Source: Xenophilus sp. E41 (GTDB lineage: Bacteria > Pseudomonadota > Gammaproteobacteria > Burkholderiales > Burkholderiaceae_C). Taken from it: DNA of 64,000 nt. Shown piece by piece: positions 1 through 64,000 of this stretch. Where the stretch lies: contig NZ_QPIB01000042.1 of NCBI RefSeq assembly GCF_003671765.1, positions 124,001-188,000 of the forward strand. The letters run 5' to 3'. The position numbers and the translations under genes were made by a program. The notes beneath the pieces are model-generated. The model was not told where the DNA came from. It saw nothing but the letters and a program-made list of their open reading frames with translations, and searched no databases. The first letter of the stretch is position 1. The number at the start of each line of letters is the position of its first letter.

Positions 1-1265
1 CACACTTTCACCGCGCACTTTGGTCAGTTCTGGAACTGATCTGCACAATCGGCGGCCAAGCCGCAATCACTCCCTTACTGTTAAGGCGTTTGGACCCTCA
101 AGAGTTCAGCTTATGGGTGATCGCGCAGACCGCATTGGTTGCTTCGGCAGCGATGTCGTGGGGTATGGGCCAAGCGCTGTTTCCTGTGCTAGCTAGAGCT
201 GAGGCCGCCGGCGAACGTAGCGCCACGAGGAAAGCCCTGTTACTGTTTGTAAGACAGACAATCTTGACCATCACTTGCCTAATACCCGTGGCTCTCGCGG
301 CCATAGCTTCAGGTTGGAGACCTCATTCGTTAGACAACGAACTTCCGCTTGATCTGTTTACGGTCGCGATCGCAATGTTCATTTGGTCTGGTGTGACCGA
401 AATCGACAATGGATTATCTTTAGCGCTAAAGGCTAGAGGCCGCTTTGACCTGCCCGCGTTGCTCGAGGGATCGACTCGAGCTGCCTTCTTTGGGCTAACG
501 TATGCGGTCGTCCCTGCGGGCGGCGCTGCTGCATTGCCTATCGCTTTGGCGATTTCAATGACGCTTGCGAAAGGCGTTTTCAAATGGATTGCATTGAATC
601 CGTCTGGTCATTCTAAACCCATTGATTCCGCGCATACAACCGCAATCGCTGACAGGGTTCGCGGAGAATTACGAACGTCAGGGCATTGGATTTGGCTAAG
701 CCTTGTCGGCGCACTAATGTTCAATGCAATTGACCGGTGGCTGGTGGGCGCTTATCTTGGAGCGCAATTATTGGTGGTTTACGCGACTTGCCTGCAAATT
801 GCGCAAGCGCCTCACTCAATCGTGGCGGCTATAGGACAGCCATTGATAGGGTGGGCCGCTGCATTCAGGGAAAAGGGTCAGGATCTCACGCTGTGGGCGC
901 CACTTGGGATCGCGACACTACTAGCCGGGATTCCTTCAGCAATATTGCTGATCTTCTTGGAGCCTTTAATGGCGGCGTGGATTTCCAGCGACTTTGCGAC
1001 AAATAACCTGAGCACCGCACGGTACCTAACACTTGCATTTCTTGTGTTGTCGATGAATGTGCCTGCTTATTACTGCCTTCTGGGACTCGGCCGCACGCGC
1101 ACTGCCACATTGCCCATTCTTTTCGCTAGTGCCGTCTATACCGCCGGGTGCGTAGCGCTCCCACCGACCTTGATAATGTTTATCGGAATGAAGTTTGTGT
1201 ATCCAGTCATTACGCTAGGCCTTATACTCAGCTTAATGAACGTTGTGAAAGACACCAAAAGGTGA
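1..1265 (+). CDS. Wzx-like polysaccharide flippase, 5'-truncated by the window edge
   Basis: A hydrophobic protein of the polysaccharide-export (MATE/MOP superfamily) type. It would flip lipid-linked oligosaccharide units across the inner membrane. The frame is open from base 3 to the window edge (reading ...LELICTIGGQAAITPLLLRR), so the gene starts outside the window; a TTG at 90 is only an internal codon. Roughly ten hydrophobic segments alternate with short polar loops, ending in a typical LTLGLILSLMNVVKD-like tail region. The stop overlaps the GTG of the next gene (GTGA), so the two are translationally coupled. Base composition is much lower in G+C than the rest of the window (27/60 at 301-360), as is common for O-antigen/exopolysaccharide islands. 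Subfamily and substrate cannot be told. Confidence 0.7.
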   Translation, partial: HFHRALWSVLELICTIGGQAAITPLLLRRLDPQEFSLWVIAQTALVASAAMSWGMGQALFPVLARAEAAGERSATRKALLLFVRQTILTITCLIPVALAAIASGWRPHSLDNELPLDLFTVAIAMFIWSGVTEIDNGLSLALKARGRFDLPALLEGSTRAAFFGLTYAVVPAGGAAALPIALAISMTLAKGVFKWIALNPSGHSKPIDSAHTTAIADRVRGELRTSGHWIWLSLVGALMFNAIDRWLVGAYLGAQLLVVYATCLQIAQAPHSIVAAIGQPLIGWAAAFREKGQDLTLWAPLGIATLLAGIPSAILLIFLEPLMAAWISSDFATNNLSTARYLTLAFLVLSMNVPAYYCLLGLGRTRTATLPILFASAVYTAGCVALPPTLIMFIGMKFVYPVITLGLILSLMNVVKDTKR

Positions 1266-2164
1266 CTTCCGAAAGTCCGTGTTGCCGGGCATGCGGCGAA
1301 GTGCGCGCATGTAATCTCGGACGCTTGCCGGATGGCGCAGTATTCGCCGGCGTCAAATTGGACCACCCTTTGCCCGGAGGCGAATTATATAGATGTAGCA
1401 ATTGCGGACTATTGTTTCGTCACCCAATTCTATCTGACGACAAATATGCCACCATGTATGCCGCGGGACGTGCCGATGCGTGGGATTCGCAGGCGGCGCG
1501 TACCGATTTTAAATTGATCAAGCAGCGGATTCATGGTGATTCACTCGATGTGCTGGACGTAGGTTGTTATTCCGGCGAATTGCTTTCGTTGCTGCCTGCA
1601 CCGTGCCGTCTATATGGCGTCGAACCGAACGAAACCGCTGCGTCAAAGGCGCGTGCCAGAGGCGTCCAAATAGTTGCATCGCACTGGGGTGACCTTGATG
1701 TCACCCGCCAGTATGACGTTGTAATTACTTGCGACGTAATCGAGCACGTCGACGATCCACTACGTTTTCTATTGATACTTGCCGCCGCCCTCAAGCCGAG
1801 AGGCCGTTTAATTATCACCACTGGCAATGCTGACGCATGGCTCTGGAAAAAAATGCGATCCAATTTCTGGTATTGCCAGTACCCGGAGCACATCAGCTTT
1901 ATCGGCCCAAAATGGTTAGCTATGATGGCTCCTCGATGTGGCCTCGGCATTGCGAGAGTAACGCGATTTCGGCACACTGCCTCCCCGGTAATCCCGCAGA
2001 TTCTCGCGGCATTTGTCCGCAATTGCATTTATGCTGTTTCGCCGAAAATGTATAGGAAGCTGCGGGCTTGGGCGTTGGCTGCAGACGAGCACATAGACGC
2101 GCGCCCCTCACTTGGCAGCCATTTAACCAAAGATCATTTCCTGTGTGAACTACGCAAGTTATGA
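1262..2164 (+). CDS. Class I SAM-dependent methyltransferase with N-terminal zinc-binding Cys motif
   Basis: About 300 residues. The N-terminus carries CxxC and a second CxxC (CRAC near residue 8, CSNC near 45), a likely zinc knuckle seen in sugar C-methyltransferase relatives. The SAM-binding motif I is VLDVGCYSGEL, followed by an acidic VEPNE strand end and a DVIEHVDDP post-motif, all typical of the Methyltransf_23 type. I chose the GTG at 1262 because it overlaps the upstream stop by four bases; an ATG at 1148 would overlap the flippase by 118 bases. Context and low G+C place it with surface-polysaccharide synthesis, probably methylating a sugar or lipid-linked intermediate. The exact substrate is unknown. 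Confidence 0.75.
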   Translation: MTSESPCCRACGEVRACNLGRLPDGAVFAGVKLDHPLPGGELYRCSNCGLLFRHPILSDDKYATMYAAGRADAWDSQAARTDFKLIKQRIHGDSLDVLDVGCYSGELLSLLPAPCRLYGVEPNETAASKARARGVQIVASHWGDLDVTRQYDVVITCDVIEHVDDPLRFLLILAAALKPRGRLIITTGNADAWLWKKMRSNFWYCQYPEHISFIGPKWLAMMAPRCGLGIARVTRFRHTASPVIPQILAAFVRNCIYAVSPKMYRKLRAWALAADEHIDARPSLGSHLTKDHFLCELRKL

Positions 2165-2273
2165 ATTTCCCGTTGCAACTCGTGCATAACATTGCAATGG
2201 AAAAGCATAGTCGTGGCGGTAGCCTACATTACTAGATTAAGGTTCGCTCCACGACAACTAACGATCCAATTGC

Positions 2274-3551
2274 ATGGGCCAACCAGACCTCTCCTACGTC
2301 CACCCATCCCCCACCAGCCCCTGGGGCACCTACCTCTCCCAAGTCGACCGCGTCATCCCCTACCTCGGCCATCTGGCCCGCTGGTCGGAGACGCTCAAGC
2401 GGCCGAAGCGGGCGCTGATCGTGGACGTGCCGATCGAGATGGACAACGGGACGATCGCCCATTACGAGGGCTACCGGGTGCAGCACAACATGAGCCGCGG
2501 CCCGGGCAAGGGGGGCGTGCGCTTCCACCCGGACGTGACGCTCGAAGAGGTGATGGCGCTGTCGGCGTGGATGACGGTGAAATGCGCGGCGGTGAACCTG
2601 CCGTACGGCGGCGCCAAGGGCGGCATCCGGGTCGATCCGAAAAAACTGTCGCGCAACGAGCTGGAAAAGGTCACGCGCCGCTACACCAGCGAGATCGGGC
2701 TGATCATCGGCCCGCACTCCGACATTCCTGCGCCCGACGTGAACACCAACGGCCAGATCATGGCGTGGATGATGGACACGTACTCGATGAACACCGGCGC
2801 CACGGCCACCGGCGTGGTCACGGGCAAGCCGATTCACCTGGGCGGTTCGCTGGGCCGGGTGAAGGCGACCGGCCGCGGCGTGTTCGTGACCGGGCGCGAG
2901 GCGGCCCGCCGCATGGGCCTGGACCTGCGCGGAGCGCGCGTGGCGGTGCAGGGCTTCGGCAACGTGGGTTCGGTGGCGGCCGAGCTCTTCGCCGAGGCGG
3001 GCGCCAAGGTGGTGGCGGTGCAGGACCACACGGGCACGCTGGTCAACGACAAGGGCTTCGACATGCCGGCGCTGATGGCCTTCTCGAAGGACCAGGGCGG
3101 CATCATCGGCTTCAAGGACGGCGAGAAGGTCGACAACGACGCCTTCTGGGACGTGAAGTGCGACATCCTGATCCCGGCGGCGCTGGAAGGCCAGATCACG
3201 GCCGAGCGGGCACGCAAGATCAGCGCACGCCTGGTGCTGGAAGGCGCCAACGGCCCCACGGTGCCCGAGGCGGACGACATCCTGGCCGAACGCGGGGTGC
3301 TGGTGGTGCCCGACGTGATCTGCAACGCCGGTGGCGTGACGGTGTCGTACTTCGAGTGGGTGCAGGATTTCTCGTCCTTCTTCTGGACCGAAGACGAGAT
3401 CAACCAGCGGCTGGACCGCATCATGGTGGGCGCCTTCGACCACATCTGGGCCAAGGGCGAGCAGCACAAGATCTCGCTGCGCACCGCCACCTATGCGGTG
3501 GCTTGCGAACGGATCCTGATCGCGCGGGAAGAGCGCGGGTTGTATCCCTGA
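2274..3551 (+). CDS. gdhA: Glutamate dehydrogenase (Glu/Leu/Phe/Val dehydrogenase family)
   Basis: 425 residues, the usual length for hexameric bacterial/archaeal-type GDH. It interconverts glutamate and 2-oxoglutarate plus ammonia with NAD(P). Visible signatures are the [11 protein letters not shown] substrate loop, the [18 protein letters not shown] region with the conserved lysines, the PAPDVNT segment, and the Rossmann motif [15 protein letters not shown] in the second half. [15 protein letters not shown] near the C-terminus is also characteristic. The gene returns to ~68% G+C right after the lower-GC polysaccharide genes and stands alone. Whether it is anabolic or catabolic cannot be decided from sequence alone. 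Confidence 0.93.
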
Positions 3552-3596
3552 GTTTGCGTACCGAGGCGGCGGCGGGCCAGCGCCACAATCGCCGGC

Positions 3597-4232
3597 ATGC
3601 CGCTGCCGCAGATCCCTCCCGACGCCCTCGCCCGCATCGATGCCCTGCTCGCCCCCGGCCGGCGGGTGCTGCTGGGGTTGACGGGGCCGCCCGGCGCGGG
3701 CAAGTCCACACTGGCCGAGGCACTGGGGGCGCACTACGGACCGCGGGCGCAGATCGTGCCGATGGACGGCTTCCACCTGGCCAACGCCGAGCTGCGGCGG
3801 CTCGGCCGTGCCGACCGCAAGGGCGCGCCCGACACCTTCGACGCCGCGGGCTACGTGGCCCTGCTCGCGCGGGTGCGCGCCCAGCGGCCGGGCGATGGGC
3901 CCGTCTATGCCCCGGCCTTCCATCGCGAGATCGAGGAGGCGGTGGCCGGAAGCATCCCGATCGACGCCGCAGCCACCCTGTTGATCGCCGAAGGCAACTA
4001 CTTGCTGCTGGACGAAGGCGACTGGGCCGGCGTGCGCCCGCTGCTGGATGCCTGCTGGTACGTGGGCGGCGACGACGACCTGCGCCTGCAACGCCTGGTC
4101 GCCCGGCACGAGGCCTTCGGCCGCAGCCCGGCCGATGCGCGGGCCTGGGTGGCCGGCACCGACGAGCCCAACGCCCGCCGCATCGCGGCGACTCGCGCGC
4201 GGGCCGACCATGTCTTTTGCTGGCCCGACTGA
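3597..4232 (+). CDS. P-loop nucleoside/nucleotide kinase family protein (uridine kinase-like)
   Basis: 211 residues with a Walker A motif GPPGAGKS at residues 30-37 and a PMDGFHLAN segment like that of uridine/pantothenate kinases (the DGFH aspartate is the usual catalytic base). A YAPAFHREIEEAV stretch and LLIAEGNYLLLD match the family of fructose-transport-system kinase/YegI-like proteins. It probably phosphorylates a small hydroxylated metabolite in the cytoplasm; the substrate is not evident. It lies 45 bases downstream of gdhA and is followed by an inverted repeat. The start is preceded by a cacaat-like -10 element, suggesting its own promoter. Confidence 0.8.
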   Translation: MPLPQIPPDALARIDALLAPGRRVLLGLTGPPGAGKSTLAEALGAHYGPRAQIVPMDGFHLANAELRRLGRADRKGAPDTFDAAGYVALLARVRAQRPGDGPVYAPAFHREIEEAVAGSIPIDAAATLLIAEGNYLLLDEGDWAGVRPLLDACWYVGGDDDLRLQRLVARHEAFGRSPADARAWVAGTDEPNARRIAATRARADHVFCWPD

Positions 4233-4235
4233 CAG

Positions 4236-4258
4236 TACGGGCGTATGGGGCGCCCGTA
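4236..4258. repeat. 8-bp perfect inverted repeat upstream of bphO
   Basis: TACGGGCG (4236-4243) and CGCCCGTA (4251-4258) flank a 7-base spacer, just past the kinase stop codon. There is no following T tract, so an intrinsic terminator is unlikely. It could be an operator for the bphO-bphP operon or a transcript-stabilising hairpin. Confidence 0.5.
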
Positions 4259-4325
4259 TGATCAACAACTGTCACCAGGTCGTCCCGATTTGGGCACGAT
4301 CCTTTCCTACCCCGCCCCCCCCCTG

Positions 4326-4925
4326 ATGGCCCTGCCTGCCACCGATGCCCGCCGAACCCCGGCGAGCGCGCCCGACCCCCGCGACGCACTGCGGCGGGCC
4401 ACGGCGCACCTGCACGCGGAGGTGGATGCGAGCATGCCGCTGGCGCGCCCGAACCCTTCGCTGGCCGATTACCAGTGCCACCTCGCCCTGCTGGCCGACT
4501 GGGTGAATGCCCTGCGCGCGCTGCCCGTGGACGCTGCGCGGCTGGACGACGAGGCCCGACGGGTCGACGCCGATCTGGCCGAATGTGATCGCCTGCTGCA
4601 CGTGCCGCATCACGACCGGCCGATGCCCTCGCCTTCGCACGGGATGGCGCCTGGCCCCTTCGGCTGGGGCGTGGCCTATGTGATCGAGGGCTCGCGCCTG
4701 GGCGGCCAGGTGATGCACCGCCGCCTGGCCGACGCGCTGGCCCCGCATTCCCTGGCCTACCTGCAGGGCGCGGGCCGCGACACCGGCGCCCGCTGGACCG
4801 CCTTTCTGGCCGAGCTGCGTCAGCAGTTGCATACCGACGACGACGTGCACGCCGCCTGCGATGGTGCCGTGCAGGCGTTCGAACTGTTGCTGGCCTGCAG
4901 CCGCGCGCAGGAGTGCGCCGCATGA
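4326..4925 (+). CDS. bphO: Heme oxygenase (biliverdin-producing), phytochrome-associated
   Basis: About 199 residues. It would open heme to biliverdin, CO and iron, supplying the chromophore of the phytochrome encoded just downstream. The N-terminal LRRATAHLHAEVDASMPLA segment contains the proximal heme-ligand histidine position, and GWGVAYVIEGSRLGGQV corresponds to the glycine-rich distal helix region (GSxLGG) of bacterial heme oxygenases. I prefer ATG 4326: an upstream ATG at 4245 would add a 27-residue, proline-rich, non-conserved extension overlapping the inverted repeat at 4236-4258. Its TGA overlaps the ATG of bphP, so the two are translationally coupled. Confidence 0.85.
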   Translation: MALPATDARRTPASAPDPRDALRRATAHLHAEVDASMPLARPNPSLADYQCHLALLADWVNALRALPVDAARLDDEARRVDADLAECDRLLHVPHHDRPMPSPSHGMAPGPFGWGVAYVIEGSRLGGQVMHRRLADALAPHSLAYLQGAGRDTGARWTAFLAELRQQLHTDDDVHAACDGAVQAFELLLACSRAQECAA

Positions 4926-7147
4926 CGCCGGCCGCCGCACCCGCCATGGCCGCACCCGTCACGCTGGACAACTGCGACCGCGAGCCGATCCACATTCCTG
5001 GCCTGGTGCAGCCGCACGGGGCGTTGCTGGCCTTCGATGCCCAGCGCCGCGCCACGCACGTCAGCGCGAACGCGTCCGCCCTGCTGGGCGTGGCCGTCCC
5101 CCTGCCGGGCGCCACGCTGGCACCGGCCGATTTCGGCGCTGATGCCGAGGTGCACGGCCTGATCGCCGCCGCCCTGGCCGATGCAGACGAAGGCCAGCCG
5201 CAGGCGACCGAGGTGACGCTGGGCGGCCGCGTTTTCGATTTCGTCGCCCACCGCGTGGGCACCGAGGCCGTCGCCGAGTTCGAGCTGCGGCCCATGGCCA
5301 ACGACGCCGTGGCCGACTTCGCGCTCAAGGCGCACCGGGCGATGGACCGGCTCAAGCGCCAGACCAGCACCGACGCCCTGCTGGCGCTGGCCGTGGGCGC
5401 GGTGCGCGCGCTCACCGGCTTCGACCGCGTGATGGCCTACCGCTTTCGCCACGACGACAGCGGCGAGGTGGTGGCCGAGGAGAAGGTCGACGCCCTCGAA
5501 CCCTTCGCCGGCCGCCGCTACCCGGCCAGCGACATCCCCGCGCAGGCGCGGCGCCTGTACGTGGTCAACACCTTGCGGCTGATCGCCGACGTGCAGGCCG
5601 CGCCGGTGGCGGTGACGGCCGCCAGCGCCGCGCTGCCGCCGCTGGACATGAGCCACTGCCTGCTGCGCAGCGTGTCGCCGATCCACATCGAGTACCTGCG
5701 CAACATGGGCGTGGGTGCGTCGATGAGCATCTCGATCGTGGTGCAGGGCAAGCTGTGGGGCATGCTGGCCTGCCACCACCGCACGGCCCTGCAGGTGCCC
5801 TACTCGGTGCGCATGGCCTGCGACGTGCTGGCCCAGGTGCTGGCCGCCAACGTGCAGAGCCTGCTCGCGCGCGAGGACGCCCGGCGCGCGGACGAGGGCG
5901 CCCGGCTGCGCGCCGGCTTGATCGAGGCCGTGTTGCATGCCGAAGACCCGCTGGGCGCACTGGCCTCCATGACCGGCGAGCTCGGCGAGGCCTTCGACGC
6001 CCATGGCGTGGTGGTCGCCGAAGACGCCAAGCTGGTGGTGCACGGCGACCTGCCGCGCGACACGGCCACCCGCCTGGTGCAGTGGCTCACAGGCCCCGAC
6101 GCGCCCGCCGGCAACATGATCGAAAGCCACCGCCTCGCCGAGCTGTCGCCTGCGCTGGCTCAAGATGCCGGCGTATGGGCCGGCATGCTTGCGCTGCGCT
6201 TCGACGAGCTGTCCGGCGGCTGGCTGGTGCTGCTGCGCAAGGAGCAGATCGAGACCATCCACTGGGGCGGCCGGCCGGAGAAGGAATACGTGAGCGGCCC
6301 GCTCGGCCCGCGCCTCACGCCGCGTGGATCCTTCGATGTCTGGAAGCAGGAGGTGCGCGGCACCAGCGTGCCCTGGACCGAGAGCGAGCGCACCCTCGGC
6401 CGCCAGCTGCTCGACGAGATGGCGCGCGCCAACGCGGCGCGCATGACCGAGATCAACCGCGCCCGCACCCAGCTGCTGGCCATGCTGGGCCACGACCTGC
6501 GCGACCCGCTGCAGTCGATCGCGATGGCCGCGCGCGTGCTGGAACGCAGCCCGGCCGACTCGCCCGACGCCGCCGCGGGCAACCGCATCGGCCAGCGCAT
6601 CCAGTCGTCGAGCAGCCGCATGGCGCGGCTGATCGGGCAGGTGCTCGATGCCTCGCGGCTGCAGACCGGGCTGGGCCTGCAGATGCAGTTCGCCGAGGTC
6701 GACCTGTCGCGCGTGCTCGAGGACCTGCTCGACGAGGCCCACACCGCCCACCCGGGCGTGAGCCTCATCAAGGAGGTGCCCGAGCAGTTGATCGCACACG
6801 CCGATGCCGACCGCATCGCGCAGCTGTTCGCCAACCTGGTCAGCAATGCGCGCCACCACGGCACGCCGGGCGAGCCGGTGATCGTGCAACTGTCGATACA
6901 GGGCGACGAGGTGCACTTCGACGTCAGCAACAGCGCACCGCCGATCGCGCCCGAGCTGGTGCCGCACCTGTTCACGGCCTTCAAGCGGCAGACGCAGCCC
7001 AACGCACGCAATAAGGGCGGCCTGGGCCTGGGGCTGCACATCGCCCGCGCCATCGCGGTGGCGCACGGCGGCACCATCGACTACACCTACGCCGACCCCT
7101 ACGTGGTGTTCTCCGCCCGCTTTCCGCTGCGGCCGCCGGTGGCCTGA
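4922..7147 (+). CDS. bphP: Bacteriophytochrome sensor histidine kinase
   Basis: 741 residues with PAS-GAF-PHY-HisKA-HATPase architecture. Cys18 in DNCDREPIHIPG is the expected biliverdin attachment site of bacterial phytochromes. In the GAF domain PASDIP contains Asp204, and SPIHIEYLRNMG contains His255, both at conserved chromophore-pocket positions; ACHHRT follows. The PHY tongue carries a PRGSF motif and W(K)xEVRG. The kinase core has an H-box LGHDLRDPLQ (His524) and a G-box GGLGLGLHIARAI, so it should be an active red/far-red light-sensing kinase. I chose ATG 4922, which overlaps the bphO stop (ATGA), rather than GTG 4913. There is no receiver domain in the protein; a separate receiver gene lies nearby at 8081-8503. 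Confidence 0.95.
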   Translation: MTPAAAPAMAAPVTLDNCDREPIHIPGLVQPHGALLAFDAQRRATHVSANASALLGVAVPLPGATLAPADFGADAEVHGLIAAALADADEGQPQATEVTLGGRVFDFVAHRVGTEAVAEFELRPMANDAVADFALKAHRAMDRLKRQTSTDALLALAVGAVRALTGFDRVMAYRFRHDDSGEVVAEEKVDALEPFAGRRYPASDIPAQARRLYVVNTLRLIADVQAAPVAVTAASAALPPLDMSHCLLRSVSPIHIEYLRNMGVGASMSISIVVQGKLWGMLACHHRTALQVPYSVRMACDVLAQVLAANVQSLLAREDARRADEGARLRAGLIEAVLHAEDPLGALASMTGELGEAFDAHGVVVAEDAKLVVHGDLPRDTATRLVQWLTGPDAPAGNMIESHRLAELSPALAQDAGVWAGMLALRFDELSGGWLVLLRKEQIETIHWGGRPEKEYVSGPLGPRLTPRGSFDVWKQEVRGTSVPWTESERTLGRQLLDEMARANAARMTEINRARTQLLAMLGHDLRDPLQSIAMAARVLERSPADSPDAAAGNRIGQRIQSSSSRMARLIGQVLDASRLQTGLGLQMQFAEVDLSRVLEDLLDEAHTAHPGVSLIKEVPEQLIAHADADRIAQLFANLVSNARHHGTPGEPVIVQLSIQGDEVHFDVSNSAPPIAPELVPHLFTAFKRQTQPNARNKGGLGLGLHIARAIAVAHGGTIDYTYADPYVVFSARFPLRPPVA

Positions 7148-7156
7148 AGTTCTGAA

Positions 7157-7212
7157 CGAAAAGCGGCTGCAGCGCCCGTGTAGCGGGCGCAAGCAGCTAT
7201 GATTTTGGTAGC
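7157..7212 (+). repeat. Copy 1 of the ~55-bp palindromic intergenic repeat family
   Basis: Contains the family core CTGCAGCGCCCG-n5-CGGGCGCAAGCAGCTAT. The GCGCCCG/CGGGCGC arms form a hairpin. It lies in the 173-base gap between bphP and the DUF2242 lipoprotein gene. Other copies are at 9566, 23359, 28689, 45068, 50045 and 62207. Confidence 0.85.
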
Positions 7213-7320
7213 AATCGGGCGATCGCGGCGCCGTGCGGGAACATCCGCCGCGCCGCTGGCTCGAACGCGGCGCCTGCCTTCCGGGCGGCACCCACCACCA
7301 CCCTCGCAGATCCGAAATCC

Positions 7321-8121
7321 ATGCCTGCCGCCACACCTGCGTCACTCCCCGCACCCGCCCGGGCCGGTTCCGGCCGGCGGCCGGCATGGCGCTGGCCGGC
7401 TGCGGCGCTCGGCGCCTTGCTGCTGGCGGCGTGCGGCTCGTCCGGCCCGCGGCCCGTCAAGCACTACGACCCCGAAGCCTTCGACTCCACGACCACCCAC
7501 ACCCGCACCTACGGCGTCGAGCAGGACCGCACCTGCGAAGCGGCGCGGCGCGCGCTGCTGAGCCAGGGCTACCTTATCACCACCGCCACGGCGGAGCAGG
7601 TCACCGGCCGCAAGAACTTCCAGCCCGAGGGCGAGGTGCACCTCGAGGTGGAATTCCGCGTCGTCTGCGCCAACGAGCAGCTCGGCGCGCGCGGCTCGAT
7701 CGCCTTCGCCACCGCGGTGCAGGAGCGCTACGAACTCAAGAAGGTCAACAGCTCGGCCAGCGTGGGCGTGGGCGCGCTCGGCTCGGTGTCGCTGCCCTTC
7801 AATGCGAGCAACGACGCGATGGTGAAGGTGGCGAGCCAGACGCTCACCGACGAGGCCTTCTACGAGCGCTTCTTCGCCCTGATCGAGCGCTACCTCGGCT
7901 CGCCCTACCCGCCCGAATCGCGGCGCGGTCCGCCGCCGCCGCCACCGCTCACCGAGCCGGTGGCCACGCCGGTCGTGCCGGCGTCGACGCTGGCCGCCGA
8001 GCCGCTGGCGGCGCATCCCTTGCCGCCCGAAGCCCCGACGCCGCCTGCGGCGAGCGCCAAGGACGAGCCGGCCACCTCGCCTACGAGTGCACCGGTGCCG
8101 TTGACGGCGAATCGCGGTTAG
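7321..8121 (+). CDS. DUF2242 domain lipoprotein
   Basis: 266 residues. A basic N-terminus and hydrophobic stretch end in a lipobox LLAAC (Cys38), predicting a lipoprotein. The central part (EQDRTCEAARRALLSQGYLITTATAEQVTGRKNFQP and following) matches what I know of DUF2242 proteins of Burkholderiales. The last ~80 residues are rich in Pro, Ala and Glu and look disordered. Function is unknown; it is probably an envelope protein. Its 3' end overlaps the 3' end of the convergent receiver gene by 41 bases. Confidence 0.75.
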   Translation: MPAATPASLPAPARAGSGRRPAWRWPAAALGALLLAACGSSGPRPVKHYDPEAFDSTTTHTRTYGVEQDRTCEAARRALLSQGYLITTATAEQVTGRKNFQPEGEVHLEVEFRVVCANEQLGARGSIAFATAVQERYELKKVNSSASVGVGALGSVSLPFNASNDAMVKVASQTLTDEAFYERFFALIERYLGSPYPPESRRGPPPPPPLTEPVATPVVPASTLAAEPLAAHPLPPEAPTPPAASAKDEPATSPTSAPVPLTANRG

Positions 8122-8503
8122 GACAGCCGCCGTCCCTGCGCAATGCCTCGAGCGCCTCGGCCAGGGCGTCGATGCCGAAGGGCTTCTGCAGCCAGCGCGC
8201 GCCGGGCAGGGGCTTGGCCGGCGCCGGCCGGCCGGTAGCAAAGAGGATACGGATCGGGTGCTTCGCACGCAGCGACGCGGCCAGGTCCAGGCCCGAGAGG
8301 GCCGGCAGGCCGACATCGGTCATCACCACGTCGAAGGCGCCGTCGAAATAGCGCGACTGCGCCGACTCGGCCGTGCCCACGCCCGTGGCCCAATGGCCCA
8401 GGGCCTGCAGCATCTCAACGGTGGTGGCGAGCGTGGCGGGATCGTCCTCGACCACCAGCACGCGCAAGGGGCCTTCGGGGTCGGAGTGGGGGGCGGGACT
8501 CAT
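8081..8503 (-). CDS. Stand-alone response regulator receiver protein
   Basis: About 140 residues, essentially a single receiver domain. LRVLVVEDDPATL gives the acidic pocket, VVMTDVGLP carries the phospho-acceptor aspartate, LFATG the switch threonine and LQKPFG the conserved lysine. There is no output domain, so it probably works as a phosphorelay intermediate or through protein contacts. The start ATG at 8503 directly precedes the conserved region. It is not in an operon with a kinase, but the phytochrome kinase BphP (no receiver of its own) is the nearest candidate partner. The gene is convergent with, and overlaps, the DUF2242 gene. Confidence 0.85.
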   Translation of the reverse strand: MSPAPHSDPEGPLRVLVVEDDPATLATTVEMLQALGHWATGVGTAESAQSRYFDGAFDVVMTDVGLPALSGLDLAASLRAKHPIRILFATGRPAPAKPLPGARWLQKPFGIDALAEALEALRRDGGCPNRDSPSTAPVHS

Positions 8504-8604
8504 GGCGGTGAGCCAATGTAAAGCCGCACGGCGGCGCCGGGGGTCTCCTGCACGACCGACACGCGTGTAGGAGCACAGCCATTGGCGGGTCTGCGCCCCC
8601 GCCG

Positions 8605-9516
8605 TCAGCGCACCAGCGTCGACTTGCCGAACAGGCTTTCGATGAACTCCACTGCCAGTTCGGCCGTGCGGTTGCGCACGTCCAGCGCCGGGTTGATCTC
8701 GACCACGTCGAGCGAGCCCAGGCGCCCGGTGTCCGCGATCATCTCCATGCACAGCTGCATCTCGCGGTAGGTGGGCCCGCCGCGCACGCCGGTGCCCACG
8801 CCGGGCGCCACGTCGGGGTCGAGGCAGTCGAGGTCGAAGCTCACGTGCAGGTGCGTGTCCTCGTCGACGTCCTGCAGCGCCTCGACCATGGTGGTGCGCA
8901 TGCCGTGCTCGTCGATGTGGCGCATGTCGTAGACCTGCAGGCCCAGCGTGCGGATGGCTTCGCGCTCGTCGGCGTCGACGCTGCGGATGCCGATGAAGCG
9001 CAGCGCGTCGTGCGCCACGGCGGCGCGCTCGCCGCTCCAGCCGGTGAGGGCAGCCGGCCCATGTCCCAGCAGGCAGGCCACAGGCATGCCGTGGATGTTG
9101 CCGCTGGGGCTGGTGGCCTCGGTGTTGACGTCGGAATGCGCGTCGAGCCAGATCACGCGCAGCTTCTTGTTGCGTCTGCGTGCGTGCCAGGACACCGCGC
9201 TGATGGAGCCGATCGCCAGGCAGTGGTCGCCGCCCATCAGCAAAGGCACCTCGTGCGCGCCCAGCGCGGTGTCGACGGCGTCGTAGACGCTGCGGTTCCA
9301 GGCCACCACCTCGTCGAGGTGGCGCAGCCCATCTTCCAGCGGCTCGCCCCAGGGCGTGGCCGGCCCGGCGAGGTTGCCGCCGTCGACCACCGTCAGGCCC
9401 TGGCGCGAGAGCGTCTCCGCCAGGCCGGCCACGCGCAGGGCGTCCGGCCCCATGCCGGCGCCGCGGACGCTGGCGCCCACGTCGGTGGGGGCGCCGATGA
9501 GGCGGATGGTGGTCAT
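8605..9516 (-). CDS. rocF: Arginase
   Basis: 303 residues, the standard length. It hydrolyses arginine to ornithine and urea at a binuclear manganese site. All ligand motifs are present: GGDH (His98), DAHSD (Asp125, His127, Asp129) and SFDLDCLDP (Asp228, Asp230). The arginase-type start MTTIRLIGAPTDVGA and the substrate-binding segment HGMPVACLLG are also seen. It is a monocistronic gene on the minus strand; its upstream region (9517-9904) is filled with repeats. Agmatinase or formimidoglutamase activity is less likely because the N-terminus is arginase-like. Confidence 0.92.
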   Translation of the reverse strand: MTTIRLIGAPTDVGASVRGAGMGPDALRVAGLAETLSRQGLTVVDGGNLAGPATPWGEPLEDGLRHLDEVVAWNRSVYDAVDTALGAHEVPLLMGGDHCLAIGSISAVSWHARRRNKKLRVIWLDAHSDVNTEATSPSGNIHGMPVACLLGHGPAALTGWSGERAAVAHDALRFIGIRSVDADEREAIRTLGLQVYDMRHIDEHGMRTTMVEALQDVDEDTHLHVSFDLDCLDPDVAPGVGTGVRGGPTYREMQLCMEMIADTGRLGSLDVVEINPALDVRNRTAELAVEFIESLFGKSTLVR

Positions 9517-9565
9517 GTGGAACTCCGTGGGATGGTGGCCGTTCGAGTGTACGGAGCGCCCGGAG

Positions 9566-9627
9566 TTTCAAGCCGAATCAGCCTCCGGCGCCCGCGGGAC
9601 GGGCATCGGCAGCTACATTTTCTATAG
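9566..9627 (+). repeat. Copy 2 (divergent) of the palindromic intergenic repeat family
   Basis: Reads TTCAAGCCGAATC, then a GC-rich middle and CAGCTACATTTTCTATAG. It is most similar to the copy at 62207-62268, which shares TTCAAGCCGAATC and the CAGCTAT-TTTT-GATAG end. The hairpin arms are more degenerate than in the other copies. Confidence 0.65.
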
Positions 9628-9653
9628 CGCTGCTGGCCGTACCGTGTCAGCCG

Positions 9654-9704
9654 GCGAGCGCAGCGAAGCCCCCAGAGCACCCGCGGAACTGGCTTGGCCA
9701 GGCC
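9654..9704 (+). repeat. Second repeat family, copy A
   Basis: 51 bases beginning GCGAGCGCAGCGAAGCCC and ending GGCTTGGCCAGGCC. The reverse complement of 51698-51747 matches with five differences in 50 positions. It lies upstream of arginase and of the phasin-like gene. Confidence 0.8.
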
Positions 9705-9904
9705 GCTGGGTGCGCTCCCCTCCAAGCCGAAGGCGCCAGAGAGGGGGGAGCCGCGAAGCGGCTTGGGGGGTGCATCCTCATCTTGGGCAGTTGCCCTAAG
9801 TTTCTGGAACTTCTGGTTTTCCTGGCCTAGGCCTTTGGCGGGAAGATTCATCCATCGCGGCACCGTCCGCCTCACCTCCTCTCCCCACCTCCAAGGACTG
9901 CACC

Positions 9905-10438
9905 ATGACCACCCTGCGCACCGTTGCCATCGACGTCGTCGGCCAATACAACGCCGCCGGCAAGCACCTCCTGAACGCCTGGCGCACGGGCGCCGGCCGC
10001 GTGATCGGCGGCGCGAGCACCCGCTACGCCGACGCCGTCGGCACCAGCCAGCTGCCCTTCGTCAGCGAAGACGTCAAGGCGCGCCTGCTCGGCGCCCAGG
10101 AGAAGGTCGCCGGCTTCCTGGCCACCCGCCTGGCAAGCGACACCGCCTTCACCGAGAAGCTGATGGACACCGTGGCCGAGCGCACCGCCGGTGGCATTCA
10201 GTACGTGGCCGACGCCAGCCAGCGCGTGAATTCGGAGATCGGCACCTCGGTGCTGAACACCCTGCAGGCCGTGCACCTGCCCTTCGCGCAGATCTCGCTG
10301 AAGGTCGCCGAGAAGCTCGCCGAAGGCGCCGGCAAGATCGAAGCCCGCGTCGCGGGCGACAAGGCAGAATCGGCCGAAGCCACCACGGTGCGCGCAAAGC
10401 CGGCCCGCCGCGCTGCACGCAGCACCCGCCGCGCCTGA
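9905..10438 (+). CDS. Phasin-like/hypothetical helical protein
   Basis: 177 residues, alanine-rich and predicted mostly amphipathic helix, with no signal peptide or membrane segment. The C-terminus is basic (AKPARRAARSTRR), like PHA-granule or nucleoid-associated proteins. I do not recognise a firm domain. It sits 75 bases upstream of a clearer phasin-type gene and in line with a TetR regulator and a hydrolase, so a role on polyhydroxyalkanoate granules is plausible by context. The start ATG 9905 has AAGGA about ten bases upstream. Confidence 0.6.
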   Translation: MTTLRTVAIDVVGQYNAAGKHLLNAWRTGAGRVIGGASTRYADAVGTSQLPFVSEDVKARLLGAQEKVAGFLATRLASDTAFTEKLMDTVAERTAGGIQYVADASQRVNSEIGTSVLNTLQAVHLPFAQISLKVAEKLAEGAGKIEARVAGDKAESAEATTVRAKPARRAARSTRRA

Positions 10439-10452
10439 GCCCCGCGCGCACC

Positions 10453-10479
10453 GGCCGCCGAGCCTTTCGCACGGCGGCC
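10453..10479. other. GC-rich hairpin between the two phasin-like genes
   Basis: GGCCGCCG (10453-10460) pairs with CGGCGGCC (10472-10479) across an 11-base loop. With no T tract it is more likely an mRNA-stabilising or attenuating hairpin between two cotranscribed genes than a terminator. Confidence 0.4.
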
Positions 10480-10513
10480 GCGCTGAGGCCCTGATCGCAT
10501 CGACGGAGACACC

Positions 10514-11053
10514 ATGGCCACCCGACGCACCCGCCCCGAACCGGGCACCGGCACCGACAAAGAAGCCGCCAAGGCCCCGGGCCCGGCGCCACGCAGGAAG
10601 AAGGCCTCGACGCCTCCGGCCGCCGCGGCCCCGAAGCCGGTACGCAAGCGCGCGGCGCCGCGGGCCGATGCGACGGCGCCCGGCGACCAGGACGCGCCCG
10701 CTCCCACGGGGCTGTGGCGAGCCGGGCTGAAGGCGCTCGACACCGTGCGCCAGGACGTCACCCGCCGTCACACCAACGTGATCGAGACGCTGCTGGGCAT
10801 CGCCCCGCCACGCACCGACGCCGAAGGCAAGCAGGCCACGCGCGGCTTCCCCGGCCTCGAGACCCTGGGCCTGCGCAAGTTCGAGGACGTGTTCGACCAG
10901 CGCGTGGCAGCGGCCCTCGAGCGGCTGGGCGTGCCCACCCGCGACGAGGTGGCGGCGTTGCGCGCGCAACTCGACGAGGCGCTGGCGCAGATCGAACGGC
11001 TCCAGAGCGGCACACCGGCCCCGCGCAAGCGCGGCGGCAGCAAGCCACGCTGA
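10514..11053 (+). CDS. Phasin family / PHA granule-associated protein (PhaF/PhaI type)
   Basis: 179 residues. The N-terminal third is an AK/P-rich basic tail (RRKKASTPPAAAAPKPVRKR), which in PhaF-type proteins binds DNA. The remainder is helical and ends in RLGVPTRDEVAALRAQLDEA, a leucine-heptad coiled-coil segment typical of phasins (VPTxxEVxxL). In PhaF the basic repeats are usually C-terminal, so the order here is reversed. It probably coats storage granules. A TetR-family gene follows within 40 bases, echoing the phaD-phaI linkage in pseudomonads. Confidence 0.65.
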   Translation: MATRRTRPEPGTGTDKEAAKAPGPAPRRKKASTPPAAAAPKPVRKRAAPRADATAPGDQDAPAPTGLWRAGLKALDTVRQDVTRRHTNVIETLLGIAPPRTDAEGKQATRGFPGLETLGLRKFEDVFDQRVAAALERLGVPTRDEVAALRAQLDEALAQIERLQSGTPAPRKRGGSKPR

Positions 11054-11092
11054 CGGCCTGCGGCGCAGCCTGCAGTCTTCGTTCCTCCTCCT

Positions 11093-11725
11093 GTGGCCGG
11101 CTCCCCCACGCGCGACCGCATCCTGCTGGCCAGCCTGGCGCTGTTCAACACGCACGGGCTGGCGGCGGTGTCGACGCACCGCATCGCCGCAGAGGCCGAG
11201 ATCAGCCCCGGCAACCTGCACTACCACTTCAAGACCAAGCAATCGATCGTGGAGTGGCTGTTCCGGCGCTTCGAGGAGCGGCTGATGTCGCTCAACGGCT
11301 CGGCCTCGGGCATCCGCGCCATCGATGACCTCTGGCTGGCGCTGCACCTGCGCTTCGAGGCGATCGACGGCTACCGGTTCATCTACCGCGATATGGGCCA
11401 CCTGGCCGCCGAATACCCGGCGCTGGGCGAGCGCGCCCAGGCGCTGACGGCGCAGAACCTGCTGGCCGCGCAGGCGCTGTGCGAGGCTCTCGCCGCCCAG
11501 GGCGTGATCGAGGCCACGCCCGAGCAGACGCAGATGCTGGCACTGCAGATCGTCTTCACCACCACCTGCTGGCTGTCCTTCGAACGCCTGGTGCCGGGGC
11601 GCCACGAGATGGCACAGGCCGACCCGGGGATGGCGGCGTACTACACGCTGACGCTCGTTTCTCCCTATGTTTCGAGCGAATCCAGGGCGTACCTTGACTA
11701 CCTGCGGTCGAAATACCTCGGCTGA
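11093..11725 (+). CDS. TetR/AcrR family regulator (PhaD-like)
   Basis: 210 residues from a GTG start. The N-terminal helix-turn-helix is clear: TRDRILLASLALFNTHGL, then STHRIAAEAEISPGNLHYHFKTKQ. The C-terminal ligand domain is PhaD-like in length and character (FIYRDMGHLAAEYPALGER). Its position after the phasin-type genes and before an alpha/beta hydrolase suggests that it controls PHA-granule genes in response to an acyl-CoA-type ligand. That role is inferred from context; the DNA-binding fold is seen directly. Confidence 0.8.
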   Translation: MAGSPTRDRILLASLALFNTHGLAAVSTHRIAAEAEISPGNLHYHFKTKQSIVEWLFRRFEERLMSLNGSASGIRAIDDLWLALHLRFEAIDGYRFIYRDMGHLAAEYPALGERAQALTAQNLLAAQALCEALAAQGVIEATPEQTQMLALQIVFTTTCWLSFERLVPGRHEMAQADPGMAAYYTLTLVSPYVSSESRAYLDYLRSKYLG

Positions 11726-11776
11726 CGACGCACAACAACCATGTCGAGCCAACGACGCACCAAGGAGAACCAACGA

Positions 11777-12562
11777 ATGAGCACGACCACCTTCGACGCC
11801 GTCCACGAGGACCGCATCGCCCCGCCTTCCCGGCTGCTGATGCTGGCCGAGGGCCGCGCCTTCTGGGAGACCGGCGCGACGCTGATGATGTGGCCCTGGC
11901 TCCAGTTCGCGCCGCGCGGTGACGGGCACCCCGTGCTGGTGCTGCCGGGCCTGGTGGCCAGCGACATCTCCACCCGCCTGCTGCGCCGCTACCTGCGCGG
12001 CCGTGGCCACGACGTGCACGGCTGGGGCCTGGGCAACAACTTCGGCCCGCGCCCCGGCGTGGAGGCGGCCATGGTCGCCCGCCTGCAGGCCCTGCACGAC
12101 AAGGAAGGCCGCAAGGTCAGCCTGGTGGGCTGGAGCCTGGGCGGCGTGTTCGCCCGCCTGCTGGCCAGCCGCCATCCGCACCTGGTGCGTGACGTGGTCA
12201 CGCTGGGCAGCCCCTTCGCGGGCAGCCCGCGCGCGACCAATGCCTGGCGCGTGTACGAGATGGTCAGCGGCCAGAGCGCGCGCGATCCCGAACGCATGCA
12301 GCACATCAGCCCCGTGCCGCCGGTGCCCACCACCTCGATCTTCAGCCGCACCGACGGCGTGGTGGCCTGGCAGTGCAGCGTCGACCGGCCCGGCCCGCAG
12401 AACGAGAACATCGAGGTGATCGCGAGCCACGTGGGCATGGGCACGCACCCGGCCGTGCTGTATGCGCTGGCGGATCGGCTGGCGCAGCCCGAGGACGACT
12501 GGAAGCCCTTCGACGGCAGCCGCCTGGGGCCGTTGGTCTATCCGGATCCGTCACGCAAGTGA
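11777..12562 (+). CDS. Alpha/beta hydrolase (esterase/lipase-like)
   Basis: 261 residues. A lipase-type HPVLVLPGLVASD oxyanion segment is followed by the nucleophile elbow GWSLGG (Ser120), a GSPFAGSPRATN loop and SRTDGVVAWQ, where the Asp of the triad is expected. SHVGMGTHP probably supplies the histidine. No signal peptide is visible, so it should be cytoplasmic. I chose ATG 11777 over 11741 because AAGGAG (11762-11767) is spaced nine bases before it. Position at the end of the phasin/TetR cluster suggests a role in granule mobilisation or acyl-ester hydrolysis, but its substrate cannot be told. Confidence 0.78.
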   Translation: MSTTTFDAVHEDRIAPPSRLLMLAEGRAFWETGATLMMWPWLQFAPRGDGHPVLVLPGLVASDISTRLLRRYLRGRGHDVHGWGLGNNFGPRPGVEAAMVARLQALHDKEGRKVSLVGWSLGGVFARLLASRHPHLVRDVVTLGSPFAGSPRATNAWRVYEMVSGQSARDPERMQHISPVPPVPTTSIFSRTDGVVAWQCSVDRPGPQNENIEVIASHVGMGTHPAVLYALADRLAQPEDDWKPFDGSRLGPLVYPDPSRK

Positions 12563-12601
12563 AGTCGCGGAGGGCACAGCCCTCGACGTCGACGCCGAAG
12601 C

Positions 12602-12632
12602 AAAAGGGGCGCAACGAGCGCCCCTTTTTTTC
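12602..12632. terminator. Bidirectional intrinsic terminator
   Basis: AAAAGGGGCGC, a 5-base loop (AACGA) and GCGCCCCTTTT followed by more T residues. The stem with A and T tracts on both sides can serve the hydrolase gene (+) and the convergent RRM gene (-). Confidence 0.9.
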
Positions 12633-12709
12633 ATCCCCGCACTAACGAGCGAGCCGGTCGGCGCGCCCGTTGGCAGGATCATCGATGAAGCCGGCGGTGC
12701 CGGCCCTCA

Positions 12710-13054
12710 TCAATAACGGTTGCCGCCGCCGTAGCCGCCGCCGTTGCCACCACCGTAGCCGCCGCCGCCACGACGGTCACCACCGCCGAACCCGCCGCCA
12801 CGCGGCTCCATCGGACGGGCCAGGTTCACGGTGAGGGCACGGCCGTCGACTTCCTTGCCGCTCAGGCCCTGGATGGCGGCCTGGGCTTCCGCGGGCGAGC
12901 CCATCTCGACGAAGCCGAAGCCCTTCGAACGGCCGCTGTCGCGCTCCATCATGACCTTGGCGGACACGACGTTGCCGAAGGCCGCGAAGCTCTGCTGCAG
13001 CGAGTCGTCGCGCGTCGAATAAGAAAGATTGCCAACGTAGAGTCTGTTTTCCAT
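12710..13054 (-). CDS. Glycine-rich RRM RNA-binding protein
   Basis: 114 residues with one RNA-recognition motif: RNP2 LYVGNL near residues 5-10 and RNP1 KGFGFVEM near 44-51. It ends in a Gly/Arg/Tyr-rich tail (GGGYGGGN repeats). This is the bacterial cold-inducible RRM type, which acts as an RNA chaperone. I chose ATG 13054, since the frame upstream is not conserved-looking. It is the last gene of a three-gene operon with IF-1 and a small unknown protein, 62 bases after IF-1. Confidence 0.9.
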   Translation of the reverse strand: MENRLYVGNLSYSTRDDSLQQSFAAFGNVVSAKVMMERDSGRSKGFGFVEMGSPAEAQAAIQGLSGKEVDGRALTVNLARPMEPRGGGFGGGDRRGGGGYGGGNGGGYGGGNRY

Positions 13055-13116
13055 GGTGTTTCCTTGATCGGTATGTCGGGCCACCGCGGCCCGGTTCATG
13101 GTCTGTGAATGCGCCA

Positions 13117-13383
13117 TCAGCGCGCCGGACGGCGCATGGCGGAGGAGCCGCCACCGGAGCGCTGCTCCAGGTGACGGAAGGTCAGGCGACCCTTGTTGAG
13201 GTCGTAGGGCGACATCTCGAGCGACACCTTGTCGCCGGCCAGCACGCGGATGCGGTGCTTCTTCATCTTGCCGCCGGCATAGCACACGAGGCTGTGGCCG
13301 TTGTCGAGCGTGACGCGGAATCGCGAATCGGGCAGCACTTCATCCACCCGGCCTTGCATTTCGATGAGTTCTTCCTTGGCCAC
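13117..13383 (-). CDS. infA: Translation initiation factor IF-1 (probable second copy)
   Basis: 88 residues, slightly longer than the usual 72 because of a basic Ser/Gly/Arg-rich C-terminal tail. The S1/OB-fold sequence is unmistakable: [28 protein letters not shown], then [24 protein letters not shown]. It blocks the ribosomal A site during initiation. The start is GTG at 13383, chosen because AAGGAG lies six bases upstream. The main infA normally sits in ribosomal-protein operons; placement beside an RRM chaperone suggests a stress or cold-linked paralogue. Confidence 0.93.
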
Positions 13384-13415
13384 GAAGCTCCTTGGTTGAT
13401 GGACCCGAGCCGCGC

Positions 13416-13631
13416 TCAGGCCAGTTGGTTGTTGAGGACGAACGCGCGGCCCTGGGCCAGCGCGTAGACCGCGGCACGCGCGGCCGTGTCGAAACGCGGG
13501 ATCAGCCGGAAGACCCGGTCGTGCATGCCGCGGCGAATGGAGACCGAGGCGGCGTACTGGCCGGTCTCGGTGAGCTTGGTCATCGGGGTGACCAGGTATC
13601 GGCCCACTTCGTGGGTCAGGGATGTCTGCAT
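13416..13631 (-). CDS. Conserved small protein of unknown function
   Basis: 71 residues from ATG 13631, first gene of the operon with infA and the RRM gene. The sequence [41 protein letters not shown] resembles small Burkholderiales proteins I have seen near cold-shock genes, but I cannot assign a function. It has no signal peptide or membrane segment. The longer frame upstream (to 13865) is not convincing. Confidence 0.6.
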
Positions 13632-14000
13632 GGAATCGAATGGCGGCTTCTGGGTGCCGCACGACCCGTGCGCGCCGGACAAGGCCGAAGCTGCACGCGA
13701 ATGGATCGGGGGGAGCAGTCCGATGCGTGTTCTTGTTGAACGGACCGCGAATGAAGCTCGCCGAGGAGGAGTGACGCCGGGGCGGGAGACAGAAACGAGG
13801 CTTGCCTGGGGAGCGAAGCCTGCTTGGCCGGGGCCTGTGCGGCCAGCGATGCCGCGAGGAGTCAATCAAGGGCTGCAGCAACGAGCACGCTGCAGTCGAT
13901 TCGACGAGTGTAGGCGATTTGGCATCACCGCGTTTTTTATTTCCCCGGCGATGCATGCGCAGGTGTTACTCTGACCGCTTCAACGGTTCGAAAGGTCAGC
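13632..14000. other. 369-base intergenic region, probable long leader
   Basis: No supported gene. It lies between two divergent genes: the infA operon (-) and a small hypothetical (+). Such a long untranslated region upstream of an IF-1/RRM operon fits a cold-shock-type 5' leader on the minus strand. Its distal end (13926-13945) is AT-richer, a plausible promoter area. I found no clear riboswitch. Confidence 0.4.
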
Positions 14001-14207
14001 ATGGAAAGCGCAACCTTCACCTCGCTCCGCAGGGACGCGCTGCGCGCGCAGCTCCCGCAGGTGGCCGACCTGCTGCGGCTGCGGCGTGCCGGCGAGATCG
14101 AGGAGGCCGTGATCGACGACCTCGTGAGCCTCTCCTGGCTCGAATGGACCGGTGGCTCGCTCAAGCTGACCGCAACTGGCTCGAACATCTGCCGCCAGCA
14201 GCGCTGA
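14001..14207 (+). CDS. Small hypothetical protein
   Basis: 68 residues with a ribosome-binding site (GAAAGGT) 6-10 bases before ATG 14001. It is helical at the N-terminus (LPQVADLLRLRRAGEIEEAVIDDLVSL) with a strand-like WLEWTGGSLKLTATG end that suggests a tiny winged-helix-like fold. No family is recognised. It is convergent with the amidase gene and stands alone. Confidence 0.5.
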   Translation: MESATFTSLRRDALRAQLPQVADLLRLRRAGEIEEAVIDDLVSLSWLEWTGGSLKLTATGSNICRQQR

Positions 14208-14241
14208 TCTCCTCGCCGCGGCGGCGCGCACGCCGGCAGCC

Positions 14242-16521
14242 TCACCGAGCGGGCTGCTCCGGATCGCAGCCGAAGTGGTGCAGCACATTGCGCAGCAGGC
14301 CCTCAAAGACCGGATCGCTGCCCACCACCCAGGCCGCACCGACGGCCCCGGCGTGGAAGACCCGCCCGCCCTGCGGACGCTCCCAATAGATCATTTCGGC
14401 CGAGACGCCGTCGATGGGTTCGCACACCCGCGAATGCCAGTCGAGGTAGGTGTCCATCCGTCCCGGCGCACGCCGGCCCTGCGCGATGACGGTGAGGCCA
14501 GCGGGCAGCTCCGGCAGGGCCGCCGTCTCGTGGGAACCCATGGTCATGCGCATCAGGGTTGCCGCGCTCAGGTCCCACTCGTGCCCGACGGCGCGCGGCA
14601 GACCGCCGCCGGGCGCATGGCCGAAGGTCTGGCCCTGCGCCAGTCCCAGCGCGTGAGGCCGGTTGAACAAGAGGTGCGCCGGTTCGCACACGTGATAGAC
14701 GCCGAAGTCCTCCGCATCCGCAAAGCCCCAGCCGGCCGTCTCCAGCCCGATGATGCTGGCGGCCGAGCGGCCGAGCGCGCGCAGCTGGCCGCCGCGCAGG
14801 CCGTCCTGCACATGACGCTCCTCGCCGAAGGGGCCGGCTGGCGGACGCAGCGCGGCGTTGGCCGGATCGGCGCCGCGCTCGTCGTTCTTGCGCTGCTCCA
14901 TGACCGCCATGTTGGCATCGAAGCTCACGCGCAGGTACATGGTGTTGCCGGACAGCACGATCGCATTCCCGCCCCGGCGCAGCCAGGCGTCGAAGGCATC
15001 GACCACCGGCAGCGACCAGTACTCGCTGTGACCGTTGACGACCACCGTGCGGTAGCGGGCGAGAACCGCCGGGTCGGCATGCAGGTCGAGATCCGCCAGC
15101 ACGTCGAAGGCCTGGCCCTCGCGTTCGAGCCAGGCATGCAGCCGGCGTTCGAGCCGGGTCCACTGCGAGAACCCGCTGCCTGCCGGGTCGTACAGCGCCG
15201 CCGGGCTGGCATTCGGCCAGGGCATGCGCAGGCCAGTGAAGTAGCTGGGCTGTCCGGCGCGGTGGTAGGTGTAGCTGCAGAAGGCCGGCGCCTCCGGATG
15301 GCTGTTGTCCAGGCCGGTGGAGCGGCGCGGCCACACCGGGTCCTCCACCTGGTTGCGCGCGAAGGGCGTGGCCGCATACGCAAGCCAGCTGCTCATGGCG
15401 CACAGCACCAGCAGGGGCGCCGGGCGCGCGCCCGCGTGAGGCTTGACCAGGAAGGTGATGTCGTACACCGCCTCGCGCCCTTCCCACTCGAAACGCAGGC
15501 GCGCCACATGCAGGCCAGGCCGTGCATCGGCCGGCAGGTCCAGGTGCGCCGTGGCAGGCCATCGGCAGTCGTACAGATCGTCGCTTGCCAGCCGCAGGCC
15601 CTGCAGGCTCGCAGGCATCGCATCGTCGTTGCGGGACGACGCGGCGCCGGCCGCATCGACGGCCGGCCCGAGGATGGACCAGGTGCCGTGGTTCACGACG
15701 CGGCCATGCCGGCCCTGGCGGCCGACGTCGACGACCCGGTCCCCGCTGCCGTCCCGCAGCGGCCAGCAGGCCAGCAGCCTGTCGGCCGCGGGCAACCCGG
15801 CGGCACGCCCCTGCCAGCGCGCCGCCAGCGTCTCGGCCGTCAATGCGTGGCCATGGATCGCCACCATGGCCAGGTCCACATCCGCAAAGGCCTCGGCGCC
15901 CTCGGCACCGCCGGCCGCGCCCAGCCGCAGCGGCGCGTCCGCAGGCCGCGGTGCGCCATCGGATCGGACGCGCGCCAGGCATTCCCCATCGATCCACAGC
16001 GCCGCTTCGCGGCCGTCCCAGGTGGCCGCCACATGCTGCCAGCGGCGCGATGCCATCGGCCGGCCCGATCGCAGCGGTGATGCGCCCGGCAACGCGCCCT
16101 CTCCCAGCGCCCAGGCCAGTTGGCCGTCGGGCTCGATGAACAGGCCGAAACTCTGCGCACCGCCGGCATCGCCCTGTGTAATGAGCGCCTGCCGCGGGAC
16201 GTCGCAGCGCCAGGGCATGACCCACGCTTCCAGCGTCAGCCCGGCCAGGGGCTGCCCCGCAGGCAGGCCCGCCTCCACATGCACGTAGGAGCCGGGGTGG
16301 ATGGGCTGCATGCACGCATCGTGCAGGCCCAGGTCGGCCACCCGCGGATCGCTGGCGCGGCGGTCCGGGTCGGGGCCCAGGCGGCACACCTCGAGCGAGT
16401 AGGAGCGATCGCTGCTGATGTGGAAGGCGATGCGCTCGCCGGCATGGACGGTCTTGGCGCTCGCGTAGCCGTGCACGCCCGGCACCCAAACCGGGCGATG
16501 CGGAGGAATCGAAAGACTCAT
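14242..16521 (-). CDS. N,N-dimethylformamidase-like large subunit (LamG plus amidase domain)
   Basis: 759 residues, close to the ~760 of the dimethylformamidase (DMFase) large subunit. An N-terminal region is followed by a concanavalin/LamG-like domain (about 75-245: LTLEAWVMPWR, WQHVAATWDGREAALWIDG). The C-terminal two thirds carries VVVNGHSEYWSLPVVDAFDAWLRRGGN; His498 and Glu500 match the HxE iron-ligand pair known in DMFase. It should hydrolyse an amide or formamide-like bond. No small-subunit gene is adjacent. Its ATG overlaps the stop of a Bug receptor gene (ATGA), so uptake and hydrolysis of the same compound are likely coupled. The natural substrate is unknown. Confidence 0.82.
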   Translation of the reverse strand: MSLSIPPHRPVWVPGVHGYASAKTVHAGERIAFHISSDRSYSLEVCRLGPDPDRRASDPRVADLGLHDACMQPIHPGSYVHVEAGLPAGQPLAGLTLEAWVMPWRCDVPRQALITQGDAGGAQSFGLFIEPDGQLAWALGEGALPGASPLRSGRPMASRRWQHVAATWDGREAALWIDGECLARVRSDGAPRPADAPLRLGAAGGAEGAEAFADVDLAMVAIHGHALTAETLAARWQGRAAGLPAADRLLACWPLRDGSGDRVVDVGRQGRHGRVVNHGTWSILGPAVDAAGAASSRNDDAMPASLQGLRLASDDLYDCRWPATAHLDLPADARPGLHVARLRFEWEGREAVYDITFLVKPHAGARPAPLLVLCAMSSWLAYAATPFARNQVEDPVWPRRSTGLDNSHPEAPAFCSYTYHRAGQPSYFTGLRMPWPNASPAALYDPAGSGFSQWTRLERRLHAWLEREGQAFDVLADLDLHADPAVLARYRTVVVNGHSEYWSLPVVDAFDAWLRRGGNAIVLSGNTMYLRVSFDANMAVMEQRKNDERGADPANAALRPPAGPFGEERHVQDGLRGGQLRALGRSAASIIGLETAGWGFADAEDFGVYHVCEPAHLLFNRPHALGLAQGQTFGHAPGGGLPRAVGHEWDLSAATLMRMTMGSHETAALPELPAGLTVIAQGRRAPGRMDTYLDWHSRVCEPIDGVSAEMIYWERPQGGRVFHAGAVGAAWVVGSDPVFEGLLRNVLHHFGCDPEQPAR

Positions 16522-17495
16522 TCGCTGCTGAAACCAGACGCCTTGACCACTGGCCCCCAACGCTTGAGGTCGTCGGCGATCAGCGCCGACAGGGCCTGCG
16601 GCGTGCTCGGATTCGCATCGCTGCTCAGGCGCGCAAGTCGGTCCTGCACCTCGGGCAGGGCCAGGGCCTTGCCGAGCGCAATATTGAGCTGCTGCACGGT
16701 GGCCGCGGGCGTGGCGGCAGGCACGAACAGCCCGGTCCACTCCAGGTTGTCGAAGTGGGGCTGGCCCAGTTCCTTGAGCGTCGGGACGTCGGGCAGCAGC
16801 GAGGCGCGCCGGTCGCCGTTGACCGCCAGCACCTTGAGCTTGCCCGACTGCTGGTAGGGCACCAGGTCCGCAATGGGCGTGATGCCCGACGCCACCTGGT
16901 TGCCCACCAGGTCCTGCACCAGCGGCGCCGCGCCGCGGTAAGGCACGGCGGTGAGTTCGACCTTCGCATCGCTGCCCAGGCGGAAGCCCATGAATTGCGA
17001 CACGCTGCCGGCCGCGGGCACGCCGTAGCTGGCGCGCGACTTGTCGGAACGGGCCAGCGCCAGCCATTCGCGCACGTCGCGCACGGGCAGCGCGGCCGGC
17101 ACCGCGATGCCTTCGTAGAAGGTCGCGATGCGGCCCACGGCCTGGAAGTCCTTCACCGGGTCGTAGTGCACCGACTTCGAGGTCAGTGGCAGCATCACCA
17201 TCATGTGCATGTTGGCCAGCAGTACGGTGAGGCCGTCGGCCGGCGCGGCGCGCACGTAGTCGGCCGCGATCTGTCCACCGGCGCCGGTGCGGTTTTCGAC
17301 CACCACGGCCGTGCCCAGTTCCGCAGCCAGCTTGTCGGCCAGCGTGCGGGCCTGCACGTCGGCCGAGCCGCCCGCGGGGTAGCCGACGATCAGGCGCAGG
17401 GCGCCCCTCTGGGTGGGCACCTGGGCGCCTGCGGCGCAGGCGAAGGCGAGGCTGGTACAGACAAGCAGGAAGCGAAGCAGTGCAGGCGGGCGCAT
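16518..17495 (-). CDS. Bug/TctC-family periplasmic solute receptor
   Basis: 325 residues with a signal peptide (MRPPALLRFLLVCTSLAFAC, cleavage near AGA-Q). Bug signatures are present: RLIVGYPAGGSADVQAR, VVVENRTGAGG, VPYRGAAPLVQDL and LLPDVPTLKELG. These receptors bind carboxylates or amides in the periplasm, usually for tripartite tricarboxylate transporters; no TctA/TctB genes are adjacent. The stop overlaps the start of the dimethylformamidase-like gene, which suggests that its ligand is that enzyme's substrate. Confidence 0.92.
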   Translation of the reverse strand: MRPPALLRFLLVCTSLAFACAAGAQVPTQRGALRLIVGYPAGGSADVQARTLADKLAAELGTAVVVENRTGAGGQIAADYVRAAPADGLTVLLANMHMMVMLPLTSKSVHYDPVKDFQAVGRIATFYEGIAVPAALPVRDVREWLALARSDKSRASYGVPAAGSVSQFMGFRLGSDAKVELTAVPYRGAAPLVQDLVGNQVASGITPIADLVPYQQSGKLKVLAVNGDRRASLLPDVPTLKELGQPHFDNLEWTGLFVPAATPAATVQQLNIALGKALALPEVQDRLARLSSDANPSTPQALSALIADDLKRWGPVVKASGFSSE

Positions 17496-17578
17496 GACGG
17501 TCCTTGAGGTGGTGGTGAGGGTCGGAAAGATGCGGAAGGCCGGGCTTACCGGAACGGGGTGGGGGCGGCCTGCAGGCT

Positions 17579-18997
17579 TCAGGCCAGCTTCGCGCGGGCG
17601 ACTTCGGCTGCCAGGTCCTCGAGCGAGCGCTCCAGGCGCTCGACCAGCTCGTCGAGCTCGGACTCGCTGATCGTCAGGGGCGGCGTGATCATCTGGAAGT
17701 CGCCGAAGGCGCCCAGGTTGGCGCGCCGGTTGTAGAGCGCGATGCCGTGCCGCAGCCCATGCACCGTGAGCCGGGCCGGCGCATTGAAGGCGGCCGGCAA
17801 TGCGCGCCGCGTGCCCTTGTCGGCCACGAGTTCGATCGCGGCCAGCAGGCCGAGGCCGCGCACGTCGCCGACCAGCGGCGAGCGCTGCGCCAGCGCATCG
17901 AGCCGGCGCCGCAGGCTTTCGCCGCGCTCCCGTGCACGCGCGACCAGGTCGAGCCGTTCCACCTCGTCCATCACCGCATGGGCCACGGCGCAGGACAGCG
18001 GGTTGGTGAAGTACGTGTGGCCGTGCACGAAGCCGCCGCTGCCGGCCACGGCGTCCACGATGCGCTCGGGCACCAGCACGCAGCCCAGCGGGGTGTAGCC
18101 CGCCGCCAGGCCCTTGGCCAGCGTGACGATGTCCGGCCGCGCCGCCGGCCAGTGGTGCGCGGCCAGGAATCGGCCGGTGCGCCCGGCGCCGCTCATGATC
18201 TCGTCGTAGATCAGGAGCACGCCGTGGCGGTCGCAGATGCGGCGCACCCGCTCGAAGTAGGCGGGCGGCGAGACCACCGTCCCGGTCGAGAGCCCGCCGA
18301 TCGGCTCCAGGATGAAGGCCAGCACCGACTCGGGACCCTCCTGCTCGATGGCGCGCTCCAGCGCATCGGCGCATGCCATCGCATGGCTGTCCACGCTTTC
18401 GCCCTTCGGCAGGCGGTAGGACAGCGGTGCCGGCACCTTCGGCATGGTGCGGACCATCGGGCCGTAGATCGACGAGGTGTGCTCGTCGCCCGTCACCGCC
18501 AGGGCGCCCAGCGTCGAGCCGTGGTAGCTCGGGTTGCGCGAGATCACCTTCCAGCGGCTGCCCTGCCCCGTCACGACGGCGTACTGGCGCGCGAGCTTGA
18601 GGGCTGCCTCGTTGGCCTCCGAGCCGCCCGACACGAAGAAGGCGCGATCGAAGCCCGGGCTCGCCAGCGCGCAGACGCGGTCGGCCAGCGCGACGTTGTG
18701 CTCGCTCTCGAAGAACCTCGGGTAGGCGAAGCTCACGCGCGCCGCCTGCGCCTGCATGGCGGCGAGCACGTGCGGGTTGCCGTGGCCGATGTTCGCCACC
18801 ACGGCGCCGGCCGTCGCGTCCAGATAGCGTCGGCCGTCGGCGTCCCACAGGTACACGCCCTCGGCACGTCCGATCCGCGGCGGCCGGGGCGAGCCCTTGG
18901 GGCTGTAGAAGGACAGCACCGAGCCGCCCTGGGGCGTGTCGCCCAGCAGGCGCGGCGCGGACGGAAATGCAAAGGGCGAGACAGCGGAAGGGCTCAT
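17579..18997 (-). CDS. Class III pyridoxal-phosphate aminotransferase
   Basis: About 472 residues. The fold-type I class III pattern is clear: GVYLWDADGRRYLDATAGAVV, FVSGGSEANEAALK, the YHG segment, LIYDEIMSGAGRTG, and the PLP lysine in IVTLAKGLAAGYTPLG. It transfers an amino group from an omega-amino acid or amine to a keto acid. ATG 18997 is preferred, but an in-frame ATG at 19042 would add 15 residues and bring the start to 30 bases from the divergent LysR gene. It lies just upstream (same strand) of the Bug-amidase pair, so it may process an amine released by that amidase. Confidence 0.85.
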   Translation of the reverse strand: MSPSAVSPFAFPSAPRLLGDTPQGGSVLSFYSPKGSPRPPRIGRAEGVYLWDADGRRYLDATAGAVVANIGHGNPHVLAAMQAQAARVSFAYPRFFESEHNVALADRVCALASPGFDRAFFVSGGSEANEAALKLARQYAVVTGQGSRWKVISRNPSYHGSTLGALAVTGDEHTSSIYGPMVRTMPKVPAPLSYRLPKGESVDSHAMACADALERAIEQEGPESVLAFILEPIGGLSTGTVVSPPAYFERVRRICDRHGVLLIYDEIMSGAGRTGRFLAAHHWPAARPDIVTLAKGLAAGYTPLGCVLVPERIVDAVAGSGGFVHGHTYFTNPLSCAVAHAVMDEVERLDLVARARERGESLRRRLDALAQRSPLVGDVRGLGLLAAIELVADKGTRRALPAAFNAPARLTVHGLRHGIALYNRRANLGAFGDFQMITPPLTISESELDELVERLERSLEDLAAEVARAKLA

Positions 18998-19071
18998 TTG
19001 CGCGGCACGATAGGCCGATCGCGGGCCGGAAAGAAGACGCATGGAACGATGAAGTCCTATACGCTCGGCGC

Positions 19072-19989
19072 ATGAAGCTCGTCCATGACCGCATCGATCT
19101 GCTCACCACCTTCCTGCGCATCGCCGAGACCGGCTCGCTGAGCAAGGCCGCGCGGCTGATCGGAATCACGCAGCCCACCGCGAGCCGGCGCCTGCTCGAG
19201 CTGGAACGCCTGCTGGGCTGCAAGCTGGCCCTGCGGACCACCGCCAGCTTCTCGCTGACCGACGAGGGCCGCTCGCTGATGGTCGAGGCGCGCGCCGTCT
19301 CCGACCGCTGGGCCAGCCTGGCCGAGCGGATCTCCGGCGGTCGCAGCCGGCCCGAAGGCACCCTGCGCGTGATCGGCCCGTCCGGCTACGGCACCGGCTT
19401 CCTGACCGACACCGTCACCGACCTGCGCGCGGCATGGCCGCAGTTGCGCGTGGAGCTGACGCTCACGGACCGCGTGATCGACATGGTCGCCACCGGCGCC
19501 GAGTGCTGGGTGTGCGTGGGCGAGGTGCGCGACCCCGGGCTGGTGTCGCGCCACCTGGGCGACATGGAACGCATCCTGGTGGCGCACCCTGCGCTGCTGC
19601 GCCGCCTCGGCCCGGTCACGGTGGCCAACCTGCCGCGCATGCCCTGCGTCGGCCTCGTGCCCTACTTCGCCGGAACGGTGCGGCTGATCGACCGCGAAGG
19701 CCGATCGCAGACCGTGTCCATCGACACGCCGCTGCGCACCGACAGCCTGCTCTCCAGCTACCGCGCCATCCTCAACGGCGGCGGCATCGGCGCCGCCGCG
19801 CCCTGGATCTGCGAAGCCGACCTGAAGGCCGGGCGGCTCAAACGCGTGCTGCCGAAGCTGGCGCTGGAGCCCGTCGGCATCCACGTGGCGCTGCCGCCGG
19901 ACATCCACCGCCCTGCCCGCGTGACGGCCTTCATCGATGCCCTGAAGCGCCGCATCACAGACATGCGCGGCTTCCGTGCCAGCGAATGA
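19072..19989 (+). CDS. LysR family transcriptional regulator
   Basis: 305 residues. The N-terminal winged helix is typical (LTTFLRIAETGSLSKAARLIG, then TQPTASRRLLELERLLG), followed by a LysR substrate domain. It is divergent from the aminotransferase gene, the classical arrangement for control of that gene and probably the Bug-amidase genes downstream. TATACG at 19058-19063 lies only eight bases before the start codon, so the transcript may be nearly leaderless if this is the -10 element. The gene is convergent with the P450 fusion. Confidence 0.88.
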   Translation: MKLVHDRIDLLTTFLRIAETGSLSKAARLIGITQPTASRRLLELERLLGCKLALRTTASFSLTDEGRSLMVEARAVSDRWASLAERISGGRSRPEGTLRVIGPSGYGTGFLTDTVTDLRAAWPQLRVELTLTDRVIDMVATGAECWVCVGEVRDPGLVSRHLGDMERILVAHPALLRRLGPVTVANLPRMPCVGLVPYFAGTVRLIDREGRSQTVSIDTPLRTDSLLSSYRAILNGGGIGAAAPWICEADLKAGRLKRVLPKLALEPVGIHVALPPDIHRPARVTAFIDALKRRITDMRGFRASE

Positions 19990-20010
19990 GCCCGCGCGGA
20001 CCGGTGCCGA

Positions 20011-23000
20011 TCAATGGCCGGCCCACACGTCCAGCACGTAGCGCTGGCCGGCGATCATCTTCTCCATCCAGGCCTCGCCGTCCTCGCCGTGCGCACGGGC
20101 GATGTCGACCAGGGTGCGGCGCACGTCGGGTTCCATGCGCGAGCCGTCGCCGCAGATGTAGACATGGCCGCCGGCCTGCAGCAGGCGCCACACCGTGTCG
20201 GCCTGCTCGCGCAGGCGGTCCTGCACGTAGGCCTTCTTCCCGTCGGCACGCGAAAAGGCCGTGTGCAGTTCGACCACGCCGTCCTTCGCCCAGGCCTGCA
20301 GTTCGTCGGCGTAGATGAAGTCCTGCTGCGGGTGGCGGCAGCCGACGAAGAGCAGCGCCTCGCCCAGCGGCTGGCCCTGCGCCTTGCGCAGCGCGCGTTC
20401 CTGCAGGAAGCCGCGAAAGGGCGCGAGGCCGGTGCCCGGGCCCACCATGATGAGCGGCTTGGCGGCATCCTCCGGCAGGCCGAAGCCCTCGGCCGTGGTG
20501 CCGCGCACGAAGCCGTGCACCGTGTCACCGACCTGCGCGCGCGCGAGGAAGTTCGAGCACACGCCCTCGAATCGGCCGCGCCCGGAGCGCGCCGGCCCTG
20601 CGACCACGCCCACCGTGACGCTTGCGCGCGCCGGATCGACAGCCGGCGACGACGAGATCGAGTAGTAGCGTGGCGTGAGCGGCGAGAGCATTTCCAGGTA
20701 TGCCGCGAAAGGCAGTTCGACGGCCGGAAATTCCTCCAGCAGATCCAGCAGCGACTTGCGCTTGCCCAGCACCTCGGCCTTGTAGTGCGCCGCGACCGGC
20801 TCGTCGCTGCCGACGAATGCCCCCAGGGACTTCTGCGTGAAGGGGCAGCGCGTGGCGGCGGCCAGCACGCCGATCTGCTTGCGGGTGGCCACGTCCTGCA
20901 GTTCGACATAGTCGGACAGCAAACGCTCCACCGGCACCACCTCGTCCACCGGCAGGAAGGTCTTGCGGCCCGCAGCGGCGGTGAGCCGCAGGTGCGCGTC
21001 GCGCGCGAAGCCGAAGCGCTGCATCGCACGCTCGACCACCGCGGCGCCGTTGCGCGGCACCACGCTCAGGTGGTCGCCCGCGGTGTAGCGCACGCCCTCG
21101 GGCAGCGCGAGTTCGACATGGCGCGTGGAGCGCTCCGGGGCCGCATCGCCCGCGCCGCGCTGCAGTTCGCGGTTGACCAGCACGCGCAGTGGCACGGCGC
21201 CCAGCGATTCGACGAGGCCGCTGGTCTGCGGCGGCGGCATCTCCTCGACGGTGTAGAGGGGCGCTGCCGCCTCGGGCGCGCCGGCCTCCGCCTTCACGCC
21301 TAAGCGCTCGCCCAGCGCCGGCCACAGCGCGTCGGCCCAGGCCTGGAAGGCGCCGTCCATGTCCTCGCGTGCGTCGCCCTCGCCGCGCGGGTGCACGCGC
21401 TCGGCGCCCAGTTCGGCCAGGCGTTCGTCGATGCGCCGCGGCACCGCCTGGTAGGTGGAGGCCCAGTCCGTGTTGCCGCAACCGAAGACGCTGTACGACA
21501 CCCCCTTGAGCGAGTCATTGGCGCCCTCCATCCAGCGCCAGAACTCCACCGCGTTGTCGGGCGCGGCGCCGTTGTACGAGGCACTGACGATGGCCACGGC
21601 ACCGGACGCGGGCAGGCGCTCGGCGTAGTCGTCCAGCGACGCGAGCTGCGTCGAATAGCCGCGCAGCGTGCCGGCCTCGGCCAACTGGCGCGCGAAGTCC
21701 TCGGCGCTGCCGAGGTTGGAGCCGTGCAGCACCAGCAGCGAGGTGCCATGGCGTGCCCGCTCCCCGGCGGCCGAGGAATGCGGCACCTCGGGCGCCGAGC
21801 CGGCGCCACCGGTCGCGGCCGTGCTGCCGGGCGTCGGGTGCGTGGCACGCAGCGCGGCCGGATCGCGCGGCTCGACCTTGATGCGGAAGCCCTCGGGCTT
21901 GATGGTCAGGGCCTCCTTGACCTTGAGCTGGTAGTTCGCGTGGTCGATGAGCTTGAAGCGCTGGATCACCATCGCCAAGGTGAGCGTCGCCTCCTGCAGC
22001 GCGAACTGGCGGCCGATGCAGGCGCGCTGGCCGGTGCCGAAGGGCTTGAAGGCATTGGGCGGCAGCGCCCGCTCGGCCTCGCGGCTGAAATGCTCGGGGT
22101 TGAACTCGTCGGCGTCCTCGCCCCACACGCGCTTGTCGCGGTGCATGGCCAGCGCGTGCAGGATCACCATGTTGCGCTTGTGGATGGTGTACTTGCCGCC
22201 TTCACCGATGGTGGTGTTGGCCAGCGCACGCTTGGCCACGGCGGGGGCCGTCGGATACATGCGCAGCGCTTCCTTGAGGACCTGGCCGATGTACTGCAAC
22301 CGGTTGACCTGCGCGTAGGTGGGCCGCTGCGTGAGGTCGGTGCCGAACACGCTGTCGACCTCGGCCTGCGCCCTGGCCAGGATGGCAGGGTCCTTGAGCA
22401 GGTAGTAGATGGCGAAGGACAGCAGGCCGCTGGTCGTCTCGTGGCCGGCGATGAGGAATTCGATGCACTCGTCGCGGATCTGCTTGTCGTCGAGCTTCTC
22501 GCCGCTCTTCTTGTCGACGCCGGCGATCATGTAGCTCAGCAGGTCGGGCTTGGTGGCGATGTCGGCGCCGCTGGCCCGGCGCTCGCGGATGATGTCCTCC
22601 ACCATCGTGTGCATGAACTTGATGTCCTTGCGCTGCTGGGCGAGCTGCTTCTTCATCATCAGCTCTTCCAGCGGCAGGCCGCGCCGGTCCTGCACTGTCT
22701 CGAGCGTACGCACCATCGCGTCGACGAAGGGGTGGAAGCCCTCGCGGTAGAAGGAGTTGAAGCGGTAGCCGAAGCCGCACAGGCCGATGGTGTCGAGCGT
22801 GAGCGCGGTCATGTCGCGCGTCACGTCCACCTCGTCGTCGAAGTTCAGGCGCTCCCACTTAGCGACCAGCTGCTCGGCGATGTCGAGCATCATCGGGTGG
22901 TAGGCCTGCATGGCCCGCTGACTGAAGTTGGCCAGCAGGATGTTGTGCGGCTTGCTCCAGGTCGACTCGTGCGTGTCTGAGGTGAAGAGGCCGTGCGACG

Positions 23001-23256
23001 CGGCGCGCAGCCGGCGCAGCGCGCCGTTGGTGCTCTTGTCGAAGCGCTTCTCGTCGACCAGCTCGTTCACCAGCTCGTGGTCGGAGATCACGACCACCGG
23101 CATGCCCGGCATGTCCAGCCAGTAGATGCCGCCCAGCTCCCGGGCGATCTTCCACATGTCGAGCACCGGGGAGTCGGAGCCGATCGACAGCAGGTTGCCG
23201 ACGATCGGCTTGCGCGCCGGGTGGGGAATGGGGTGCAGCGGGTTCTTGCCGGCCAT
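20011..23256 (-). CDS. Bifunctional cytochrome P450/NADPH-P450 reductase (CYP102 type)
   Basis: 1081 residues, slightly longer than P450 BM3. Order: P450 heme domain (about 1-475), linker, FMN flavodoxin-like domain (from about 495, LLVLHGSNLGSAEDFARQL), FAD/NADPH reductase domain (about 690-1081). The I-helix AGHETTSGLLSFAIYYLLKDP is very BM3-like, and FGTGQRACIGRQ supplies the heme thiolate Cys413. YSISSSP and VGPGTGLAPFRGF are the FAD and NADPH sites. It should be a self-sufficient, probably subterminal, fatty-acid hydroxylase. The neighbours include a TetR regulator and fatty-acid-activating enzymes. A palindromic repeat lies in its promoter region. Confidence 0.96.
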   Translation of the reverse strand: MAGKNPLHPIPHPARKPIVGNLLSIGSDSPVLDMWKIARELGGIYWLDMPGMPVVVISDHELVNELVDEKRFDKSTNGALRRLRAASHGLFTSDTHESTWSKPHNILLANFSQRAMQAYHPMMLDIAEQLVAKWERLNFDDEVDVTRDMTALTLDTIGLCGFGYRFNSFYREGFHPFVDAMVRTLETVQDRRGLPLEELMMKKQLAQQRKDIKFMHTMVEDIIRERRASGADIATKPDLLSYMIAGVDKKSGEKLDDKQIRDECIEFLIAGHETTSGLLSFAIYYLLKDPAILARAQAEVDSVFGTDLTQRPTYAQVNRLQYIGQVLKEALRMYPTAPAVAKRALANTTIGEGGKYTIHKRNMVILHALAMHRDKRVWGEDADEFNPEHFSREAERALPPNAFKPFGTGQRACIGRQFALQEATLTLAMVIQRFKLIDHANYQLKVKEALTIKPEGFRIKVEPRDPAALRATHPTPGSTAATGGAGSAPEVPHSSAAGERARHGTSLLVLHGSNLGSAEDFARQLAEAGTLRGYSTQLASLDDYAERLPASGAVAIVSASYNGAAPDNAVEFWRWMEGANDSLKGVSYSVFGCGNTDWASTYQAVPRRIDERLAELGAERVHPRGEGDAREDMDGAFQAWADALWPALGERLGVKAEAGAPEAAAPLYTVEEMPPPQTSGLVESLGAVPLRVLVNRELQRGAGDAAPERSTRHVELALPEGVRYTAGDHLSVVPRNGAAVVERAMQRFGFARDAHLRLTAAAGRKTFLPVDEVVPVERLLSDYVELQDVATRKQIGVLAAATRCPFTQKSLGAFVGSDEPVAAHYKAEVLGKRKSLLDLLEEFPAVELPFAAYLEMLSPLTPRYYSISSSPAVDPARASVTVGVVAGPARSGRGRFEGVCSNFLARAQVGDTVHGFVRGTTAEGFGLPEDAAKPLIMVGPGTGLAPFRGFLQERALRKAQGQPLGEALLFVGCRHPQQDFIYADELQAWAKDGVVELHTAFSRADGKKAYVQDRLREQADTVWRLLQAGGHVYICGDGSRMEPDVRRTLVDIARAHGEDGEAWMEKMIAGQRYVLDVWAGH

Positions 23257-23358
23257 CGGGGCGCCTCGTCTCTTGTTGGAGGATGTGACGCCGGGAGTAT
23301 CCCGAGCGCCCCCCGCACCCCCGGGCCGGGATATTCCCTTAGAGCGGCCGCACCTTCA

Positions 23359-23417
23359 TGCAAAAAAGGTCTGCAGCGCCCGCCGGCCGGGCGCTGGCAG
23401 CTATCTTTTCGATAGTG
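23359..23417 (+). repeat. Copy 3 of the palindromic intergenic repeat family
   Basis: Contains CTGCAGCGCCCG, a short spacer, CGGGCGCTGGCAGCTATC and TTTTCGATAG. It lies between the start of the P450 fusion gene and the stop of the LivJ-like gene, so it is in the P450 upstream region. Confidence 0.9.
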
Positions 23418-23420
23418 CCA

Positions 23421-24665
23421 TCAGGGCCGCTGCATCTTGCAGTCGGTGCCCTGCGCGATCTCGTTGCCGCTGTAGATGGCGTCGGTGCGGAAGCCGTAGT
23501 TCGTGCCTTCGTAGCCCACCTTCACCGCCTTGCCGTCGACCGGCGCGATGGTGTTGACCACCTGCGGAATGAGCAGCTGGTGGTCCTCGGCGCGCATGCG
23601 CACCGGGCCCACGACCGAGTCGTACGTCATGTCTTCCAGCGCCTTGGCGACCTTGGCGCCGTCGGTGCTGCCGGCCTTGGTGATCGCCGCGGCCAGCAGG
23701 CGCGGGACCATGTCGATGCGCGGCGCGAGGAAGTCCTTGCCCATCTTGGCCTTGTAGGCCTTGGCGAGCGCGTCGACCTTCGGTGAATCGGCCTGGCCCG
23801 GGTGCCATTCGGCCACCCAGGTCAGCTCGCCCAGCTTGGCCTGCGACACGGCCGTGACCGTGCCCGGCACGGCGCCGGCACTGTGGTTGAAGTAGCGCAG
23901 GTTGTAGCCGGCGTCGCCCGCGGCCTTGAGCAGCAGCGTCATGTCCTGCCCCCAGTTGCCGGTGATGACCGAGTCGGCCCCCGCCGCCTTGATGTTGGCC
24001 ACATAGGGCGCGAAGTCCTTCACCCGGCCGATGGGGTGGAAGGCCTCGCCGACGAACTGCACGTCCGGCCGCGCCAGGCCGACCATCTGCTTGCCATAGC
24101 TCGCCCACTGGCGGCCGTGCGCATAGTCCTGGTTCAGCAGGTAGACCTTCTTCACCTCGGGCGTCTTCTTGATGTAGTTGGCGATGGCCTTCATCTTCAT
24201 CGCCGTGTTCGCGTCGGTCTGGAAGTGCCAGAAGCTGCACTGCTTGCCGGTGAGCTCGGGGTCGATCGACGAATGGTTCATCACGATCAGCTCCTTGCCC
24301 GGGTTGCGCTGGTTCCAGCGGTTCACCGCCAGCACCAGCGCCGACACCACCGAGGAGCCCGAGCCGCCCGTCACGATCGCCTTGGCACCCTGGTCGATGG
24401 CGGCCTGCAGCGCGCTCTGGCTCTCCTGCGCCGAGAGCTTGCTGTCGAACTGCAGCAGCTGCAGCTTGGTGCCCTTGATGCCGCCCTTGGCGTTCACGTC
24501 GTCGACGGCGTACTGCACGTGCGCCAGCATCAGCTCGCCCACGTTGGCAAAGGGACCCGACAGCGGGTCGATGTAGGCGATCTTGTAGGTGTCCTGGGCG
24601 TGGGCCGCAGTGGCGAACAAGGCCGCCGCCAGGGCGACGGGTGTGAGCAGGCGAGGCAAGGTCAT
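23421..24665 (-). CDS. LivJ-like ABC transporter substrate-binding protein
   Basis: 414 residues with a signal peptide ending ATAAHA-Q. It is a periplasmic-binding protein of the branched-chain amino-acid type (TYKIAYIDPLSGPFANVGE, then VTGGSGSSVVSALVLAVNRWN, KVYLLNQDYAHG, GDAGYNLRYFNHSAGAVPG). No permease or ATPase genes accompany it, so it must use a transporter encoded elsewhere. It is 53 bases downstream of a TetR gene on the same strand. Ligands of such receptors include amino acids and aromatic or aliphatic acids; nothing here narrows it down. Its stop lies just beside a palindromic repeat. Confidence 0.9.
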   Translation of the reverse strand: MTLPRLLTPVALAAALFATAAHAQDTYKIAYIDPLSGPFANVGELMLAHVQYAVDDVNAKGGIKGTKLQLLQFDSKLSAQESQSALQAAIDQGAKAIVTGGSGSSVVSALVLAVNRWNQRNPGKELIVMNHSSIDPELTGKQCSFWHFQTDANTAMKMKAIANYIKKTPEVKKVYLLNQDYAHGRQWASYGKQMVGLARPDVQFVGEAFHPIGRVKDFAPYVANIKAAGADSVITGNWGQDMTLLLKAAGDAGYNLRYFNHSAGAVPGTVTAVSQAKLGELTWVAEWHPGQADSPKVDALAKAYKAKMGKDFLAPRIDMVPRLLAAAITKAGSTDGAKVAKALEDMTYDSVVGPVRMRAEDHQLLIPQVVNTIAPVDGKAVKVGYEGTNYGFRTDAIYSGNEIAQGTDCKMQRP

Positions 24666-24718
24666 GGGATGTCTCCGGTGATGTAGGAAGAGAAGGCGAA
24701 AAGGGCCGGGCGCCGGGC

Positions 24719-25411
24719 TCAGCCCGCGCCGCGCCGCTGCAGCCCGATCACGCGCGAGGCCAGCTGCGCCAGCTCGGCCGCCAGCGCATCGGGCGTGAGG
24801 CGCCCGTCGGGGCGGTACCAGGTGTAGAGGAAGCCCGGCAGACTGCAGGCCGCGAGCGCGGTGATGCGGGTGTCGCGGAAGTCGAGGTCGCCGTCGCGCC
24901 GCGCTTCCTCGAGCAGCGGGCACAGCCGGTCGTAGAAGTGGTTGGCGAGCTTGCGCACGGCGGCCAGGTACTCCGGCCGGTAGACCTGCGGTTCGCGGTA
25001 GGGGAAGAAGGCGGCCGGGTGGTGCGCGATGGTGGCGCGGATCAGGCGCTCCAGCCCCTCCATGACCTTCTCGCTCGCGCGCCGCGGGTCGTGCTCGGCG
25101 AAGTCGAGCGAGGTGAAGCACTCCACGGCCGGGCGCCAGGACAGCGTCTCGAAGATCTCCTGCTTGTCGCGGAAGTAGTAGTAGACGAAGGGCTTGGTGA
25201 CGCCGAGCTCGCGCACGATCTGCGCGAGCGTGGTGTTGGCGTAGCCCTGCGCCGCGAACAGGCGCGTGGCCACCTGCAGGATGCGCTCGCGCTGCACGTC
25301 GGTGCCGGCGGTGCTGGCCCGCTGCCGTCCCGTGCCCTGGGGCATGTGCGCCGCCTGTGCGGCGGGCGCGGCGTGCAGGGGTTTGTGCGGTGTCTCCGAT
25401 GTTCTACCCAT
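24719..25411 (-). CDS. TetR family regulator, probable fatty-acid/acyl-CoA sensor
   Basis: 230 residues from ATG 25411, or 208 from an in-frame ATG at 25345; neither has a good ribosome-binding site. The helix-turn-helix is clear (RILQVATRLFAAQGYANTTLAQIVRELGVTKPFVYYYFRDK). The ligand domain is not diagnostic. It is divergent from an acyl-CoA ligase gene and precedes a LivJ-like receptor, so it probably represses both. A palindrome overlapping the upstream start codon (25404-25417) would be in the promoter if the downstream start is the real one. Confidence 0.82.
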   Translation of the reverse strand: MGRTSETPHKPLHAAPAAQAAHMPQGTGRQRASTAGTDVQRERILQVATRLFAAQGYANTTLAQIVRELGVTKPFVYYYFRDKQEIFETLSWRPAVECFTSLDFAEHDPRRASEKVMEGLERLIRATIAHHPAAFFPYREPQVYRPEYLAAVRKLANHFYDRLCPLLEEARRDGDLDFRDTRITALAACSLPGFLYTWYRPDGRLTPDALAAELAQLASRVIGLQRRGAG

Positions 25412-25417
25412 CGGTAG
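25404..25417. promoter_or_regulatory. Candidate TetR operator palindrome
   Basis: CTACC-catc-GGTAG, a perfect 5-base inverted repeat with a 4-base spacer in the 25346-25496 divergent region between tetR and the acyl-CoA ligase gene. Its size and position suit a TetR-type operator. It covers the most upstream tetR start codon. Confidence 0.5.
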
Positions 25418-25496
25418 GATTGTTGGTGCACCATCTTGCGATGACAAGCGGCGGCACCTGCCGCGCGGCTATCGATAACCCTGAGAGCCTGACGCC

Positions 25497-27131
25497 ATGG
25501 AGACAAGCCAAGCCCCATCCCCCACCCTGCCCGTACGCCCGCAGCAGCCGCTGCACGAGTACCTGCGCACCCACGCGCGCGAGCGTCCGCAGCACCCCGC
25601 CTGCATCTGGTACGGCGCCGCGATGAGCTGGGCCGAACTCGACCGCGCGAGCGACGCCTTCGGCGCCTGCCTGCAGGCGCTGGGCGTGAAGAAGGGCGAG
25701 CCGGTGGTGCTCTTCCTCAACAACTGCCCGCAGTACATCGTCGCGCACTACGGCATCCAGAAGATCGGCGCCATCGTCTGTCCCAGCGGCCCGCTCAACA
25801 AGGAGCACGAGCTCGCCTACCAGGTGAACGACCTGAAGGCGCGCGTGATCGTCGCGGCGTCCAGCCTGCTGCCGGTGGTCGACAAGGTCAGGCCCGACAG
25901 CGCGCTGGAGCACGTGTTCGCCGTGCACTACGCCGACCTGCTGCCGCCTTCGCCCACGCTGGACCTTCCGGCCGAGCTGGCAGCGGCGCAGCAGGAAGCG
26001 CGTGTCGTGCCGGCCGGCTGCGAAGACTTCCTCGCCGCCATGCAGGGCGACGCCAAGCCCGCGCCGGTGGACATCGCGCTCGACGACGTGGCGCTCATGA
26101 CCTACACCTCGGGCACCACCGGCCTGCCCAAGGGCGCCATGCTCAGCTACGGCAACGCGCTCTTCAAGACCACGATGTGCGCCGACTGCAACGGCGTCAC
26201 GGGCGACGACGTGCTGCTGTCCATCGCGCCGCTGTACCACATCGCCGGCATGCTGATGGGCGTGAACGTGCCGGTGGCCACGGGCGCGACCAGCGTGCTG
26301 CTGCACCGCTTTGACCCGCGCACCACGCTGCAGGCCATCGAGCGCTACCGCGTGACCTGGTGGTACAGCATCGCGCCCATGAACGTGGCGTGCATGCAGG
26401 TGCCGGGCGCGGCGGACTTCGACCTGTCCAGCCTGAAGATGAACCCGGTGACCAGCTTCGGCATCGCCTTCACCGAGCCGCTGGCGAAGCAGTGGCAGGC
26501 GATCGCCACGCACTGCACCTCGCAGGAGGCGGCGTACGGCCTGTCGGAAACGCACACCTGCGACACCTACACGCCGGCCGGCAAGGCGAAGTGGGGCACG
26601 CAGGGCATTCCGGTGCCGGGCGTGACCATCCGCATCCTCGACCCCGACACCGGCAAGGAGCTGCCCGCGGGCGAAGTCGGCGAGATCGTGCTGCGTAGCC
26701 CCGGCACCTTCAAGGGCTACTGGAACAAGCCCGAGGCCACGGCCGCCACGCTGCGCGACGGCTGGGTGCACACGGGCGACATGGGCAGCTTCGATGCCGA
26801 CGGTTATCTGCGCTTCATCGGCCGCTTCAAGGAGATGATCAAGGTCTCGGGCTACAGCGTGTTCCCGGAAGAGGTCGAGACCATCCTCATCAAGCACCCC
26901 GCCGTGGCCCAGGCCGCGGTGATCGCCCAGCCCGACGCCGAGAAGGGCGAGGTGGTGAAGGCCTTCATCGTGAAGAAGCCGGGCGCGGACGTCACCGCCG
27001 AGCAGCTCGTCGCCTGGTCGCGCGAGAACATGGCGCCCTACAAGACGCCCAGGCACGTGCGCTTCATCGACGCCCTCCCCGCGACCGGGGCGGGCAAGGT
27101 GCTGCGGCGCATGCTCAAGGACCTGGACTGA
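25497..27131 (+). CDS. AMP-forming acyl-CoA synthetase (FadD-like)
   Basis: 544 residues. It activates a carboxylic (probably fatty) acid to its CoA thioester via an acyl-adenylate. The P-loop-like motif YTSGTTGLPKG is at residues 203-213, with later motifs AAYGLSETH, GWVHTGDMGSFDADGYLRFIGRFKEMIKVSG, and a C-terminal catalytic lysine in PATGAGKVLRRML. It is divergent from a TetR gene and followed, after a large hairpin, by a single-chain acyl-CoA carboxylase. The three probably form an activate-then-carboxylate pathway. Chain-length preference cannot be read from sequence. Confidence 0.93.
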   Translation: METSQAPSPTLPVRPQQPLHEYLRTHARERPQHPACIWYGAAMSWAELDRASDAFGACLQALGVKKGEPVVLFLNNCPQYIVAHYGIQKIGAIVCPSGPLNKEHELAYQVNDLKARVIVAASSLLPVVDKVRPDSALEHVFAVHYADLLPPSPTLDLPAELAAAQQEARVVPAGCEDFLAAMQGDAKPAPVDIALDDVALMTYTSGTTGLPKGAMLSYGNALFKTTMCADCNGVTGDDVLLSIAPLYHIAGMLMGVNVPVATGATSVLLHRFDPRTTLQAIERYRVTWWYSIAPMNVACMQVPGAADFDLSSLKMNPVTSFGIAFTEPLAKQWQAIATHCTSQEAAYGLSETHTCDTYTPAGKAKWGTQGIPVPGVTIRILDPDTGKELPAGEVGEIVLRSPGTFKGYWNKPEATAATLRDGWVHTGDMGSFDADGYLRFIGRFKEMIKVSGYSVFPEEVETILIKHPAVAQAAVIAQPDAEKGEVVKAFIVKKPGADVTAEQLVAWSRENMAPYKTPRHVRFIDALPATGAGKVLRRMLKDLD

Positions 27132-27282
27132 CAGAACCCGGATACGGGCAGCCGAACGCAGAGGACGCAAAGATCACGCAGAGGGCGCAGAAGCAATTCA
27201 AAAAGGTTCTGTCTTCTTTCTGCGCCCTCTGCGAAACCTCTGCGCCCTCTGCGTTCGGCTGTCCGATTTTCTAGATTGCCCC
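27131..27282. repeat. Large imperfect hairpin of CGCAGAGG-type repeats
   Basis: Arm 1 (27149-27193) and arm 2 (27218-27261) are near reverse complements of about 44 bases, each made of units like CGCAGAGGGCGCAGA. Outer ends are CAGCCGAACGCAGAGG and CCTCTGCGTTCGGCTG, a perfect 16-base match. A separate 8-base pair, ACAGAACC (27131-27138) and GGTTCTGT (27205-27212), is interlaced with it. It fills the whole gap between the acyl-CoA ligase and carboxylase genes. Similar CGCAGAG repeats occur between genes in many unrelated bacteria. Confidence 0.9.
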
Positions 27283-30200
27283 ATGCTCAAAAAAATACTG
27301 ATCGCCAATCGCGGCGAAATCGCCGTGCGCCTGGTGCGCGCCCTGCAGGACGCCGGCATCGCCAGCGTGGCCGTGCATTCGCGCGACGACGCGCAGGCAT
27401 TGCATGTGCAGCTGGCCGACACGGCCGTCGCGCTCGACGCGACCGGCCCCTCGGCGTATCTCGACATTCCGGCACTCATCGCCGTGGCGAAGGCGCAGGC
27501 CTGCGATGCGGTGCACCCGGGCTACGGCTTCCTCTCGGAACGCGCCGACTTCGCACAGGCCTGCGCCGACGCGGGACTGGTATTCATCGGCCCCACGCCC
27601 GAGCAGTTGGCGCTCTTCGGCGACAAGGCGCGTGCACGCGCGCTGGCGCAGCAATGCGACGTGCCCGTGATGCCCGGCAGCGCCGGCGCCGTCACGCTGG
27701 CCGAGGCGCAGGCCTTCTTCGCCGAGCAGGCGAAGGACGGTGCCGGCGTCATGGTCAAGGCGATCGGCGGCGGCGGTGGGCGCGGCATGCGCGCCGTGCT
27801 GCGCGCCGAGGGCCTGCCCGAGGCGCACGCGCGCTGCGTGTCGGAGGCGAAGGCGGCCTTCGGCGTCGACGGCGTGTACGTCGAGCGCCTGATGCGCCAC
27901 GCGCGCCACATCGAGATCCAGGTGCTGGGCGATGGCAGCGCCGTGGCCAGTCTGGGCGAGCGCGAGTGCACCTTGCAGCGGCGCTTCCAGAAACTGGTGG
28001 AGATCGCGCCCAGCCCGTCGCTGAGCAGCGCGCTTCGCGACCGCATCACGCATGCCGCGCTGCGCATGGCGCAGCAGGTGGGCTACCGCGGCCTGGGCAC
28101 TTTCGAGTTCCTGGTGGACGAACACTCCACGGCTTTGCCCTTCGTCTTCATCGAGGCCAACCCGCGCCTGCAGGTCGAGCACACGGTCACCGAGGCCGTC
28201 ACCGGCCTGGACCTGGTGCAGTTGCAGCTGGGCGTGGCGGCCGGCCGCTCGCTGGCCGAGCTCGGCGTCACACCCCAGGCGACCGCCGCTCAAAAGGGCT
28301 TCGCCATCCAGTGGCGCATCAACGCCGAGACGCTCGACCCGCAGGGCAACGCACGACCCGCCAGCGGCACGCTGGCGCGCTTCGACCTGCCCAGCGGCCC
28401 GGGCGTGCGCGTGGACACACAGGGCTATGCGGGCCTGGCGCCCTCCCCGCACTACGACACGCTGCTGGCCAAGCTCATCGTGGCCAGCCCGTCGGCGCAG
28501 TTTGCCGATGTGCAGCGCCGCTCGCTGCGCGCGCTCGCGGAGTGCCGCATCGAGGGCCTGGCGACCAACCTCGCCCTGCTGCGCGCGCTGGGCGAACGCC
28601 CGGAGTTCGCCACGCAGGCGGTGCACACGCGCTTCGTGGAGGAGCACTTGGCCGACCTGCTGGGCGCAGCCGAGCGCATTGCCCACGCTACGAAATCGAT
28701 AGCCCCTCCCGCAGTCGCGACGGGCGCTGCAGCCACTTTTTCCTCTGAAGCCGCCGAGGACGGCGCGCCCGTCATCCGCGCCCCGATGCCCGCCAAGCTG
28801 GTGCAGTTCGAAGTCGCCGTGGGCGACGTGCTGCCCGCGGGCGCGCAGGTGGGCGTGCTCGAGGCCATGAAGATGGAGCACCTGCTGCATGCACCCACCG
28901 CCGGCCGCGTGGTGGCGCTGCTGGCGCAGCCGGGCGACTACCTCGTCGAAGGCCAGTCGCTGGTGAAGCTGGAACCGGTGGATGCCGACAGCGTTCAGGC
29001 ACGCGCCAGCGAGGCCGTGGACCTCGCCACCATTCGCCCCGACCTGCAGCGCGTCATCGACCGCCACGCCTTCACCCTCGACGCCAATCGCGAGAAGGCC
29101 GTCGCCAAGCGCCATGCCCAGGGCGGGCGCACCGCGCGCGAGAACATCGCCGACCTGTGCGATCTCGAGCGCGACCCGGGCAACTTCATCGAGTACGGCC
29201 AGCTCGCGATCGCCGCGCAGACGCGCCGCCGCAGCCTGGAAGACCTGATCGCCAACACGCCGGCCGACGGCATGGTGACCGGCATCGGCAGCGTCAACGC
29301 CGCGCTCTTCGGTGCCGAGGCCTCGCGCTGCGTGGTGATGGCCTACGACTACACGGTGCTCGCCGGCACGCAGGGCATGCGCAACCACCACAAGAAGGAC
29401 CGCATGCTGGCGCTGGCGCACCAGTTGAAGATCCCGCTGGTGCTCTTCGCCGAGGGCGGCGGCGGCCGGCCGGGCGACACCGACATGCCGATCGTGGCCG
29501 GCCTGAACAACCACACCTTCAGCCAGTACGCGGCGCTGTCGGGCAAGGTGCCGGTGGTGGGCATCGTGCACGCGCGCTGCTTCGCGGGCAACGCGGCGCT
29601 GCTGGGCTGCAGCGACGTGATCATCGCCACGCGCGCCAGCAACATCGGCATGAGCGGGCCCGCCATGATCGAGGGCGGCGGGCTGGGCACCTTCACGCCC
29701 GAGCAGATCGGCCCGAGCCCGGTGCAGTCGCGCAACGGCGTGATCGACATCCTGGTCGAGGACGAGGCCGAGGCGGTGCGCGTGGCCAGGCAGTACCTGT
29801 CGTACTTCCAGGGCCGCACGAGCGGTGGCCGCTGCCCCGACCAGCGCGCGCTGCGCCACGCGGTGCCGGAGAACCGGCTGCGCGTGTATGACGTGCGCGC
29901 CGTGATGCGCGGCCTGTTCGACGAGGACTCGGTGCTCGAACTGCGCGCGGGCTTCGGCGCCGGCATGGTCACGGCACTCGCACGCATCGATGGCCAGCCG
30001 GTCGGCGTGATGGCCAACAACCCGCATCACCTGGGCGGCGCGATCGACGCCGACGCGGCCGACAAGGCGGCGCGCTTCATGCAGCTGTGCAACGCGCATG
30101 CGATCCCGCTGGTGTCGCTGTGCGACACGCCGGGCTTCATGGTCGGTCCCGACATCGAGGCCCAGGCGCAGGTGCGCCACGTCTGCCGCATGTTCATGAT

Positions 30201-30591
30201 CGAGGCCCACCTGCGCGTGCCCTACTTCACCGTGGTGCTGCGCAAGGGCTACGGCCTGGGTGCGCAGGCGATGGCCGCCGGCGGCTTCGACGCACCGGTG
30301 TTCACCGTCGCCTGGCCCACGGGCGAATTCGGCGCCATGGGCCTCGAAGGCGCGGTGCGCCTGGGCTACCGCAAGGAACTGGAGGCCGTGCCCGCCGGGC
30401 CCGAGCGCGACGCCCTCTTCAAGGAGCTGGTGGCCCGGCAGTACGCCGACGGCGAGGCCATGCACATGGCGCAGACGCTCGAGATCGACGCCGTGATCGA
30501 CCCCGCCGAGACGCGGGCCTGGCTGCTGCGCGGCCTGGCCTCGGCCAGCCGCGCGGTGGAGGCGCCCAAGGCTTACGTCGACACCTGGTGA
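27283..30591 (+). CDS. Single-chain multidomain acyl-CoA carboxylase
   Basis: 1102 residues combining three parts usually on separate subunits. Residues 1-450 are biotin carboxylase (KILIANRGEIAVRLVRAL, KAIGGGGGRGMR, FIEANPRLQVEHTVTE). Residues about 495-565 are the biotin carrier domain with LEAMKMEHLL, Lys530 being the biotin site. Residues about 575-1102 are a carboxyltransferase of the PccB/AccD5 type (GVITGIGSVNA-like, MSGPAMIEGGG, GFGAGMVTALARIDGQP, YGLGAQAMAAGG). This matches the single-chain long-chain acyl-CoA carboxylase (LCC) type described from Mycobacterium. It would carboxylate the acyl-CoA made by the upstream ligase. The BC-BCCP linker (about 470-488) is encoded by a repeat element. 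Confidence 0.93.
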   Translation: MLKKILIANRGEIAVRLVRALQDAGIASVAVHSRDDAQALHVQLADTAVALDATGPSAYLDIPALIAVAKAQACDAVHPGYGFLSERADFAQACADAGLVFIGPTPEQLALFGDKARARALAQQCDVPVMPGSAGAVTLAEAQAFFAEQAKDGAGVMVKAIGGGGGRGMRAVLRAEGLPEAHARCVSEAKAAFGVDGVYVERLMRHARHIEIQVLGDGSAVASLGERECTLQRRFQKLVEIAPSPSLSSALRDRITHAALRMAQQVGYRGLGTFEFLVDEHSTALPFVFIEANPRLQVEHTVTEAVTGLDLVQLQLGVAAGRSLAELGVTPQATAAQKGFAIQWRINAETLDPQGNARPASGTLARFDLPSGPGVRVDTQGYAGLAPSPHYDTLLAKLIVASPSAQFADVQRRSLRALAECRIEGLATNLALLRALGERPEFATQAVHTRFVEEHLADLLGAAERIAHATKSIAPPAVATGAAATFSSEAAEDGAPVIRAPMPAKLVQFEVAVGDVLPAGAQVGVLEAMKMEHLLHAPTAGRVVALLAQPGDYLVEGQSLVKLEPVDADSVQARASEAVDLATIRPDLQRVIDRHAFTLDANREKAVAKRHAQGGRTARENIADLCDLERDPGNFIEYGQLAIAAQTRRRSLEDLIANTPADGMVTGIGSVNAALFGAEASRCVVMAYDYTVLAGTQGMRNHHKKDRMLALAHQLKIPLVLFAEGGGGRPGDTDMPIVAGLNNHTFSQYAALSGKVPVVGIVHARCFAGNAALLGCSDVIIATRASNIGMSGPAMIEGGGLGTFTPEQIGPSPVQSRNGVIDILVEDEAEAVRVARQYLSYFQGRTSGGRCPDQRALRHAVPENRLRVYDVRAVMRGLFDEDSVLELRAGFGAGMVTALARIDGQPVGVMANNPHHLGGAIDADAADKAARFMQLCNAHAIPLVSLCDTPGFMVGPDIEAQAQVRHVCRMFMIEAHLRVPYFTVVLRKGYGLGAQAMAAGGFDAPVFTVAWPTGEFGAMGLEGAVRLGYRKELEAVPAGPERDALFKELVARQYADGEAMHMAQTLEIDAVIDPAETRAWLLRGLASASRAVEAPKAYVDTW
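28689..28743 (-). repeat. Copy 4 of the palindromic repeat family, inside the carboxylase gene
   Basis: Reads AAATCGATAGCCCCTCC, then CGCGACGGGCGCTGCAGCC and ACTTTTTCC. It matches the reverse-strand orientation seen at 50045. It is in frame and encodes about 18 residues of the flexible linker between biotin carboxylase and biotin carrier domains. Confidence 0.75.
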
Positions 30592-30648
30592 CCCCTGACG
30601 GGGGCGGGGCCAGGGCGCTGCCTACACTGCAGCGCTTTGCCCCTGCGC

Positions 30649-31920
30649 ATGCCCGATTTCGCACGCCCGCCCGGTTTCATCCTGCGCCCGAGGCTGCCCC
30701 GCCTCGCGGCGACGCTGCTGCTCGGCTTGGTTCTGCCGTTGCACGCGCTGGCCGCATGGGTCGCCGCCTGGGGTGCGGCGCCGCAGAACTTCGCGGAGTT
30801 CGCCGCATCGCCCGGCGTGAATGCGGCGGGGCTGGAGATCGAAGGCACGGTGCGCCAGCGCGTCGTGCCCACCCTCGACGGGCCGCGCGTGCGGGTGCGC
30901 TTCTCCAACGTCTTCGGCAAGCGGCCGCTGGTCCTGAGCAGCGCGTCGGTTGCGATCAGTGCCGGCGCCGACGGCGTCGTGCCCGCCACGCTGCAACCGC
31001 TGCGCTTCGGCGGACGGCCCGAGGTCACAGTGCCTCCAGGACGCGAGGTGTGGAGCGACGGCGCCGCCCTGCGGGTGCAGGCCGGCCAGGCCGTGGCGGT
31101 GAGCTTCGAGCTGCCGCGCGAGACCGCCGTGAGCACCGTGCACCGGCTGCCGCTGAACGGCAGCTGGATGGCGCCGGGCCGCTGGGCCTCCGCGGCAAAG
31201 CTCGATGGCGCGCAGCCTTCGCCCTACAACTACTTCGTCACCGGGCTGGACGTCGACGCGGCGCTGGACAGCCGTGCAGTGGTCGCTTTCGGCGACTCGA
31301 TCACCGAGGGCTCGGGCGCCGACGCCGACGCGGCACCCGCACGCTATCCGCACTGGCTGGCCGAGCGCGTGCGCACCTCCGCCGTCGCCGGGCAGGGCAC
31401 GCTGGCCGTGGTCAACGCCGGCATCGGCGGCAACCGGCTGCTGGCCGACAAGACCGGGCCCAGCGGCCTCGAACGCTTCGACCGCGACGTGCTCGGGCAA
31501 AGCGGCGTGTCGCACGTGCTGATCCTCATCGGCGTCAACGACATCGGCTACGGCAGCTTCGCGGGCATCCTGCCCAACGTGATGGCACCGAGCGCCGAGC
31601 AACTGGCCACCGGCCTGCAGAGCCTGGTCAATCGCGCCCATGCGCGCGGCGTGAAGGTGCTGCTGGGCACGCTGCTGCCCTTCAAGGGCGCGGGCTACTG
31701 GAACGAGGGCAACGAGGCCAAGCGGCAGACGCTCAACACCTGGATCCGCACGCAGCGCTCGGCCGACGGCGTGGTGGACTTCGACGCGGCGCTGCGCGAT
31801 GCCGCCGACCCGCAGGTGCTGAATCCGGCCTACGACAGCGGCGACCATCTGCATCCCAATTCCGCCGGCGCGGCTGCCATGGGGCGGGCGGTGGACCTCA
31901 AGCTTCTGGGGCGTCCGTGA
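30649..31920 (+). CDS. Secreted SGNH/GDSL-type hydrolase
   Basis: About 423 residues. An N-terminal hydrophobic segment (LAATLLLGLVLPLHALA) should export it. After a beta-rich N-terminal region of ~190 residues comes the SGNH core: GDSITEG (block I, nucleophile Ser), GIGGNR (block II/III), GVNDIG (block III) and DHLHPN (block V with Asp and His). It is a likely esterase or polysaccharide deacetylase. The ATG at 30649 is preferred to a TTG at 30637. It is a single gene after the carboxylase, 57 bases away, and may be cotranscribed. Confidence 0.9.
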   Translation: MPDFARPPGFILRPRLPRLAATLLLGLVLPLHALAAWVAAWGAAPQNFAEFAASPGVNAAGLEIEGTVRQRVVPTLDGPRVRVRFSNVFGKRPLVLSSASVAISAGADGVVPATLQPLRFGGRPEVTVPPGREVWSDGAALRVQAGQAVAVSFELPRETAVSTVHRLPLNGSWMAPGRWASAAKLDGAQPSPYNYFVTGLDVDAALDSRAVVAFGDSITEGSGADADAAPARYPHWLAERVRTSAVAGQGTLAVVNAGIGGNRLLADKTGPSGLERFDRDVLGQSGVSHVLILIGVNDIGYGSFAGILPNVMAPSAEQLATGLQSLVNRAHARGVKVLLGTLLPFKGAGYWNEGNEAKRQTLNTWIRTQRSADGVVDFDAALRDAADPQVLNPAYDSGDHLHPNSAGAAAMGRAVDLKLLGRP

Positions 31921-32030
31921 GCACCGGGCGGCGCGATACAGCTTTACACAAGATTTCGCGCGCCGCTTACAGCGCATTCACATGGGCCGATGACCATGAA
32001 GGCTCCACAGAACGCATGAGGAGCCATCCC

Positions 32031-32411
32031 ATGAAGAAACTCGCAAAGATCACCATGGCCGCCGGGGCCGCAGCACTGCTGTCGGTCGGTGCCTTCACCG
32101 TGCCGACCGCGGCGCAGGCGCAGCCGGTCGTCAACGTCCAGTTCGGCCCGCCCCCGCCGCCGCGCGTGGAGCGCGTCCCGCCGCCGCGTCGCGGCTATGT
32201 CTGGGCGCCTGGCCACTGGGAGTGGCGCCGCGGCGGCCATGTCTGGGTGCCTGGCGTGTGGGTGAGGGCTCGCCCCGGCTACGCATACCGTCCGCCGGAG
32301 TGGCGCGACAACAATGGCCGCTGGGAATACAACCGCGGCCGTTGGGACCGGGACCGCGACGGTGTGCCCAACCGCTACGACCGCAATCCCAACAACCCGT
32401 ACCGCAACTGA
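32031..32411 (+). CDS. YXWGXW-repeat secreted protein
   Basis: 126 residues. A signal peptide (MKKLAKITMAAGAAALLSVG, cleavage near AQA-Q) is followed by a Pro-rich stretch and two tandem aromatic repeats, GYVWAPGHWEWR and GHVWVPGVWV, of the YXWGXW type. The C-terminus (DRDRDGVPNRYDRNPNNP) resembles a calcium-binding thrombospondin type-3 unit. It is probably a small periplasmic or surface protein of unknown function. Start is supported by GAGGAG eight bases upstream. A strong terminator follows. Confidence 0.85.
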   Translation: MKKLAKITMAAGAAALLSVGAFTVPTAAQAQPVVNVQFGPPPPPRVERVPPPRRGYVWAPGHWEWRRGGHVWVPGVWVRARPGYAYRPPEWRDNNGRWEYNRGRWDRDRDGVPNRYDRNPNNPYRN

Positions 32412-32452
32412 GGACTCGCGGGCTCCGTGCCCGCACCCGTTCTGACAAAGGA

Positions 32453-32480
32453 ACGCCTGCCGGCCGGCAGGCGTTTTTCT
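32453..32480 (+). terminator. Intrinsic terminator after the YXWGXW gene
   Basis: ACGCCTGCC and GGCAGGCGT around a GGCC loop, followed by TTTTTCTTT. It ends the plus-strand gene just before the convergent lrgB. Confidence 0.92.
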
Positions 32481-32500
32481 TTGACGTTGTTTGCCTTCGC

Positions 32501-33226
32501 TCAGAAGAAGCGGAACACCAGCGGCATCAGCAAGGCCGCCAGCACCACCTGCAAACCCAGCGCCAGCCCTGCATAGGCGCCGGCGTCGGCATTCACCTGC
32601 AACGCCCGCGCCGCGCCGATGCCGTGCGAGGCAGTGCCCAGCGCGAAGCCGCGCGCCGTCCAGCCCTCGCCCGCGGCGGGCACGCGCAGCAGGTCGAACA
32701 GGTACTTGCCGGTGAGTGCGCCCACCATGCCGGTGATGACGGCGAACACCGCCGACAGCGCGGGCACGCCCCCGATCTTCTCGGCGATGCCCATCGCCAC
32801 CGGCGCGGTGACGGACTTGGGCGCCATCGACAGCACCACGTCGTGCGGCAGGCCGAGGGCCCAGGCGAGGCCCACCGCCGAACCGCCTGCCGCCGCACCG
32901 CCGAGCAATGCCGCCAGCAGCACGCGCACGCCGCGTGCGCGCAGTTCGGCGCGCCGCTGCCACAGCGGCCAGGCCAGCGCCACCACGGCCGGGCCGAGCA
33001 GGAAGTGGATGAACTGCGCGCCCGAGAAATAGCTCGGGTAGCTCACGCCCGTGAGCGTGAGCAGCACCGCCAGCGTGACCACCGACCACAGCACCGGGTT
33101 GGCCCAGGGCGCGCTGCCCATGCGGGCGTAGAAGGCCTGCGCGAGCAAGTACACCACCAGCGTGGCCGTGAGGCCGAACAGCGGCGTGGCCGAGAGGTAG
33201 ATCCAGAGCTCGACGAAATGAGGCAT
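32501..33226 (-). CDS. lrgB: LrgB/CidB family membrane protein
   Basis: 241 residues with about seven membrane segments. The LrgB signature SMAPKSVTAPVAMGIAEKIGG and GTASHGIGAARAL are present. LrgA/LrgB-type pairs are linked to murein hydrolase control and to export of glycolate, pyruvate or similar metabolites. It follows the lrgA-like gene by one base on the same strand, as is usual. Confidence 0.92.
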   Translation of the reverse strand: MPHFVELWIYLSATPLFGLTATLVVYLLAQAFYARMGSAPWANPVLWSVVTLAVLLTLTGVSYPSYFSGAQFIHFLLGPAVVALAWPLWQRRAELRARGVRVLLAALLGGAAAGGSAVGLAWALGLPHDVVLSMAPKSVTAPVAMGIAEKIGGVPALSAVFAVITGMVGALTGKYLFDLLRVPAAGEGWTARGFALGTASHGIGAARALQVNADAGAYAGLALGLQVVLAALLMPLVFRFF

Positions 33227-33227
33227 G

Positions 33228-33584
33228 TCAGTGCCCGTCGTCGGCGGCGCGGCGCGGCCATCCGTACAGCACCAGCGCCGTCACGGCGAGCCCGATCCAG
33301 GTCGACAGCGCGATCACGATGAGGATGCGCAGGCCGTACTGGGTGAGCAGCGCCAGGTGCGTCATCACGCCCACGCCCACGGGCACGAAGAGCAGCGACA
33401 GGTGGGTGAGCAGGAAGCCGGCGCACTCGGCCACCGGCTCGCGCACGAGGGCGAAGCGCAGGCCGACGAGCATCAGCACCAGCCCGAGCACCGGCCCGGG
33501 CAGCGGCAGCGAGAGCCCGCGCGAGAGCAGCTCGCCCACCGACTGGAAGACCAGCAGCCAGGCCAGCCCGCGCAGGCCCTGCAT
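33228..33584 (-). CDS. lrgA: LrgA/CidA family membrane protein
   Basis: 118 residues with four membrane segments (for example LPLPGPVLGLVLMLVGL and LFVPVGVGVMTHLALL, both LrgA/CidA hallmarks). It is the holin-like partner of LrgB. The ATG shares one base with the stop of purU (TGATG), so purU-lrgA-lrgB is one operon with coupled translation. Confidence 0.9.
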   Translation of the reverse strand: MQGLRGLAWLLVFQSVGELLSRGLSLPLPGPVLGLVLMLVGLRFALVREPVAECAGFLLTHLSLLFVPVGVGVMTHLALLTQYGLRILIVIALSTWIGLAVTALVLYGWPRRAADDGH

Positions 33585-34429
33585 CAGCGGAAGACCACCG
33601 TGCGGTGGCCGTTGAGCAGCACGCGGTGCTCGCTGTGCCACTTCACGGCGCGCGCGAGCACCAGGCTCTCGGTGTCGCGGCCGCGGGCCGTGAGGTCTTC
33701 CACCGTGTCGGTGTGGTCGGCGCGGGCCACGTCCTGCTCGATGATCGGGCCCTCGTCGAGGTCGGCCGTCACGTAGTGCGCGGTGGCGCCGATCAGCTTC
33801 ACGCCGCGGTCGTGCGCCTGGTAGTAGGGCTTGGCGCCCTTGAAGCTGGGCAGGAAGGAGTGGTGGATGTTGATCGCGCGCCCGGCCAGCCGGCCGCACA
33901 GCTCGTTCGACAGGATCTGCATGTAGCGCGCCAGCACCACGAGCTCGGCGCCCTCGGCCTCGATGATCTCCAGCTGCTTCGCCTCGGCCTGCGCCTTGGT
34001 GGCGGCGGTCACCGGGATGTGGTGGAAGGGCACGTTGTAGCTGGCCGCGAGCTGGTAGAAGTCGCGGTGGTTGCTGACGATGGCGCGGATGTCGACCGGC
34101 AGCAGCCCGCTCTTCCAGCGGAACAGCAGGTCGTTGAGGCAGTGGCCTTCCTTGCTGACCAGGATCACGGTCTTCATCGGCTGCTGCGCGGCGTGCAGCT
34201 TCCAGGCCATGCCGAAATCGCCAGCCAGCGTGGCCAGCTGCTCGCGCAACTGGGCCTCGGGCACCTTGTCGCAGGCGAAACGCACGCGCATGAAGAACAG
34301 GCCCGTGCCGTGGTCGTTGTACTGGGCCGCTTCTTCGATGTTGCCGCCGCGCTCCAGCAGGAAGCCCGAGACGGCATGGACGATGCCCACGCGATCGGGG
34401 CAGGACAGGGTGAGGATGTACGCGCTCAT
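33584..34429 (-). CDS. purU: Formyltetrahydrofolate deformylase
   Basis: 281 residues. It releases formate from 10-formyl-THF, supplying formate to PurT and balancing one-carbon pools. An N-terminal ACT domain (ILTLSCPDRVGIVHAVSGFL) precedes a formyltransferase-type domain with NIHHSFLPSFKGAKPY and DLDEGPIIEQDV. The start ATG 34429 fits the family N-terminus (MSAYILTLSCPD). It heads an operon with lrgA and lrgB, an unexpected but coupled partnership. Confidence 0.95.
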   Translation of the reverse strand: MSAYILTLSCPDRVGIVHAVSGFLLERGGNIEEAAQYNDHGTGLFFMRVRFACDKVPEAQLREQLATLAGDFGMAWKLHAAQQPMKTVILVSKEGHCLNDLLFRWKSGLLPVDIRAIVSNHRDFYQLAASYNVPFHHIPVTAATKAQAEAKQLEIIEAEGAELVVLARYMQILSNELCGRLAGRAINIHHSFLPSFKGAKPYYQAHDRGVKLIGATAHYVTADLDEGPIIEQDVARADHTDTVEDLTARGRDTESLVLARAVKWHSEHRVLLNGHRTVVFR

Positions 34430-34473
34430 GAGGGCGGTGATTGTCGCAGCGCACGCCGCAGGCTGCCGGCCGC

Positions 34474-35280
34474 TCACAGATCACCGGGCGACAGCGCCTT
34501 GAGCGCGTCGCGGCAATGCCGCGCGATCAGCTCCTGCCGCGGGCGCGGCATGCGCTCCAGCGTGGAGGCGACGCTGATGCCGGCCACGGGCTCGCCACGC
34601 GCGTTGCGCACCGCCATGCCCACCGCCAGCACGTTGCGGGTGGCATGATTGCCGACGACGGACCAGCCGCGCTCGCGCGTGGCGCGCACCAGGATCTGCA
34701 GCCGCTCGGGCGTCATGCCGCCGTAGCGCGGCAGCTGCGGCGCGTTGGCCGCAATCACGCGGGCCACTTCCTCGTCGGACAGCGCGGCCAGAAGCGCCAG
34801 GCCCGCGGCGCCCACGCCCAGCGGCTGGCGCGTGCCCACCTGGATCACCAGCACCTGCACCGGGTGCGTACCGACGTGGCGCGCGATGCAGTGCGAGGAC
34901 GGCCCTTCGCGCAGGATGGCGAAGGCGGCGTCGCCGCAGGCCCGGCTGACCCGCTCGAGCACCGGCTGCAGGTGCACGGCCATGTTGGGCTGCCGGGCCA
35001 GGGGTTGCTGCGTTGCCCAGCGCGGCCCGGCCACGTAGAGGAAACGGCCGCGCCGCGCCACATGGCCGCCCTCCATCAGGGTCGCCAGCAGGCGGTAGAC
35101 CGGCGCGCGCTCCAGCCCGCTTGCCCGGCACAGGTCGACCACCCGCAGCCCGTCCGGACTGGACATGACGGCTTCGAGCACCTGCAGGCCGCGGCGCAGG
35201 GTGCGGCTGCCGGCGTCCTCGTCGGCGGGCCGGGAAACGTCCGGCAGGCGGACGTTTTCGTTCGTTTTTCTGGGCGCCAT
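34474..35280 (-). CDS. IclR family transcriptional regulator
   Basis: 268 residues. The winged-helix N-terminus (RTLRRGLQVLEAVMSSPDGLRVVDLCRASGLERAPVYRLLATLMEGG) and the IclR effector domain (with CIARHVGTHPVQV, PLGVGAAGLALLAAL and PVAGISVAST) are clear. It is divergent from a Bug receptor gene with 93 bases between, so it almost certainly controls the downstream Bug/synthetase/lyase operon in response to an organic acid. Confidence 0.92.
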   Translation of the reverse strand: MAPRKTNENVRLPDVSRPADEDAGSRTLRRGLQVLEAVMSSPDGLRVVDLCRASGLERAPVYRLLATLMEGGHVARRGRFLYVAGPRWATQQPLARQPNMAVHLQPVLERVSRACGDAAFAILREGPSSHCIARHVGTHPVQVLVIQVGTRQPLGVGAAGLALLAALSDEEVARVIAANAPQLPRYGGMTPERLQILVRATRERGWSVVGNHATRNVLAVGMAVRNARGEPVAGISVASTLERMPRPRQELIARHCRDALKALSPGDL

Positions 35281-35373
35281 CTCGAAGAATTCCTGCTGTC
35301 CGGACCCGGAGTGTGCCTCGCAAGGCGTGCTGCGGTGCAAGGCCGGAAGCCATTCGACACTCAGGAGACACCC

Positions 35374-36369
35374 ATGACCCCGAACCCGCCCGCGCGCCGC
35401 CGGCGCTTCTTCGCCTTCGCGCTGTCGCTCGCCGTCGCCACGGCGGCGCTGCCCGCCCTGGCCCAGACGGCCGCCTGGCCGGCCAAGCCCATCCGCCTGG
35501 TGGTCGGCTACGCCGCCGGCGGCGCCACCGACGTGGTTGCGCGCCTCGTGGCGGTGAAGATGGGCGAGCAGCTCGGCCAGCCGGTGATGGTGGACAACCG
35601 GGCCGGCGCCAACAGCAACCTGGGCGCCGAGATCGTGGCGCGCTCGGCGCCCGACGGCTACACGCTCTACGTCTACACCATCGCCAACACCATCAACGCC
35701 ACGCTGTATCCCAAGCTCGGCTACGACCCGGTGAAGGACTTCGAGCTCGTCGGCCTGATGGCCAAGATCCCGAACATCCTGGTGGTCAACCCGAAGCTGC
35801 CGATCCAGTCGCCGGCGGACTACGTGCGCCATGCGAAGGCCTCGAAGGACGGCATCAGCTTCGCGTCCTCGGGCGCGGGCTCGTCCATCCACCTGTCGGG
35901 CGAGATGTTCAAGATGCAGTCGGGCGCCAACATGCTGCACGTGCCCTACAAGGGCAGCGCGCCGGCCATCACCGACCTGATCGGCGGCCAGGTCGATTCG
36001 ATGTTCGACAACACGCCTTCCGCACTGCCCCACGTGCAGGCCGGCAAGCTGCGGGCCATCGCGATCACGAGCGCGCAGCGATCGCCGCTGCTGCCCGACG
36101 TGCCCACGCTGGCCGAGTCGGGCTACGCGGGCTTCGACGTGCAGTCGTGGTTCGCGCTCGCCGCGCCGTCAGGCACGCCGCGGGCCGTGGTCGACCGGCT
36201 CAACGCCGCGCTGGGCAAGGCCCTGGCCGCGCCCGACGTGCGGCAGCGCCTGCAGGACCTGGCCGCCACGCCGGCCGGCGGCACGCCCGAGCAGGCGCGC
36301 AGCTTCGCGGCCTCGGAGCTGAAGCGCTGGCGCGAGGTGGTCAAGGCCTCGGGCGCCAGCGCCCAGTGA
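35374..36369 (+). CDS. Bug/TctC-family periplasmic solute receptor
   Basis: 331 residues. A signal peptide (RRRRFFAFALSLAVATAALP, cleavage near ALA-Q) is followed by Bug motifs: RLVVGYAAGGATDVVAR, VMVDNRAGANSN, VPYKGSAPAITDLIGGQVD and LLPDVPTLAESGYAGFD. GGAGA-type ribosome-binding bases (CAGGAGA) precede ATG 35374. It starts an operon with an acyl-CoA synthetase and a citryl-CoA-lyase-like gene, so its ligand is probably the acid that these convert. Confidence 0.93.
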   Translation: MTPNPPARRRRFFAFALSLAVATAALPALAQTAAWPAKPIRLVVGYAAGGATDVVARLVAVKMGEQLGQPVMVDNRAGANSNLGAEIVARSAPDGYTLYVYTIANTINATLYPKLGYDPVKDFELVGLMAKIPNILVVNPKLPIQSPADYVRHAKASKDGISFASSGAGSSIHLSGEMFKMQSGANMLHVPYKGSAPAITDLIGGQVDSMFDNTPSALPHVQAGKLRAIAITSAQRSPLLPDVPTLAESGYAGFDVQSWFALAAPSGTPRAVVDRLNAALGKALAAPDVRQRLQDLAATPAGGTPEQARSFAASELKRWREVVKASGASAQ

Positions 36370-36433
36370 AGCGCGGCGCAGCCGCCGGCTGCGCCGTCCC
36401 CCGCCCGCCAGGGCGCGATCCCACCGTTCCACC

Positions 36434-37948
36434 ATGTACCCGATCGACTTCTTCTGGCGGGCCGCCCAGCGCTGGCCCGACCGCATCGCCATCGACGCCC
36501 CCGAGGGCCCGACCCGCTACGACGCACTGGCGGCCCGCGTGGCGGCGCTCGCCGCCGGCCTGCTGGCGCTGGACCCGTCCCCGCAGAGCCGTGTGGGCCT
36601 GTGCGCCGCCAACAGCGCCGACCACATCGCCGCGCTGCTGGCCGTGCTGGCCTGCGGCAAGGTGTGGGTGCCGCTCAATCCCAAGAGCACGCGGCCGGAG
36701 ATCCGGCGCATCGTCGATGCGACCGAGCCGACGATCCTGATCCTGGACGAAGCCCATGCCGACCTGCTCGACGGCGCCCCCGGGATCCGCCTCTACACGG
36801 GGCATGACGAGACGCCGGCCGACGGCACCGCCTTGCGCGCCCTCGAGCAGGCCCACGCGGGCGCCGCAGCGCCGCGCCTGACCCTGCCGGGGGAGGCCAC
36901 CCAGGCCATCAAGTTCACCGGCGGCACGACCGGCCTGCCCAAGGGCGTGATGCAGCCCTACCGCGCGTGGATGGCCAACATCGCCAACCAGATCCAGGCC
37001 TGGGGCTTCGACGAGCACGAGCGCTACGTGGTGGCCGCGCCCATCACCCATGGCACCTCCACCTACCTGCTGCCCATCCTGGCACAGGGCGGCTGCCACG
37101 TGATCATGGCGGGCGCGGGTGCCGAGGCCGTGCGCGCCACCTTCCGCGAGCGCGGCGGCACCGCCTGCTTCATGCCGCCCACGCTGGTCTACATGCTGAT
37201 GGCGCTGCCGGGCGCGAGCCGCGCGGACTTCCCGCAGCTGCGTCGCCTGATCTATGGCGGCGCGCCGATGCCGCCCGAGAAGATCCGCCAGGTGCGCGCG
37301 TTCTTCGGCCCGGTGCTGGGCACCACCTACGGCCAAACCGAGGCGCCGCAGATCCTCACCGTGATGCGGCCGGAGGACTTCAACGACGAGCGCCACTGGG
37401 CCGCCGTCGGCCGCGCCACCTGGTTCAGCGATGTGGCCGTCATGGCACCCGACGGACGCCTGCTGCCGCCCGGCGAAGTGGGCGAGGTGGTGGCGCGCGG
37501 CGACCTGCTGATGAGCGGCTACTGGCGCCTGCCCGACAAGACGGCGGAGACGCTGGTCGACGGCTGGCTGCACACCGGCGACCGCGGGCTGATCGACGCG
37601 CAGGGTTATCTCTTCCTCAAGGACCGGCTCAAGGACATGGTCATCACCGGCGGCTTCAACGTCTACCCGGTCGACGTCGAGAACGCGCTGGGCCAGCACC
37701 CGGCCGTGCACGAATGCGCCGTGTTCGGCCTGCCCGACGACAAGTGGGGCGAGACGGTGCAGGCGGCCGTGCAGCTGCGCCCGGGCGCACAGGCGCAGGA
37801 GGCCGAGCTGATCGCTTTCGTGCGCGAGCGCCTGGGGCCGGTACAGACGCCCAAGCGCATCCACTTCCACGCCAGCCTGCCGCGCTCGCCGGTGGGCAAG
37901 GTGCTCAAAAACGCGGTGCGCGACCTGGCGCTGACCACGCCCGCCTGA
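36434..37948 (+). CDS. AMP-forming acyl-CoA synthetase
   Basis: 504 residues. The adenylate motif FTGGTTGLPKG starts at residue 161; TTYGQTEAPQ, GWLHTGDRGLIDAQGYLFLKDRLKDMVITGGFNVYP and the terminal SPVGKVLKNAVRDL lysine are all present. It likely activates the acid bound by the upstream Bug receptor. The gene is 64 bases downstream of bug and 22 bases before the lyase gene. No acyl-chain specificity can be read. Confidence 0.92.
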   Translation: MYPIDFFWRAAQRWPDRIAIDAPEGPTRYDALAARVAALAAGLLALDPSPQSRVGLCAANSADHIAALLAVLACGKVWVPLNPKSTRPEIRRIVDATEPTILILDEAHADLLDGAPGIRLYTGHDETPADGTALRALEQAHAGAAAPRLTLPGEATQAIKFTGGTTGLPKGVMQPYRAWMANIANQIQAWGFDEHERYVVAAPITHGTSTYLLPILAQGGCHVIMAGAGAEAVRATFRERGGTACFMPPTLVYMLMALPGASRADFPQLRRLIYGGAPMPPEKIRQVRAFFGPVLGTTYGQTEAPQILTVMRPEDFNDERHWAAVGRATWFSDVAVMAPDGRLLPPGEVGEVVARGDLLMSGYWRLPDKTAETLVDGWLHTGDRGLIDAQGYLFLKDRLKDMVITGGFNVYPVDVENALGQHPAVHECAVFGLPDDKWGETVQAAVQLRPGAQAQEAELIAFVRERLGPVQTPKRIHFHASLPRSPVGKVLKNAVRDLALTTPA

Positions 37949-37970
37949 ACCGACCCTGGAGACCGACCCG

Positions 37971-38747
37971 ATGACCGACAAGAACGCCCCGCCCGTCACC
38001 CGCCTGTGCACCCACACGCTCACCAGCCTGCACTACCGCGATGCCGATCTGGTGAAGGACCTGATGGGCCAGAAGACCTTCACCGAGGTGATGCTGATGC
38101 AGATCCTGGGCCGCACGCCGCGCCCGGTGGACATGCGCGTCGCCGACGTGGTGCTGATCGTGTTGATGGAGCATGGCCTCACGCCCAGCGCCATCGCCAC
38201 GCGCCTCATCTACATGAGCGCGCCCGAGAACCTGCAGGGCGCCGTCAGCGCCGGCCTGCTGGCGGTGGGCAGCTCCTTCGTGGGCACCATGGAGAACTGC
38301 TCGCGACTGCTCGACCGCATCCTCGCGGCCGATGACCCCGAGGCCGAGGCCGCCGCGATCGCCGCGCACCACCGGGCGCAGAAGAGCCCCGTGCCCGGCT
38401 TCGGCCACCACCTGCACAAGCCGGTCGACCCGCGGGCGTACAAGCTGCTCGAACTGGGCCGCGCCGAGCCGGAACTGGCCGGCCGCCACATCCGCGCGCT
38501 GGAGCAGCTCTCGGCCGCGGTGGACGCCGCCGCCGGCCGCAAGATCACCCTCAACGCCACCGGAGCGGTGGCGGCCCTGCTCGGCGAGATCGGCGTGCCC
38601 ACCGGCGTGATGCGCGGGTTTGCCGTCATCTCGCGCGCGGCGGGGCTGGTGGCGCACATCGTCGAAGAGCAGCAGAGCCCCTCGGGCCGCTTCATCTGGG
38701 ACACGGTGGAGCACGCCATCCCCTACGTGGGCGAAGGCGGTCGCTGA
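37971..38747 (+). CDS. Citryl-CoA lyase-like protein (short citrate-synthase fold)
   Basis: 258 residues, a citrate-synthase-superfamily protein of the short type usually annotated citryl-CoA lyase. The GFGHHLHKPVDPRA segment (His146) matches the GFGHRVYKxxDPRA catalytic histidine of citrate synthase. The two other catalytic positions are altered: the LHGGA histidine region reads GSSFVGTMEN (Ser102-Phe103), and the NVDFYSG aspartate region reads LNATGAV (Thr197). A lyase or other CoA-ester reaction is therefore more likely than citrate synthesis. It ends the Bug-synthetase operon and probably splits the CoA ester made upstream. Confidence 0.8.
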   Translation: MTDKNAPPVTRLCTHTLTSLHYRDADLVKDLMGQKTFTEVMLMQILGRTPRPVDMRVADVVLIVLMEHGLTPSAIATRLIYMSAPENLQGAVSAGLLAVGSSFVGTMENCSRLLDRILAADDPEAEAAAIAAHHRAQKSPVPGFGHHLHKPVDPRAYKLLELGRAEPELAGRHIRALEQLSAAVDAAAGRKITLNATGAVAALLGEIGVPTGVMRGFAVISRAAGLVAHIVEEQQSPSGRFIWDTVEHAIPYVGEGGR

Positions 38748-38774
38748 AGAAGTCGCCCGCGTTTCCGACCGTCT

Positions 38775-39596
38775 TCAGGGCGCGGGCTTGCGCAGACTGG
38801 CGCAGTAGTCGCGGGCCGGCAGCGCCGGCGTGGCCCAGACGGCGTCGAAACCGCCGCGGCCCGAGGTGGCCCCGCCGGCCGCCATGCGCACGCTGCGCAC
38901 CTTCAGGTCCGTCGGCAGGTGCTGGGCCACGCCCAGCGCAGGGTCGGCGTGTCCAGCGCCGGTAATGAGCAACACGAGCTGCCCGGGCCCGCGCGCCTGC
39001 TCCGCCAGGGTGTGGGCCATGGCGCGGTCGCGTGCGATCTGGATGCGCGTCATCGGCACGATCTGCGATTCGGGCAGCAGGCCGCAGTGGCCGTCGCGCA
39101 CCGCCTGCTGCTGTGCGCGAAGTGCCGGATCGGACAGCTGGGCATCGAGCGACACGTCGGCCATGGCGTCGCGCATGCGGGCACGCGGCAGGTTGGCGCC
39201 CACCACCGGCACGCCCGCGCGCACGGCGGCCATGACGGCCGGGGCGTAGTCGGTCCAGGGCCAGGCCTTGGCGTCCCAGGCCAGCGCGGCCTGCACCTGT
39301 GCCTCGGTGGCGCCGGTCGCCAGCCTGGCGGTCGTGCGGCCCTCCTCCGCCATCTCCAGCGCGAGCGCGGCGAGCTGCTTGCGCGCGACGAGCGCCTCGA
39401 CGCTCTCGCGCTCGATGAGGTGGTGCTCCGGTGCATCGTGCTGTTCGCCCAGCAGCATCACGTCGGCCGGCAGCAGCCGGGCGATCCGCTCGGGCACCGG
39501 GCCGTCGTCGGCGCCGCGCAACGCGGAACACGCCGCCAGGGCCAGGATGAGGATCGACAGCGCAGAAGTCAGACGCAATGGGAGGGCGAGGGCCAT
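38775..39596 (-). CDS. ChaN family heme-binding lipoprotein
   Basis: 273 residues with a signal peptide and lipobox LAAC (Cys23). The ChaN/DUF399 pattern includes VMLLGEQHDAPEHHLIE and LALEMAEEGR, with a C-terminal LLITGAGHAD. ChaN of Campylobacter binds heme and is thought to serve in iron uptake at the outer membrane; the same role is only inferred here. It is convergent with the citryl-CoA-lyase operon and divergent from the AbrB-type transporter. Confidence 0.88.
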   Translation of the reverse strand: MALALPLRLTSALSILILALAACSALRGADDGPVPERIARLLPADVMLLGEQHDAPEHHLIERESVEALVARKQLAALALEMAEEGRTTARLATGATEAQVQAALAWDAKAWPWTDYAPAVMAAVRAGVPVVGANLPRARMRDAMADVSLDAQLSDPALRAQQQAVRDGHCGLLPESQIVPMTRIQIARDRAMAHTLAEQARGPGQLVLLITGAGHADPALGVAQHLPTDLKVRSVRMAAGGATSGRGGFDAVWATPALPARDYCASLRKPAP

Positions 39597-39651
39597 CGCG
39601 CCATACTATGCGAGCCGCCACGCTGCGGCTGCCGTCCTTCGCCTGCTTCCC

Positions 39652-40728
39652 TTGTCGTTGCCCACCCCGCGTTACCTCGCCCGCGTCGCTGCCACGCTGC
39701 TGCTCGCACTCGCTGCCGCCGGCCTGTGCCTGTGGCTGCACACCCCGCTGCCCTGGATGATCGGCCCGCTGCTTGCGGTGTCGATCGCCTCCATCGCAGG
39801 ACTGCCGACCGCCAGCTTCACGCCGCTGCGCAACGCCGGCCAATGGACCATCGGCGCGGCCCTGGGCCTGTACTTCACGCCGCATGTGACGGCGCTGGTG
39901 GCCGGCATCTGGTGGGCGATCGCCCTCGCGATCGCGTGGGCGCTGGCGCTGGGCTTCGGCTTCGGCCGCTGGCTCGAGCGGCTGCACGCGCACCGCATGC
40001 CCCATGTGCCGCCGCATGCCATGCGAGCCACGACTTACTTCGCCGGCGCGATCGGCGGTGCGTCGGAGATGACCCTGATGGCCGAGAAGGCGGGGGCACG
40101 CACCGACCTCGTGGCCGCGGCGCACAGCCTGCGCCTCGTGCTCGTCACCGTGAGCATTCCCTTCGCCATGCAGTACAGCGGGCTCCACGGCCTGGACAGC
40201 GTGCCTCCTGCGGTGCGCGACGTGCGCTGGGAAGGTTTTGCGCTGCTGGCGCTGGCGACCTTGGGCGGCGCGCTGGCGATGCGCGCGCTGGGCCGCACCA
40301 ACCCCTGGTTCATCGGCCCCTTGCTGGTTGCGATGGCGATCACGATGAGTGGACACACGCTGTCGGCCGTGCCGCTGTGGCTGTCCAATGCGGCCCAACT
40401 GGTCATCGCCATCAGCCTGGGCGTGCGCTTCTCGCGCGAGTTCCTGCACACGGCGCCGCGCTGGCTCGCCTCGGTGGCGGCGGGCACGCTGGGCATGCTG
40501 GTGCTGTGCGGCGCCTTCGCGGCAGTGTTGGCCTGGGCCACCGGCATCCACTGGGCGACGATGGTGCTCGGCACCTCGCCCGGCGGCATCGCCGAGATGT
40601 CGATCACGGCCAAGGTGCTGCAGCTCGGCGTGCCGGTGGTCACGGCCTTCCAGGTCTGCCGGCTGGTGGCGGTGCTGGTGCTGACGGGGCCGCTGTATCA
40701 GCGGCTTTACGCAAGGCGCGGCCCCTGA
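39652..40728 (+). CDS. AbrB family membrane transporter (ammonia monooxygenase-like annotation)
   Basis: About 358 residues with roughly ten membrane segments in two similar halves. TPLPWMIGPLLAVSIASI and TNPWFIGPLLVAMAITMSG are the duplicated family motif, and TTYFAGAIGGASEMTLMAEK and GTSPGGIAEMSITAKVL its other copy. Family members are often called putative ammonia monooxygenase, but the topology suggests a transporter or permease. No ATG is available in frame at the right place; TTG 39652 (or 39658) is the likely start. Confidence 0.82.
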   Translation: MSLPTPRYLARVAATLLLALAAAGLCLWLHTPLPWMIGPLLAVSIASIAGLPTASFTPLRNAGQWTIGAALGLYFTPHVTALVAGIWWAIALAIAWALALGFGFGRWLERLHAHRMPHVPPHAMRATTYFAGAIGGASEMTLMAEKAGARTDLVAAAHSLRLVLVTVSIPFAMQYSGLHGLDSVPPAVRDVRWEGFALLALATLGGALAMRALGRTNPWFIGPLLVAMAITMSGHTLSAVPLWLSNAAQLVIAISLGVRFSREFLHTAPRWLASVAAGTLGMLVLCGAFAAVLAWATGIHWATMVLGTSPGGIAEMSITAKVLQLGVPVVTAFQVCRLVAVLVLTGPLYQRLYARRGP

Positions 40729-40736
40729 AAAGACGA

Positions 40737-40756
40737 AGGGCGCCCGAAGGCGCCCT
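40737..40756 (-). terminator. Hairpin terminator of the DUF3567 gene
   Basis: AGGGCGCC and GGCGCCCT around a 4-base loop (TTCG when read on the minus strand), followed on the minus strand by TCGTCTTTTC. The UUCG-type tetraloop and T-rich tail support termination of the minus-strand gene; the plus-strand side lacks a T tract. Confidence 0.65.
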
Positions 40757-40780
40757 GCTCGCTCGGCTCAGCCGGGTCCG

Positions 40781-41101
40781 TCAGTGCATCAGCACCGGGT
40801 TCTGGGCCAGCTCGGCGTAGCCTTCCAGGGTGTCCTCCACCTCTTCCTGCGTCGGCGTGTTGAGCTGCCAGGCCGCGATCTGCTTCTGGAACAGGTCGGC
40901 CCAGGAGCCGTCGAGGTAGACCTCCTTGCCGGAGCGCTTGTCGACGATCTCGAAGCCGTCGCGCGCCAGCACCGGCAGATGCGGCGCCACGGGGGCGTCG
41001 TCTTCTGTCGGCTGCACGTGGACGACGACGAAGGCGTCGGAGTCGTAAAGCATGTGCATGGCGGGGTGCTTCATGGAGTCGATGAGGGACATGGTCACCA
41101 T
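40781..41101 (-). CDS. DUF3567 family protein
   Basis: 106 residues. The MHMLYDSDAFVVVHV start of the conserved part, RDGFEIVDKRSGKEVYLDGSWADLFQKQIAAWQ and QEEVEDTLEGYAELAQNPVLMH match DUF3567, a small cytoplasmic family of Burkholderiales. Function is unknown. An extra ~16 residues precede the usual start (MHMLYD); internal ATGs at 41092 and near 41050 are alternatives. No clear ribosome-binding site distinguishes them. Confidence 0.85.
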   Translation of the reverse strand: MVTMSLIDSMKHPAMHMLYDSDAFVVVHVQPTEDDAPVAPHLPVLARDGFEIVDKRSGKEVYLDGSWADLFQKQIAAWQLNTPTQEEVEDTLEGYAELAQNPVLMH

Positions 41102-41224
41102 GTAGCAATCAACGCGCCAGATTCAAGAGGCGCCGACATGGCGTGGGCCGAGGCGCCCCGGAATCTGTGACTTCTGCCTGCGCCCGTAGGCCACGTCCGA
41201 CCCGGCCCCCGGAGATCCGCGCGC

Positions 41225-42457
41225 CTAGGGCGTGCCCGTGCCGCGCAACTGCAGGTCGGCCCAGTCGCCGTTGGGCTCGGTCTGGCGGATGCGCACGGGC
41301 AGCCAGCCCAGTTCCGGCGCCAGCCACAGCTCGATCTTGCGGTCGAAGGGCTTGCGCGGCAGGCGCGTGAGCTTGCGGGCCTGGAATTCGCCGGCCGGTG
41401 TGGCCTGCGCTTCGTCGCCGTCGACGCTGAAGCTCCAGACCTCGGCGTCGCGCGTGCCCGCCGTCTGGATGCTGAAGCTGCTCCCTGGGCCGTGGCGTGC
41501 CGGATCGCCGGCCAGCAGCGCCGACAGCTGCAGGATCACGCTCAACTCGTCCTGCGCGCCGGGTTGCAGCGGCGCCGGCGTGGTGGTGCTGCTGAACACG
41601 ATCTGGCCGCTCTCGCGCACGAAATGCGTGGCGACCTCGCTGCGGCGGGTGTCGGAAAAGCGTTGCGGCTCCAGGCCGCCGGGGCCGACGCGTCCCACGC
41701 TCGTGCGCGAGCGGATGGTGCGAAACAGCACACGCAAGGCCAGCCGCGCGTTGTACTGGCTGCCGTCCTGCAGCCAGATCAGCTCGCCGAACACCCCGGA
41801 CATCGGCTGCACGCCCTGCTGGCCGGTGACGGTGAAGTCCAGCTTGACCGAAGGCGGCACCTTGAGCGCCTCCGTCGCGCCCGGCACACCGGCACCTGCG
41901 CCGGCGCCCGTGCCCGCACCCTGGCCGGTGCCCGTGCCGCCGCCACCCGCCAGGCCGCCCTCCGGCTGCGCCGTGTCGGGCGCGCGGGCCAGGGCGTCCT
42001 GGCCCATCGACGGCGAGGAAGGTGCTCCCTCCGTTCCGGCCGTCGTACTTTCCGGCGGCGGCGTGGTCGGTGGCTCGGGCTCGGGCGAGGCGGGAGCCTC
42101 GACGCGCTCCGGCGCGGGCGCGGGGACGGGCGGCGTCGGCTTCGGCCGGGATGGAGCCACCGGGCGTGGATGGGGGCGCAGGCGCGCGTTGGGCCGGGGC
42201 CCGGCCTGTACCGGCTGGGGCGCCGGCGCCGCCGCGGCACCGGGCGAGCCGCCGCCGGTCGCCGCCGGGGGTGCAATGACGATGGTGCGCGTGCTGAAGC
42301 GATGCGCCAGCGGCAGGGCATCGTTCTGCGTGCCGCGTGGCAATGCGCCCATCACCAGCAGGTGCGCCAGCGTCACGAACACCGTCAGCACCGCCACCGC
42401 GCGCCACGGCCGCCGGGGACGCGGCAGCACGACGATCATCGGACGCAGGGAGGTCAT
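41225..42457 (-). CDS. DUF3108 domain protein with proline-rich linker
   Basis: About 410 residues. An N-terminal membrane anchor (WRAVAVLTVFVTLAHLLVMGAL) is followed by ~150 residues rich in Pro/Ala/Gly (PSRPKPTPPVPAPAPERVEAP), TonB-like in character. A C-terminal DUF3108 domain follows (KLDFTVTGQQGVQPMSGVFGELIW, DRKIELWLAPELGWLPVRIRQTEPNGD). It is probably an envelope-spanning protein anchored in the inner membrane. I prefer ATG 42457 because the frame upstream is Cys/Pro-rich and unlike a coding start. It is divergent from the FAH-family gene. Confidence 0.8.
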   Translation of the reverse strand: MTSLRPMIVVLPRPRRPWRAVAVLTVFVTLAHLLVMGALPRGTQNDALPLAHRFSTRTIVIAPPAATGGGSPGAAAAPAPQPVQAGPRPNARLRPHPRPVAPSRPKPTPPVPAPAPERVEAPASPEPEPPTTPPPESTTAGTEGAPSSPSMGQDALARAPDTAQPEGGLAGGGGTGTGQGAGTGAGAGAGVPGATEALKVPPSVKLDFTVTGQQGVQPMSGVFGELIWLQDGSQYNARLALRVLFRTIRSRTSVGRVGPGGLEPQRFSDTRRSEVATHFVRESGQIVFSSTTTPAPLQPGAQDELSVILQLSALLAGDPARHGPGSSFSIQTAGTRDAEVWSFSVDGDEAQATPAGEFQARKLTRLPRKPFDRKIELWLAPELGWLPVRIRQTEPNGDWADLQLRGTGTP

Positions 42458-42591
42458 GGACGGACAGCAGGGGCAGGAGCGACGAACGCAGGGGGCGAAG
42501 GGGGATGGCACGCCACTAAACTCCCGGCCTTCATCCAGTTTAGTGGGCCCGCAGGCGGGCACTGCCCCGCCGCGGCCTTTCCGCGCACCCC

Positions 42592-43665
42592 ATGAAACTC
42601 GCCACGCTCCAGGACGGTTCGCGCGACGGCCAGCTGGTCGTCGTCTCGCGCGACCTGACCACCGCCCACTACGCCACCGGGATTGCCCACCGCCTGCAGC
42701 AGGTGCTGGACGACTGGGGCTTCATGAGCCCGCAGCTGCAGGACCTGTACACCGCGCTCAACCACGGCCGCACGCGCCACGCCTTCCCCTTCAACCCCGG
42801 CCAGTGCATGGCGCCGCTGCCGCGCGCCTACCAGTGGGCCGACGGCTCGGCCTACCTCAACCATGTGGAACTGGTGCGCAAGGCCCGCAACGCCGAGGTG
42901 CCCGCCACCTTCTACACCGACCCGCTCATGTACCAGGGCGGCAGCGACGACTTCCTCGGCCCCACGGACGACATCGTGGTGCCCAGCGAAGCGATGGGCA
43001 TCGACTTCGAGGCCGAGGTCGCCGTCGTCACCGGCGACGTGCCCATGGGCGCCACGCCCGAGCAGGCGCTGGACGGCATCCGCCTGGTCATGCTGGCCAA
43101 CGACGTGAGCCTGCGCAACCTGATCCCGGCCGAGCTGGCCAAGGGCTTCGGCTTCTTCCAGAGCAAGCCCGCCACCGCCTTCAGCCCCGTCGCCGTGACC
43201 TTGGACGAACTCGGCCCCGCCTGGCAGGACGGGCGCGTGCACCTGGCGCTGCAGAGCACCTGGAACGGCCGCAAGGTCGGCCTGTGCGACGCCGGGCCGG
43301 ACATGACCTTCCACTTCGGCCAGCTCATCGCCCACATCGCCAAGACCCGCAACGTGCGCGCCGGCAGCATCGTCGGCAGCGGCACCGTCAGCAACCCCGG
43401 CGTCGAGAAGAACGGCCGCATGGAATGGCCCAAGGGCTACTCGTGCATCGCCGAGAAGCGCTGCATCGAGACCATCCAGGACGGCGCGCCGAAGACCGAG
43501 TTCATGAAGTACGGCGACACCATCCGCATCGAGATGAAAGGGCTGGACGGCAGGTCGCTGTTCGGGGCCATCGAGCAGGAGGTGGTGCCGGTGGGGGGCC
43601 GGGTCAAGGCGGCGGAGGCGGCTGCGCCGCAGGTCCGCGGCGAGGACGACGCGCTGGAGGACTGA
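42592..43665 (+). CDS. Fumarylacetoacetate hydrolase family protein
   Basis: 357 residues of the FAH fold. It hydrolyses a C-C bond or isomerises acylpyruvates in aromatic catabolism. The family core is visible: DDIVVPSEAMGIDFEAEVAVVTGDVP carries acidic metal ligands, with LANDVSLRNLIPAELAKGFGFFQSKP and VGSGTVSNPGVEKNGRMEWPKGY later. The extended N-terminus (~100 residues) fits FAH-type two-domain members. It stands alone, but a flavin hydroxylase and Bug receptor lie within 2.5 kb, consistent with aromatic-acid degradation. Confidence 0.88.
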   Translation: MKLATLQDGSRDGQLVVVSRDLTTAHYATGIAHRLQQVLDDWGFMSPQLQDLYTALNHGRTRHAFPFNPGQCMAPLPRAYQWADGSAYLNHVELVRKARNAEVPATFYTDPLMYQGGSDDFLGPTDDIVVPSEAMGIDFEAEVAVVTGDVPMGATPEQALDGIRLVMLANDVSLRNLIPAELAKGFGFFQSKPATAFSPVAVTLDELGPAWQDGRVHLALQSTWNGRKVGLCDAGPDMTFHFGQLIAHIAKTRNVRAGSIVGSGTVSNPGVEKNGRMEWPKGYSCIAEKRCIETIQDGAPKTEFMKYGDTIRIEMKGLDGRSLFGAIEQEVVPVGGRVKAAEAAAPQVRGEDDALED

Positions 43666-43672
43666 ACGCGCG

Positions 43673-44158
43673 CTAAAGCCCTGGAGGTGCCGGCACGGCA
43701 TAGGGCGCGACGGCACCGCCATCCTGACTCAGAAGCCGGATCAGCGTCGGATGGATAAAAAGTTTCTCCCGACCGATCACCTGTTTGCGCAGCACGCCCG
43801 CGCCTACCAGGTCCTGCAGGTAGCGTGACGCCGCTTGCCGCTGTGCAATGCCCTTGCTCACCAGGTTGCCGATGGGGCAGCAGGGCTGCTCGAAGACCGT
43901 TTTGGCCAGCATGTACAGCACCCCCGCCTCCCAGGCCTGTTCGCGCGCCACCTCCTGCAGCAGGCGGTAGTAGTCGGCCCTGTGCTGGATCGACAGCGGT
44001 GCGCGTGGTCAGCGGCCGCTCGCGCAGCGACTCAAGCCTTGATAGAGGGCGGTGCGGTAGCGCAGCGCCTCCTTCGTGGCCGGATCGGCATGCGTCGCTG
44101 CCCAGAACAAATCAACTGAACGTGTTCTGTTTTCCGGTTTCTGCGACACGTTCCACAT
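43673..44158 (-). pseudogene. Decayed Fic-family gene
   Basis: Two separated pieces of a Fic protein remain. Reading from 44158, DPATKEALRYRTALYQGL resembles the N-terminal Fic region (EVxNYxxALxxGL). After a frame slip near 44025-44045 the frame continues as RERPLTTRTA. Then QHRADYYRLLQEVAREQAWEA and a winged-helix end (SRYLQDLVGAGVLRKQVIGREKLFIHP) match Fic C-termini. The central HPFxxGNGR catalytic segment is absent, so there is both an internal deletion and a frameshift. The last 92 residues (43673-43951) remain open, but are unlikely to make a functional protein. Confidence 0.75.
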
Positions 44159-44163
44159 GACCG

Positions 44164-44943
44164 TCAGGCCATCGCGCTCCGCAAGAGTGCCTTCACCGAC
44201 CGAATCCCCAAGCGCCTGAACGCCCGGTACTGGTGGGTCCGCACCGTACTCAGCGCCACGCCGAGTTCACGCGCCGCCTCCTTGGCGGTGCGGCCGGCCA
44301 TCAGTTGCCCGACGACCTCACGCTCGCGCACGCTCAGGGTGAGCAGTCGTGCAGCGAACGCGGGCTTGGCGCCGTGGCCGGCGGCCAGCGCGAGGCGGCC
44401 GTGCGCGGCGGTGGCGTCGGCCAGCAGGGCGGCGTGCACCTCGAGCAGCTCAAACTCGCGCGCGTCGAACTCGCGCTGCGCGAGGCTGCGGTAGAAGTTC
44501 ACGGCCGCGCGCTGGCCGGTGGGCAGCAGCAGCAGGACCGACGCGCGCTCGCGGATGCCGACGTTGCCGTAGCAGGCAGCGCGGTAGTCGGCGTCGGCCA
44601 GTTCGTCGCCACGGTGGTGGCCCAGCCAGAGCTGCGCGCCGCGACGTGGCAGCGGGCGGCCGGCCAGCCACACCATGTGCGGATCGAGGAGGTCGAAGCG
44701 CTGCGCGACGTAGCGCTCGGCCGTGCGTTCGGCGGTGCTGCCGTAGCTGCTGGCGGCCGACACGGTCTCGATGCGGCCGGTGGCGCCGACCGCGAACACG
44801 GTGCAGAAGGTCACGTGCAGCACACCGTGCATGCCGGCCAGGTAGTGGGCCGCGAGCTGGGGCGTGCCGACGCCGGCCAGCACGCCGGTGACGACTTGCG
44901 GTGCCAGCGGCTCGGTGGAGGGGCGGATGCGCCAGCGCTTCAT
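44164..44943 (-). CDS. LuxR-type transcriptional regulator
   Basis: 259 residues. The C-terminal helix-turn-helix is typical: LSVREREVVGQLMAGRTAKEAARELGVALSTVRTHQYRAFRRLGI. The N-terminal ~190 residues are not a receiver (no phospho-acceptor pattern); they contain a GAF-like stretch (VFAVGATGRIETVSAASS). It is divergent from the flavin hydroxylase gene, 220 bases away, and probably regulates it. Start ATG 44943 is chosen over an unlikely upstream in-frame ATG. Confidence 0.82.
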   Translation of the reverse strand: MKRWRIRPSTEPLAPQVVTGVLAGVGTPQLAAHYLAGMHGVLHVTFCTVFAVGATGRIETVSAASSYGSTAERTAERYVAQRFDLLDPHMVWLAGRPLPRRGAQLWLGHHRGDELADADYRAACYGNVGIRERASVLLLLPTGQRAAVNFYRSLAQREFDAREFELLEVHAALLADATAAHGRLALAAGHGAKPAFAARLLTLSVREREVVGQLMAGRTAKEAARELGVALSTVRTHQYRAFRRLGIRSVKALLRSAMA

Positions 44944-45067
44944 GCGGGACGACAGGCAGAGTTCAGGGTAAACACTTCGTGAGAAGTTAGGACAGTGGCG
45001 CGCCTCGCGCATCGGGACAATTCCGGCTGCCGCGACGACTGCTCCGCCTCGCACCGGCGCAACGCTT

Positions 45068-45119
45068 CAAGCAGAAGTGCCTGCAGCGCCCGCTGGACGG
45101 GCGCAAGCAGCTATCAAAA
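45068..45119 (+). repeat. Copy 5 of the palindromic intergenic repeat family
   Basis: CAAGCAGAAGTGCCTGCAG leads into CGCCCGCTGGACGGGCGCAA and GCAGCTATCAAAAG. The inverted core matches 50045-50100. It lies in the divergent promoter region between the LuxR gene and the flavin hydroxylase gene. Confidence 0.9.
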
Positions 45120-45163
45120 GAAGAGCAGCGAGACACCTCATCGCCCTCACCCAGGACCGACCC

Positions 45164-46894
45164 ATGAACAGCCCCGCCGCCACCCGCCCGCCCGCCGCCG
45201 CGCCTTCCGCCCGAGCGAGCGACGCCGCGGGCGGTCCCGTCCCGCCGCCCGCCACGGATGCGCTGCCGCCCTCGGTGGGCGCCTTCCACTACACGCGCTT
45301 CACGCCGCGGCTGCCGGTGCTGGCCGACGGCGTCGAGGCGCAGCGCCATCCCGTCGTGATCGCCGGCGGTGGCCCGGTCGGCATGGCGCTGGCGCTGGGC
45401 CTGGCCAACCACGGCGTGCGCAGCGTGGTGCTCGAAGCCGACGACACGGTGTGCGTGGGCAGCCGCGCGGCCTGCATCTCGCGCCGCAGCCTGGAGATTG
45501 TCGAGCGCCTGGGCGCGCTGCCCGCGTTCCTCGCCAAGGGCCTGCCCTGGAGCGCGGGCACCAGCTACTACCAGACCACCGAGGTCTTTCGCTTCGAGAT
45601 GCCCACCCATGCGCAGCAGAAGCTGCCGCCGATGATCAACCTGGAGCAGTACTACATCGAGCAGTACCTGCTGGACGAGATCAGGCGGCGCAACGCGGCG
45701 CAGACTGGGCTCATCGACATCCGCTGGGGCACCGAACTCAACGGCTTCACGCAGGACGACAGCGGCACGACGCTCCACGCCCGCAATGCACTGGGCGCAT
45801 ACACGCTGCAGGCCGACTGGCTCGCGGCCTGCGACGGCGGCCAGAGCTTCGTGCGCAAGTCGCTCGACCTCGCGCTCGAAGGCACGGCCTACGAAGGCCG
45901 CTACGTGATCATCGACATCGAACTGCCGAGCAGCTACCCGACCGAGCGGCGCGCCTGGTTCGACCCGCCATGGAACCGCGGCTCCACCGTGCTGATGCAT
46001 CGCCAGCCCGACGACATCTGGCGGATCGACTATCAGCTGCGCCCCGGCCAGAGCACCGAGGCCGCCCTCACCCCCGAAGCGGTGACCGAGTTCGTGCAGC
46101 GCCACCTCGACGCCATCGGCGAAGGCCACCTGCCGTGGAAGACGGTGTGGACCTCGGTCTACCGCGCCGGCGCGATGACGCTGGCCGACTACCGGCACGG
46201 GCGCATCCTGTTCGCCGGCAATGCGGCCCATGCGATGCCGATCTTCGGCGTGCGCGGTCTCAACTCGGGCTTCGACGATGCCGACAACCTGGCCTGGAAG
46301 CTCGCGGCCGTGGCCAAGGGCGAATCCGACGCAGCCCTGCTCAACAGCTATTCGCAGGAGCGCATCGCCGCTTTCCACATCAACGCCGAGGCCGCGATGC
46401 GCAGCACCGAGTTCATGTCGCCGCCCTCGCGCGGTTTCGACCTGCTGCGCGAGGCCGCCCTGTCGCTGTCGGAAAGGCACCGCGGCATCGCCCAGCTCAT
46501 CGACCCGCGGCAGACGCAGGCCGTGCGCTACGACGATTCGATGCTCTCGAGCGCCAGCGACGAGCTCGGCGCCGGCCCTCAGCCGGGCGAGGTGATGGGC
46601 GAGCAGGCGCTGCGCGAAGGGCACCTCACCGACCATATCGGCCCGCGCTTCACGCTGCTGGTCCTGCAGCCGGGCGAAGAGGTGCTGCCACTGCCGGCCG
46701 ACCTGCCCCTGCACGTCGTGAGGCTGGGCGATGCGCAATGCGGGCCCGCGACCTTCGATGCCCTGGGCGCCGCGGCCGGGGCCGTGTACCTGCTGCGGCC
46801 CGATGGTCATCTGGCCGCACGCTGGCGCCGACCCACCGGCGGGCAGATCACCGCCGCACTGCAACGCGCCACGGCGCAACGGGTGACCGCATGA
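45164..46894 (+). CDS. FAD-dependent aromatic-ring hydroxylase (MhpA/PheA-like)
   Basis: 576 residues. It is a flavoprotein monooxygenase: VVIAGGGPVGMALALGLANHG binds FAD, the GSRAACISRRSLEI helix and the second dinucleotide motif GRILFAGNAAHAMPIFGVRGLNSGFDDADNLAWKLAA are present. A C-terminal thioredoxin-like tail is seen as in MhpA-type proteins. It probably hydroxylates a phenolic acid with NAD(P)H and O2. The ATG at 45164 has CAGGA upstream. Its stop overlaps the start of a DUF2783 gene, which is a common partner of such flavoproteins. Confidence 0.9.
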   Translation: MNSPAATRPPAAAPSARASDAAGGPVPPPATDALPPSVGAFHYTRFTPRLPVLADGVEAQRHPVVIAGGGPVGMALALGLANHGVRSVVLEADDTVCVGSRAACISRRSLEIVERLGALPAFLAKGLPWSAGTSYYQTTEVFRFEMPTHAQQKLPPMINLEQYYIEQYLLDEIRRRNAAQTGLIDIRWGTELNGFTQDDSGTTLHARNALGAYTLQADWLAACDGGQSFVRKSLDLALEGTAYEGRYVIIDIELPSSYPTERRAWFDPPWNRGSTVLMHRQPDDIWRIDYQLRPGQSTEAALTPEAVTEFVQRHLDAIGEGHLPWKTVWTSVYRAGAMTLADYRHGRILFAGNAAHAMPIFGVRGLNSGFDDADNLAWKLAAVAKGESDAALLNSYSQERIAAFHINAEAAMRSTEFMSPPSRGFDLLREAALSLSERHRGIAQLIDPRQTQAVRYDDSMLSSASDELGAGPQPGEVMGEQALREGHLTDHIGPRFTLLVLQPGEEVLPLPADLPLHVVRLGDAQCGPATFDALGAAAGAVYLLRPDGHLAARWRRPTGGQITAALQRATAQRVTA

Positions 46895-47118
46895 CGGCCT
46901 CCACATTGACGCCCGAGGCGCGAGACCGCCTCTACGCCGGCTGCGCCAACGCCATCAGCGAGGCCGGGCCCGAGCGCGAATCGCTGTTCCTGGCGCGCCT
47001 GGCGCTGCTGCTGTTCGAGCGGCTCGGCGACGAGACGCAAGGCCATCAGGCGCTCGCGGACGCGCTCGAAGCGCTGCCCACCCCATCCCTGTCCGCATCC
47101 GAATCCCAAGGAGACTGA
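46891..47118 (+). CDS. DUF2783 family small protein
   Basis: 75 residues. The ATG overlaps the hydroxylase stop (ATGA), giving coupled translation. The middle (DRLYAGCANAISEAGPERESLFLARLALLLFERLGD) fits DUF2783, a small helical family found beside flavin hydroxylases. Its function is not known; it may be a subunit or chaperone of the hydroxylase. Confidence 0.78.
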   Translation: MTASTLTPEARDRLYAGCANAISEAGPERESLFLARLALLLFERLGDETQGHQALADALEALPTPSLSASESQGD

Positions 47119-47122
47119 ATCC

Positions 47123-48100
47123 ATGCAACGCAGACACCTGCTGGCCACCCTGGCCTCCGGCGCAGCCCTGGCCGCCTCGCCCTTCGCCCGCGCGGAGTAC
47201 CCCTATCCCGAGCAACTCGTCCGCTGGGTGGTGCCCTACCCGGCCGGCGGCGGCACCGACGTGATCGCGCGCTCGCTGGCCGAGGCCATGCGCCAGACAC
47301 TCGGCCAGCAGATCGTGATCGACAACCGTCCCGGCGCCTCGACCAACATCGGCGCCGACCTCGTGGCCAAGATCAAGCCCGACGGCTACACCGTCATGTC
47401 GGCCGACAACGCCGTGCTGGCCTTCAACGAGCACCTGTTCGGCAGGCTGCCCTTCAACCCCGAGCGCGACTTCAGCTACATCGGCGCGATCGGCAAGTTC
47501 CCGCTGGCGCTGGTCGTGAATCCCGACTTTCCGGCCAAGGACTTCAAGGAGTTCCTGGCCTATGTGAAGGCCAACCCCGGCAGGGTGAACTACGCCTCGC
47601 CGGGCAACGGCTCGCCGCACCACCTGGCGATGGAGCTGTTCAAGAACCGCACCGGCACCTTCATCACGCACATTCCCTACCGCGGCGCGGCGCCGGCCAT
47701 GGCAGACGTGATGGGCGGCCAGGTGCCGTGCATGTTCCTCGACCTGGCCTCGGGGCTGCCGATCATGCAGGGCAAGAAGGTGCGCGTGCTGGCCATCGGC
47801 TCGGGCGCACGCAACAAGCTGCTGCCCGAGGTGCCCACGCTGGCCGAGGTGGGCGTGCGCGATGCCGAGGTGTTCGCCTTCCAGGGCGTGCTCGGCCCGG
47901 CCGGCCTGCCGGCCAACGTGGTGAGCCGCCTCAACGGCGACCTGAACAAGGCCATGTCCACGCCCGCCGTGCTCAAGCGTTTTGCCGATTTCGGCATGGA
48001 AGCCATGCCCGGCTCGCCGCAGCAGTTCCAGCAACTGGCGCGCGCCGAATCGAAGCGCTGGGGCCCGGTCATCAAGGCGGCCGGCATCAAGCTCGACTGA
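47123..48100 (+). CDS. Bug/TctC-family periplasmic solute receptor
   Basis: 325 residues beginning MQRRHLLATLASGAALAASP, a twin-arginine-like or Sec signal peptide. Bug motifs are VVPYPAGGGTDVIARSL, IVIDNRPGASTNIGADLV, IPYRGAAPAMADVMGGQVP and LLPEVPTLAEVGV. It is only four bases after the DUF2783 gene, so it belongs to the hydroxylase operon and probably binds the aromatic acid that operon degrades. No TctAB genes are present. Confidence 0.92.
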   Translation: MQRRHLLATLASGAALAASPFARAEYPYPEQLVRWVVPYPAGGGTDVIARSLAEAMRQTLGQQIVIDNRPGASTNIGADLVAKIKPDGYTVMSADNAVLAFNEHLFGRLPFNPERDFSYIGAIGKFPLALVVNPDFPAKDFKEFLAYVKANPGRVNYASPGNGSPHHLAMELFKNRTGTFITHIPYRGAAPAMADVMGGQVPCMFLDLASGLPIMQGKKVRVLAIGSGARNKLLPEVPTLAEVGVRDAEVFAFQGVLGPAGLPANVVSRLNGDLNKAMSTPAVLKRFADFGMEAMPGSPQQFQQLARAESKRWGPVIKAAGIKLD

Positions 48101-48226
48101 GCGGGCCTGCGCGGGGCCCGTCCCGGGCGCCGGTAAGATGCGCGCCGCGTCGTGCCGGCTGGCCGATGCGGCGCACCGCAGCCAGCGGCTGCGGGCGCAT
48201 CCTTCAAAAGAAATCAGGGAGTTCCC

Positions 48227-49015
48227 ATGCAACGTTATCGCTGGGCCGCTTGTGCGGCCGTCGCGGCCTTGGCCGCGCTCACCGGTTGTGAAACCATGAA
48301 ATCCGCCGACGGCGGCTCCGCCCTGCTCGACGCGGGCGGGTCGGCCATGAAGGCGATGTCGCTGAGCGACAGCGACGTGGCGGCGATGTCCGACCAGTCC
48401 TGCGCCGCGCTGGACCAGAAGAACCAGATCGCCCCGGCCAACAGCAAGTACACGCTGCGGCTGAACCAGCTGGTGCGCCAGATGCCCGCCAGCGTCAACG
48501 GCAAGCCGGCCGCTTACAAGGTCTACCTGACGCCGAGCGTCAACGCCTGGGCGATGGCCAACGGATGCATCCGCGTCTACAGCGGCCTGATGGACCTGAT
48601 GAACGACGACGAGGTGCGCGGCGTGCTGGGCCACGAGATCGGCCATGTCGCGCTGGGCCACAGCAAGTCGCGCATGCAGACGGCGTATGCGGCATCGGCG
48701 GCTCGTGCGCTCGCCGGCTCGGCCGGGGGCGTGGTCGGGCAGCTGTCGCAATCGCAGGCGGGCGACCTGGCCGAGAAATTCATCAACGCGCAGTTTTCCC
48801 AGGCACAGGAAAGCGCCGCCGACAACTATTCCTTCGACATGCTCACCGAGCGCAAGCTCGAACGCAGGGGCCTGGTGACGGCCTTCGAGAAGCTGGCCAA
48901 GCTCAGCGGCGGCAGCGCGGGCGCCGGCGCGTCGATGCTCAGCTCGCACCCGCCGTCTTCCGAGCGGGCGTCCGCGATGCAGAAGCGACTGGACGCCAGC
49001 GTCGCCAAGAGGTGA
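48227..49015 (+). CDS. M48 family metalloprotease lipoprotein (LoiP/YggG-like)
   Basis: 262 residues with a signal peptide and lipobox ALTGC (Cys21). The zinc protease motif HEIGH is at His136-Glu137-His140, and a later ESAADNYSFD segment provides the third ligand. LoiP-type proteases act in the periplasm at the outer membrane. CAGGGA precedes the ATG 48227; an upstream in-frame ATG at 48152 lacks a signal-peptide-like start. Confidence 0.9.
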   Translation: MQRYRWAACAAVAALAALTGCETMKSADGGSALLDAGGSAMKAMSLSDSDVAAMSDQSCAALDQKNQIAPANSKYTLRLNQLVRQMPASVNGKPAAYKVYLTPSVNAWAMANGCIRVYSGLMDLMNDDEVRGVLGHEIGHVALGHSKSRMQTAYAASAARALAGSAGGVVGQLSQSQAGDLAEKFINAQFSQAQESAADNYSFDMLTERKLERRGLVTAFEKLAKLSGGSAGAGASMLSSHPPSSERASAMQKRLDASVAKR

Positions 49016-49118
49016 CCGGCCCGCCGCGGGCGCCCGCCGCCCGGCGCGGGCCTTCGCGGCGCTCGGCCATGCGGCGCGCGGCGCGCACGGCGCTGCGCGT
49101 CTGCACTAAGCTCGCCGC

Positions 49119-50036
49119 ATGAGCACCCCTTCCTTCACCCCCAAGAACTACACCGCCACGCCGCCGCGCCGCGTGGCTTTCCTCGGCCTCGGCGTCATGG
49201 GCTATCCCATGGCGGCGCACCTGGCGAAGGCCGGCCACACGGTCACGGTCTACAACCGCACGCCGGCCAAGTCGGCCGCATGGGTGCAGGAACTGGGCGG
49301 TGCACCGCATGCTGCCGCGGCCACGCCGCGCGAAGCCGCGGCAGGCGCCGAGATCGTGTTCTGCTGCGTCGGCAACGACGACGACCTGCGCTCGGTGGTG
49401 CTGGGCGCCGACGGCGCGCTGACGGGCATGCAGCCGGGCACCGTGTTCGTGGACCACACCACGGCCTCGGCCGACGTGGCACGCGAGCTGTCGAAGGCGG
49501 CCTCGCTCGAGGGCAAGCAGTTCATCGACGCACCGGTCTCCGGCGGCCAGGCCGGCGCGCAGAACGGCGTGCTGACGGTGATGTGCGGCGGCGATGCAGC
49601 GGCGTTCGCGCAGGTGCAGCCCGTCATCGACGCCTTCGCGCGGGCCGTGACGCTGCTGGGCGAGAGCGGCGCCGGCCAGCTCGCCAAGATGGTCAACCAG
49701 ATCTGCATCGCGGGCCTGGTGCAGGGCCTGTCGGAAGCCATCGCCTTCGGCCAGCGCGCCGGGCTGGACATGGAGCAGGTGCTCGCCGTCATCAGCAAGG
49801 GCGCGGCCCAGAGCTGGCAGATGGAGAACCGCGGCAAGACCATGATCGCCGGCAAGTTCGACTACGGCTTCGCGGTCGACTGGATGCGCAAGGACCTGGG
49901 CCTGGTGCTGGACGAGGCCAAGCGCAACGGTGCGCGCCTGCCGGTGACGGCGCTGGTGGACCAGTTCTATGCCGACGTGCAGCAGGCCGGCGGCAGCCGC
50001 TGGGACACATCGAGCCTGATCACGCGCTTGAAGTAG
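49119..50036 (+). CDS. NAD(P)-dependent 3-hydroxyisobutyrate dehydrogenase-like oxidoreductase
   Basis: 305 residues of the beta-hydroxyacid dehydrogenase family. VAFLGLGVMGYPMAAHLAKAGH is the nucleotide site, DAPVSGGQAGAQNGVLTVMCGG the substrate site, and GAGQLAKMVNQICIAG carries the catalytic lysine. It oxidises a 3-hydroxy acid or reduces a semialdehyde (tartronate-type or 3-hydroxyisobutyrate). It stands alone on the plus strand and ends beside a palindromic repeat. The exact substrate is unknown. Confidence 0.9.
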   Translation: MSTPSFTPKNYTATPPRRVAFLGLGVMGYPMAAHLAKAGHTVTVYNRTPAKSAAWVQELGGAPHAAAATPREAAAGAEIVFCCVGNDDDLRSVVLGADGALTGMQPGTVFVDHTTASADVARELSKAASLEGKQFIDAPVSGGQAGAQNGVLTVMCGGDAAAFAQVQPVIDAFARAVTLLGESGAGQLAKMVNQICIAGLVQGLSEAIAFGQRAGLDMEQVLAVISKGAAQSWQMENRGKTMIAGKFDYGFAVDWMRKDLGLVLDEAKRNGARLPVTALVDQFYADVQQAGGSRWDTSSLITRLK

Positions 50037-50044
50037 CCGCCGTC

Positions 50045-50100
50045 GCTATCGAATCGATAGCTGCTTGCGCCCGCTGGACGGGCGCTGCAGCCAGTTTTGG
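50045..50100 (-). repeat. Copy 6 of the palindromic intergenic repeat family
   Basis: CTATCGAATCGATAGCTGC followed by TTGCGCCCGCTGGACGGGCG and CTGCAGCCAGTTTTGG. This is the clearest copy: the reverse complement aligns closely with 45068-45119. It lies between the two convergent genes at 49119-50036 and 50116-50904. Confidence 0.92.
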
Positions 50101-50115
50101 CTTGGAGGATTCGCC

Positions 50116-50904
50116 TCAGCGCACCGGCGTGGTCACCACGCCCGGCTGCGGCTGCGGCGACACCTGCACCGGCGCACCGGGCTGCGACTGGCCGGGCAGC
50201 GGCTGCATGGGCGGCAGCGGCACGCGCGAGCCGCTGGTGTTGGTTCCGTCGACGGCCGAAGGCTGCAGGCCGGTGCCGCCCTCGACGGCGCCCTGGCCGA
50301 GCTGCTGTTCGCTGATGATCTCGACCGCGCGCACCACCTTCTGCACGCCCGACACGCTGCGCGCGATGTCGGTGGCGCGGTCGAGTTCGCGGCGCGTGGC
50401 CAGGCCCATGAGGTAGACCACGCCGCCCTCGGTCACGACCTTGAAGGAGTTGGCGAAGATGTCCTTGGCGTCGAGCAGCGAGGCCTTCACCTTGCCGGTG
50501 ATGTAGGTGTCGTTGGAGCGCTGCGCGATGCCCAGCGCGGGGCCGACCACCACCTCGTTGACCACCGAGCGCACGTTCGGCGTGCCTCGCACCACTTCTT
50601 CGGCGCGGCGCTTGTCGGCGTCGCTGCCGACGGTGCCGATCATCAGCACCTGGCGGTTGTAGCTCACGGTGGTGATGTTCATGTTGTCGTTGGCGATGTC
50701 GCGGATGCGCGCCGCAGAGCGCAACTCGATCGACTGGTCGTCGAGCTGCGCGCCCGACGTGCGGCGGTCGGTCGCGACCATGCCGGCACCGGCCACCGCC
50801 GCGCCGCCGACCACCAGCGGCACGCAGCCCGACAGCGAGGCGACCAGCGTCGCGCCGGCGAGTGCTGCGGCAAGGGGGCGGAAGGAAGCTTGGATGCGGG
50901 TCAT
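50116..50904 (-). CDS. dolP: BON-domain lipoprotein, DolP-like
   Basis: 262 residues. Signal peptide and lipobox SLSGC (Cys27). Two BON domains are recognisable (SVVNEVVVGPALG region and VVYLMGLATRRELDRATDIARSVSGV), typical of DolP/YraP, an outer-membrane lipoprotein supporting envelope integrity. The Pro/Gln-rich C-terminal tail is not conserved-looking. It is the downstream gene of a yraN-diaA-dolP block, matching the E. coli order. Confidence 0.85.
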   Translation of the reverse strand: MTRIQASFRPLAAALAGATLVASLSGCVPLVVGGAAVAGAGMVATDRRTSGAQLDDQSIELRSAARIRDIANDNMNITTVSYNRQVLMIGTVGSDADKRRAEEVVRGTPNVRSVVNEVVVGPALGIAQRSNDTYITGKVKASLLDAKDIFANSFKVVTEGGVVYLMGLATRRELDRATDIARSVSGVQKVVRAVEIISEQQLGQGAVEGGTGLQPSAVDGTNTSGSRVPLPPMQPLPGQSQPGAPVQVSPQPQPGVVTTPVR

Positions 50905-51058
50905 GAAAGGGTTCCTGGGCTGGATGCAGTGGATGCGAAGGGGACGTGCAGCGAGAGGCGCGTGTGCGCGGCTGCCGTGGGGCGCAGGGCCAACGAAAAG
51001 TTTAGCCCAGGGTGCACGGCGCTCGTGTGTCAATGGGTGCCGGTGCGAAAGGGTTGAC

Positions 51059-51682
51059 TCACTCGACCGCCAGCACGTCGCCGTCCGGGTCGCCGAGCAG
51101 CTGCGCATCGACGCCGTCGCACAGGCAGTGCAGCGCCGTCAGGTGCACCTCGTGCACGCGCAGCGGGCGTTCGTGCGGCACGCAGATCTGCACGTCGGTT
51201 TCGCGCAGCGCGCGTCCCACGGCGCCGCCGGCACCGCTGCCGACGCCGCCGGTGAGCGCGATCACGGTCATGTCGCGCTCGTGTGCCGCCAGCACGGCCG
51301 ACAGCACCGCGGCCGATTCGCCGCTGGGGCTGAGCACCAGCAGCACGTCGCCGGCCTCGCCGAGGGCGCGCAGCTGGCGTGCGAAGGCCTGCGGATCGGC
51401 GGCGGCGCGCGTGTCGGCCGCAGGGTCGTCCGCGATGCCGGGCAGCGCGAGGGCGGCCAGCGCCGGCCGTTCGCGCTCGAAGCGGCCGACGAACTGCGCC
51501 GCGAACTGCGCCGCCAACAGGCCGGACACGCCCGCGCCGCAGGCCAGCACCTTGCCGCCGCTGGTCACGCAGGCCAGCAGCGCCTGCACGGCCTGCGAAA
51601 GGGGTTTGCTGAGGGACGGGCCGCCCTGGTACTTGAGGTCGGCGCTGTCGATGAAATGCTGCTGAATGCGTTGCTCGAGCAT
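51059..51682 (-). CDS. diaA: SIS-domain protein, DiaA/GmhA-like
   Basis: 207 residues. MLEQRIQQHFIDSADLKYQ leads into a sugar-isomerase (SIS) domain: ACGAGVSGLLAAQFAAQFVGRFERERP and LLVLSPSGESAAVLSAVLAAHE with a GDVLLV strand. DiaA of E. coli binds DnaA and stimulates initiation; GmhA is phosphoheptose isomerase. The position between yraN and dolP favours DiaA. A repeat element (51698-51747) lies directly upstream. Confidence 0.85.
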   Translation of the reverse strand: MLEQRIQQHFIDSADLKYQGGPSLSKPLSQAVQALLACVTSGGKVLACGAGVSGLLAAQFAAQFVGRFERERPALAALALPGIADDPAADTRAAADPQAFARQLRALGEAGDVLLVLSPSGESAAVLSAVLAAHERDMTVIALTGGVGSGAGGAVGRALRETDVQICVPHERPLRVHEVHLTALHCLCDGVDAQLLGDPDGDVLAVE

Positions 51683-51697
51683 GAGGATATGGAGGTG

Positions 51698-51747
51698 GCT
51701 TGGCCAGGCCAGTTCCACGGGTGCCCTGGGGGCTTCGCTGCGTTCGC
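51698..51747 (-). repeat. Second repeat family, copy B
   Basis: The reverse complement matches 9654-9703 with five differences in 50 positions. It fills the gap between diaA and yraN (51683-51814), so it lies in the region where the diaA promoter or intercistronic segment would be. Confidence 0.8.
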
Positions 51748-51814
51748 CGTTCGGCTTTGCGTTCCGTGGGCGGCGGCGCAGGGCGCCGAAGAAAGCCGGA
51801 ATGATAGAGCGCCC

Positions 51815-52192
51815 TCAATCGGCGTCGAAGGCGGCCCGCAGCCAGGTGATGCGCTCCTCGACCAGCACCACGTCGAAGCGGCAGGGCGGCGGCGATGCGA
51901 GCCGCATCAGATAGTGCCGCGCCGCGAAGACGATGCGCCGCCGCTTGGTGGCCGTGATGCTGGCGGCCGCGCCGCCGTGCGAGGCGCTGCCGCGGCGGCG
52001 CACCTCCACGAAGACCAGCGTGCCGTCGCGCTCGCGCACGATCAGGTCCACCTCGCCGCCGCCACGGCCCGGCGTCCGATAATTGCGCGCCACCAGCCGC
52101 AGGCCTGCCGCCTGCAGATGCGCGAGCGCGGCGTCTTCCGCCGCGTCGCCCACGGCCTTGGTGGTACGGCTGCGGCCGAACAGAAAACCCAT
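51815..52192 (-). CDS. yraN: YraN family endonuclease-like protein
   Basis: 125 residues. The PD-(D/E)XK-type pattern is visible: GGGEVDLIVRERDGTLVFVEVRRRG. YraN-family proteins are Holliday-junction-resolvase-like, but their role is unclear. The ATG (reverse of 52190-52192) overlaps the ATG of the divergent rsmI by two bases in the palindrome CATG. It precedes diaA on the same strand, with a repeat between. Confidence 0.88.
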   Translation of the reverse strand: MGFLFGRSRTTKAVGDAAEDAALAHLQAAGLRLVARNYRTPGRGGGEVDLIVRERDGTLVFVEVRRRGSASHGGAAASITATKRRRIVFAARHYLMRLASPPPCRFDVVLVEERITWLRAAFDAD

Positions 52193-53147
52193 GGTGAATG
52201 CCCTCCCCTCTTCCGCCGGCTTCGGCGCCGCCCTGCAGGCCGCGCACGACGCCGCGGGTGCGCAGCATTATCCGGAGGGCACGCTCTACGTCGTCGCCAC
52301 GCCCATCGGCAACCTGGCCGACATCACGCTGCGCGCGCTGCACGTGCTGGCCCAGGTGGCCGATGCCATCGCCTGCGAGGATACGCGCCACACCCAGCAA
52401 CTGCTGCGGGCCTACGGCATCGACCGGCCGGGCGCGCAGATGCTGGCCGCGCACCAGCACAACGAGGCGGAGGCCGCTCAGGTGGTGGTCGCGCGGCTGC
52501 AGCAGGGCCAGCGCATCGCCTACGTCAGCGACGCCGGTACGCCCGGCGTGAGCGACCCCGGCGCACGGCTGGTGGCCGCCGTGCGCGCCGCGCGGCTGCG
52601 CGTGCTGCCGCTGCCGGGCGCCAGCAGCGTGACCACGCTCGTCGGCGCGTCCGGCCTGGTGGGCGGCGAGGCCGAAGGCACGGGCTTCGTCTTTGCCGGC
52701 TTCCTGCCGAACAAGGCGGCCGAGCGTGAACGCGCGATCCAGGCCCTGGCCGCCGAGGCGCGCCCCGTGGTGCTGCTGGAAGCACCGCACCGCATCGAGG
52801 CGCTGGCGCGCGCACTCGCCGTGCTGGGCGCCCGCGAGGTGACCGTGGGGCGCGAGCTGACCAAGCAGTTCGAGGAGATCGACACCGTGCCGGCAAAGGC
52901 GCTGGCGAGTTGGCTGTCGGCCTCGCCGCAACGCACGCGGGGCGAGTTCGCGCTGGTGCTCCACCCGCTGGCCGAGGCGGCCGACGGCAGCGGCCCCGAC
53001 GCCGAGGCACAGCGCGTGTTGCGGCTGCTGCTGGCCGAGCTGCCGACCAAGGCGGCGGTGAAGCTGGCCGCCGACATCACGAAGGCACCCCGCAACGCGC
53101 TCTATGCCCTGGCCCTGCAATGGAAGGGCGAAGACCAGTCGGCCTGA
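52191..53147 (+). CDS. rsmI: 16S rRNA 2'-O-methyltransferase RsmI
   Basis: 318 residues. It methylates C1402 ribose of 16S rRNA. The TP-methylase signatures are clear: LYVVATPIGNLADITLRAL, ACEDTRHTQQLLRAYG, YVSDAGTPGVSDPG and LPLPGASSVTTLVGASGL. ATG 52191 (or GTG 52194) is the likely start, since the conserved core begins about 25 residues later. It shares its start region with divergent yraN. Confidence 0.92.
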   Translation: MVNALPSSAGFGAALQAAHDAAGAQHYPEGTLYVVATPIGNLADITLRALHVLAQVADAIACEDTRHTQQLLRAYGIDRPGAQMLAAHQHNEAEAAQVVVARLQQGQRIAYVSDAGTPGVSDPGARLVAAVRAARLRVLPLPGASSVTTLVGASGLVGGEAEGTGFVFAGFLPNKAAERERAIQALAAEARPVVLLEAPHRIEALARALAVLGAREVTVGRELTKQFEEIDTVPAKALASWLSASPQRTRGEFALVLHPLAEAADGSGPDAEAQRVLRLLLAELPTKAAVKLAADITKAPRNALYALALQWKGEDQSA

Positions 53148-53176
53148 CCGACGCAACGGGCGCGCGCCCTCGAGGC

Positions 53177-53941
53177 TCAGCCGTCCAGCTCGGGGTAGTG
53201 GCGGAAGATGCCTTCCTCGTTGAACGAAATGCGACGCGGGCTCTCGAGGTAGGCCTTCACGCGCTGGCGGCGCGCCACATTCGTGTGCAGGCGCGCGACC
53301 GCGGGCGTGTCGGCCAGCACGCGGGCCGTGGCCTTGGGGAAGGCATAGCGCAGCCCGGCCACGAGCTGGAACAGCGACAGGTCGGCGTAGCTCAGCGCAT
53401 CGCCGACCAGGTGCGTGTCGCCCGCCGGGTTGCGCTGCAGGACGCGCTCGAACCAGTGCAGGAACTTCGGGATGCGCTCCTCGCGGAAGGCGCGACTGCG
53501 CTCGAGCGCCGCCTCGCGCTGGTCCTCGTAGTAGGCGCTCGTGGCCAGCGGATGGTGCGTGTCGTGCGCCTCGGCCACGGCGTCGGCGACGGTGAGCTGC
53601 AGCTGGTGCGTCCACACGCGGTCGGCCTCGCCCTCGCCCACCAGTTGCAGGCGTGGCCCGAGGTACAGCAGGATGGCCGCCGTCTGGCCCACCACGACGT
53701 CGCCGTCGACCAGGAATGGCGGGGCGAACGATGGACGCGGGTTGCGGGGATCGCCGAGCGCCTTCATCAGCGCCTCCTCGCCGCCGCCCTCGGCAGGGGT
53801 GCCGCGCGCCACATCCACATAGGGCGCGCCGGCCGCCTCCAGCGCCAGGCGCACGAACTCGCCCCGCCCCTGGATGGTGGGCCAGTAGTGCAGCCGATAG
53901 GGGGTGGCCTCGGAGGCGAACGCAGGTGTGGCTTGGGTCAT
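53177..53941 (-). CDS. Glutathione S-transferase
   Basis: 254 residues. The thioredoxin-like N-terminal domain starts RLHYWPTIQGRGEFVRLALEAAG, with FAPPFLVDGDVVVGQTAAIL, the glutathione-binding segment. A helical C-terminal domain follows (LSYADLSLFQLVAGLRYAFP). It conjugates glutathione to electrophiles; the Tyr-containing motif resembles alpha/sigma-type enzymes. It is convergent with rsmI and divergent from the small secreted-protein gene. Confidence 0.88.
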   Translation of the reverse strand: MTQATPAFASEATPYRLHYWPTIQGRGEFVRLALEAAGAPYVDVARGTPAEGGGEEALMKALGDPRNPRPSFAPPFLVDGDVVVGQTAAILLYLGPRLQLVGEGEADRVWTHQLQLTVADAVAEAHDTHHPLATSAYYEDQREAALERSRAFREERIPKFLHWFERVLQRNPAGDTHLVGDALSYADLSLFQLVAGLRYAFPKATARVLADTPAVARLHTNVARRQRVKAYLESPRRISFNEEGIFRHYPELDG

Positions 53942-54088
53942 GCCGGGAGAATGCCGCGACGCCTCGCGAGCGCAAGTCGGCCGGCCGGTGGTTTACCTTT
54001 GGACACCATGCCGCGTCGTCGTGGGCGATCGTCGCTGCGTTGTGAGGCCCTGGGCGGTCCATCGCACCGCCGCTTGCAGGAGCCCTCC

Positions 54089-54415
54089 ATGTCTTCCCGT
54101 GTCTCGAAGTTCGTTGCCGTCGCGCTCGCCGCCGCAGGCCTGTTGGGCGTGGGCGCGGCCCAGGCCCGCGTGTCGTGGTCGGTCGGCGTCGGCCTGCCCG
54201 GCGTCGCCGTCGGCGTGGCCGAGCCCTATTACGCGCCCGCGCCGGTCTACACCGCACCGCCCGCGTACTACGCCCCGCCTCCCGTGTACTACCGGCCCGC
54301 GGCGCCCGTGTACTACCGCCCGCCTCCACCGGTCTACTACCGGCCGGCGCCCGTGTATTACGGCCCGCCGCCCGGCTACTACCGCCCGGCGGGCGTGACC
54401 TTCTACGGGCCCTGA
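54089..54415 (+). CDS. Small secreted protein with YYRP/YYAP repeats
   Basis: 108 residues. A signal peptide (MSSRVSKFVAVALAAAGLLG, cleavage near AQA-R) precedes about eight repeats of PVYYRPxPP or PPAYYAPPP, ending VTFYGP. The GCAGGAGCCC ribosome-binding site lies just before ATG 54089. It is a low-complexity, Tyr/Pro-rich envelope protein of unknown function. A strong terminator follows. Confidence 0.78.
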   Translation: MSSRVSKFVAVALAAAGLLGVGAAQARVSWSVGVGLPGVAVGVAEPYYAPAPVYTAPPAYYAPPPVYYRPAAPVYYRPPPPVYYRPAPVYYGPPPGYYRPAGVTFYGP

Positions 54416-54461
54416 GCCTGGGCCCTGAGCCGCCGCGCAAAGGCGCCGACGAGCCCAAAGA

Positions 54462-54497
54462 AAAAGGCCGGAAGCTGTTGCAGCTTCCGGCCTTTTC
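54462..54497. terminator. Strong bidirectional intrinsic terminator
   Basis: AAAAGGCCGGAAGCTG, loop TTG and CAGCTTCCGGCCTTTT: a perfect 16-base stem flanked by A and T tracts. It serves the plus-strand secreted-protein gene and the minus-strand tRNA-Arg. Confidence 0.95.
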
Positions 54498-54503
54498 GTC
54501 GTC

Positions 54504-54578
54504 TGGTCCCGCCGCCAGGAATCGAACCTGGATCTCAGCCTTCGGAGGGCCGAATTCTATCCGTTGAAATACGGCGAG
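54504..54578 (-). tRNA. tRNA-Arg (anticodon CCG)
   Basis: 75 bases including encoded CCA. On the minus strand: acceptor CTCGCCG pairs with CGGCGGG (one G-U); T arm CCAGG-TTCGATT-CCTGG; anticodon stem CGGCC/GGCTG with loop CTCCGAA, giving CCG. The D stem has one T-T mismatch at position 10-25. It is followed by a strong terminator and overlapped upstream by the 3' end of the TetR gene. Confidence 0.9.
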
Positions 54579-55308
54579 GAGGGTGCACCGCACGGCGGCG
54601 CGAACCCGGCATTATGGCCGATCGCGCGGGCGCCGGAGCGGGCGATGCCTCCGCGCCGCAGGCGGCGCAGGGCACGATGTCTTCAGCCGCGCGCTGGAAA
54701 CCCAGGCCACGCAGGTAGACGTGGAAGAGGCGCCGGCCGGCCGGCACGAGCGCGAAGCCCGACGGATCCAGCAACCAGTCCTGGATGAGGCCGGCGATGA
54801 GGGCGTGCAGGCCCTGCGCCGCCGTGGTGGCCGGAATGGGCAAGCGCAGCCTGCTGCGCTGCGCAGCCAGCCGCAGCGCCTTCTCGAAGTCCTCGATGCA
54901 GGCACCCCGGCCCGCCAGATGGCGCTCCTGCACCGACGCCATCTCCTGCGTGTACTCGACCTTGTGCGACGCGATCTCGAACACGCGCCGCACCTGCGGG
55001 TCGGTGGTGACGAGGCGCAGGGCCGAGAGCATGCCCTGCTCCAGCACCGCGAGCGGGTCGTCCTGCGCGCCGCTCGCGGCCACGCGCACGCCGTCTTCCA
55101 TCGGCAGCGTGACGCGCTCCATCATGGCGTTGAACAGGTCGGCCTTGTCCTTGAAGTGCCAGTAGATGGCGCCGCGCGTGGCCCCCGCCTGCTGCGCGAT
55201 CTGCTGCAGCGTGGTCTGCGAGACGCCTTGCGCCTGAAACAGGACCTCGGCAGCATCCAGCAGGCGATGCCGGGTGGCGAGAGCCTCTTCCTTGGTGCGA
55301 CGGACCAC
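54535..55308 (-). CDS. AcrR/TtgR-type TetR repressor of the efflux operon
   Basis: 257 residues from GTG 55308, chosen because AGGAGA lies five bases upstream and the result starts VRRTKEEALATRHRLLDAAE as in AcrR relatives. The helix-turn-helix is clear (TTLQQIAQQAGATRGAIYWHFKDKADLF). It is divergent from the RND efflux operon and should repress it. The C-terminus runs ~40 residues beyond usual AcrR length and its last 15 codons lie within the tRNA-Arg gene, ending at a TGA inside the tRNA. Confidence 0.88.
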   Translation of the reverse strand: MVRRTKEEALATRHRLLDAAEVLFQAQGVSQTTLQQIAQQAGATRGAIYWHFKDKADLFNAMMERVTLPMEDGVRVAASGAQDDPLAVLEQGMLSALRLVTTDPQVRRVFEIASHKVEYTQEMASVQERHLAGRGACIEDFEKALRLAAQRSRLRLPIPATTAAQGLHALIAGLIQDWLLDPSGFALVPAGRRLFHVYLRGLGFQRAAEDIVPCAACGAEASPAPAPARSAIMPGSRRRAVHPPRRISTDRIRPSEG

Positions 55309-55349
55309 GATGTCTCCTGGGGATGCGAACAACGAAACGCGAGGTCATG

Positions 55350-55373
55350 AATATACATGCATGAATGTATGTA
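55350..55373. promoter_or_regulatory. AcrR-type operator
   Basis: A 24-base palindromic segment in the tetR-efflux divergent region. It agrees with the E. coli acrAB operator (as I remember it) at 19 of 24 positions, including the GAATGTATGTA half. The inner ATACATGCATGAATGTAT is itself palindrome-like. It overlaps the likely -35/-10 area of the divergent promoters. Confidence 0.8.
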
Positions 55374-55476
55374 AACTCGCCGCTTCGGCAAATTCCCCTG
55401 ACGCGCCCGTGCCTGTGCACGCCCGGCGCAGACGCTGGCGTTGCCTTCCCCGATTTCAGCCTCTCAAAGGATTCGC

Positions 55477-56769
55477 ATGCCCGACCTGCATGTCTCACAA
55501 GATTCGACGTTCTTGCCTCGCGCCACGCGTGTTGCCGCGGCCGTGCTGATGGTGGTGGCCCTGGTGGCCTGCGGCAAGAAGGACGCCGCACCGGGCGCAG
55601 GGGCCCCTGGCGCGGGGGGCGGCGCACCTCCACCGCCGGCCGTCGGGGTGATCGTCGCGACGCCGGGCGAAGTGGGCCTGGTGACCGAACTGCCGGGCCG
55701 CCTCGAAGCCACCCGCGTGTCGCAGGTGCGGGCGCGCGCCGCCGGCATCCTGCAGCAGCGGCTGTTCCGCGAGGGCAGCGACGTGAAGGCCGGCCAGCCG
55801 CTCTTCCGCATCGACCCGGCCCCGCTGCTGGCGGCTTCGCAGAGCGCGCAGGCCAGCCTGGCCCGCTCGGAAGCCAACGCCGTGCAGGCCAAGGCCCTCG
55901 CCGACCGCTACAAGCCCCTGGTCGAGGCCAATGCCGTGAGCAAGCAGGAGTACGCCAATGCCGTGGCCTCCTGGAAGGCCGCCGAGGCGGACGTGGCCGC
56001 CGGCCGTGCCGCCGTGCAGACCGCCAAGATCAACCTCGGCTACGCCACCGTGACCGCGCCCATCTCGGGCCGCATCGGCCGCGCGCTGGTGACCGAAGGC
56101 GCCCTGGTGGGTCAGGGCGACGCCACCGAGCTGGCCGTGATCCAGCAGATCGACACCCTTTACGTCAACTTCACGCAGTCGGCCAACGACGCCCTGCGAC
56201 TTCGCCGCGCCATGGCCGAGGGCAAGCTCAAGCGCGCAGGCAGCAGCGAGGGCGCGAGCGTGCGCATCGTGCTGGAGGACGGCACCGAGTACGCGCAACC
56301 CGGCCGCCTGCTGTTCTCCGACCTCACGGTCGACCCGACCACCGGCCAGGTCACCCTGCGCGCCGAAGTGCCCAACCCGAAGGGCGAACTGCTGCCGGGC
56401 CTGTACGTGCGAGTGCGCATCGAGCAGGCGCAGGCCGACAACGCGATCAGCGTGCCGCAGCAGGCCGTCACGCGCACCCAGCAGGGCGACAGCCTCATGG
56501 TGGTGAGTGCCGATGGCAAGGTGAGCAAGCGCGACGTGAAGATCACCGCCGGCCAGAACAACCGCTGGATCGTCACCGAAGGCCTGAAGGCCGGCGAGCA
56601 GGTCATGGTCGACGGCTTCCAGAAGCTGCAGATGATGCCGCCGGGCAGCCCCGTGAAGCCCGTGCCCTGGACGCCGCCCGGCGCGGCGCCTGCACCGGCT
56701 CCCGCGCCTGCGGGCGCGCCGGCCGCTGCCTCGGCACCCGCCCCGGCCGCCGAAGCGCCCAAGCAGTAA
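55477..56769 (+). CDS. RND efflux periplasmic adaptor (AcrA/MexA/TtgA-type)
   Basis: 430 residues, an inner-membrane-anchored lipoprotein (lipobox LVAC, Cys32). Membrane-fusion-protein signatures are present: QVRARAAGILQQRLFREGSDVKAGQPLFRIDP, a coiled-coil hairpin, and VTAPISGRIGRALVTEGALV. The Ala/Pro-rich C-terminus is unusual in length. AAAGGA precedes ATG 55477. It starts the three-gene efflux operon, with the permease 15 bases later. Confidence 0.94.
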   Translation: MPDLHVSQDSTFLPRATRVAAAVLMVVALVACGKKDAAPGAGAPGAGGGAPPPPAVGVIVATPGEVGLVTELPGRLEATRVSQVRARAAGILQQRLFREGSDVKAGQPLFRIDPAPLLAASQSAQASLARSEANAVQAKALADRYKPLVEANAVSKQEYANAVASWKAAEADVAAGRAAVQTAKINLGYATVTAPISGRIGRALVTEGALVGQGDATELAVIQQIDTLYVNFTQSANDALRLRRAMAEGKLKRAGSSEGASVRIVLEDGTEYAQPGRLLFSDLTVDPTTGQVTLRAEVPNPKGELLPGLYVRVRIEQAQADNAISVPQQAVTRTQQGDSLMVVSADGKVSKRDVKITAGQNNRWIVTEGLKAGEQVMVDGFQKLQMMPPGSPVKPVPWTPPGAAPAPAPAPAGAPAAASAPAPAAEAPKQ

Positions 56770-56784
56770 GGACCGCGAGCAGAT

Positions 56785-59700
56785 ATGGCCAAGTTCTTCA
56801 TCGAAAGACCGATCTTCGCCTGGGTGATCGCCCTGTTCATCATCGTGATGGGCGCGGTGTCGATCACGCAGCTGCCGATCGCGCAGTACCCGCCCGTCGC
56901 GCCGCCCACCATCGTGGTGAACGTGGCCTACCCGGGCGCCTCGGCCCAGACGCTGGAAGACAGCGTGCTGGCCGTCATCGAGCGCGAGATGAACGGCTCG
57001 CCGGGCCTGATCTACATGGAGTCGGTCGCACAGGCCGACGGCACCGGCACGCTGACCATCAGCTTCGAGACCGGCACCAACGACGACCTGGCGCAGGTGG
57101 ACGTGCAGAACCGCCTGTCGCGCGCCACGCCGCGCCTGCCCTCGGCAGTGACGCAGCAGGGCGTGCGCGTGGACAAGTCGCGCAGCAACTTCCTGATGTT
57201 CGCGATGCTCGCCTCCGACAATCCGGCCTACACGCCGGTGGAGCTGGGCGACTACGCGGCCCGCTACATCCAGCCCGACCTGCAGCGCGTCAAGGGCATC
57301 GGCCAGGTGCAGCTGTTCGGCAGCGAAAGCGCGATGCGCGTGTGGATCGACCCGGACAAGCTGCGCGGCTACAACCTCTCGCCTTCGGACGTCACGGCGG
57401 CCATCCGCGCGCAGAACGCGCAGGTAGCCTCGGGCACCATCGGCGACCTGCCGAACATCACCGGCCAGAGCATCGCCGCCACGGTGGTGGTGCGCGGACA
57501 GCTCTCCAGCGTCGAGCAGTTCGGCAACATCTCGCTGCGCACCAACACCGACGGCTCTTCCGTGCGCCTGAAGGACGTGGCACGCATCGAGCTCGGCGGC
57601 CAGAGCTACGCGACCTCGGCGCGCCTGAACGGCAGCCCGGCCGTGGGCCTGGGCGTTCAGCTCGCGCCGACGGGCAACGCGCTCGAGTCGGCGCGCCTGG
57701 TGCGCGAGAAGATGGACGAGCTGAAGAAGTACTTCCCGCAGGGCGTGAAGTACTCCATCCCCTACGACAGCTCGCGCTTCGTGCAGATCTCGATCACCGA
57801 AGTGGTCAAGACCCTGTTCGAGGCCGTGGCGCTGGTGTTCATCGTGATGTTCCTGTTCCTGCAGAACTGGCGCTACACGATCATCCCGACCATCGTGGTG
57901 CCGATCGCCCTGCTGGGCACCTTCGGCGTCCTCGCCGCCCTGGGCTTCTCGATCAACGTGCTCACCATGTTCGGCATGGTGCTCGTGATCGGCATCGTGG
58001 TGGACGACGCCATCGTGGTGGTCGAGAACGTCGAGCGCATCATGAGCGAGGAAGGCCTGCCGCCCTTGCAGGCGGCGCGCAAGGCGATGCAGCAGATCTC
58101 GGGCGCCATCATCGGCGTGACGGTGGTGCTGATCTCGGTGTTCGTGCCGCTGGCCTTCTTCTCCGGCTCCACCGGCAACATCTACCGCCAGTTCTCGGTG
58201 GTGATGGTGGCGTCGATCGGCTTCTCGGCCTTCATGGCGCTGTCGCTCACGCCGGCGCTGTGCGCGACGCTGCTCAAGCCTGTCGAGGCCGGCCATCACC
58301 ACGAGAAGCGCGGCTTCTTCGGCTGGTTCAACCGCAGCTTCTCGCGCACCGCGAAGGGTTACGAGGGCTGGGTCTCGCGGCTGCTGCGCCGCGCCGGCCG
58401 CTACATGATCGTGTACGTCGCGATCATCGCGGCGGTGGCGCTGGTCTACACGCGCATCCCCACGGCCTTCCTGCCGCAGGAGGACCAGGGCAACATCCTG
58501 GTCAACGTGCAATTGCCCCCCGGTGCGACGCAGGAGCGCACGCTGTCGGCGATGGAGCAGGTCGAGAAGTTCATGCTCAAGCAGCCCGAGGTGGAAAGCA
58601 TCGTCGGCGTGCTGGGCTTCTCCTTCTCGGGCCAGGGCCAGAACGCCGGCATCGCCTTCGTGACGCTGAAGGACTGGCATGAGCGCGAGGGCGAGCAGCA
58701 CTCCGCCGCGGCCCTCGCCGGCCGTGCCTTCGGCGCCCTGTCGCAGGTGCGTGATGCCTTCATCTACCCCCTGAGCCCACCGCCGATTCCCGAACTGGGC
58801 ACCGGCAGCGGCTTCTCGTTCCGCCTGCAGGACCGCAGCGGCGCGGGTCACGAGGCGCTGGTCAACGCACGCAACCAGTTGCTGGGGATGGCGATGAAGA
58901 GCCCGGTGCTGACCGGCATCCGCCCCGACGGCCTGGAAGACGCGCCGCAGCTGCAGATCGAGATCGACCGCGAGAAGGCGCAGGCGCTGGGCGTGGGCTT
59001 CGACGCCATCAACAGCGCGCTGTCGACGGCGCTCGGCTCCAGCTATGTGAACGACTTCCCGAGCCGCGGCCGCATGCAGCGGGTGGTGGTGCAGGCCGAC
59101 GCGCCCGGCCGCATGCAGCCCGAGGACCTGCTGCGCATCAACGCGACCAACAGCCAGGGCCAGCCGGTGCCGCTGTCGGCCTTCGGTTCCACCAAGTGGG
59201 TCAAGGGCGCGCAGCAGACCGTGCGCTACAACGGCTATCCGGCGATGCGCATCAGCGGCGAGCCGGCACCGGGCCACAGCTCGGGCGCCGCGCTGGCCGA
59301 GATGGAAAAGCTGGCCGCGCAGCTGCCGCAAGGCTTCGGCTTCGAATGGACCGGCACCTCGCGCGAGGAAAAGCTCGCGGGTTCGCAGGCCATCATCCTG
59401 TACGGCTTCGCGATCCTGGCGGTGTTCCTCTGCCTGGCCGCGCTGTACGAGAGCTGGTCGATCCCGGTGTCGGTCATCCTGGTGGTGCCGCTGGGCGTGC
59501 TGGGCGTGCTGCTCGCGACGATGCTGCGCGCCTACTCGAACGACGTGTACTTCCAGGTCGGCCTGATCACCATCATCGGCCTGTCGGCGAAGAACGCCAT
59601 CCTGATCATCGAGTTCGCGAAGGACCTGCAGGCGCAGGGCAAGGGCGTGATCGAAGCCGCGCTCACCGCGGCCCACCTGCGCTTCCGCCCGATCGTCATG

Positions 59701-59949
59701 ACCTCGCTGGCCTTCGGCCTGGGCGTGGTGCCGCTGGCGATCGCCTCGGGCGCCGGCTCGGCCAGCCAGCGCGCCATCGGCACCGGCGTGATCGGCGGCA
59801 TGATCACGGGCACGGCGCTGGCCGTGTTCTTCGTGCCGGTGTTCTTCGTGGTGGTGCGCAGCCTGTTCAAGGGCAGCAAGCGCCAGCAGGAACTGAACAA
59901 GAAGCACGCGGAATCCGCCGGCATCCAGGAAGAACCCCGCCATGACTGA
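56785..59949 (+). CDS. RND multidrug efflux permease (AcrB/MexB-type)
   Basis: 1054 residues. It exchanges protons for amphiphilic drugs and pumps them through the adaptor and outer-membrane channel. MAKFFIERPIFAWVIALFI is the typical start; the TM4 proton-relay region reads GIVVDDAIVVVENVER. VLISVFVPLAFFSG and IGLSAKNAILIIEFAKD (TM10 lysine) are also characteristic. The substrate-binding subtype of the HAE1 group fits. Eight bases overlap the outer-membrane factor gene. Confidence 0.96.
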   Translation: MAKFFIERPIFAWVIALFIIVMGAVSITQLPIAQYPPVAPPTIVVNVAYPGASAQTLEDSVLAVIEREMNGSPGLIYMESVAQADGTGTLTISFETGTNDDLAQVDVQNRLSRATPRLPSAVTQQGVRVDKSRSNFLMFAMLASDNPAYTPVELGDYAARYIQPDLQRVKGIGQVQLFGSESAMRVWIDPDKLRGYNLSPSDVTAAIRAQNAQVASGTIGDLPNITGQSIAATVVVRGQLSSVEQFGNISLRTNTDGSSVRLKDVARIELGGQSYATSARLNGSPAVGLGVQLAPTGNALESARLVREKMDELKKYFPQGVKYSIPYDSSRFVQISITEVVKTLFEAVALVFIVMFLFLQNWRYTIIPTIVVPIALLGTFGVLAALGFSINVLTMFGMVLVIGIVVDDAIVVVENVERIMSEEGLPPLQAARKAMQQISGAIIGVTVVLISVFVPLAFFSGSTGNIYRQFSVVMVASIGFSAFMALSLTPALCATLLKPVEAGHHHEKRGFFGWFNRSFSRTAKGYEGWVSRLLRRAGRYMIVYVAIIAAVALVYTRIPTAFLPQEDQGNILVNVQLPPGATQERTLSAMEQVEKFMLKQPEVESIVGVLGFSFSGQGQNAGIAFVTLKDWHEREGEQHSAAALAGRAFGALSQVRDAFIYPLSPPPIPELGTGSGFSFRLQDRSGAGHEALVNARNQLLGMAMKSPVLTGIRPDGLEDAPQLQIEIDREKAQALGVGFDAINSALSTALGSSYVNDFPSRGRMQRVVVQADAPGRMQPEDLLRINATNSQGQPVPLSAFGSTKWVKGAQQTVRYNGYPAMRISGEPAPGHSSGAALAEMEKLAAQLPQGFGFEWTGTSREEKLAGSQAIILYGFAILAVFLCLAALYESWSIPVSVILVVPLGVLGVLLATMLRAYSNDVYFQVGLITIIGLSAKNAILIIEFAKDLQAQGKGVIEAALTAAHLRFRPIVMTSLAFGLGVVPLAIASGAGSASQRAIGTGVIGGMITGTALAVFFVPVFFVVVRSLFKGSKRQQELNKKHAESAGIQEEPRHD

Positions 59950-61390
59950 GCGACGAAACACCATGCGATTGATCCCCGTGGCGCTGGCCGCGGCCCTGCT
60001 GGCCGCCGGCTGCTCGCTGATCCCGACCTACGAACGGCCCGCGGCGCCGGTGCCCACCACCTTCCCGGGCGACCCGGCCCAGCCGCCCGGGCCGGCGGCG
60101 GCCGCGCTGCCTTGGCAGGACTTCTTCACCGACCCGCGGCTGGCGGGCCTGATCGAGACGGCGCTGGCCAACAACCGCGACCTGCGGGTGACGGTGCAGA
60201 ACATCGAGCAGGCGCGCGCGCAGTTCGGCATCCAGCGCGCCGCCCTCTTCCCGGCCGTGGGCTTGTCGGCTTCGGGTTCGCGCTCGAGCCCCAACCCTGC
60301 GCAGGCCTACAACTCGGACGCGCCCAGCGTGTCGCAGAGCTTCTCGGTCAACCTGGGCGTCTCGGCCTGGGAGATCGATTTCTTCGGCCGCGTGCGCAGC
60401 CTGCGCGACCAGGCGCTCGCCCAGTACCTGGCCACCGAGGAAGCCCGCAAGTCGGCGCAGATCAGCCTGATCGCCAACGTCGCGAACGGCTGGCTCACGC
60501 TGATCGCCGACGAGGAGCTGCTCGCCATCACGCGCCAGACGCTGGCCACGCGCGAGGACACGCTCAAGCTGACCAAGTTGCGCTTCGACAACGGCGTGTC
60601 TTCCGAGCTGGACTTCCAGCTCGCCAACTCGCTGGCCGAGAGTGCACGCGCCACCTACGCGCAGCAGCAGCGCCTGCGCCGGCAGGACGAGAACGCGCTG
60701 GCCCTGCTGCTGGGCGCGCCGGTTCCGGCGTCGGCGCTTGCGGGCATCGACGGCGGCCTGGCGGCCGTCAAGCCGATGCCCGACGTGCCGGCCGGCCTGC
60801 CCTCCGACCTGCTGACCGAGCGGCCCGACATCCGCGCCGCGGAGCAGCAGCTCATCGCCGCCAACGCCAACATCGGTGCGGCACGCGCGGCCTTCTTCCC
60901 GCGCGTGGCACTCACCACCTCCATCGGCACGCAGAGCCGCGAGTTCTCGGACCTGTTCAGCGCCGGCACCAAGGCCTGGGCCTTCGCACCGTCGATCACG
61001 CTGCCGATCTTCGACGCCGGCCGCAACCAGGCCAACCTGGACTCGGCGCGTGCCGGCCGCGAGATCGCGGTGGCGCAGTACGAGAAGTCGATCCAGAGCG
61101 CCTTCCGCGAGGTGGCCGACGCCCTGGCCGGCCGCGAGACGCTGACCGAGCAGGCACGTGCGCTGCGCGCCACGGCCGAGGCCGAGAGCGTGCGCTTCCG
61201 GCTGTCGGACCTGCGCTACCGCAACGGCGTGGCCAGCTCGCTGGACCTGCTCGATGCGCAGCGCTCGCTGTTCTCGGCGCAGCAGTCGGCGGTGCAGGCG
61301 CAGCTGCTCGAACTGCAGAACCGCGTGACGCTGTACCGCACGCTGGGCGGCGGCTGGACCGAGCGCGCGCCGGTCCAGGCGCCGGCCTGA
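59942..61390 (+). CDS. Outer-membrane efflux factor (OprM/TtgC-type)
   Basis: 482 residues with a lipobox LLAAGC (Cys24). Two repeated OMF helical-barrel segments are visible: LIETALANNRDLRVTVQNIEQARAQFGI and RAAEQQLIAANANIGAARAAFFP, with the LRYRNGVASSLDLLDAQRSLFSAQQ end. It is the channel of the tripartite RND pump. Start ATG 59942 overlaps the permease end by eight bases; ATG 59963 is an alternative that would still keep the lipobox. Confidence 0.93.
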   Translation: MTERRNTMRLIPVALAAALLAAGCSLIPTYERPAAPVPTTFPGDPAQPPGPAAAALPWQDFFTDPRLAGLIETALANNRDLRVTVQNIEQARAQFGIQRAALFPAVGLSASGSRSSPNPAQAYNSDAPSVSQSFSVNLGVSAWEIDFFGRVRSLRDQALAQYLATEEARKSAQISLIANVANGWLTLIADEELLAITRQTLATREDTLKLTKLRFDNGVSSELDFQLANSLAESARATYAQQQRLRRQDENALALLLGAPVPASALAGIDGGLAAVKPMPDVPAGLPSDLLTERPDIRAAEQQLIAANANIGAARAAFFPRVALTTSIGTQSREFSDLFSAGTKAWAFAPSITLPIFDAGRNQANLDSARAGREIAVAQYEKSIQSAFREVADALAGRETLTEQARALRATAEAESVRFRLSDLRYRNGVASSLDLLDAQRSLFSAQQSAVQAQLLELQNRVTLYRTLGGGWTERAPVQAPA

Positions 61391-61442
61391 AGGCCGGCGG
61401 GTCCCCGCAACGTACCGGACAGGGGCCGCGGGCCCCCCTCCC

Positions 61443-61448
61443 TATAAT
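61443..61448 (+). promoter_or_regulatory. Consensus -10 element of the cytochrome c5 gene
   Basis: TATAAT, exact consensus, 41 bases before the ATG at 61490. No good TTGACA-like -35 is visible at the usual spacing, so it may depend on an activator or an extended contact. Confidence 0.55.
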
Positions 61449-61489
61449 CCGCGGTTGATCCGAAAAAGCCCCCCGATAACGAGGACGCC

Positions 61490-62149
61490 ATGAGCGACAG
61501 CGCGCAATACCACGCAACGGAAGACGCCCACACCGGTCCGATCAAGAACCCCAAGCAGCTGCTGCTGGCGGTGTTCTTCAGTTTCATCGTTCCGATCCTC
61601 ATCATCGTGGGCCTCGTTTCGTACGTGGTGTCGGGCACCAAGCCCTCCGGCGCGGCCCAGGGCGACAACATGTCGCTGTACGGCGTGTCGCAGGAGGCGC
61701 GCGATCGCGAAGTGGCCGACCGCATCAAGAAGGTCGGTGCCATCGAGATCCGCGACGCCAACCGCCCCCTCGCGGCCGGCGAAGCCGTCTTCAAGGCGCA
61801 GTGCGCCGCCTGCCACGGCGCCCCCGGCATCCCGGGCGCTCCGCACTACGGCGACGCCGCGGCCTGGGGCCCGCGCATCGGCCAGGGCTACGCCACGCTG
61901 CTCGAACACGCCCTCAAGGGCAAGGGCGCCATGCCGCCGCAGGGCGGTGGCGACTTCGAGGACGCCGAGATCGGCCGTGCCGTGGTCTACATGGCCAACG
62001 CGGGCGGCGCCAAGTTCCCCGAGCCCCAGCGCCCCGCCCCGGCGGGCGCGGCGCCTGCTGACGGCGCAGCTGCAGCGGCACCCGCGGCCGGCGCATCGGA
62101 CGCAGCCGCCGCCGCGCCGGCGGCCCCGGCGGCCAGCGCTGCCAAGTAA
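61490..62149 (+). CDS. Membrane-anchored cytochrome c5-family protein
   Basis: 219 residues. One N-terminal membrane segment (LLLAVFFSFIVPILIIVGLVSYVV) anchors it, facing the periplasm. The heme site CAACH is at Cys105-Cys108-His109, with a class I cytochrome fold and MPPQGGG giving the axial Met. The C-terminus is a ~45-residue Ala/Pro tail. It is a likely electron donor to a terminal oxidase. A promoter and terminator frame it as a single gene. Confidence 0.9.
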   Translation: MSDSAQYHATEDAHTGPIKNPKQLLLAVFFSFIVPILIIVGLVSYVVSGTKPSGAAQGDNMSLYGVSQEARDREVADRIKKVGAIEIRDANRPLAAGEAVFKAQCAACHGAPGIPGAPHYGDAAAWGPRIGQGYATLLEHALKGKGAMPPQGGGDFEDAEIGRAVVYMANAGGAKFPEPQRPAPAGAAPADGAAAAAPAAGASDAAAAAPAAPAASAAK

Positions 62150-62165
62150 GGCGACCTGCACCAAC

Positions 62166-62194
62166 AAAAAGCCGGCCTTCGGGCCGGCTTTTTT
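62166..62194 (+). terminator. Intrinsic terminator of the cytochrome gene
   Basis: GCCGGCC and GGCCGGC around TTCG, with AAAAA before and TTTTTT after. It could act in both directions, but the neighbouring minus-strand gene ends at 62253 with a repeat in between. Confidence 0.93.
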
Positions 62195-62206
62195 CATGGC
62201 TCGATA

Positions 62207-62268
62207 TTCAAGCCGAATCGGGCTCCAGCACCCAGCCTGCCTGCGCGAGCAGCTATCTTTTCGATAGC
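62207..62268 (+). repeat. Copy 7 of the palindromic repeat family, entering a gene
   Basis: TTCAAGCCGAATCGGGCTCC, then a degenerate core and GCAGCTATCTTTTCGATAG. On the minus strand it supplies the last codons and the stop of the gene at 62253-62780 (C-terminus ending LLSKR). Confidence 0.8.
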
Positions 62269-62780
62269 AACTGAGGGCTGGGGACGTAGCCGTAGCGCGC
62301 CGGCAGGCTGGCGGCCTGCACCGTCTCCGGCGTCCAGCGGCCCTGCTCGATGGCCTCGGCCGCGATGCCGACGTCCTGCGTGTGCACCAGCCCCAGGCCG
62401 AGTTGCGAGGCCAGGTACAGCCGCCCCTCCTCGTCGAGCAGGCAGGCGGTGGGCTTGACGTCGACGCCGGTGTGGGCGCTGACGCGGAAGTCGTCCGCCA
62501 CGCGCCAGACCAGCGGCGTCAGCTCCAGCTCCACGTACACGCGCTGCGGCCCGTTCTGGAAGAACCACTGCCCCGCCTCGTCGTGCTCGTAGTTGCGATG
62601 GATGAACTCGATGAGCTTGTCGTGCCGCAGCAGCGAACCCTTCGCCGCGGGGAAAGGGCCGGCCGCCTGGGTGCGGTCGTCGCGCATGTACCAGTTGCCG
62701 CGCGCGTCCAGGCCCAGCCAGCCGTAGCAATGGGGCACGTTCGGCCACTTGGCCAGCGCCTGTCTGACGATGTCGTCCAT
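62253..62780 (-). CDS. Conserved hypothetical protein with repeat-derived C-terminus
   Basis: 175 residues. LAKWPNVPHCYGWLGLDARGNWYMRDDRTQAAGPFP and QWFFQNGPQRVYVELELTPLVW look like a conserved cytoplasmic protein of Burkholderiales, but I cannot name its function. No signal peptide is present. Its last residues (SKR) and stop codon come from a copy of the palindromic repeat family, so the original stop may have been replaced. It is 50 bases downstream of the YheT-type hydrolase gene on the same strand. Confidence 0.75.
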   Translation of the reverse strand: MDDIVRQALAKWPNVPHCYGWLGLDARGNWYMRDDRTQAAGPFPAAKGSLLRHDKLIEFIHRNYEHDEAGQWFFQNGPQRVYVELELTPLVWRVADDFRVSAHTGVDVKPTACLLDEEGRLYLASQLGLGLVHTQDVGIAAEAIEQGRWTPETVQAASLPARYGYVPSPQLLSKR

Positions 62781-62830
62781 GGCCGGGATTGTGCGCCGCG
62801 GGCTCCGGTGCCGGCTGTCGGAGGGTGCGC

Positions 62831-63895
62831 CTACAGGTGCGCGCGCAGCCAGCCGCCCACGGCCTCCGGCATGGTGCGCACGTGGCCGGGCGGCCGCCCC
62901 CAAGGAAAGCCCACGTGCCCGCCGTGCAGCGGCTGCCACAGCGTCACATGCGGGCCGACCTCGTGCGGGCCGGGCAGGCTGCTGCCGGGCACGAAGGGGT
63001 CGTTGCGCGCATTGACCACCAGCGCCGGCACGCGGATGGCGCGCAGGTGCGGCTTGGCCGACGCGCGCGCCCAGTAGTCCTCGGTGTTGCGAAAGCCGTG
63101 CAGCGGCGCGGTGAAGACGTCGTCGAAGGCGTACAGGTCGCGCGCGGCGCGCAGCCGCTCGGCGTCGAACAGCCCCGGGTGCTGCGCCAGCTTGGCCAGC
63201 GCCTTGGGCTTCATGGTCGACAGGAACATGCGCGTGTAGACGAGGCGATTGAAGCCGCGCCCGATCGCCGCGCCCCCGGCCGCCAGGTCCAGCGGCGCGC
63301 TGACCGAGGCGACGGCCTTCACCACGCGGGCCGCCGAGTCGCCTGCCTCCTCGGCCCAGCGCAGCAGTGCATTGCCGCCCAGCGAGACGCCGGCAGCAAG
63401 CATCCGAGCCCCCACGCTCGGCACTTCGTGTCCTCGCTGCCCCCCGAGGGGGCGCTCGCTTGCTTGGGGCGGCCCGGCGCTGCGCTCGGTCCGCCCCGAT
63501 CCCACCCGCTGCCGCTCGGCCAGCCGATGCAGGATCCAGCCCACCTCCTCATGGTCGCCCGAGTGGTAGGCGCGCGGCGCCAGGTTGATCTCGCCGCTGC
63601 AGCCGCGGAAGTGCGGCACCGCGAAGCCCATGCCGTGCGCCGCGGCGAAGGCGGCGAAAGCCTCGGCGTAGTGGCTGTGCGAGGAGCCCTCAAGGCCGTG
63701 GAAGAGCACCAGGAGCGGCGCGTCGGGTGCCTCGGCATCCTGAAAGTCGACGTCGATGAAGTCGCCGTCGGGCGTGGCCCAGCGCTCGCGGCGGTAGACC
63801 GGTGGCGGGCCGTCGTGGCGGCGCGACCAGAGCGCGGGCCAGATGGTCTGCAGGTTGCCGCCGGGCAGCCAGCGGGGGGAGACGTAGCGGTCCAT
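62831..63895 (-). CDS. YheT-type alpha/beta hydrolase with repeat-encoded insertion
   Basis: 354 residues. YVSPRWLPGGNLQTIWPAL is the YheT-family start; LLVLFHGLEGSSHSHYAEAF, the nucleophile elbow GVSLGG (Ser171) and HGGHVGFPWG (C-terminal His) complete the hydrolase core. Between helix WILHRLAE and the nucleophile strand lies an extra segment, GSGRTERSAGPPQASERPLG and following (about residues 128-164), where relatives have only a few residues. That DNA (63405-63515) is an intergenic-type repeat. Start ATG 63895 fits the family N-terminus. Confidence 0.85.
   Translation of the reverse strand: MDRYVSPRWLPGGNLQTIWPALWSRRHDGPPPVYRRERWATPDGDFIDVDFQDAEAPDAPLLVLFHGLEGSSHSHYAEAFAAFAAAHGMGFAVPHFRGCSGEINLAPRAYHSGDHEEVGWILHRLAERQRVGSGRTERSAGPPQASERPLGGQRGHEVPSVGARMLAAGVSLGGNALLRWAEEAGDSAARVVKAVASVSAPLDLAAGGAAIGRGFNRLVYTRMFLSTMKPKALAKLAQHPGLFDAERLRAARDLYAFDDVFTAPLHGFRNTEDYWARASAKPHLRAIRVPALVVNARNDPFVPGSSLPGPHEVGPHVTLWQPLHGGHVGFPWGRPPGHVRTMPEAVGGWLRAHL
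63405..63515. repeat. GC-rich repeat element inside the hydrolase gene
   Basis: Contains CACTTCGTGTCCTCGCTGCC, CCCCGAGGGGGCG and GCTTGGGGCGGCCCGGCG, a pattern I recognise from intergenic repeats of Comamonadaceae genomes. CCCCC-gag-GGGGG forms its centre. It is in frame and encodes about 37 residues not expected in this hydrolase family. Confidence 0.65.
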
Positions 63896-63929
63896 GGCAA
63901 AAACAACGGCGCGCAACGGCCGCGCAGCG

Positions 63930-64000
63930 TCAGTGCAGCAGCGCCGGCACCTCGTGCGAATCGTCGGGCGCCTGCGCGGTGCCGGGACTGGCATGGTGGG
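63930..64000 (-). CDS. C-terminal end of a gene extending beyond the window
   Basis: On the minus strand an open frame enters from the window edge and ends HHASPGTAQAPDDSHEVPALLH-stop at 63930. It is the only plausible coding remnant upstream of the hydrolase gene, which starts 35 bases later. Too short to assign. Confidence 0.35.
   Translation of the reverse strand, partial: HHASPGTAQAPDDSHEVPALLH

Follow-up and report, generated by a model that had tools for sequence, protein, structure and literature searches.

In the genome of Xenophilus sp. E41, which we take to be a soil bacterium, a Bug/TctC periplasmic receptor, a hydrolase resembling the large subunit of N,N-dimethylformamidase (DMFase), a class-III aminotransferase and a divergent LysR-type regulator form a conserved gene set, quite possibly a small operon for the catabolism of N-acylated beta-amino acids. 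This compact set probably serves to import an acid whose amino group is blocked, to free that group by means of an iron-type amide hydrolase and to remove the nitrogen. Neighboring genes in relatives suggest that the substrate is an N-acyl-beta-amino acid and not DMF. To our knowledge, the breakdown of acylated beta-amino acids is poorly understood.

The genes lie in a stretch of 64,000 nucleotides, here called the window. The hydrolase (759 aa, 14242..16521), the Bug receptor (325 aa, 16518..17495) and the aminotransferase (472 aa, 17579..18997) are encoded on the minus strand, and the regulator (305 aa, 19072..19989, PF00126 and PF03466) on the plus strand. An earlier note on this DNA had described the receptor and the hydrolase as fused by overlap; all genes were found where it had placed them and the two do share an ATGA (16521-16518), but this is an overlap and not a fusion. 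Inspected by eye, the receptor carries an N-terminal signal sequence and the hydrolase has no signal peptide. The aminotransferase start was revised from 19042 to 18997, which is most likely the correct position, because an ATGA is conserved there in 25 aligned sequences (the window and 24 loci) and the ATG at 19042 sits within a conserved block. Directly upstream of the LysR start codon is a probable LysR operator, CGTAT-N16-ATGCG (19038..19064, minus strand), from which the LysR protein would control the gene set.

The locus was compared with 26 Comamonadaceae loci (L002-L027) by tblastn (E <= 1e-15). The aminotransferase adjoins the hydrolase in all 26, and LysR was found in 24, the exceptions being L004, which is cut by a contig end, and L005, which retains just the first 17 residues. 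The aminotransferase and the regulator had been named as neighbors in the earlier note, and their domain matches and conservation bear this out. A Bug ortholog (75-97% identity) lies between aminotransferase and hydrolase in 18 of the 26 loci, with the ATGA junction preserved in 16 of these 18 (absent in L012 and L016). The other eight loci, which constitute one clade (Variovorax), have an MFS symporter gene in its place. Given this recurrence, the arrangement is more than chance. The operator pattern was present in every one of the 25 rows whose LysR start is intact (the window and 24 loci), in many relatives as CGTAT ... ATACG; as the pattern was composed after alignment and tolerates variants, this count is descriptive. 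Several other genes were left out of the model: a PEP_mutase-like gene in 7 of 8 MFS-type loci (86.5 bits, against 354.4 for methylisocitrate lyase), and, because they are on the opposite strand, a convergent PALP gene in 5 of 26 loci and a convergent AMP-binding gene adjoining the L024 hydrolase.

The hydrolase belongs to the DMFA2_C family, with a PF20254 catalytic domain scoring 158.2 bits against a curated cut-off of 27, accompanied by a LamG/pentraxin-like domain (PF13385, Laminin_G_3, 66 bits). In Paracoccus DMFase, iron is bound by Y399, Y440 and E521, and H519 takes part in catalysis without being a ligand (PMC7686228). All corresponding active-site residues, Y382, Y417, E500, H498 and N526, are retained in the window hydrolase. 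Going by this correspondence, the iron site is complete, with Y382, Y417 and E500 as the ligand equivalents of a presumed metal, and H498 is the equivalent of the catalytic histidine and not a ligand. The HxE motif previously proposed as iron-binding (His498, Glu500) is thus kept, but only its glutamate would be a ligand.

An AF2 model of the hydrolase, built on an alignment of 51 selected rows (pLDDT 89.8), predicts a fold that Foldseek matched over its full length to 8i5a, 8huy, 8i59, 6lvb, 6lvd and 6lve (TM 0.74-0.78). By E-value, in both sequence and fold, the best solved relative is an N-acetyl-(R)-beta-phenylalanine acylase. Homology alone gives no substrate, because the sequence scores for acylase and DMFase are 95.1 and 91.2 bits, the TM-score is higher for DMFase (0.76-0.78 versus 0.74-0.75), and the protein falls outside the clade of both enzymes. 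In a tree of 90 rows, with support given as SH-aLRT only and with long-branch warnings, the window hydrolase lies in a 78-row clade (98), apart from a 9-row clade (100) that holds DmfA2 and 8HUY; 8HUY pairs there with L093 (99), both being among long branches that meet. L062, L071 and L095, the last gapped at active-site columns, were additionally left out of this tree. The DMFase-like family is widespread, and its placeable members of known substrate, DmfA2 and the 8HUY acylase, sit in the other clade.

The 78-row clade is common among loci from Planctomycetota, Verrucomicrobiota and Acidobacteriota (a group that includes L032, labelled Mycobacteriaceae), whose hydrolases mostly carry Tat-like signals. 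No aminotransferase relative was found in 51 of the 54 non-Comamonadaceae loci (E <= 1e-15), so members of the hydrolase family may act on more than amino acids; among the three matches only that in L032 lies within 2 kb. Class-III aminotransferases do occur near hydrolases beyond the Comamonadaceae, in L032 and L102. DUF1501 and PSCyt/PSD1 genes near some of the non-Comamonadaceae loci offered no clue to function. The variable genomic contexts of these members and their mostly exported products, judged by N-termini, would fit a reading in which the hydrolase cuts a non-amide bond (ester or imide) or merely binds, within a conserved catabolic operon of other purpose, as would the outcome of our literature search, which yielded no described function for any member of the 78-row clade. 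We regard it as very unlikely, since the full set of DMFase catalytic residues is present in 79 of 79 clade rows (covering 52 of the 54 non-Comamonadaceae loci, with L078 and L081, both <650 aa, omitted), and solved relatives of both kinds are amide hydrolases.

No small-subunit gene accompanies the hydrolase, as far as profile searches reach. A DmfA1-like gene elsewhere in the genome was sought with the DMFase small-subunit profile, which gave 0 matches at E <= 10. In control genomes the same profile recovered the small subunit of G133 (E 4.7e-19), the divergent one of G071 (6e-4) and, barely, that of G082 (0.75); since this last control matched only at 0.75, a very divergent small subunit could escape detection. 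An iterated profile run against 107 loci and the window found none in the window or in L002-L081 (best 10.2 bits, E 0.62) and seven distinct genes in other loci. Fusions of the DMFase small subunit with an ABC-importer permease occur in some relatives. The small subunit matches six PDB entries; those of the N-acetyl-(R)-beta-phenylalanine acylase, which name that molecule alone, are not among them. Having no detectable small subunit, the window hydrolase agrees with this acylase in being apparently single-chain. The gene's absence, which the earlier note had reported correctly, is therefore less exceptional than it had seemed, because the clade is separate from DMFase and the solved acylase is single-chain as well.

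These results bear on the proposal that an orphan DMFase large subunit hydrolyzes formamides, lactams or N-alkyl amides after uptake and passes the amine to the aminotransferase. Its iron-site residues are complete and its predicted fold is that of DMFase, but we rejected the orphan DMFase assignment because neither a small subunit nor a place in the DMFase clade was found, and the proposal as a whole appears quite improbable. We know of no transaminase that accepts dimethylamine, and the ligase linkage described below points elsewhere. Moreover, the Paracoccus large subunit is inactive without its small subunit (PMC7686228).

On the uptake side, the receptor shows a clear TctC domain (PF03401, 192.2 bits). 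The genome contains 118 TctC and 6 TctA matches, none of the six on the contig of the window, and with Bug genes this abundant, the presence of the receptor is hardly informative about its ligand. Carboxylates are often carried by both the Bug and the MFS-type families. The receptor would bind a carboxylate whose amino group is blocked, and in the Variovorax clade an MFS metabolite:H+ symporter would do its work.

The aminotransferase is a class-III enzyme by domain (PF00202, 327.4 bits), and 254 of its 472 alignment columns are the same across 27 rows. Its best NCBIfam match, PRK07483, scored 435.5 bits against a cut-off of 485, and no named family exceeded its cut-off among the best 25 of 69. 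Its best solved matches are omega-transaminase-like chains, and no chain named as a beta-phenylalanine transaminase was seen among the best 60 of 131 PDB matches. Class-III aminotransferases commonly act on terminal amines. Both this and the resemblance to broad omega-transaminases would suit the same module acting on another substrate, namely an N-acyl omega-amino acid, an N-acyl amine or an N-acyl alpha-amino acid, which would be deacylated and the amine transaminated to a semialdehyde or a 2-oxo acid, with the operonic ligase of relatives serving a different acid. This seems unlikely to us: a search of the 26 Comamonadaceae loci with two aldehyde dehydrogenase queries (E <= 1e-10) gave no match, and the separate recruitment of an acetoacetate-CoA ligase on two occasions points to a beta-keto acid.

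This ligase follows the hydrolase in 6 of the 26 loci (L003, L004, L005, L023, L010 and L025), its match starting 24-84 bases past the end of the hydrolase match on the same strand. Three of them were scored and reached 712.6-810.1 bits, against a TIGR01217 equivalog cut-off of 520.9. Since 29 of 60 Comamonadaceae genomes carry a TIGR01217 gene above cut-off, the adjacency is not trivial background. In a tree that included 29 unlinked Comamonadaceae ligases (L113, 485 aa, was dropped), those of L003, L004, L005 and L023 cluster with an unlinked ligase (99), and L010 and L025 are placed elsewhere. A single clade of linked ligases was rejected (p-AU 0.00058), and the hydrolase tree likewise needs two changes; the linked ligases were recruited twice. 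The unlinked ligases came from genomes without a PF20254 match, except for that of the window, whose locus has no linked ligase and whose own ligase is on another contig.

Because the ligase adjoins the hydrolase in these six loci, we propose a route from N-acyl-beta-amino acid to beta-amino acid, beta-keto acid and CoA ester. A cytoplasmic single-subunit DMFA2-type hydrolase, with a 2-Tyr-1-Glu iron site and a catalytic His, would cleave the amide, the class-III aminotransferase would convert the freed beta-amino acid to the beta-keto acid, and the CoA ester would be formed by an acetoacetate-CoA ligase, whose gene is part of the operon in some relatives and lies elsewhere in this genome. The earlier idea of a module that imports and hydrolyzes an amide and supplies an amine to the aminotransferase fits the conserved gene order, active site and fold; formamides, lactams and N-alkyl amides do not hold as its likely substrates, as the transporter families and the ligase point to an N-acyl-beta-amino acid. 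It is possible, if somewhat doubtful, that this constitutes an undescribed beta-amino acid route, combining a single-subunit 2-Tyr/Glu iron acylase with a coupled receptor, a transaminase and a twice-joined ligase. The acylase would be Tat-exported in most of the clade and cytoplasmic in Comamonadaceae, where its translation would be coupled to that of its uptake receptor. The ligase-type enzyme would capture the beta-keto acid, which is unstable, ahead of its decarboxylation. The conserved operon with its transaminase, together with the beta-keto acid ligase of some relatives, allows a specific prediction of the substrate for a clade that is large and uncharacterised.

The closest counterpart of the later steps is the beta-phenylalanine transaminase route of Variovorax and Paraburkholderia. 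The available part of its description mentions no acylase or CoA ligase; as proposed here, transamination there turns the beta-amino acid into its beta-keto acid, whose further metabolism is described as uncertain (PMC6150868). We found no literature link of acetoacetate-CoA ligase beyond that paper, and an operonic ligase renders the question of the beta-keto acid's fate testable. DMFase DmfA1A2 of Paracoccus (PDB 6lvb and others) has in common with the window system the large-subunit fold, the Y/Y/E ligands and the catalytic His and Asn, but belongs to another clade and another operon, and its adjacent small-subunit gene (dmfA1, L099), needed for activity, has no counterpart found here. The AceAB acetamiprid amidase of Pigmentiphaga belongs to the same large family, given its high identity to the DMFase subunits according to the available part of a review (PMC11573777); it differs in having two subunits and a xenobiotic substrate, and is likened here by description and not by sequence. 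The N-acetyl-(R)-beta-phenylalanine acylase (PDB 8huy, 8i59, 8i5a) lies in the other clade at 23-24% identity, but is alike in its full-length fold (TM 0.74-0.75), has identical active-site residues, likewise has no small subunit named or matched and, going by its name, deacylates a beta-amino acid. The clade described here might accordingly furnish single-subunit acylases for beta-amino acid production.

The operon in the window comprises three minus-strand genes. The first in the direction of transcription encodes a class-III aminotransferase (18997-17579), the second a Bug/TctC receptor (17495-16518) and the third a 759-aa hydrolase resembling the large subunit of N,N-dimethylformamidase (DMFase; 16521-14242); a LysR gene (19072-19989) is oriented away from them. 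The earlier note had placed these genes correctly. The Bug and hydrolase genes have an ATGA in common, and the hydrolase carries a LamG domain (residues 91-232) and a PF20254 catalytic domain (residues 312-728; 158.2 bits, cut-off 27), the sole PF20254 match in its 5.84 Mb genome. An alignment of 25 sequences around the LysR start showed a conserved block at 19064-19038 with half-sites CGTAT and ATACG/ATGCG. An ATG at 19042 falls within this block, and the aminotransferase start that is conserved in the alignment is the ATGA at 18997. Adjoining LysR, at 20011-23256, is a 1081-aa P450-reductase fusion with P450, flavodoxin, FAD and NAD domains, which we take to be CYP102-like; among 26 Comamonadaceae loci it was present in L002 only.

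Those loci came from a GTDB genome scan, in which the best 80 of 93 confirmed loci were retained: 26 from Comamonadaceae (Xenophilus, Variovorax, Pseudacidovorax) at 55-88% identity, and 54 others, most of them planctomycetotal, verrucomicrobiotal or acidobacteriotal in origin (Planctomycetota, Verrucomicrobiota, Acidobacteriota), at 39-47%. In 26 of 26 Comamonadaceae loci the aminotransferase adjoins the hydrolase or the Bug gene before it, with a LysR gene in 24 loci and a Bug gene in 18. L004 has no LysR because its contig ends there, only 17 LysR residues are left in L005, and the LysR match of L022 is split into two pieces. The Bug-hydrolase junction is ATGA in 16 of the 18 Bug-bearing loci, and all 8 Bug-less loci, a single clade (SH-aLRT 100; one change on the hydrolase tree), have an MFS symporter gene whose match starts 42-54 bases beyond the hydrolase match. 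An aminotransferase relative (E <= 1e-15) was absent from 51 of the 54 non-Comamonadaceae loci. An independent pairing occurs in L032, one of the three that have such a relative: there the hydrolase and a class-III aminotransferase (33% identical) are divergent and 1.4 kb apart with a regulator-like gene in between. A looser pairing (31% identical) is seen in L102, a Mycobacterium plasmid locus. L032 (4087-11116) also holds genes that by eye resemble those of peptidases and TonB receptors, and its genome label, Mycobacteriaceae, looks wrong.

The gene set is rare in its family and order: a PF20254 search of 150 genomes of the family gave 7 with a match, and the window hydrolase matched 2 (E <= 1e-30) among 300 genomes of the order, its own included. 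The operon is real and conserved, its hydrolase coming from a poorly known clade within an established enzyme family; the module proposed in the earlier note was right in outline. A literature search by titles and abstract openings, with most subscription journals outside it, returned no publication on the operon or clade; in their available text, PMC11573777 describes AceAB and PMC10308929 mentions a DMFase annotation and nothing more.

A hydrolase tree of 90 rows came from a quick search with SH-aLRT as its only support and carried long-branch warnings. In it, the 28 rows from Comamonadaceae (those of the window, the 26 loci and L097) formed one group (100) nested in a 78-row clade (98), and DmfA2, the acylase 8HUY, L092-L094, L098 and L100-L102 formed a separate 9-row clade (100). 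Among the 50 loci from outside Comamonadaceae whose N-terminus could be read, 43 had a Tat-like RR motif (crude pattern), whereas in Comamonadaceae the nearest ATG immediately precedes the first domain. From these N-termini, the hydrolase seems to be exported by most members of the clade but to stay in the cytoplasm in Comamonadaceae. Among the other loci, L036 has DUF1501 and PSCyt/PSD1 genes as neighbours, and the open frames of L049 and L050 continue beyond the hydrolase, reaching 765 and 792 residues upstream of it.

According to the available part of PMC7686228, DMFase requires its small subunit, the large subunit alone being inactive. A profile built from three small subunits gave no match at E <= 10 in the window's genome and no credible match in the window or the 80 loci, while control genomes with known small subunits gave 4.7e-19 (G133), 6e-4 (G071) and 0.75 (G082). 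The iterated profile found 10 sequences, representing 7 distinct genes because three sit in two overlapping loci each; each of the 7 either lies beside a gene of the DMFase/acylase clade or is part of a fusion just upstream of one, and the best remaining match was 10.2 bits (E 0.62). It found no small subunit in the 8HUY-type locus (L093/L103). The absence is therefore common to the whole clade and the acylase type, and the earlier note's use of it as an argument for novelty does not hold. The short genes that immediately precede other family members in L092/L104 and L094/L105 encode divergent small subunits, that of L094 clear only once the profile was iterated. In L101:4278-5933 (Agrobacterium tumefaciens pAt) and L106:8071-9600 (from a genome in the window's family), the gene immediately before that of the large subunit encodes a branched-chain-amino-acid-type ABC permease whose C-terminus is the small subunit; the 552-residue frame of L101 has PF02653 at 132-395 and the small-subunit match at 424-552. 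Such a fusion could dock the amidase on its own importer. Full-length relatives occurred in 26 of 72,556 plasmid records (E <= 1e-60), and a literature search found no paper on the fusion.

A clue to the substrate came from six Comamonadaceae loci (L003, L004, L005, L023, L010, L025) in which a same-strand acetoacetate-CoA ligase match starts 24-84 bases past the end of the hydrolase match; this linkage occurs in a minority of the 26 loci and is missing from the window operon. The three linked ligases scored against TIGR01217 gave 810.1 (L003), 806.5 (L004) and 712.6 bits (L010; cut-off 520.9), and 29 of 60 genomes of the family hold a ligase above that cut-off. The ligases of L003, L004, L005 and L023 are 85-97% identical to each other and 51-52% to the L010/L025 pair, and both sets are 52-55% identical to the ligase on another contig of the window's genome. 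A tree of 35 ligases joined the first set to an unlinked ligase (99) and placed the pair elsewhere; a single clade of the six was rejected (p-AU 0.00058; quick tree, group named beforehand). A ligase of this kind was thus recruited twice to the same position. An acetoacetate-CoA ligase activates a beta-keto acid, which is what a transaminase yields from a beta-amino acid. Together with the name of 8HUY, N-acetyl-(R)-beta-phenylalanine acylase, one of the hydrolase's two solved relatives, which denotes deacylation of an N-acetyl-beta-amino acid, this recruitment and chemistry point to an N-acyl-beta-amino acid. The evidence thus suggests an operon for N-acyl-beta-amino acid catabolism; we infer this substrate in place of the class named in the earlier note, which was not supported. 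The window aminotransferase had no assignment to a specific family, and two aldehyde dehydrogenase queries found none in the 26 loci. Since Bug receptors are abundant in this genome (118 TctC/Bug matches against 6 TctA, none of the 6 on the window's contig), the receptor tells little about the ligand. According to the available part of PMC6150868, it is uncertain how the beta-keto acid is metabolised further.

In Paracoccus DMFase, the available part of PMC7686228 gives Y399, Y440 and E521 as Fe(III) ligands, H519 as essential but not a ligand, and N547 as within the site. The equivalents in the window hydrolase are Y382, Y417, E500, H498 and N526. Every Comamonadaceae row (27 of 27, window counted) and every row from the other loci (52 of 52) has all five, as do 13 of 14 additional members of the family; the exception, L095, is a fragment with gaps at these columns. 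An AlphaFold2 model (51 sequences; pLDDT 89.8, pTM 0.90) matched both solved relatives over the whole length, with TM 0.74-0.75 for the acylase and 0.76-0.78 for DMFase. The best fold match was the acylase by E-value and DMFase by TM-score, and the sequence scored 95.1 bits against the acylase and 91.2 bits against DMFase.
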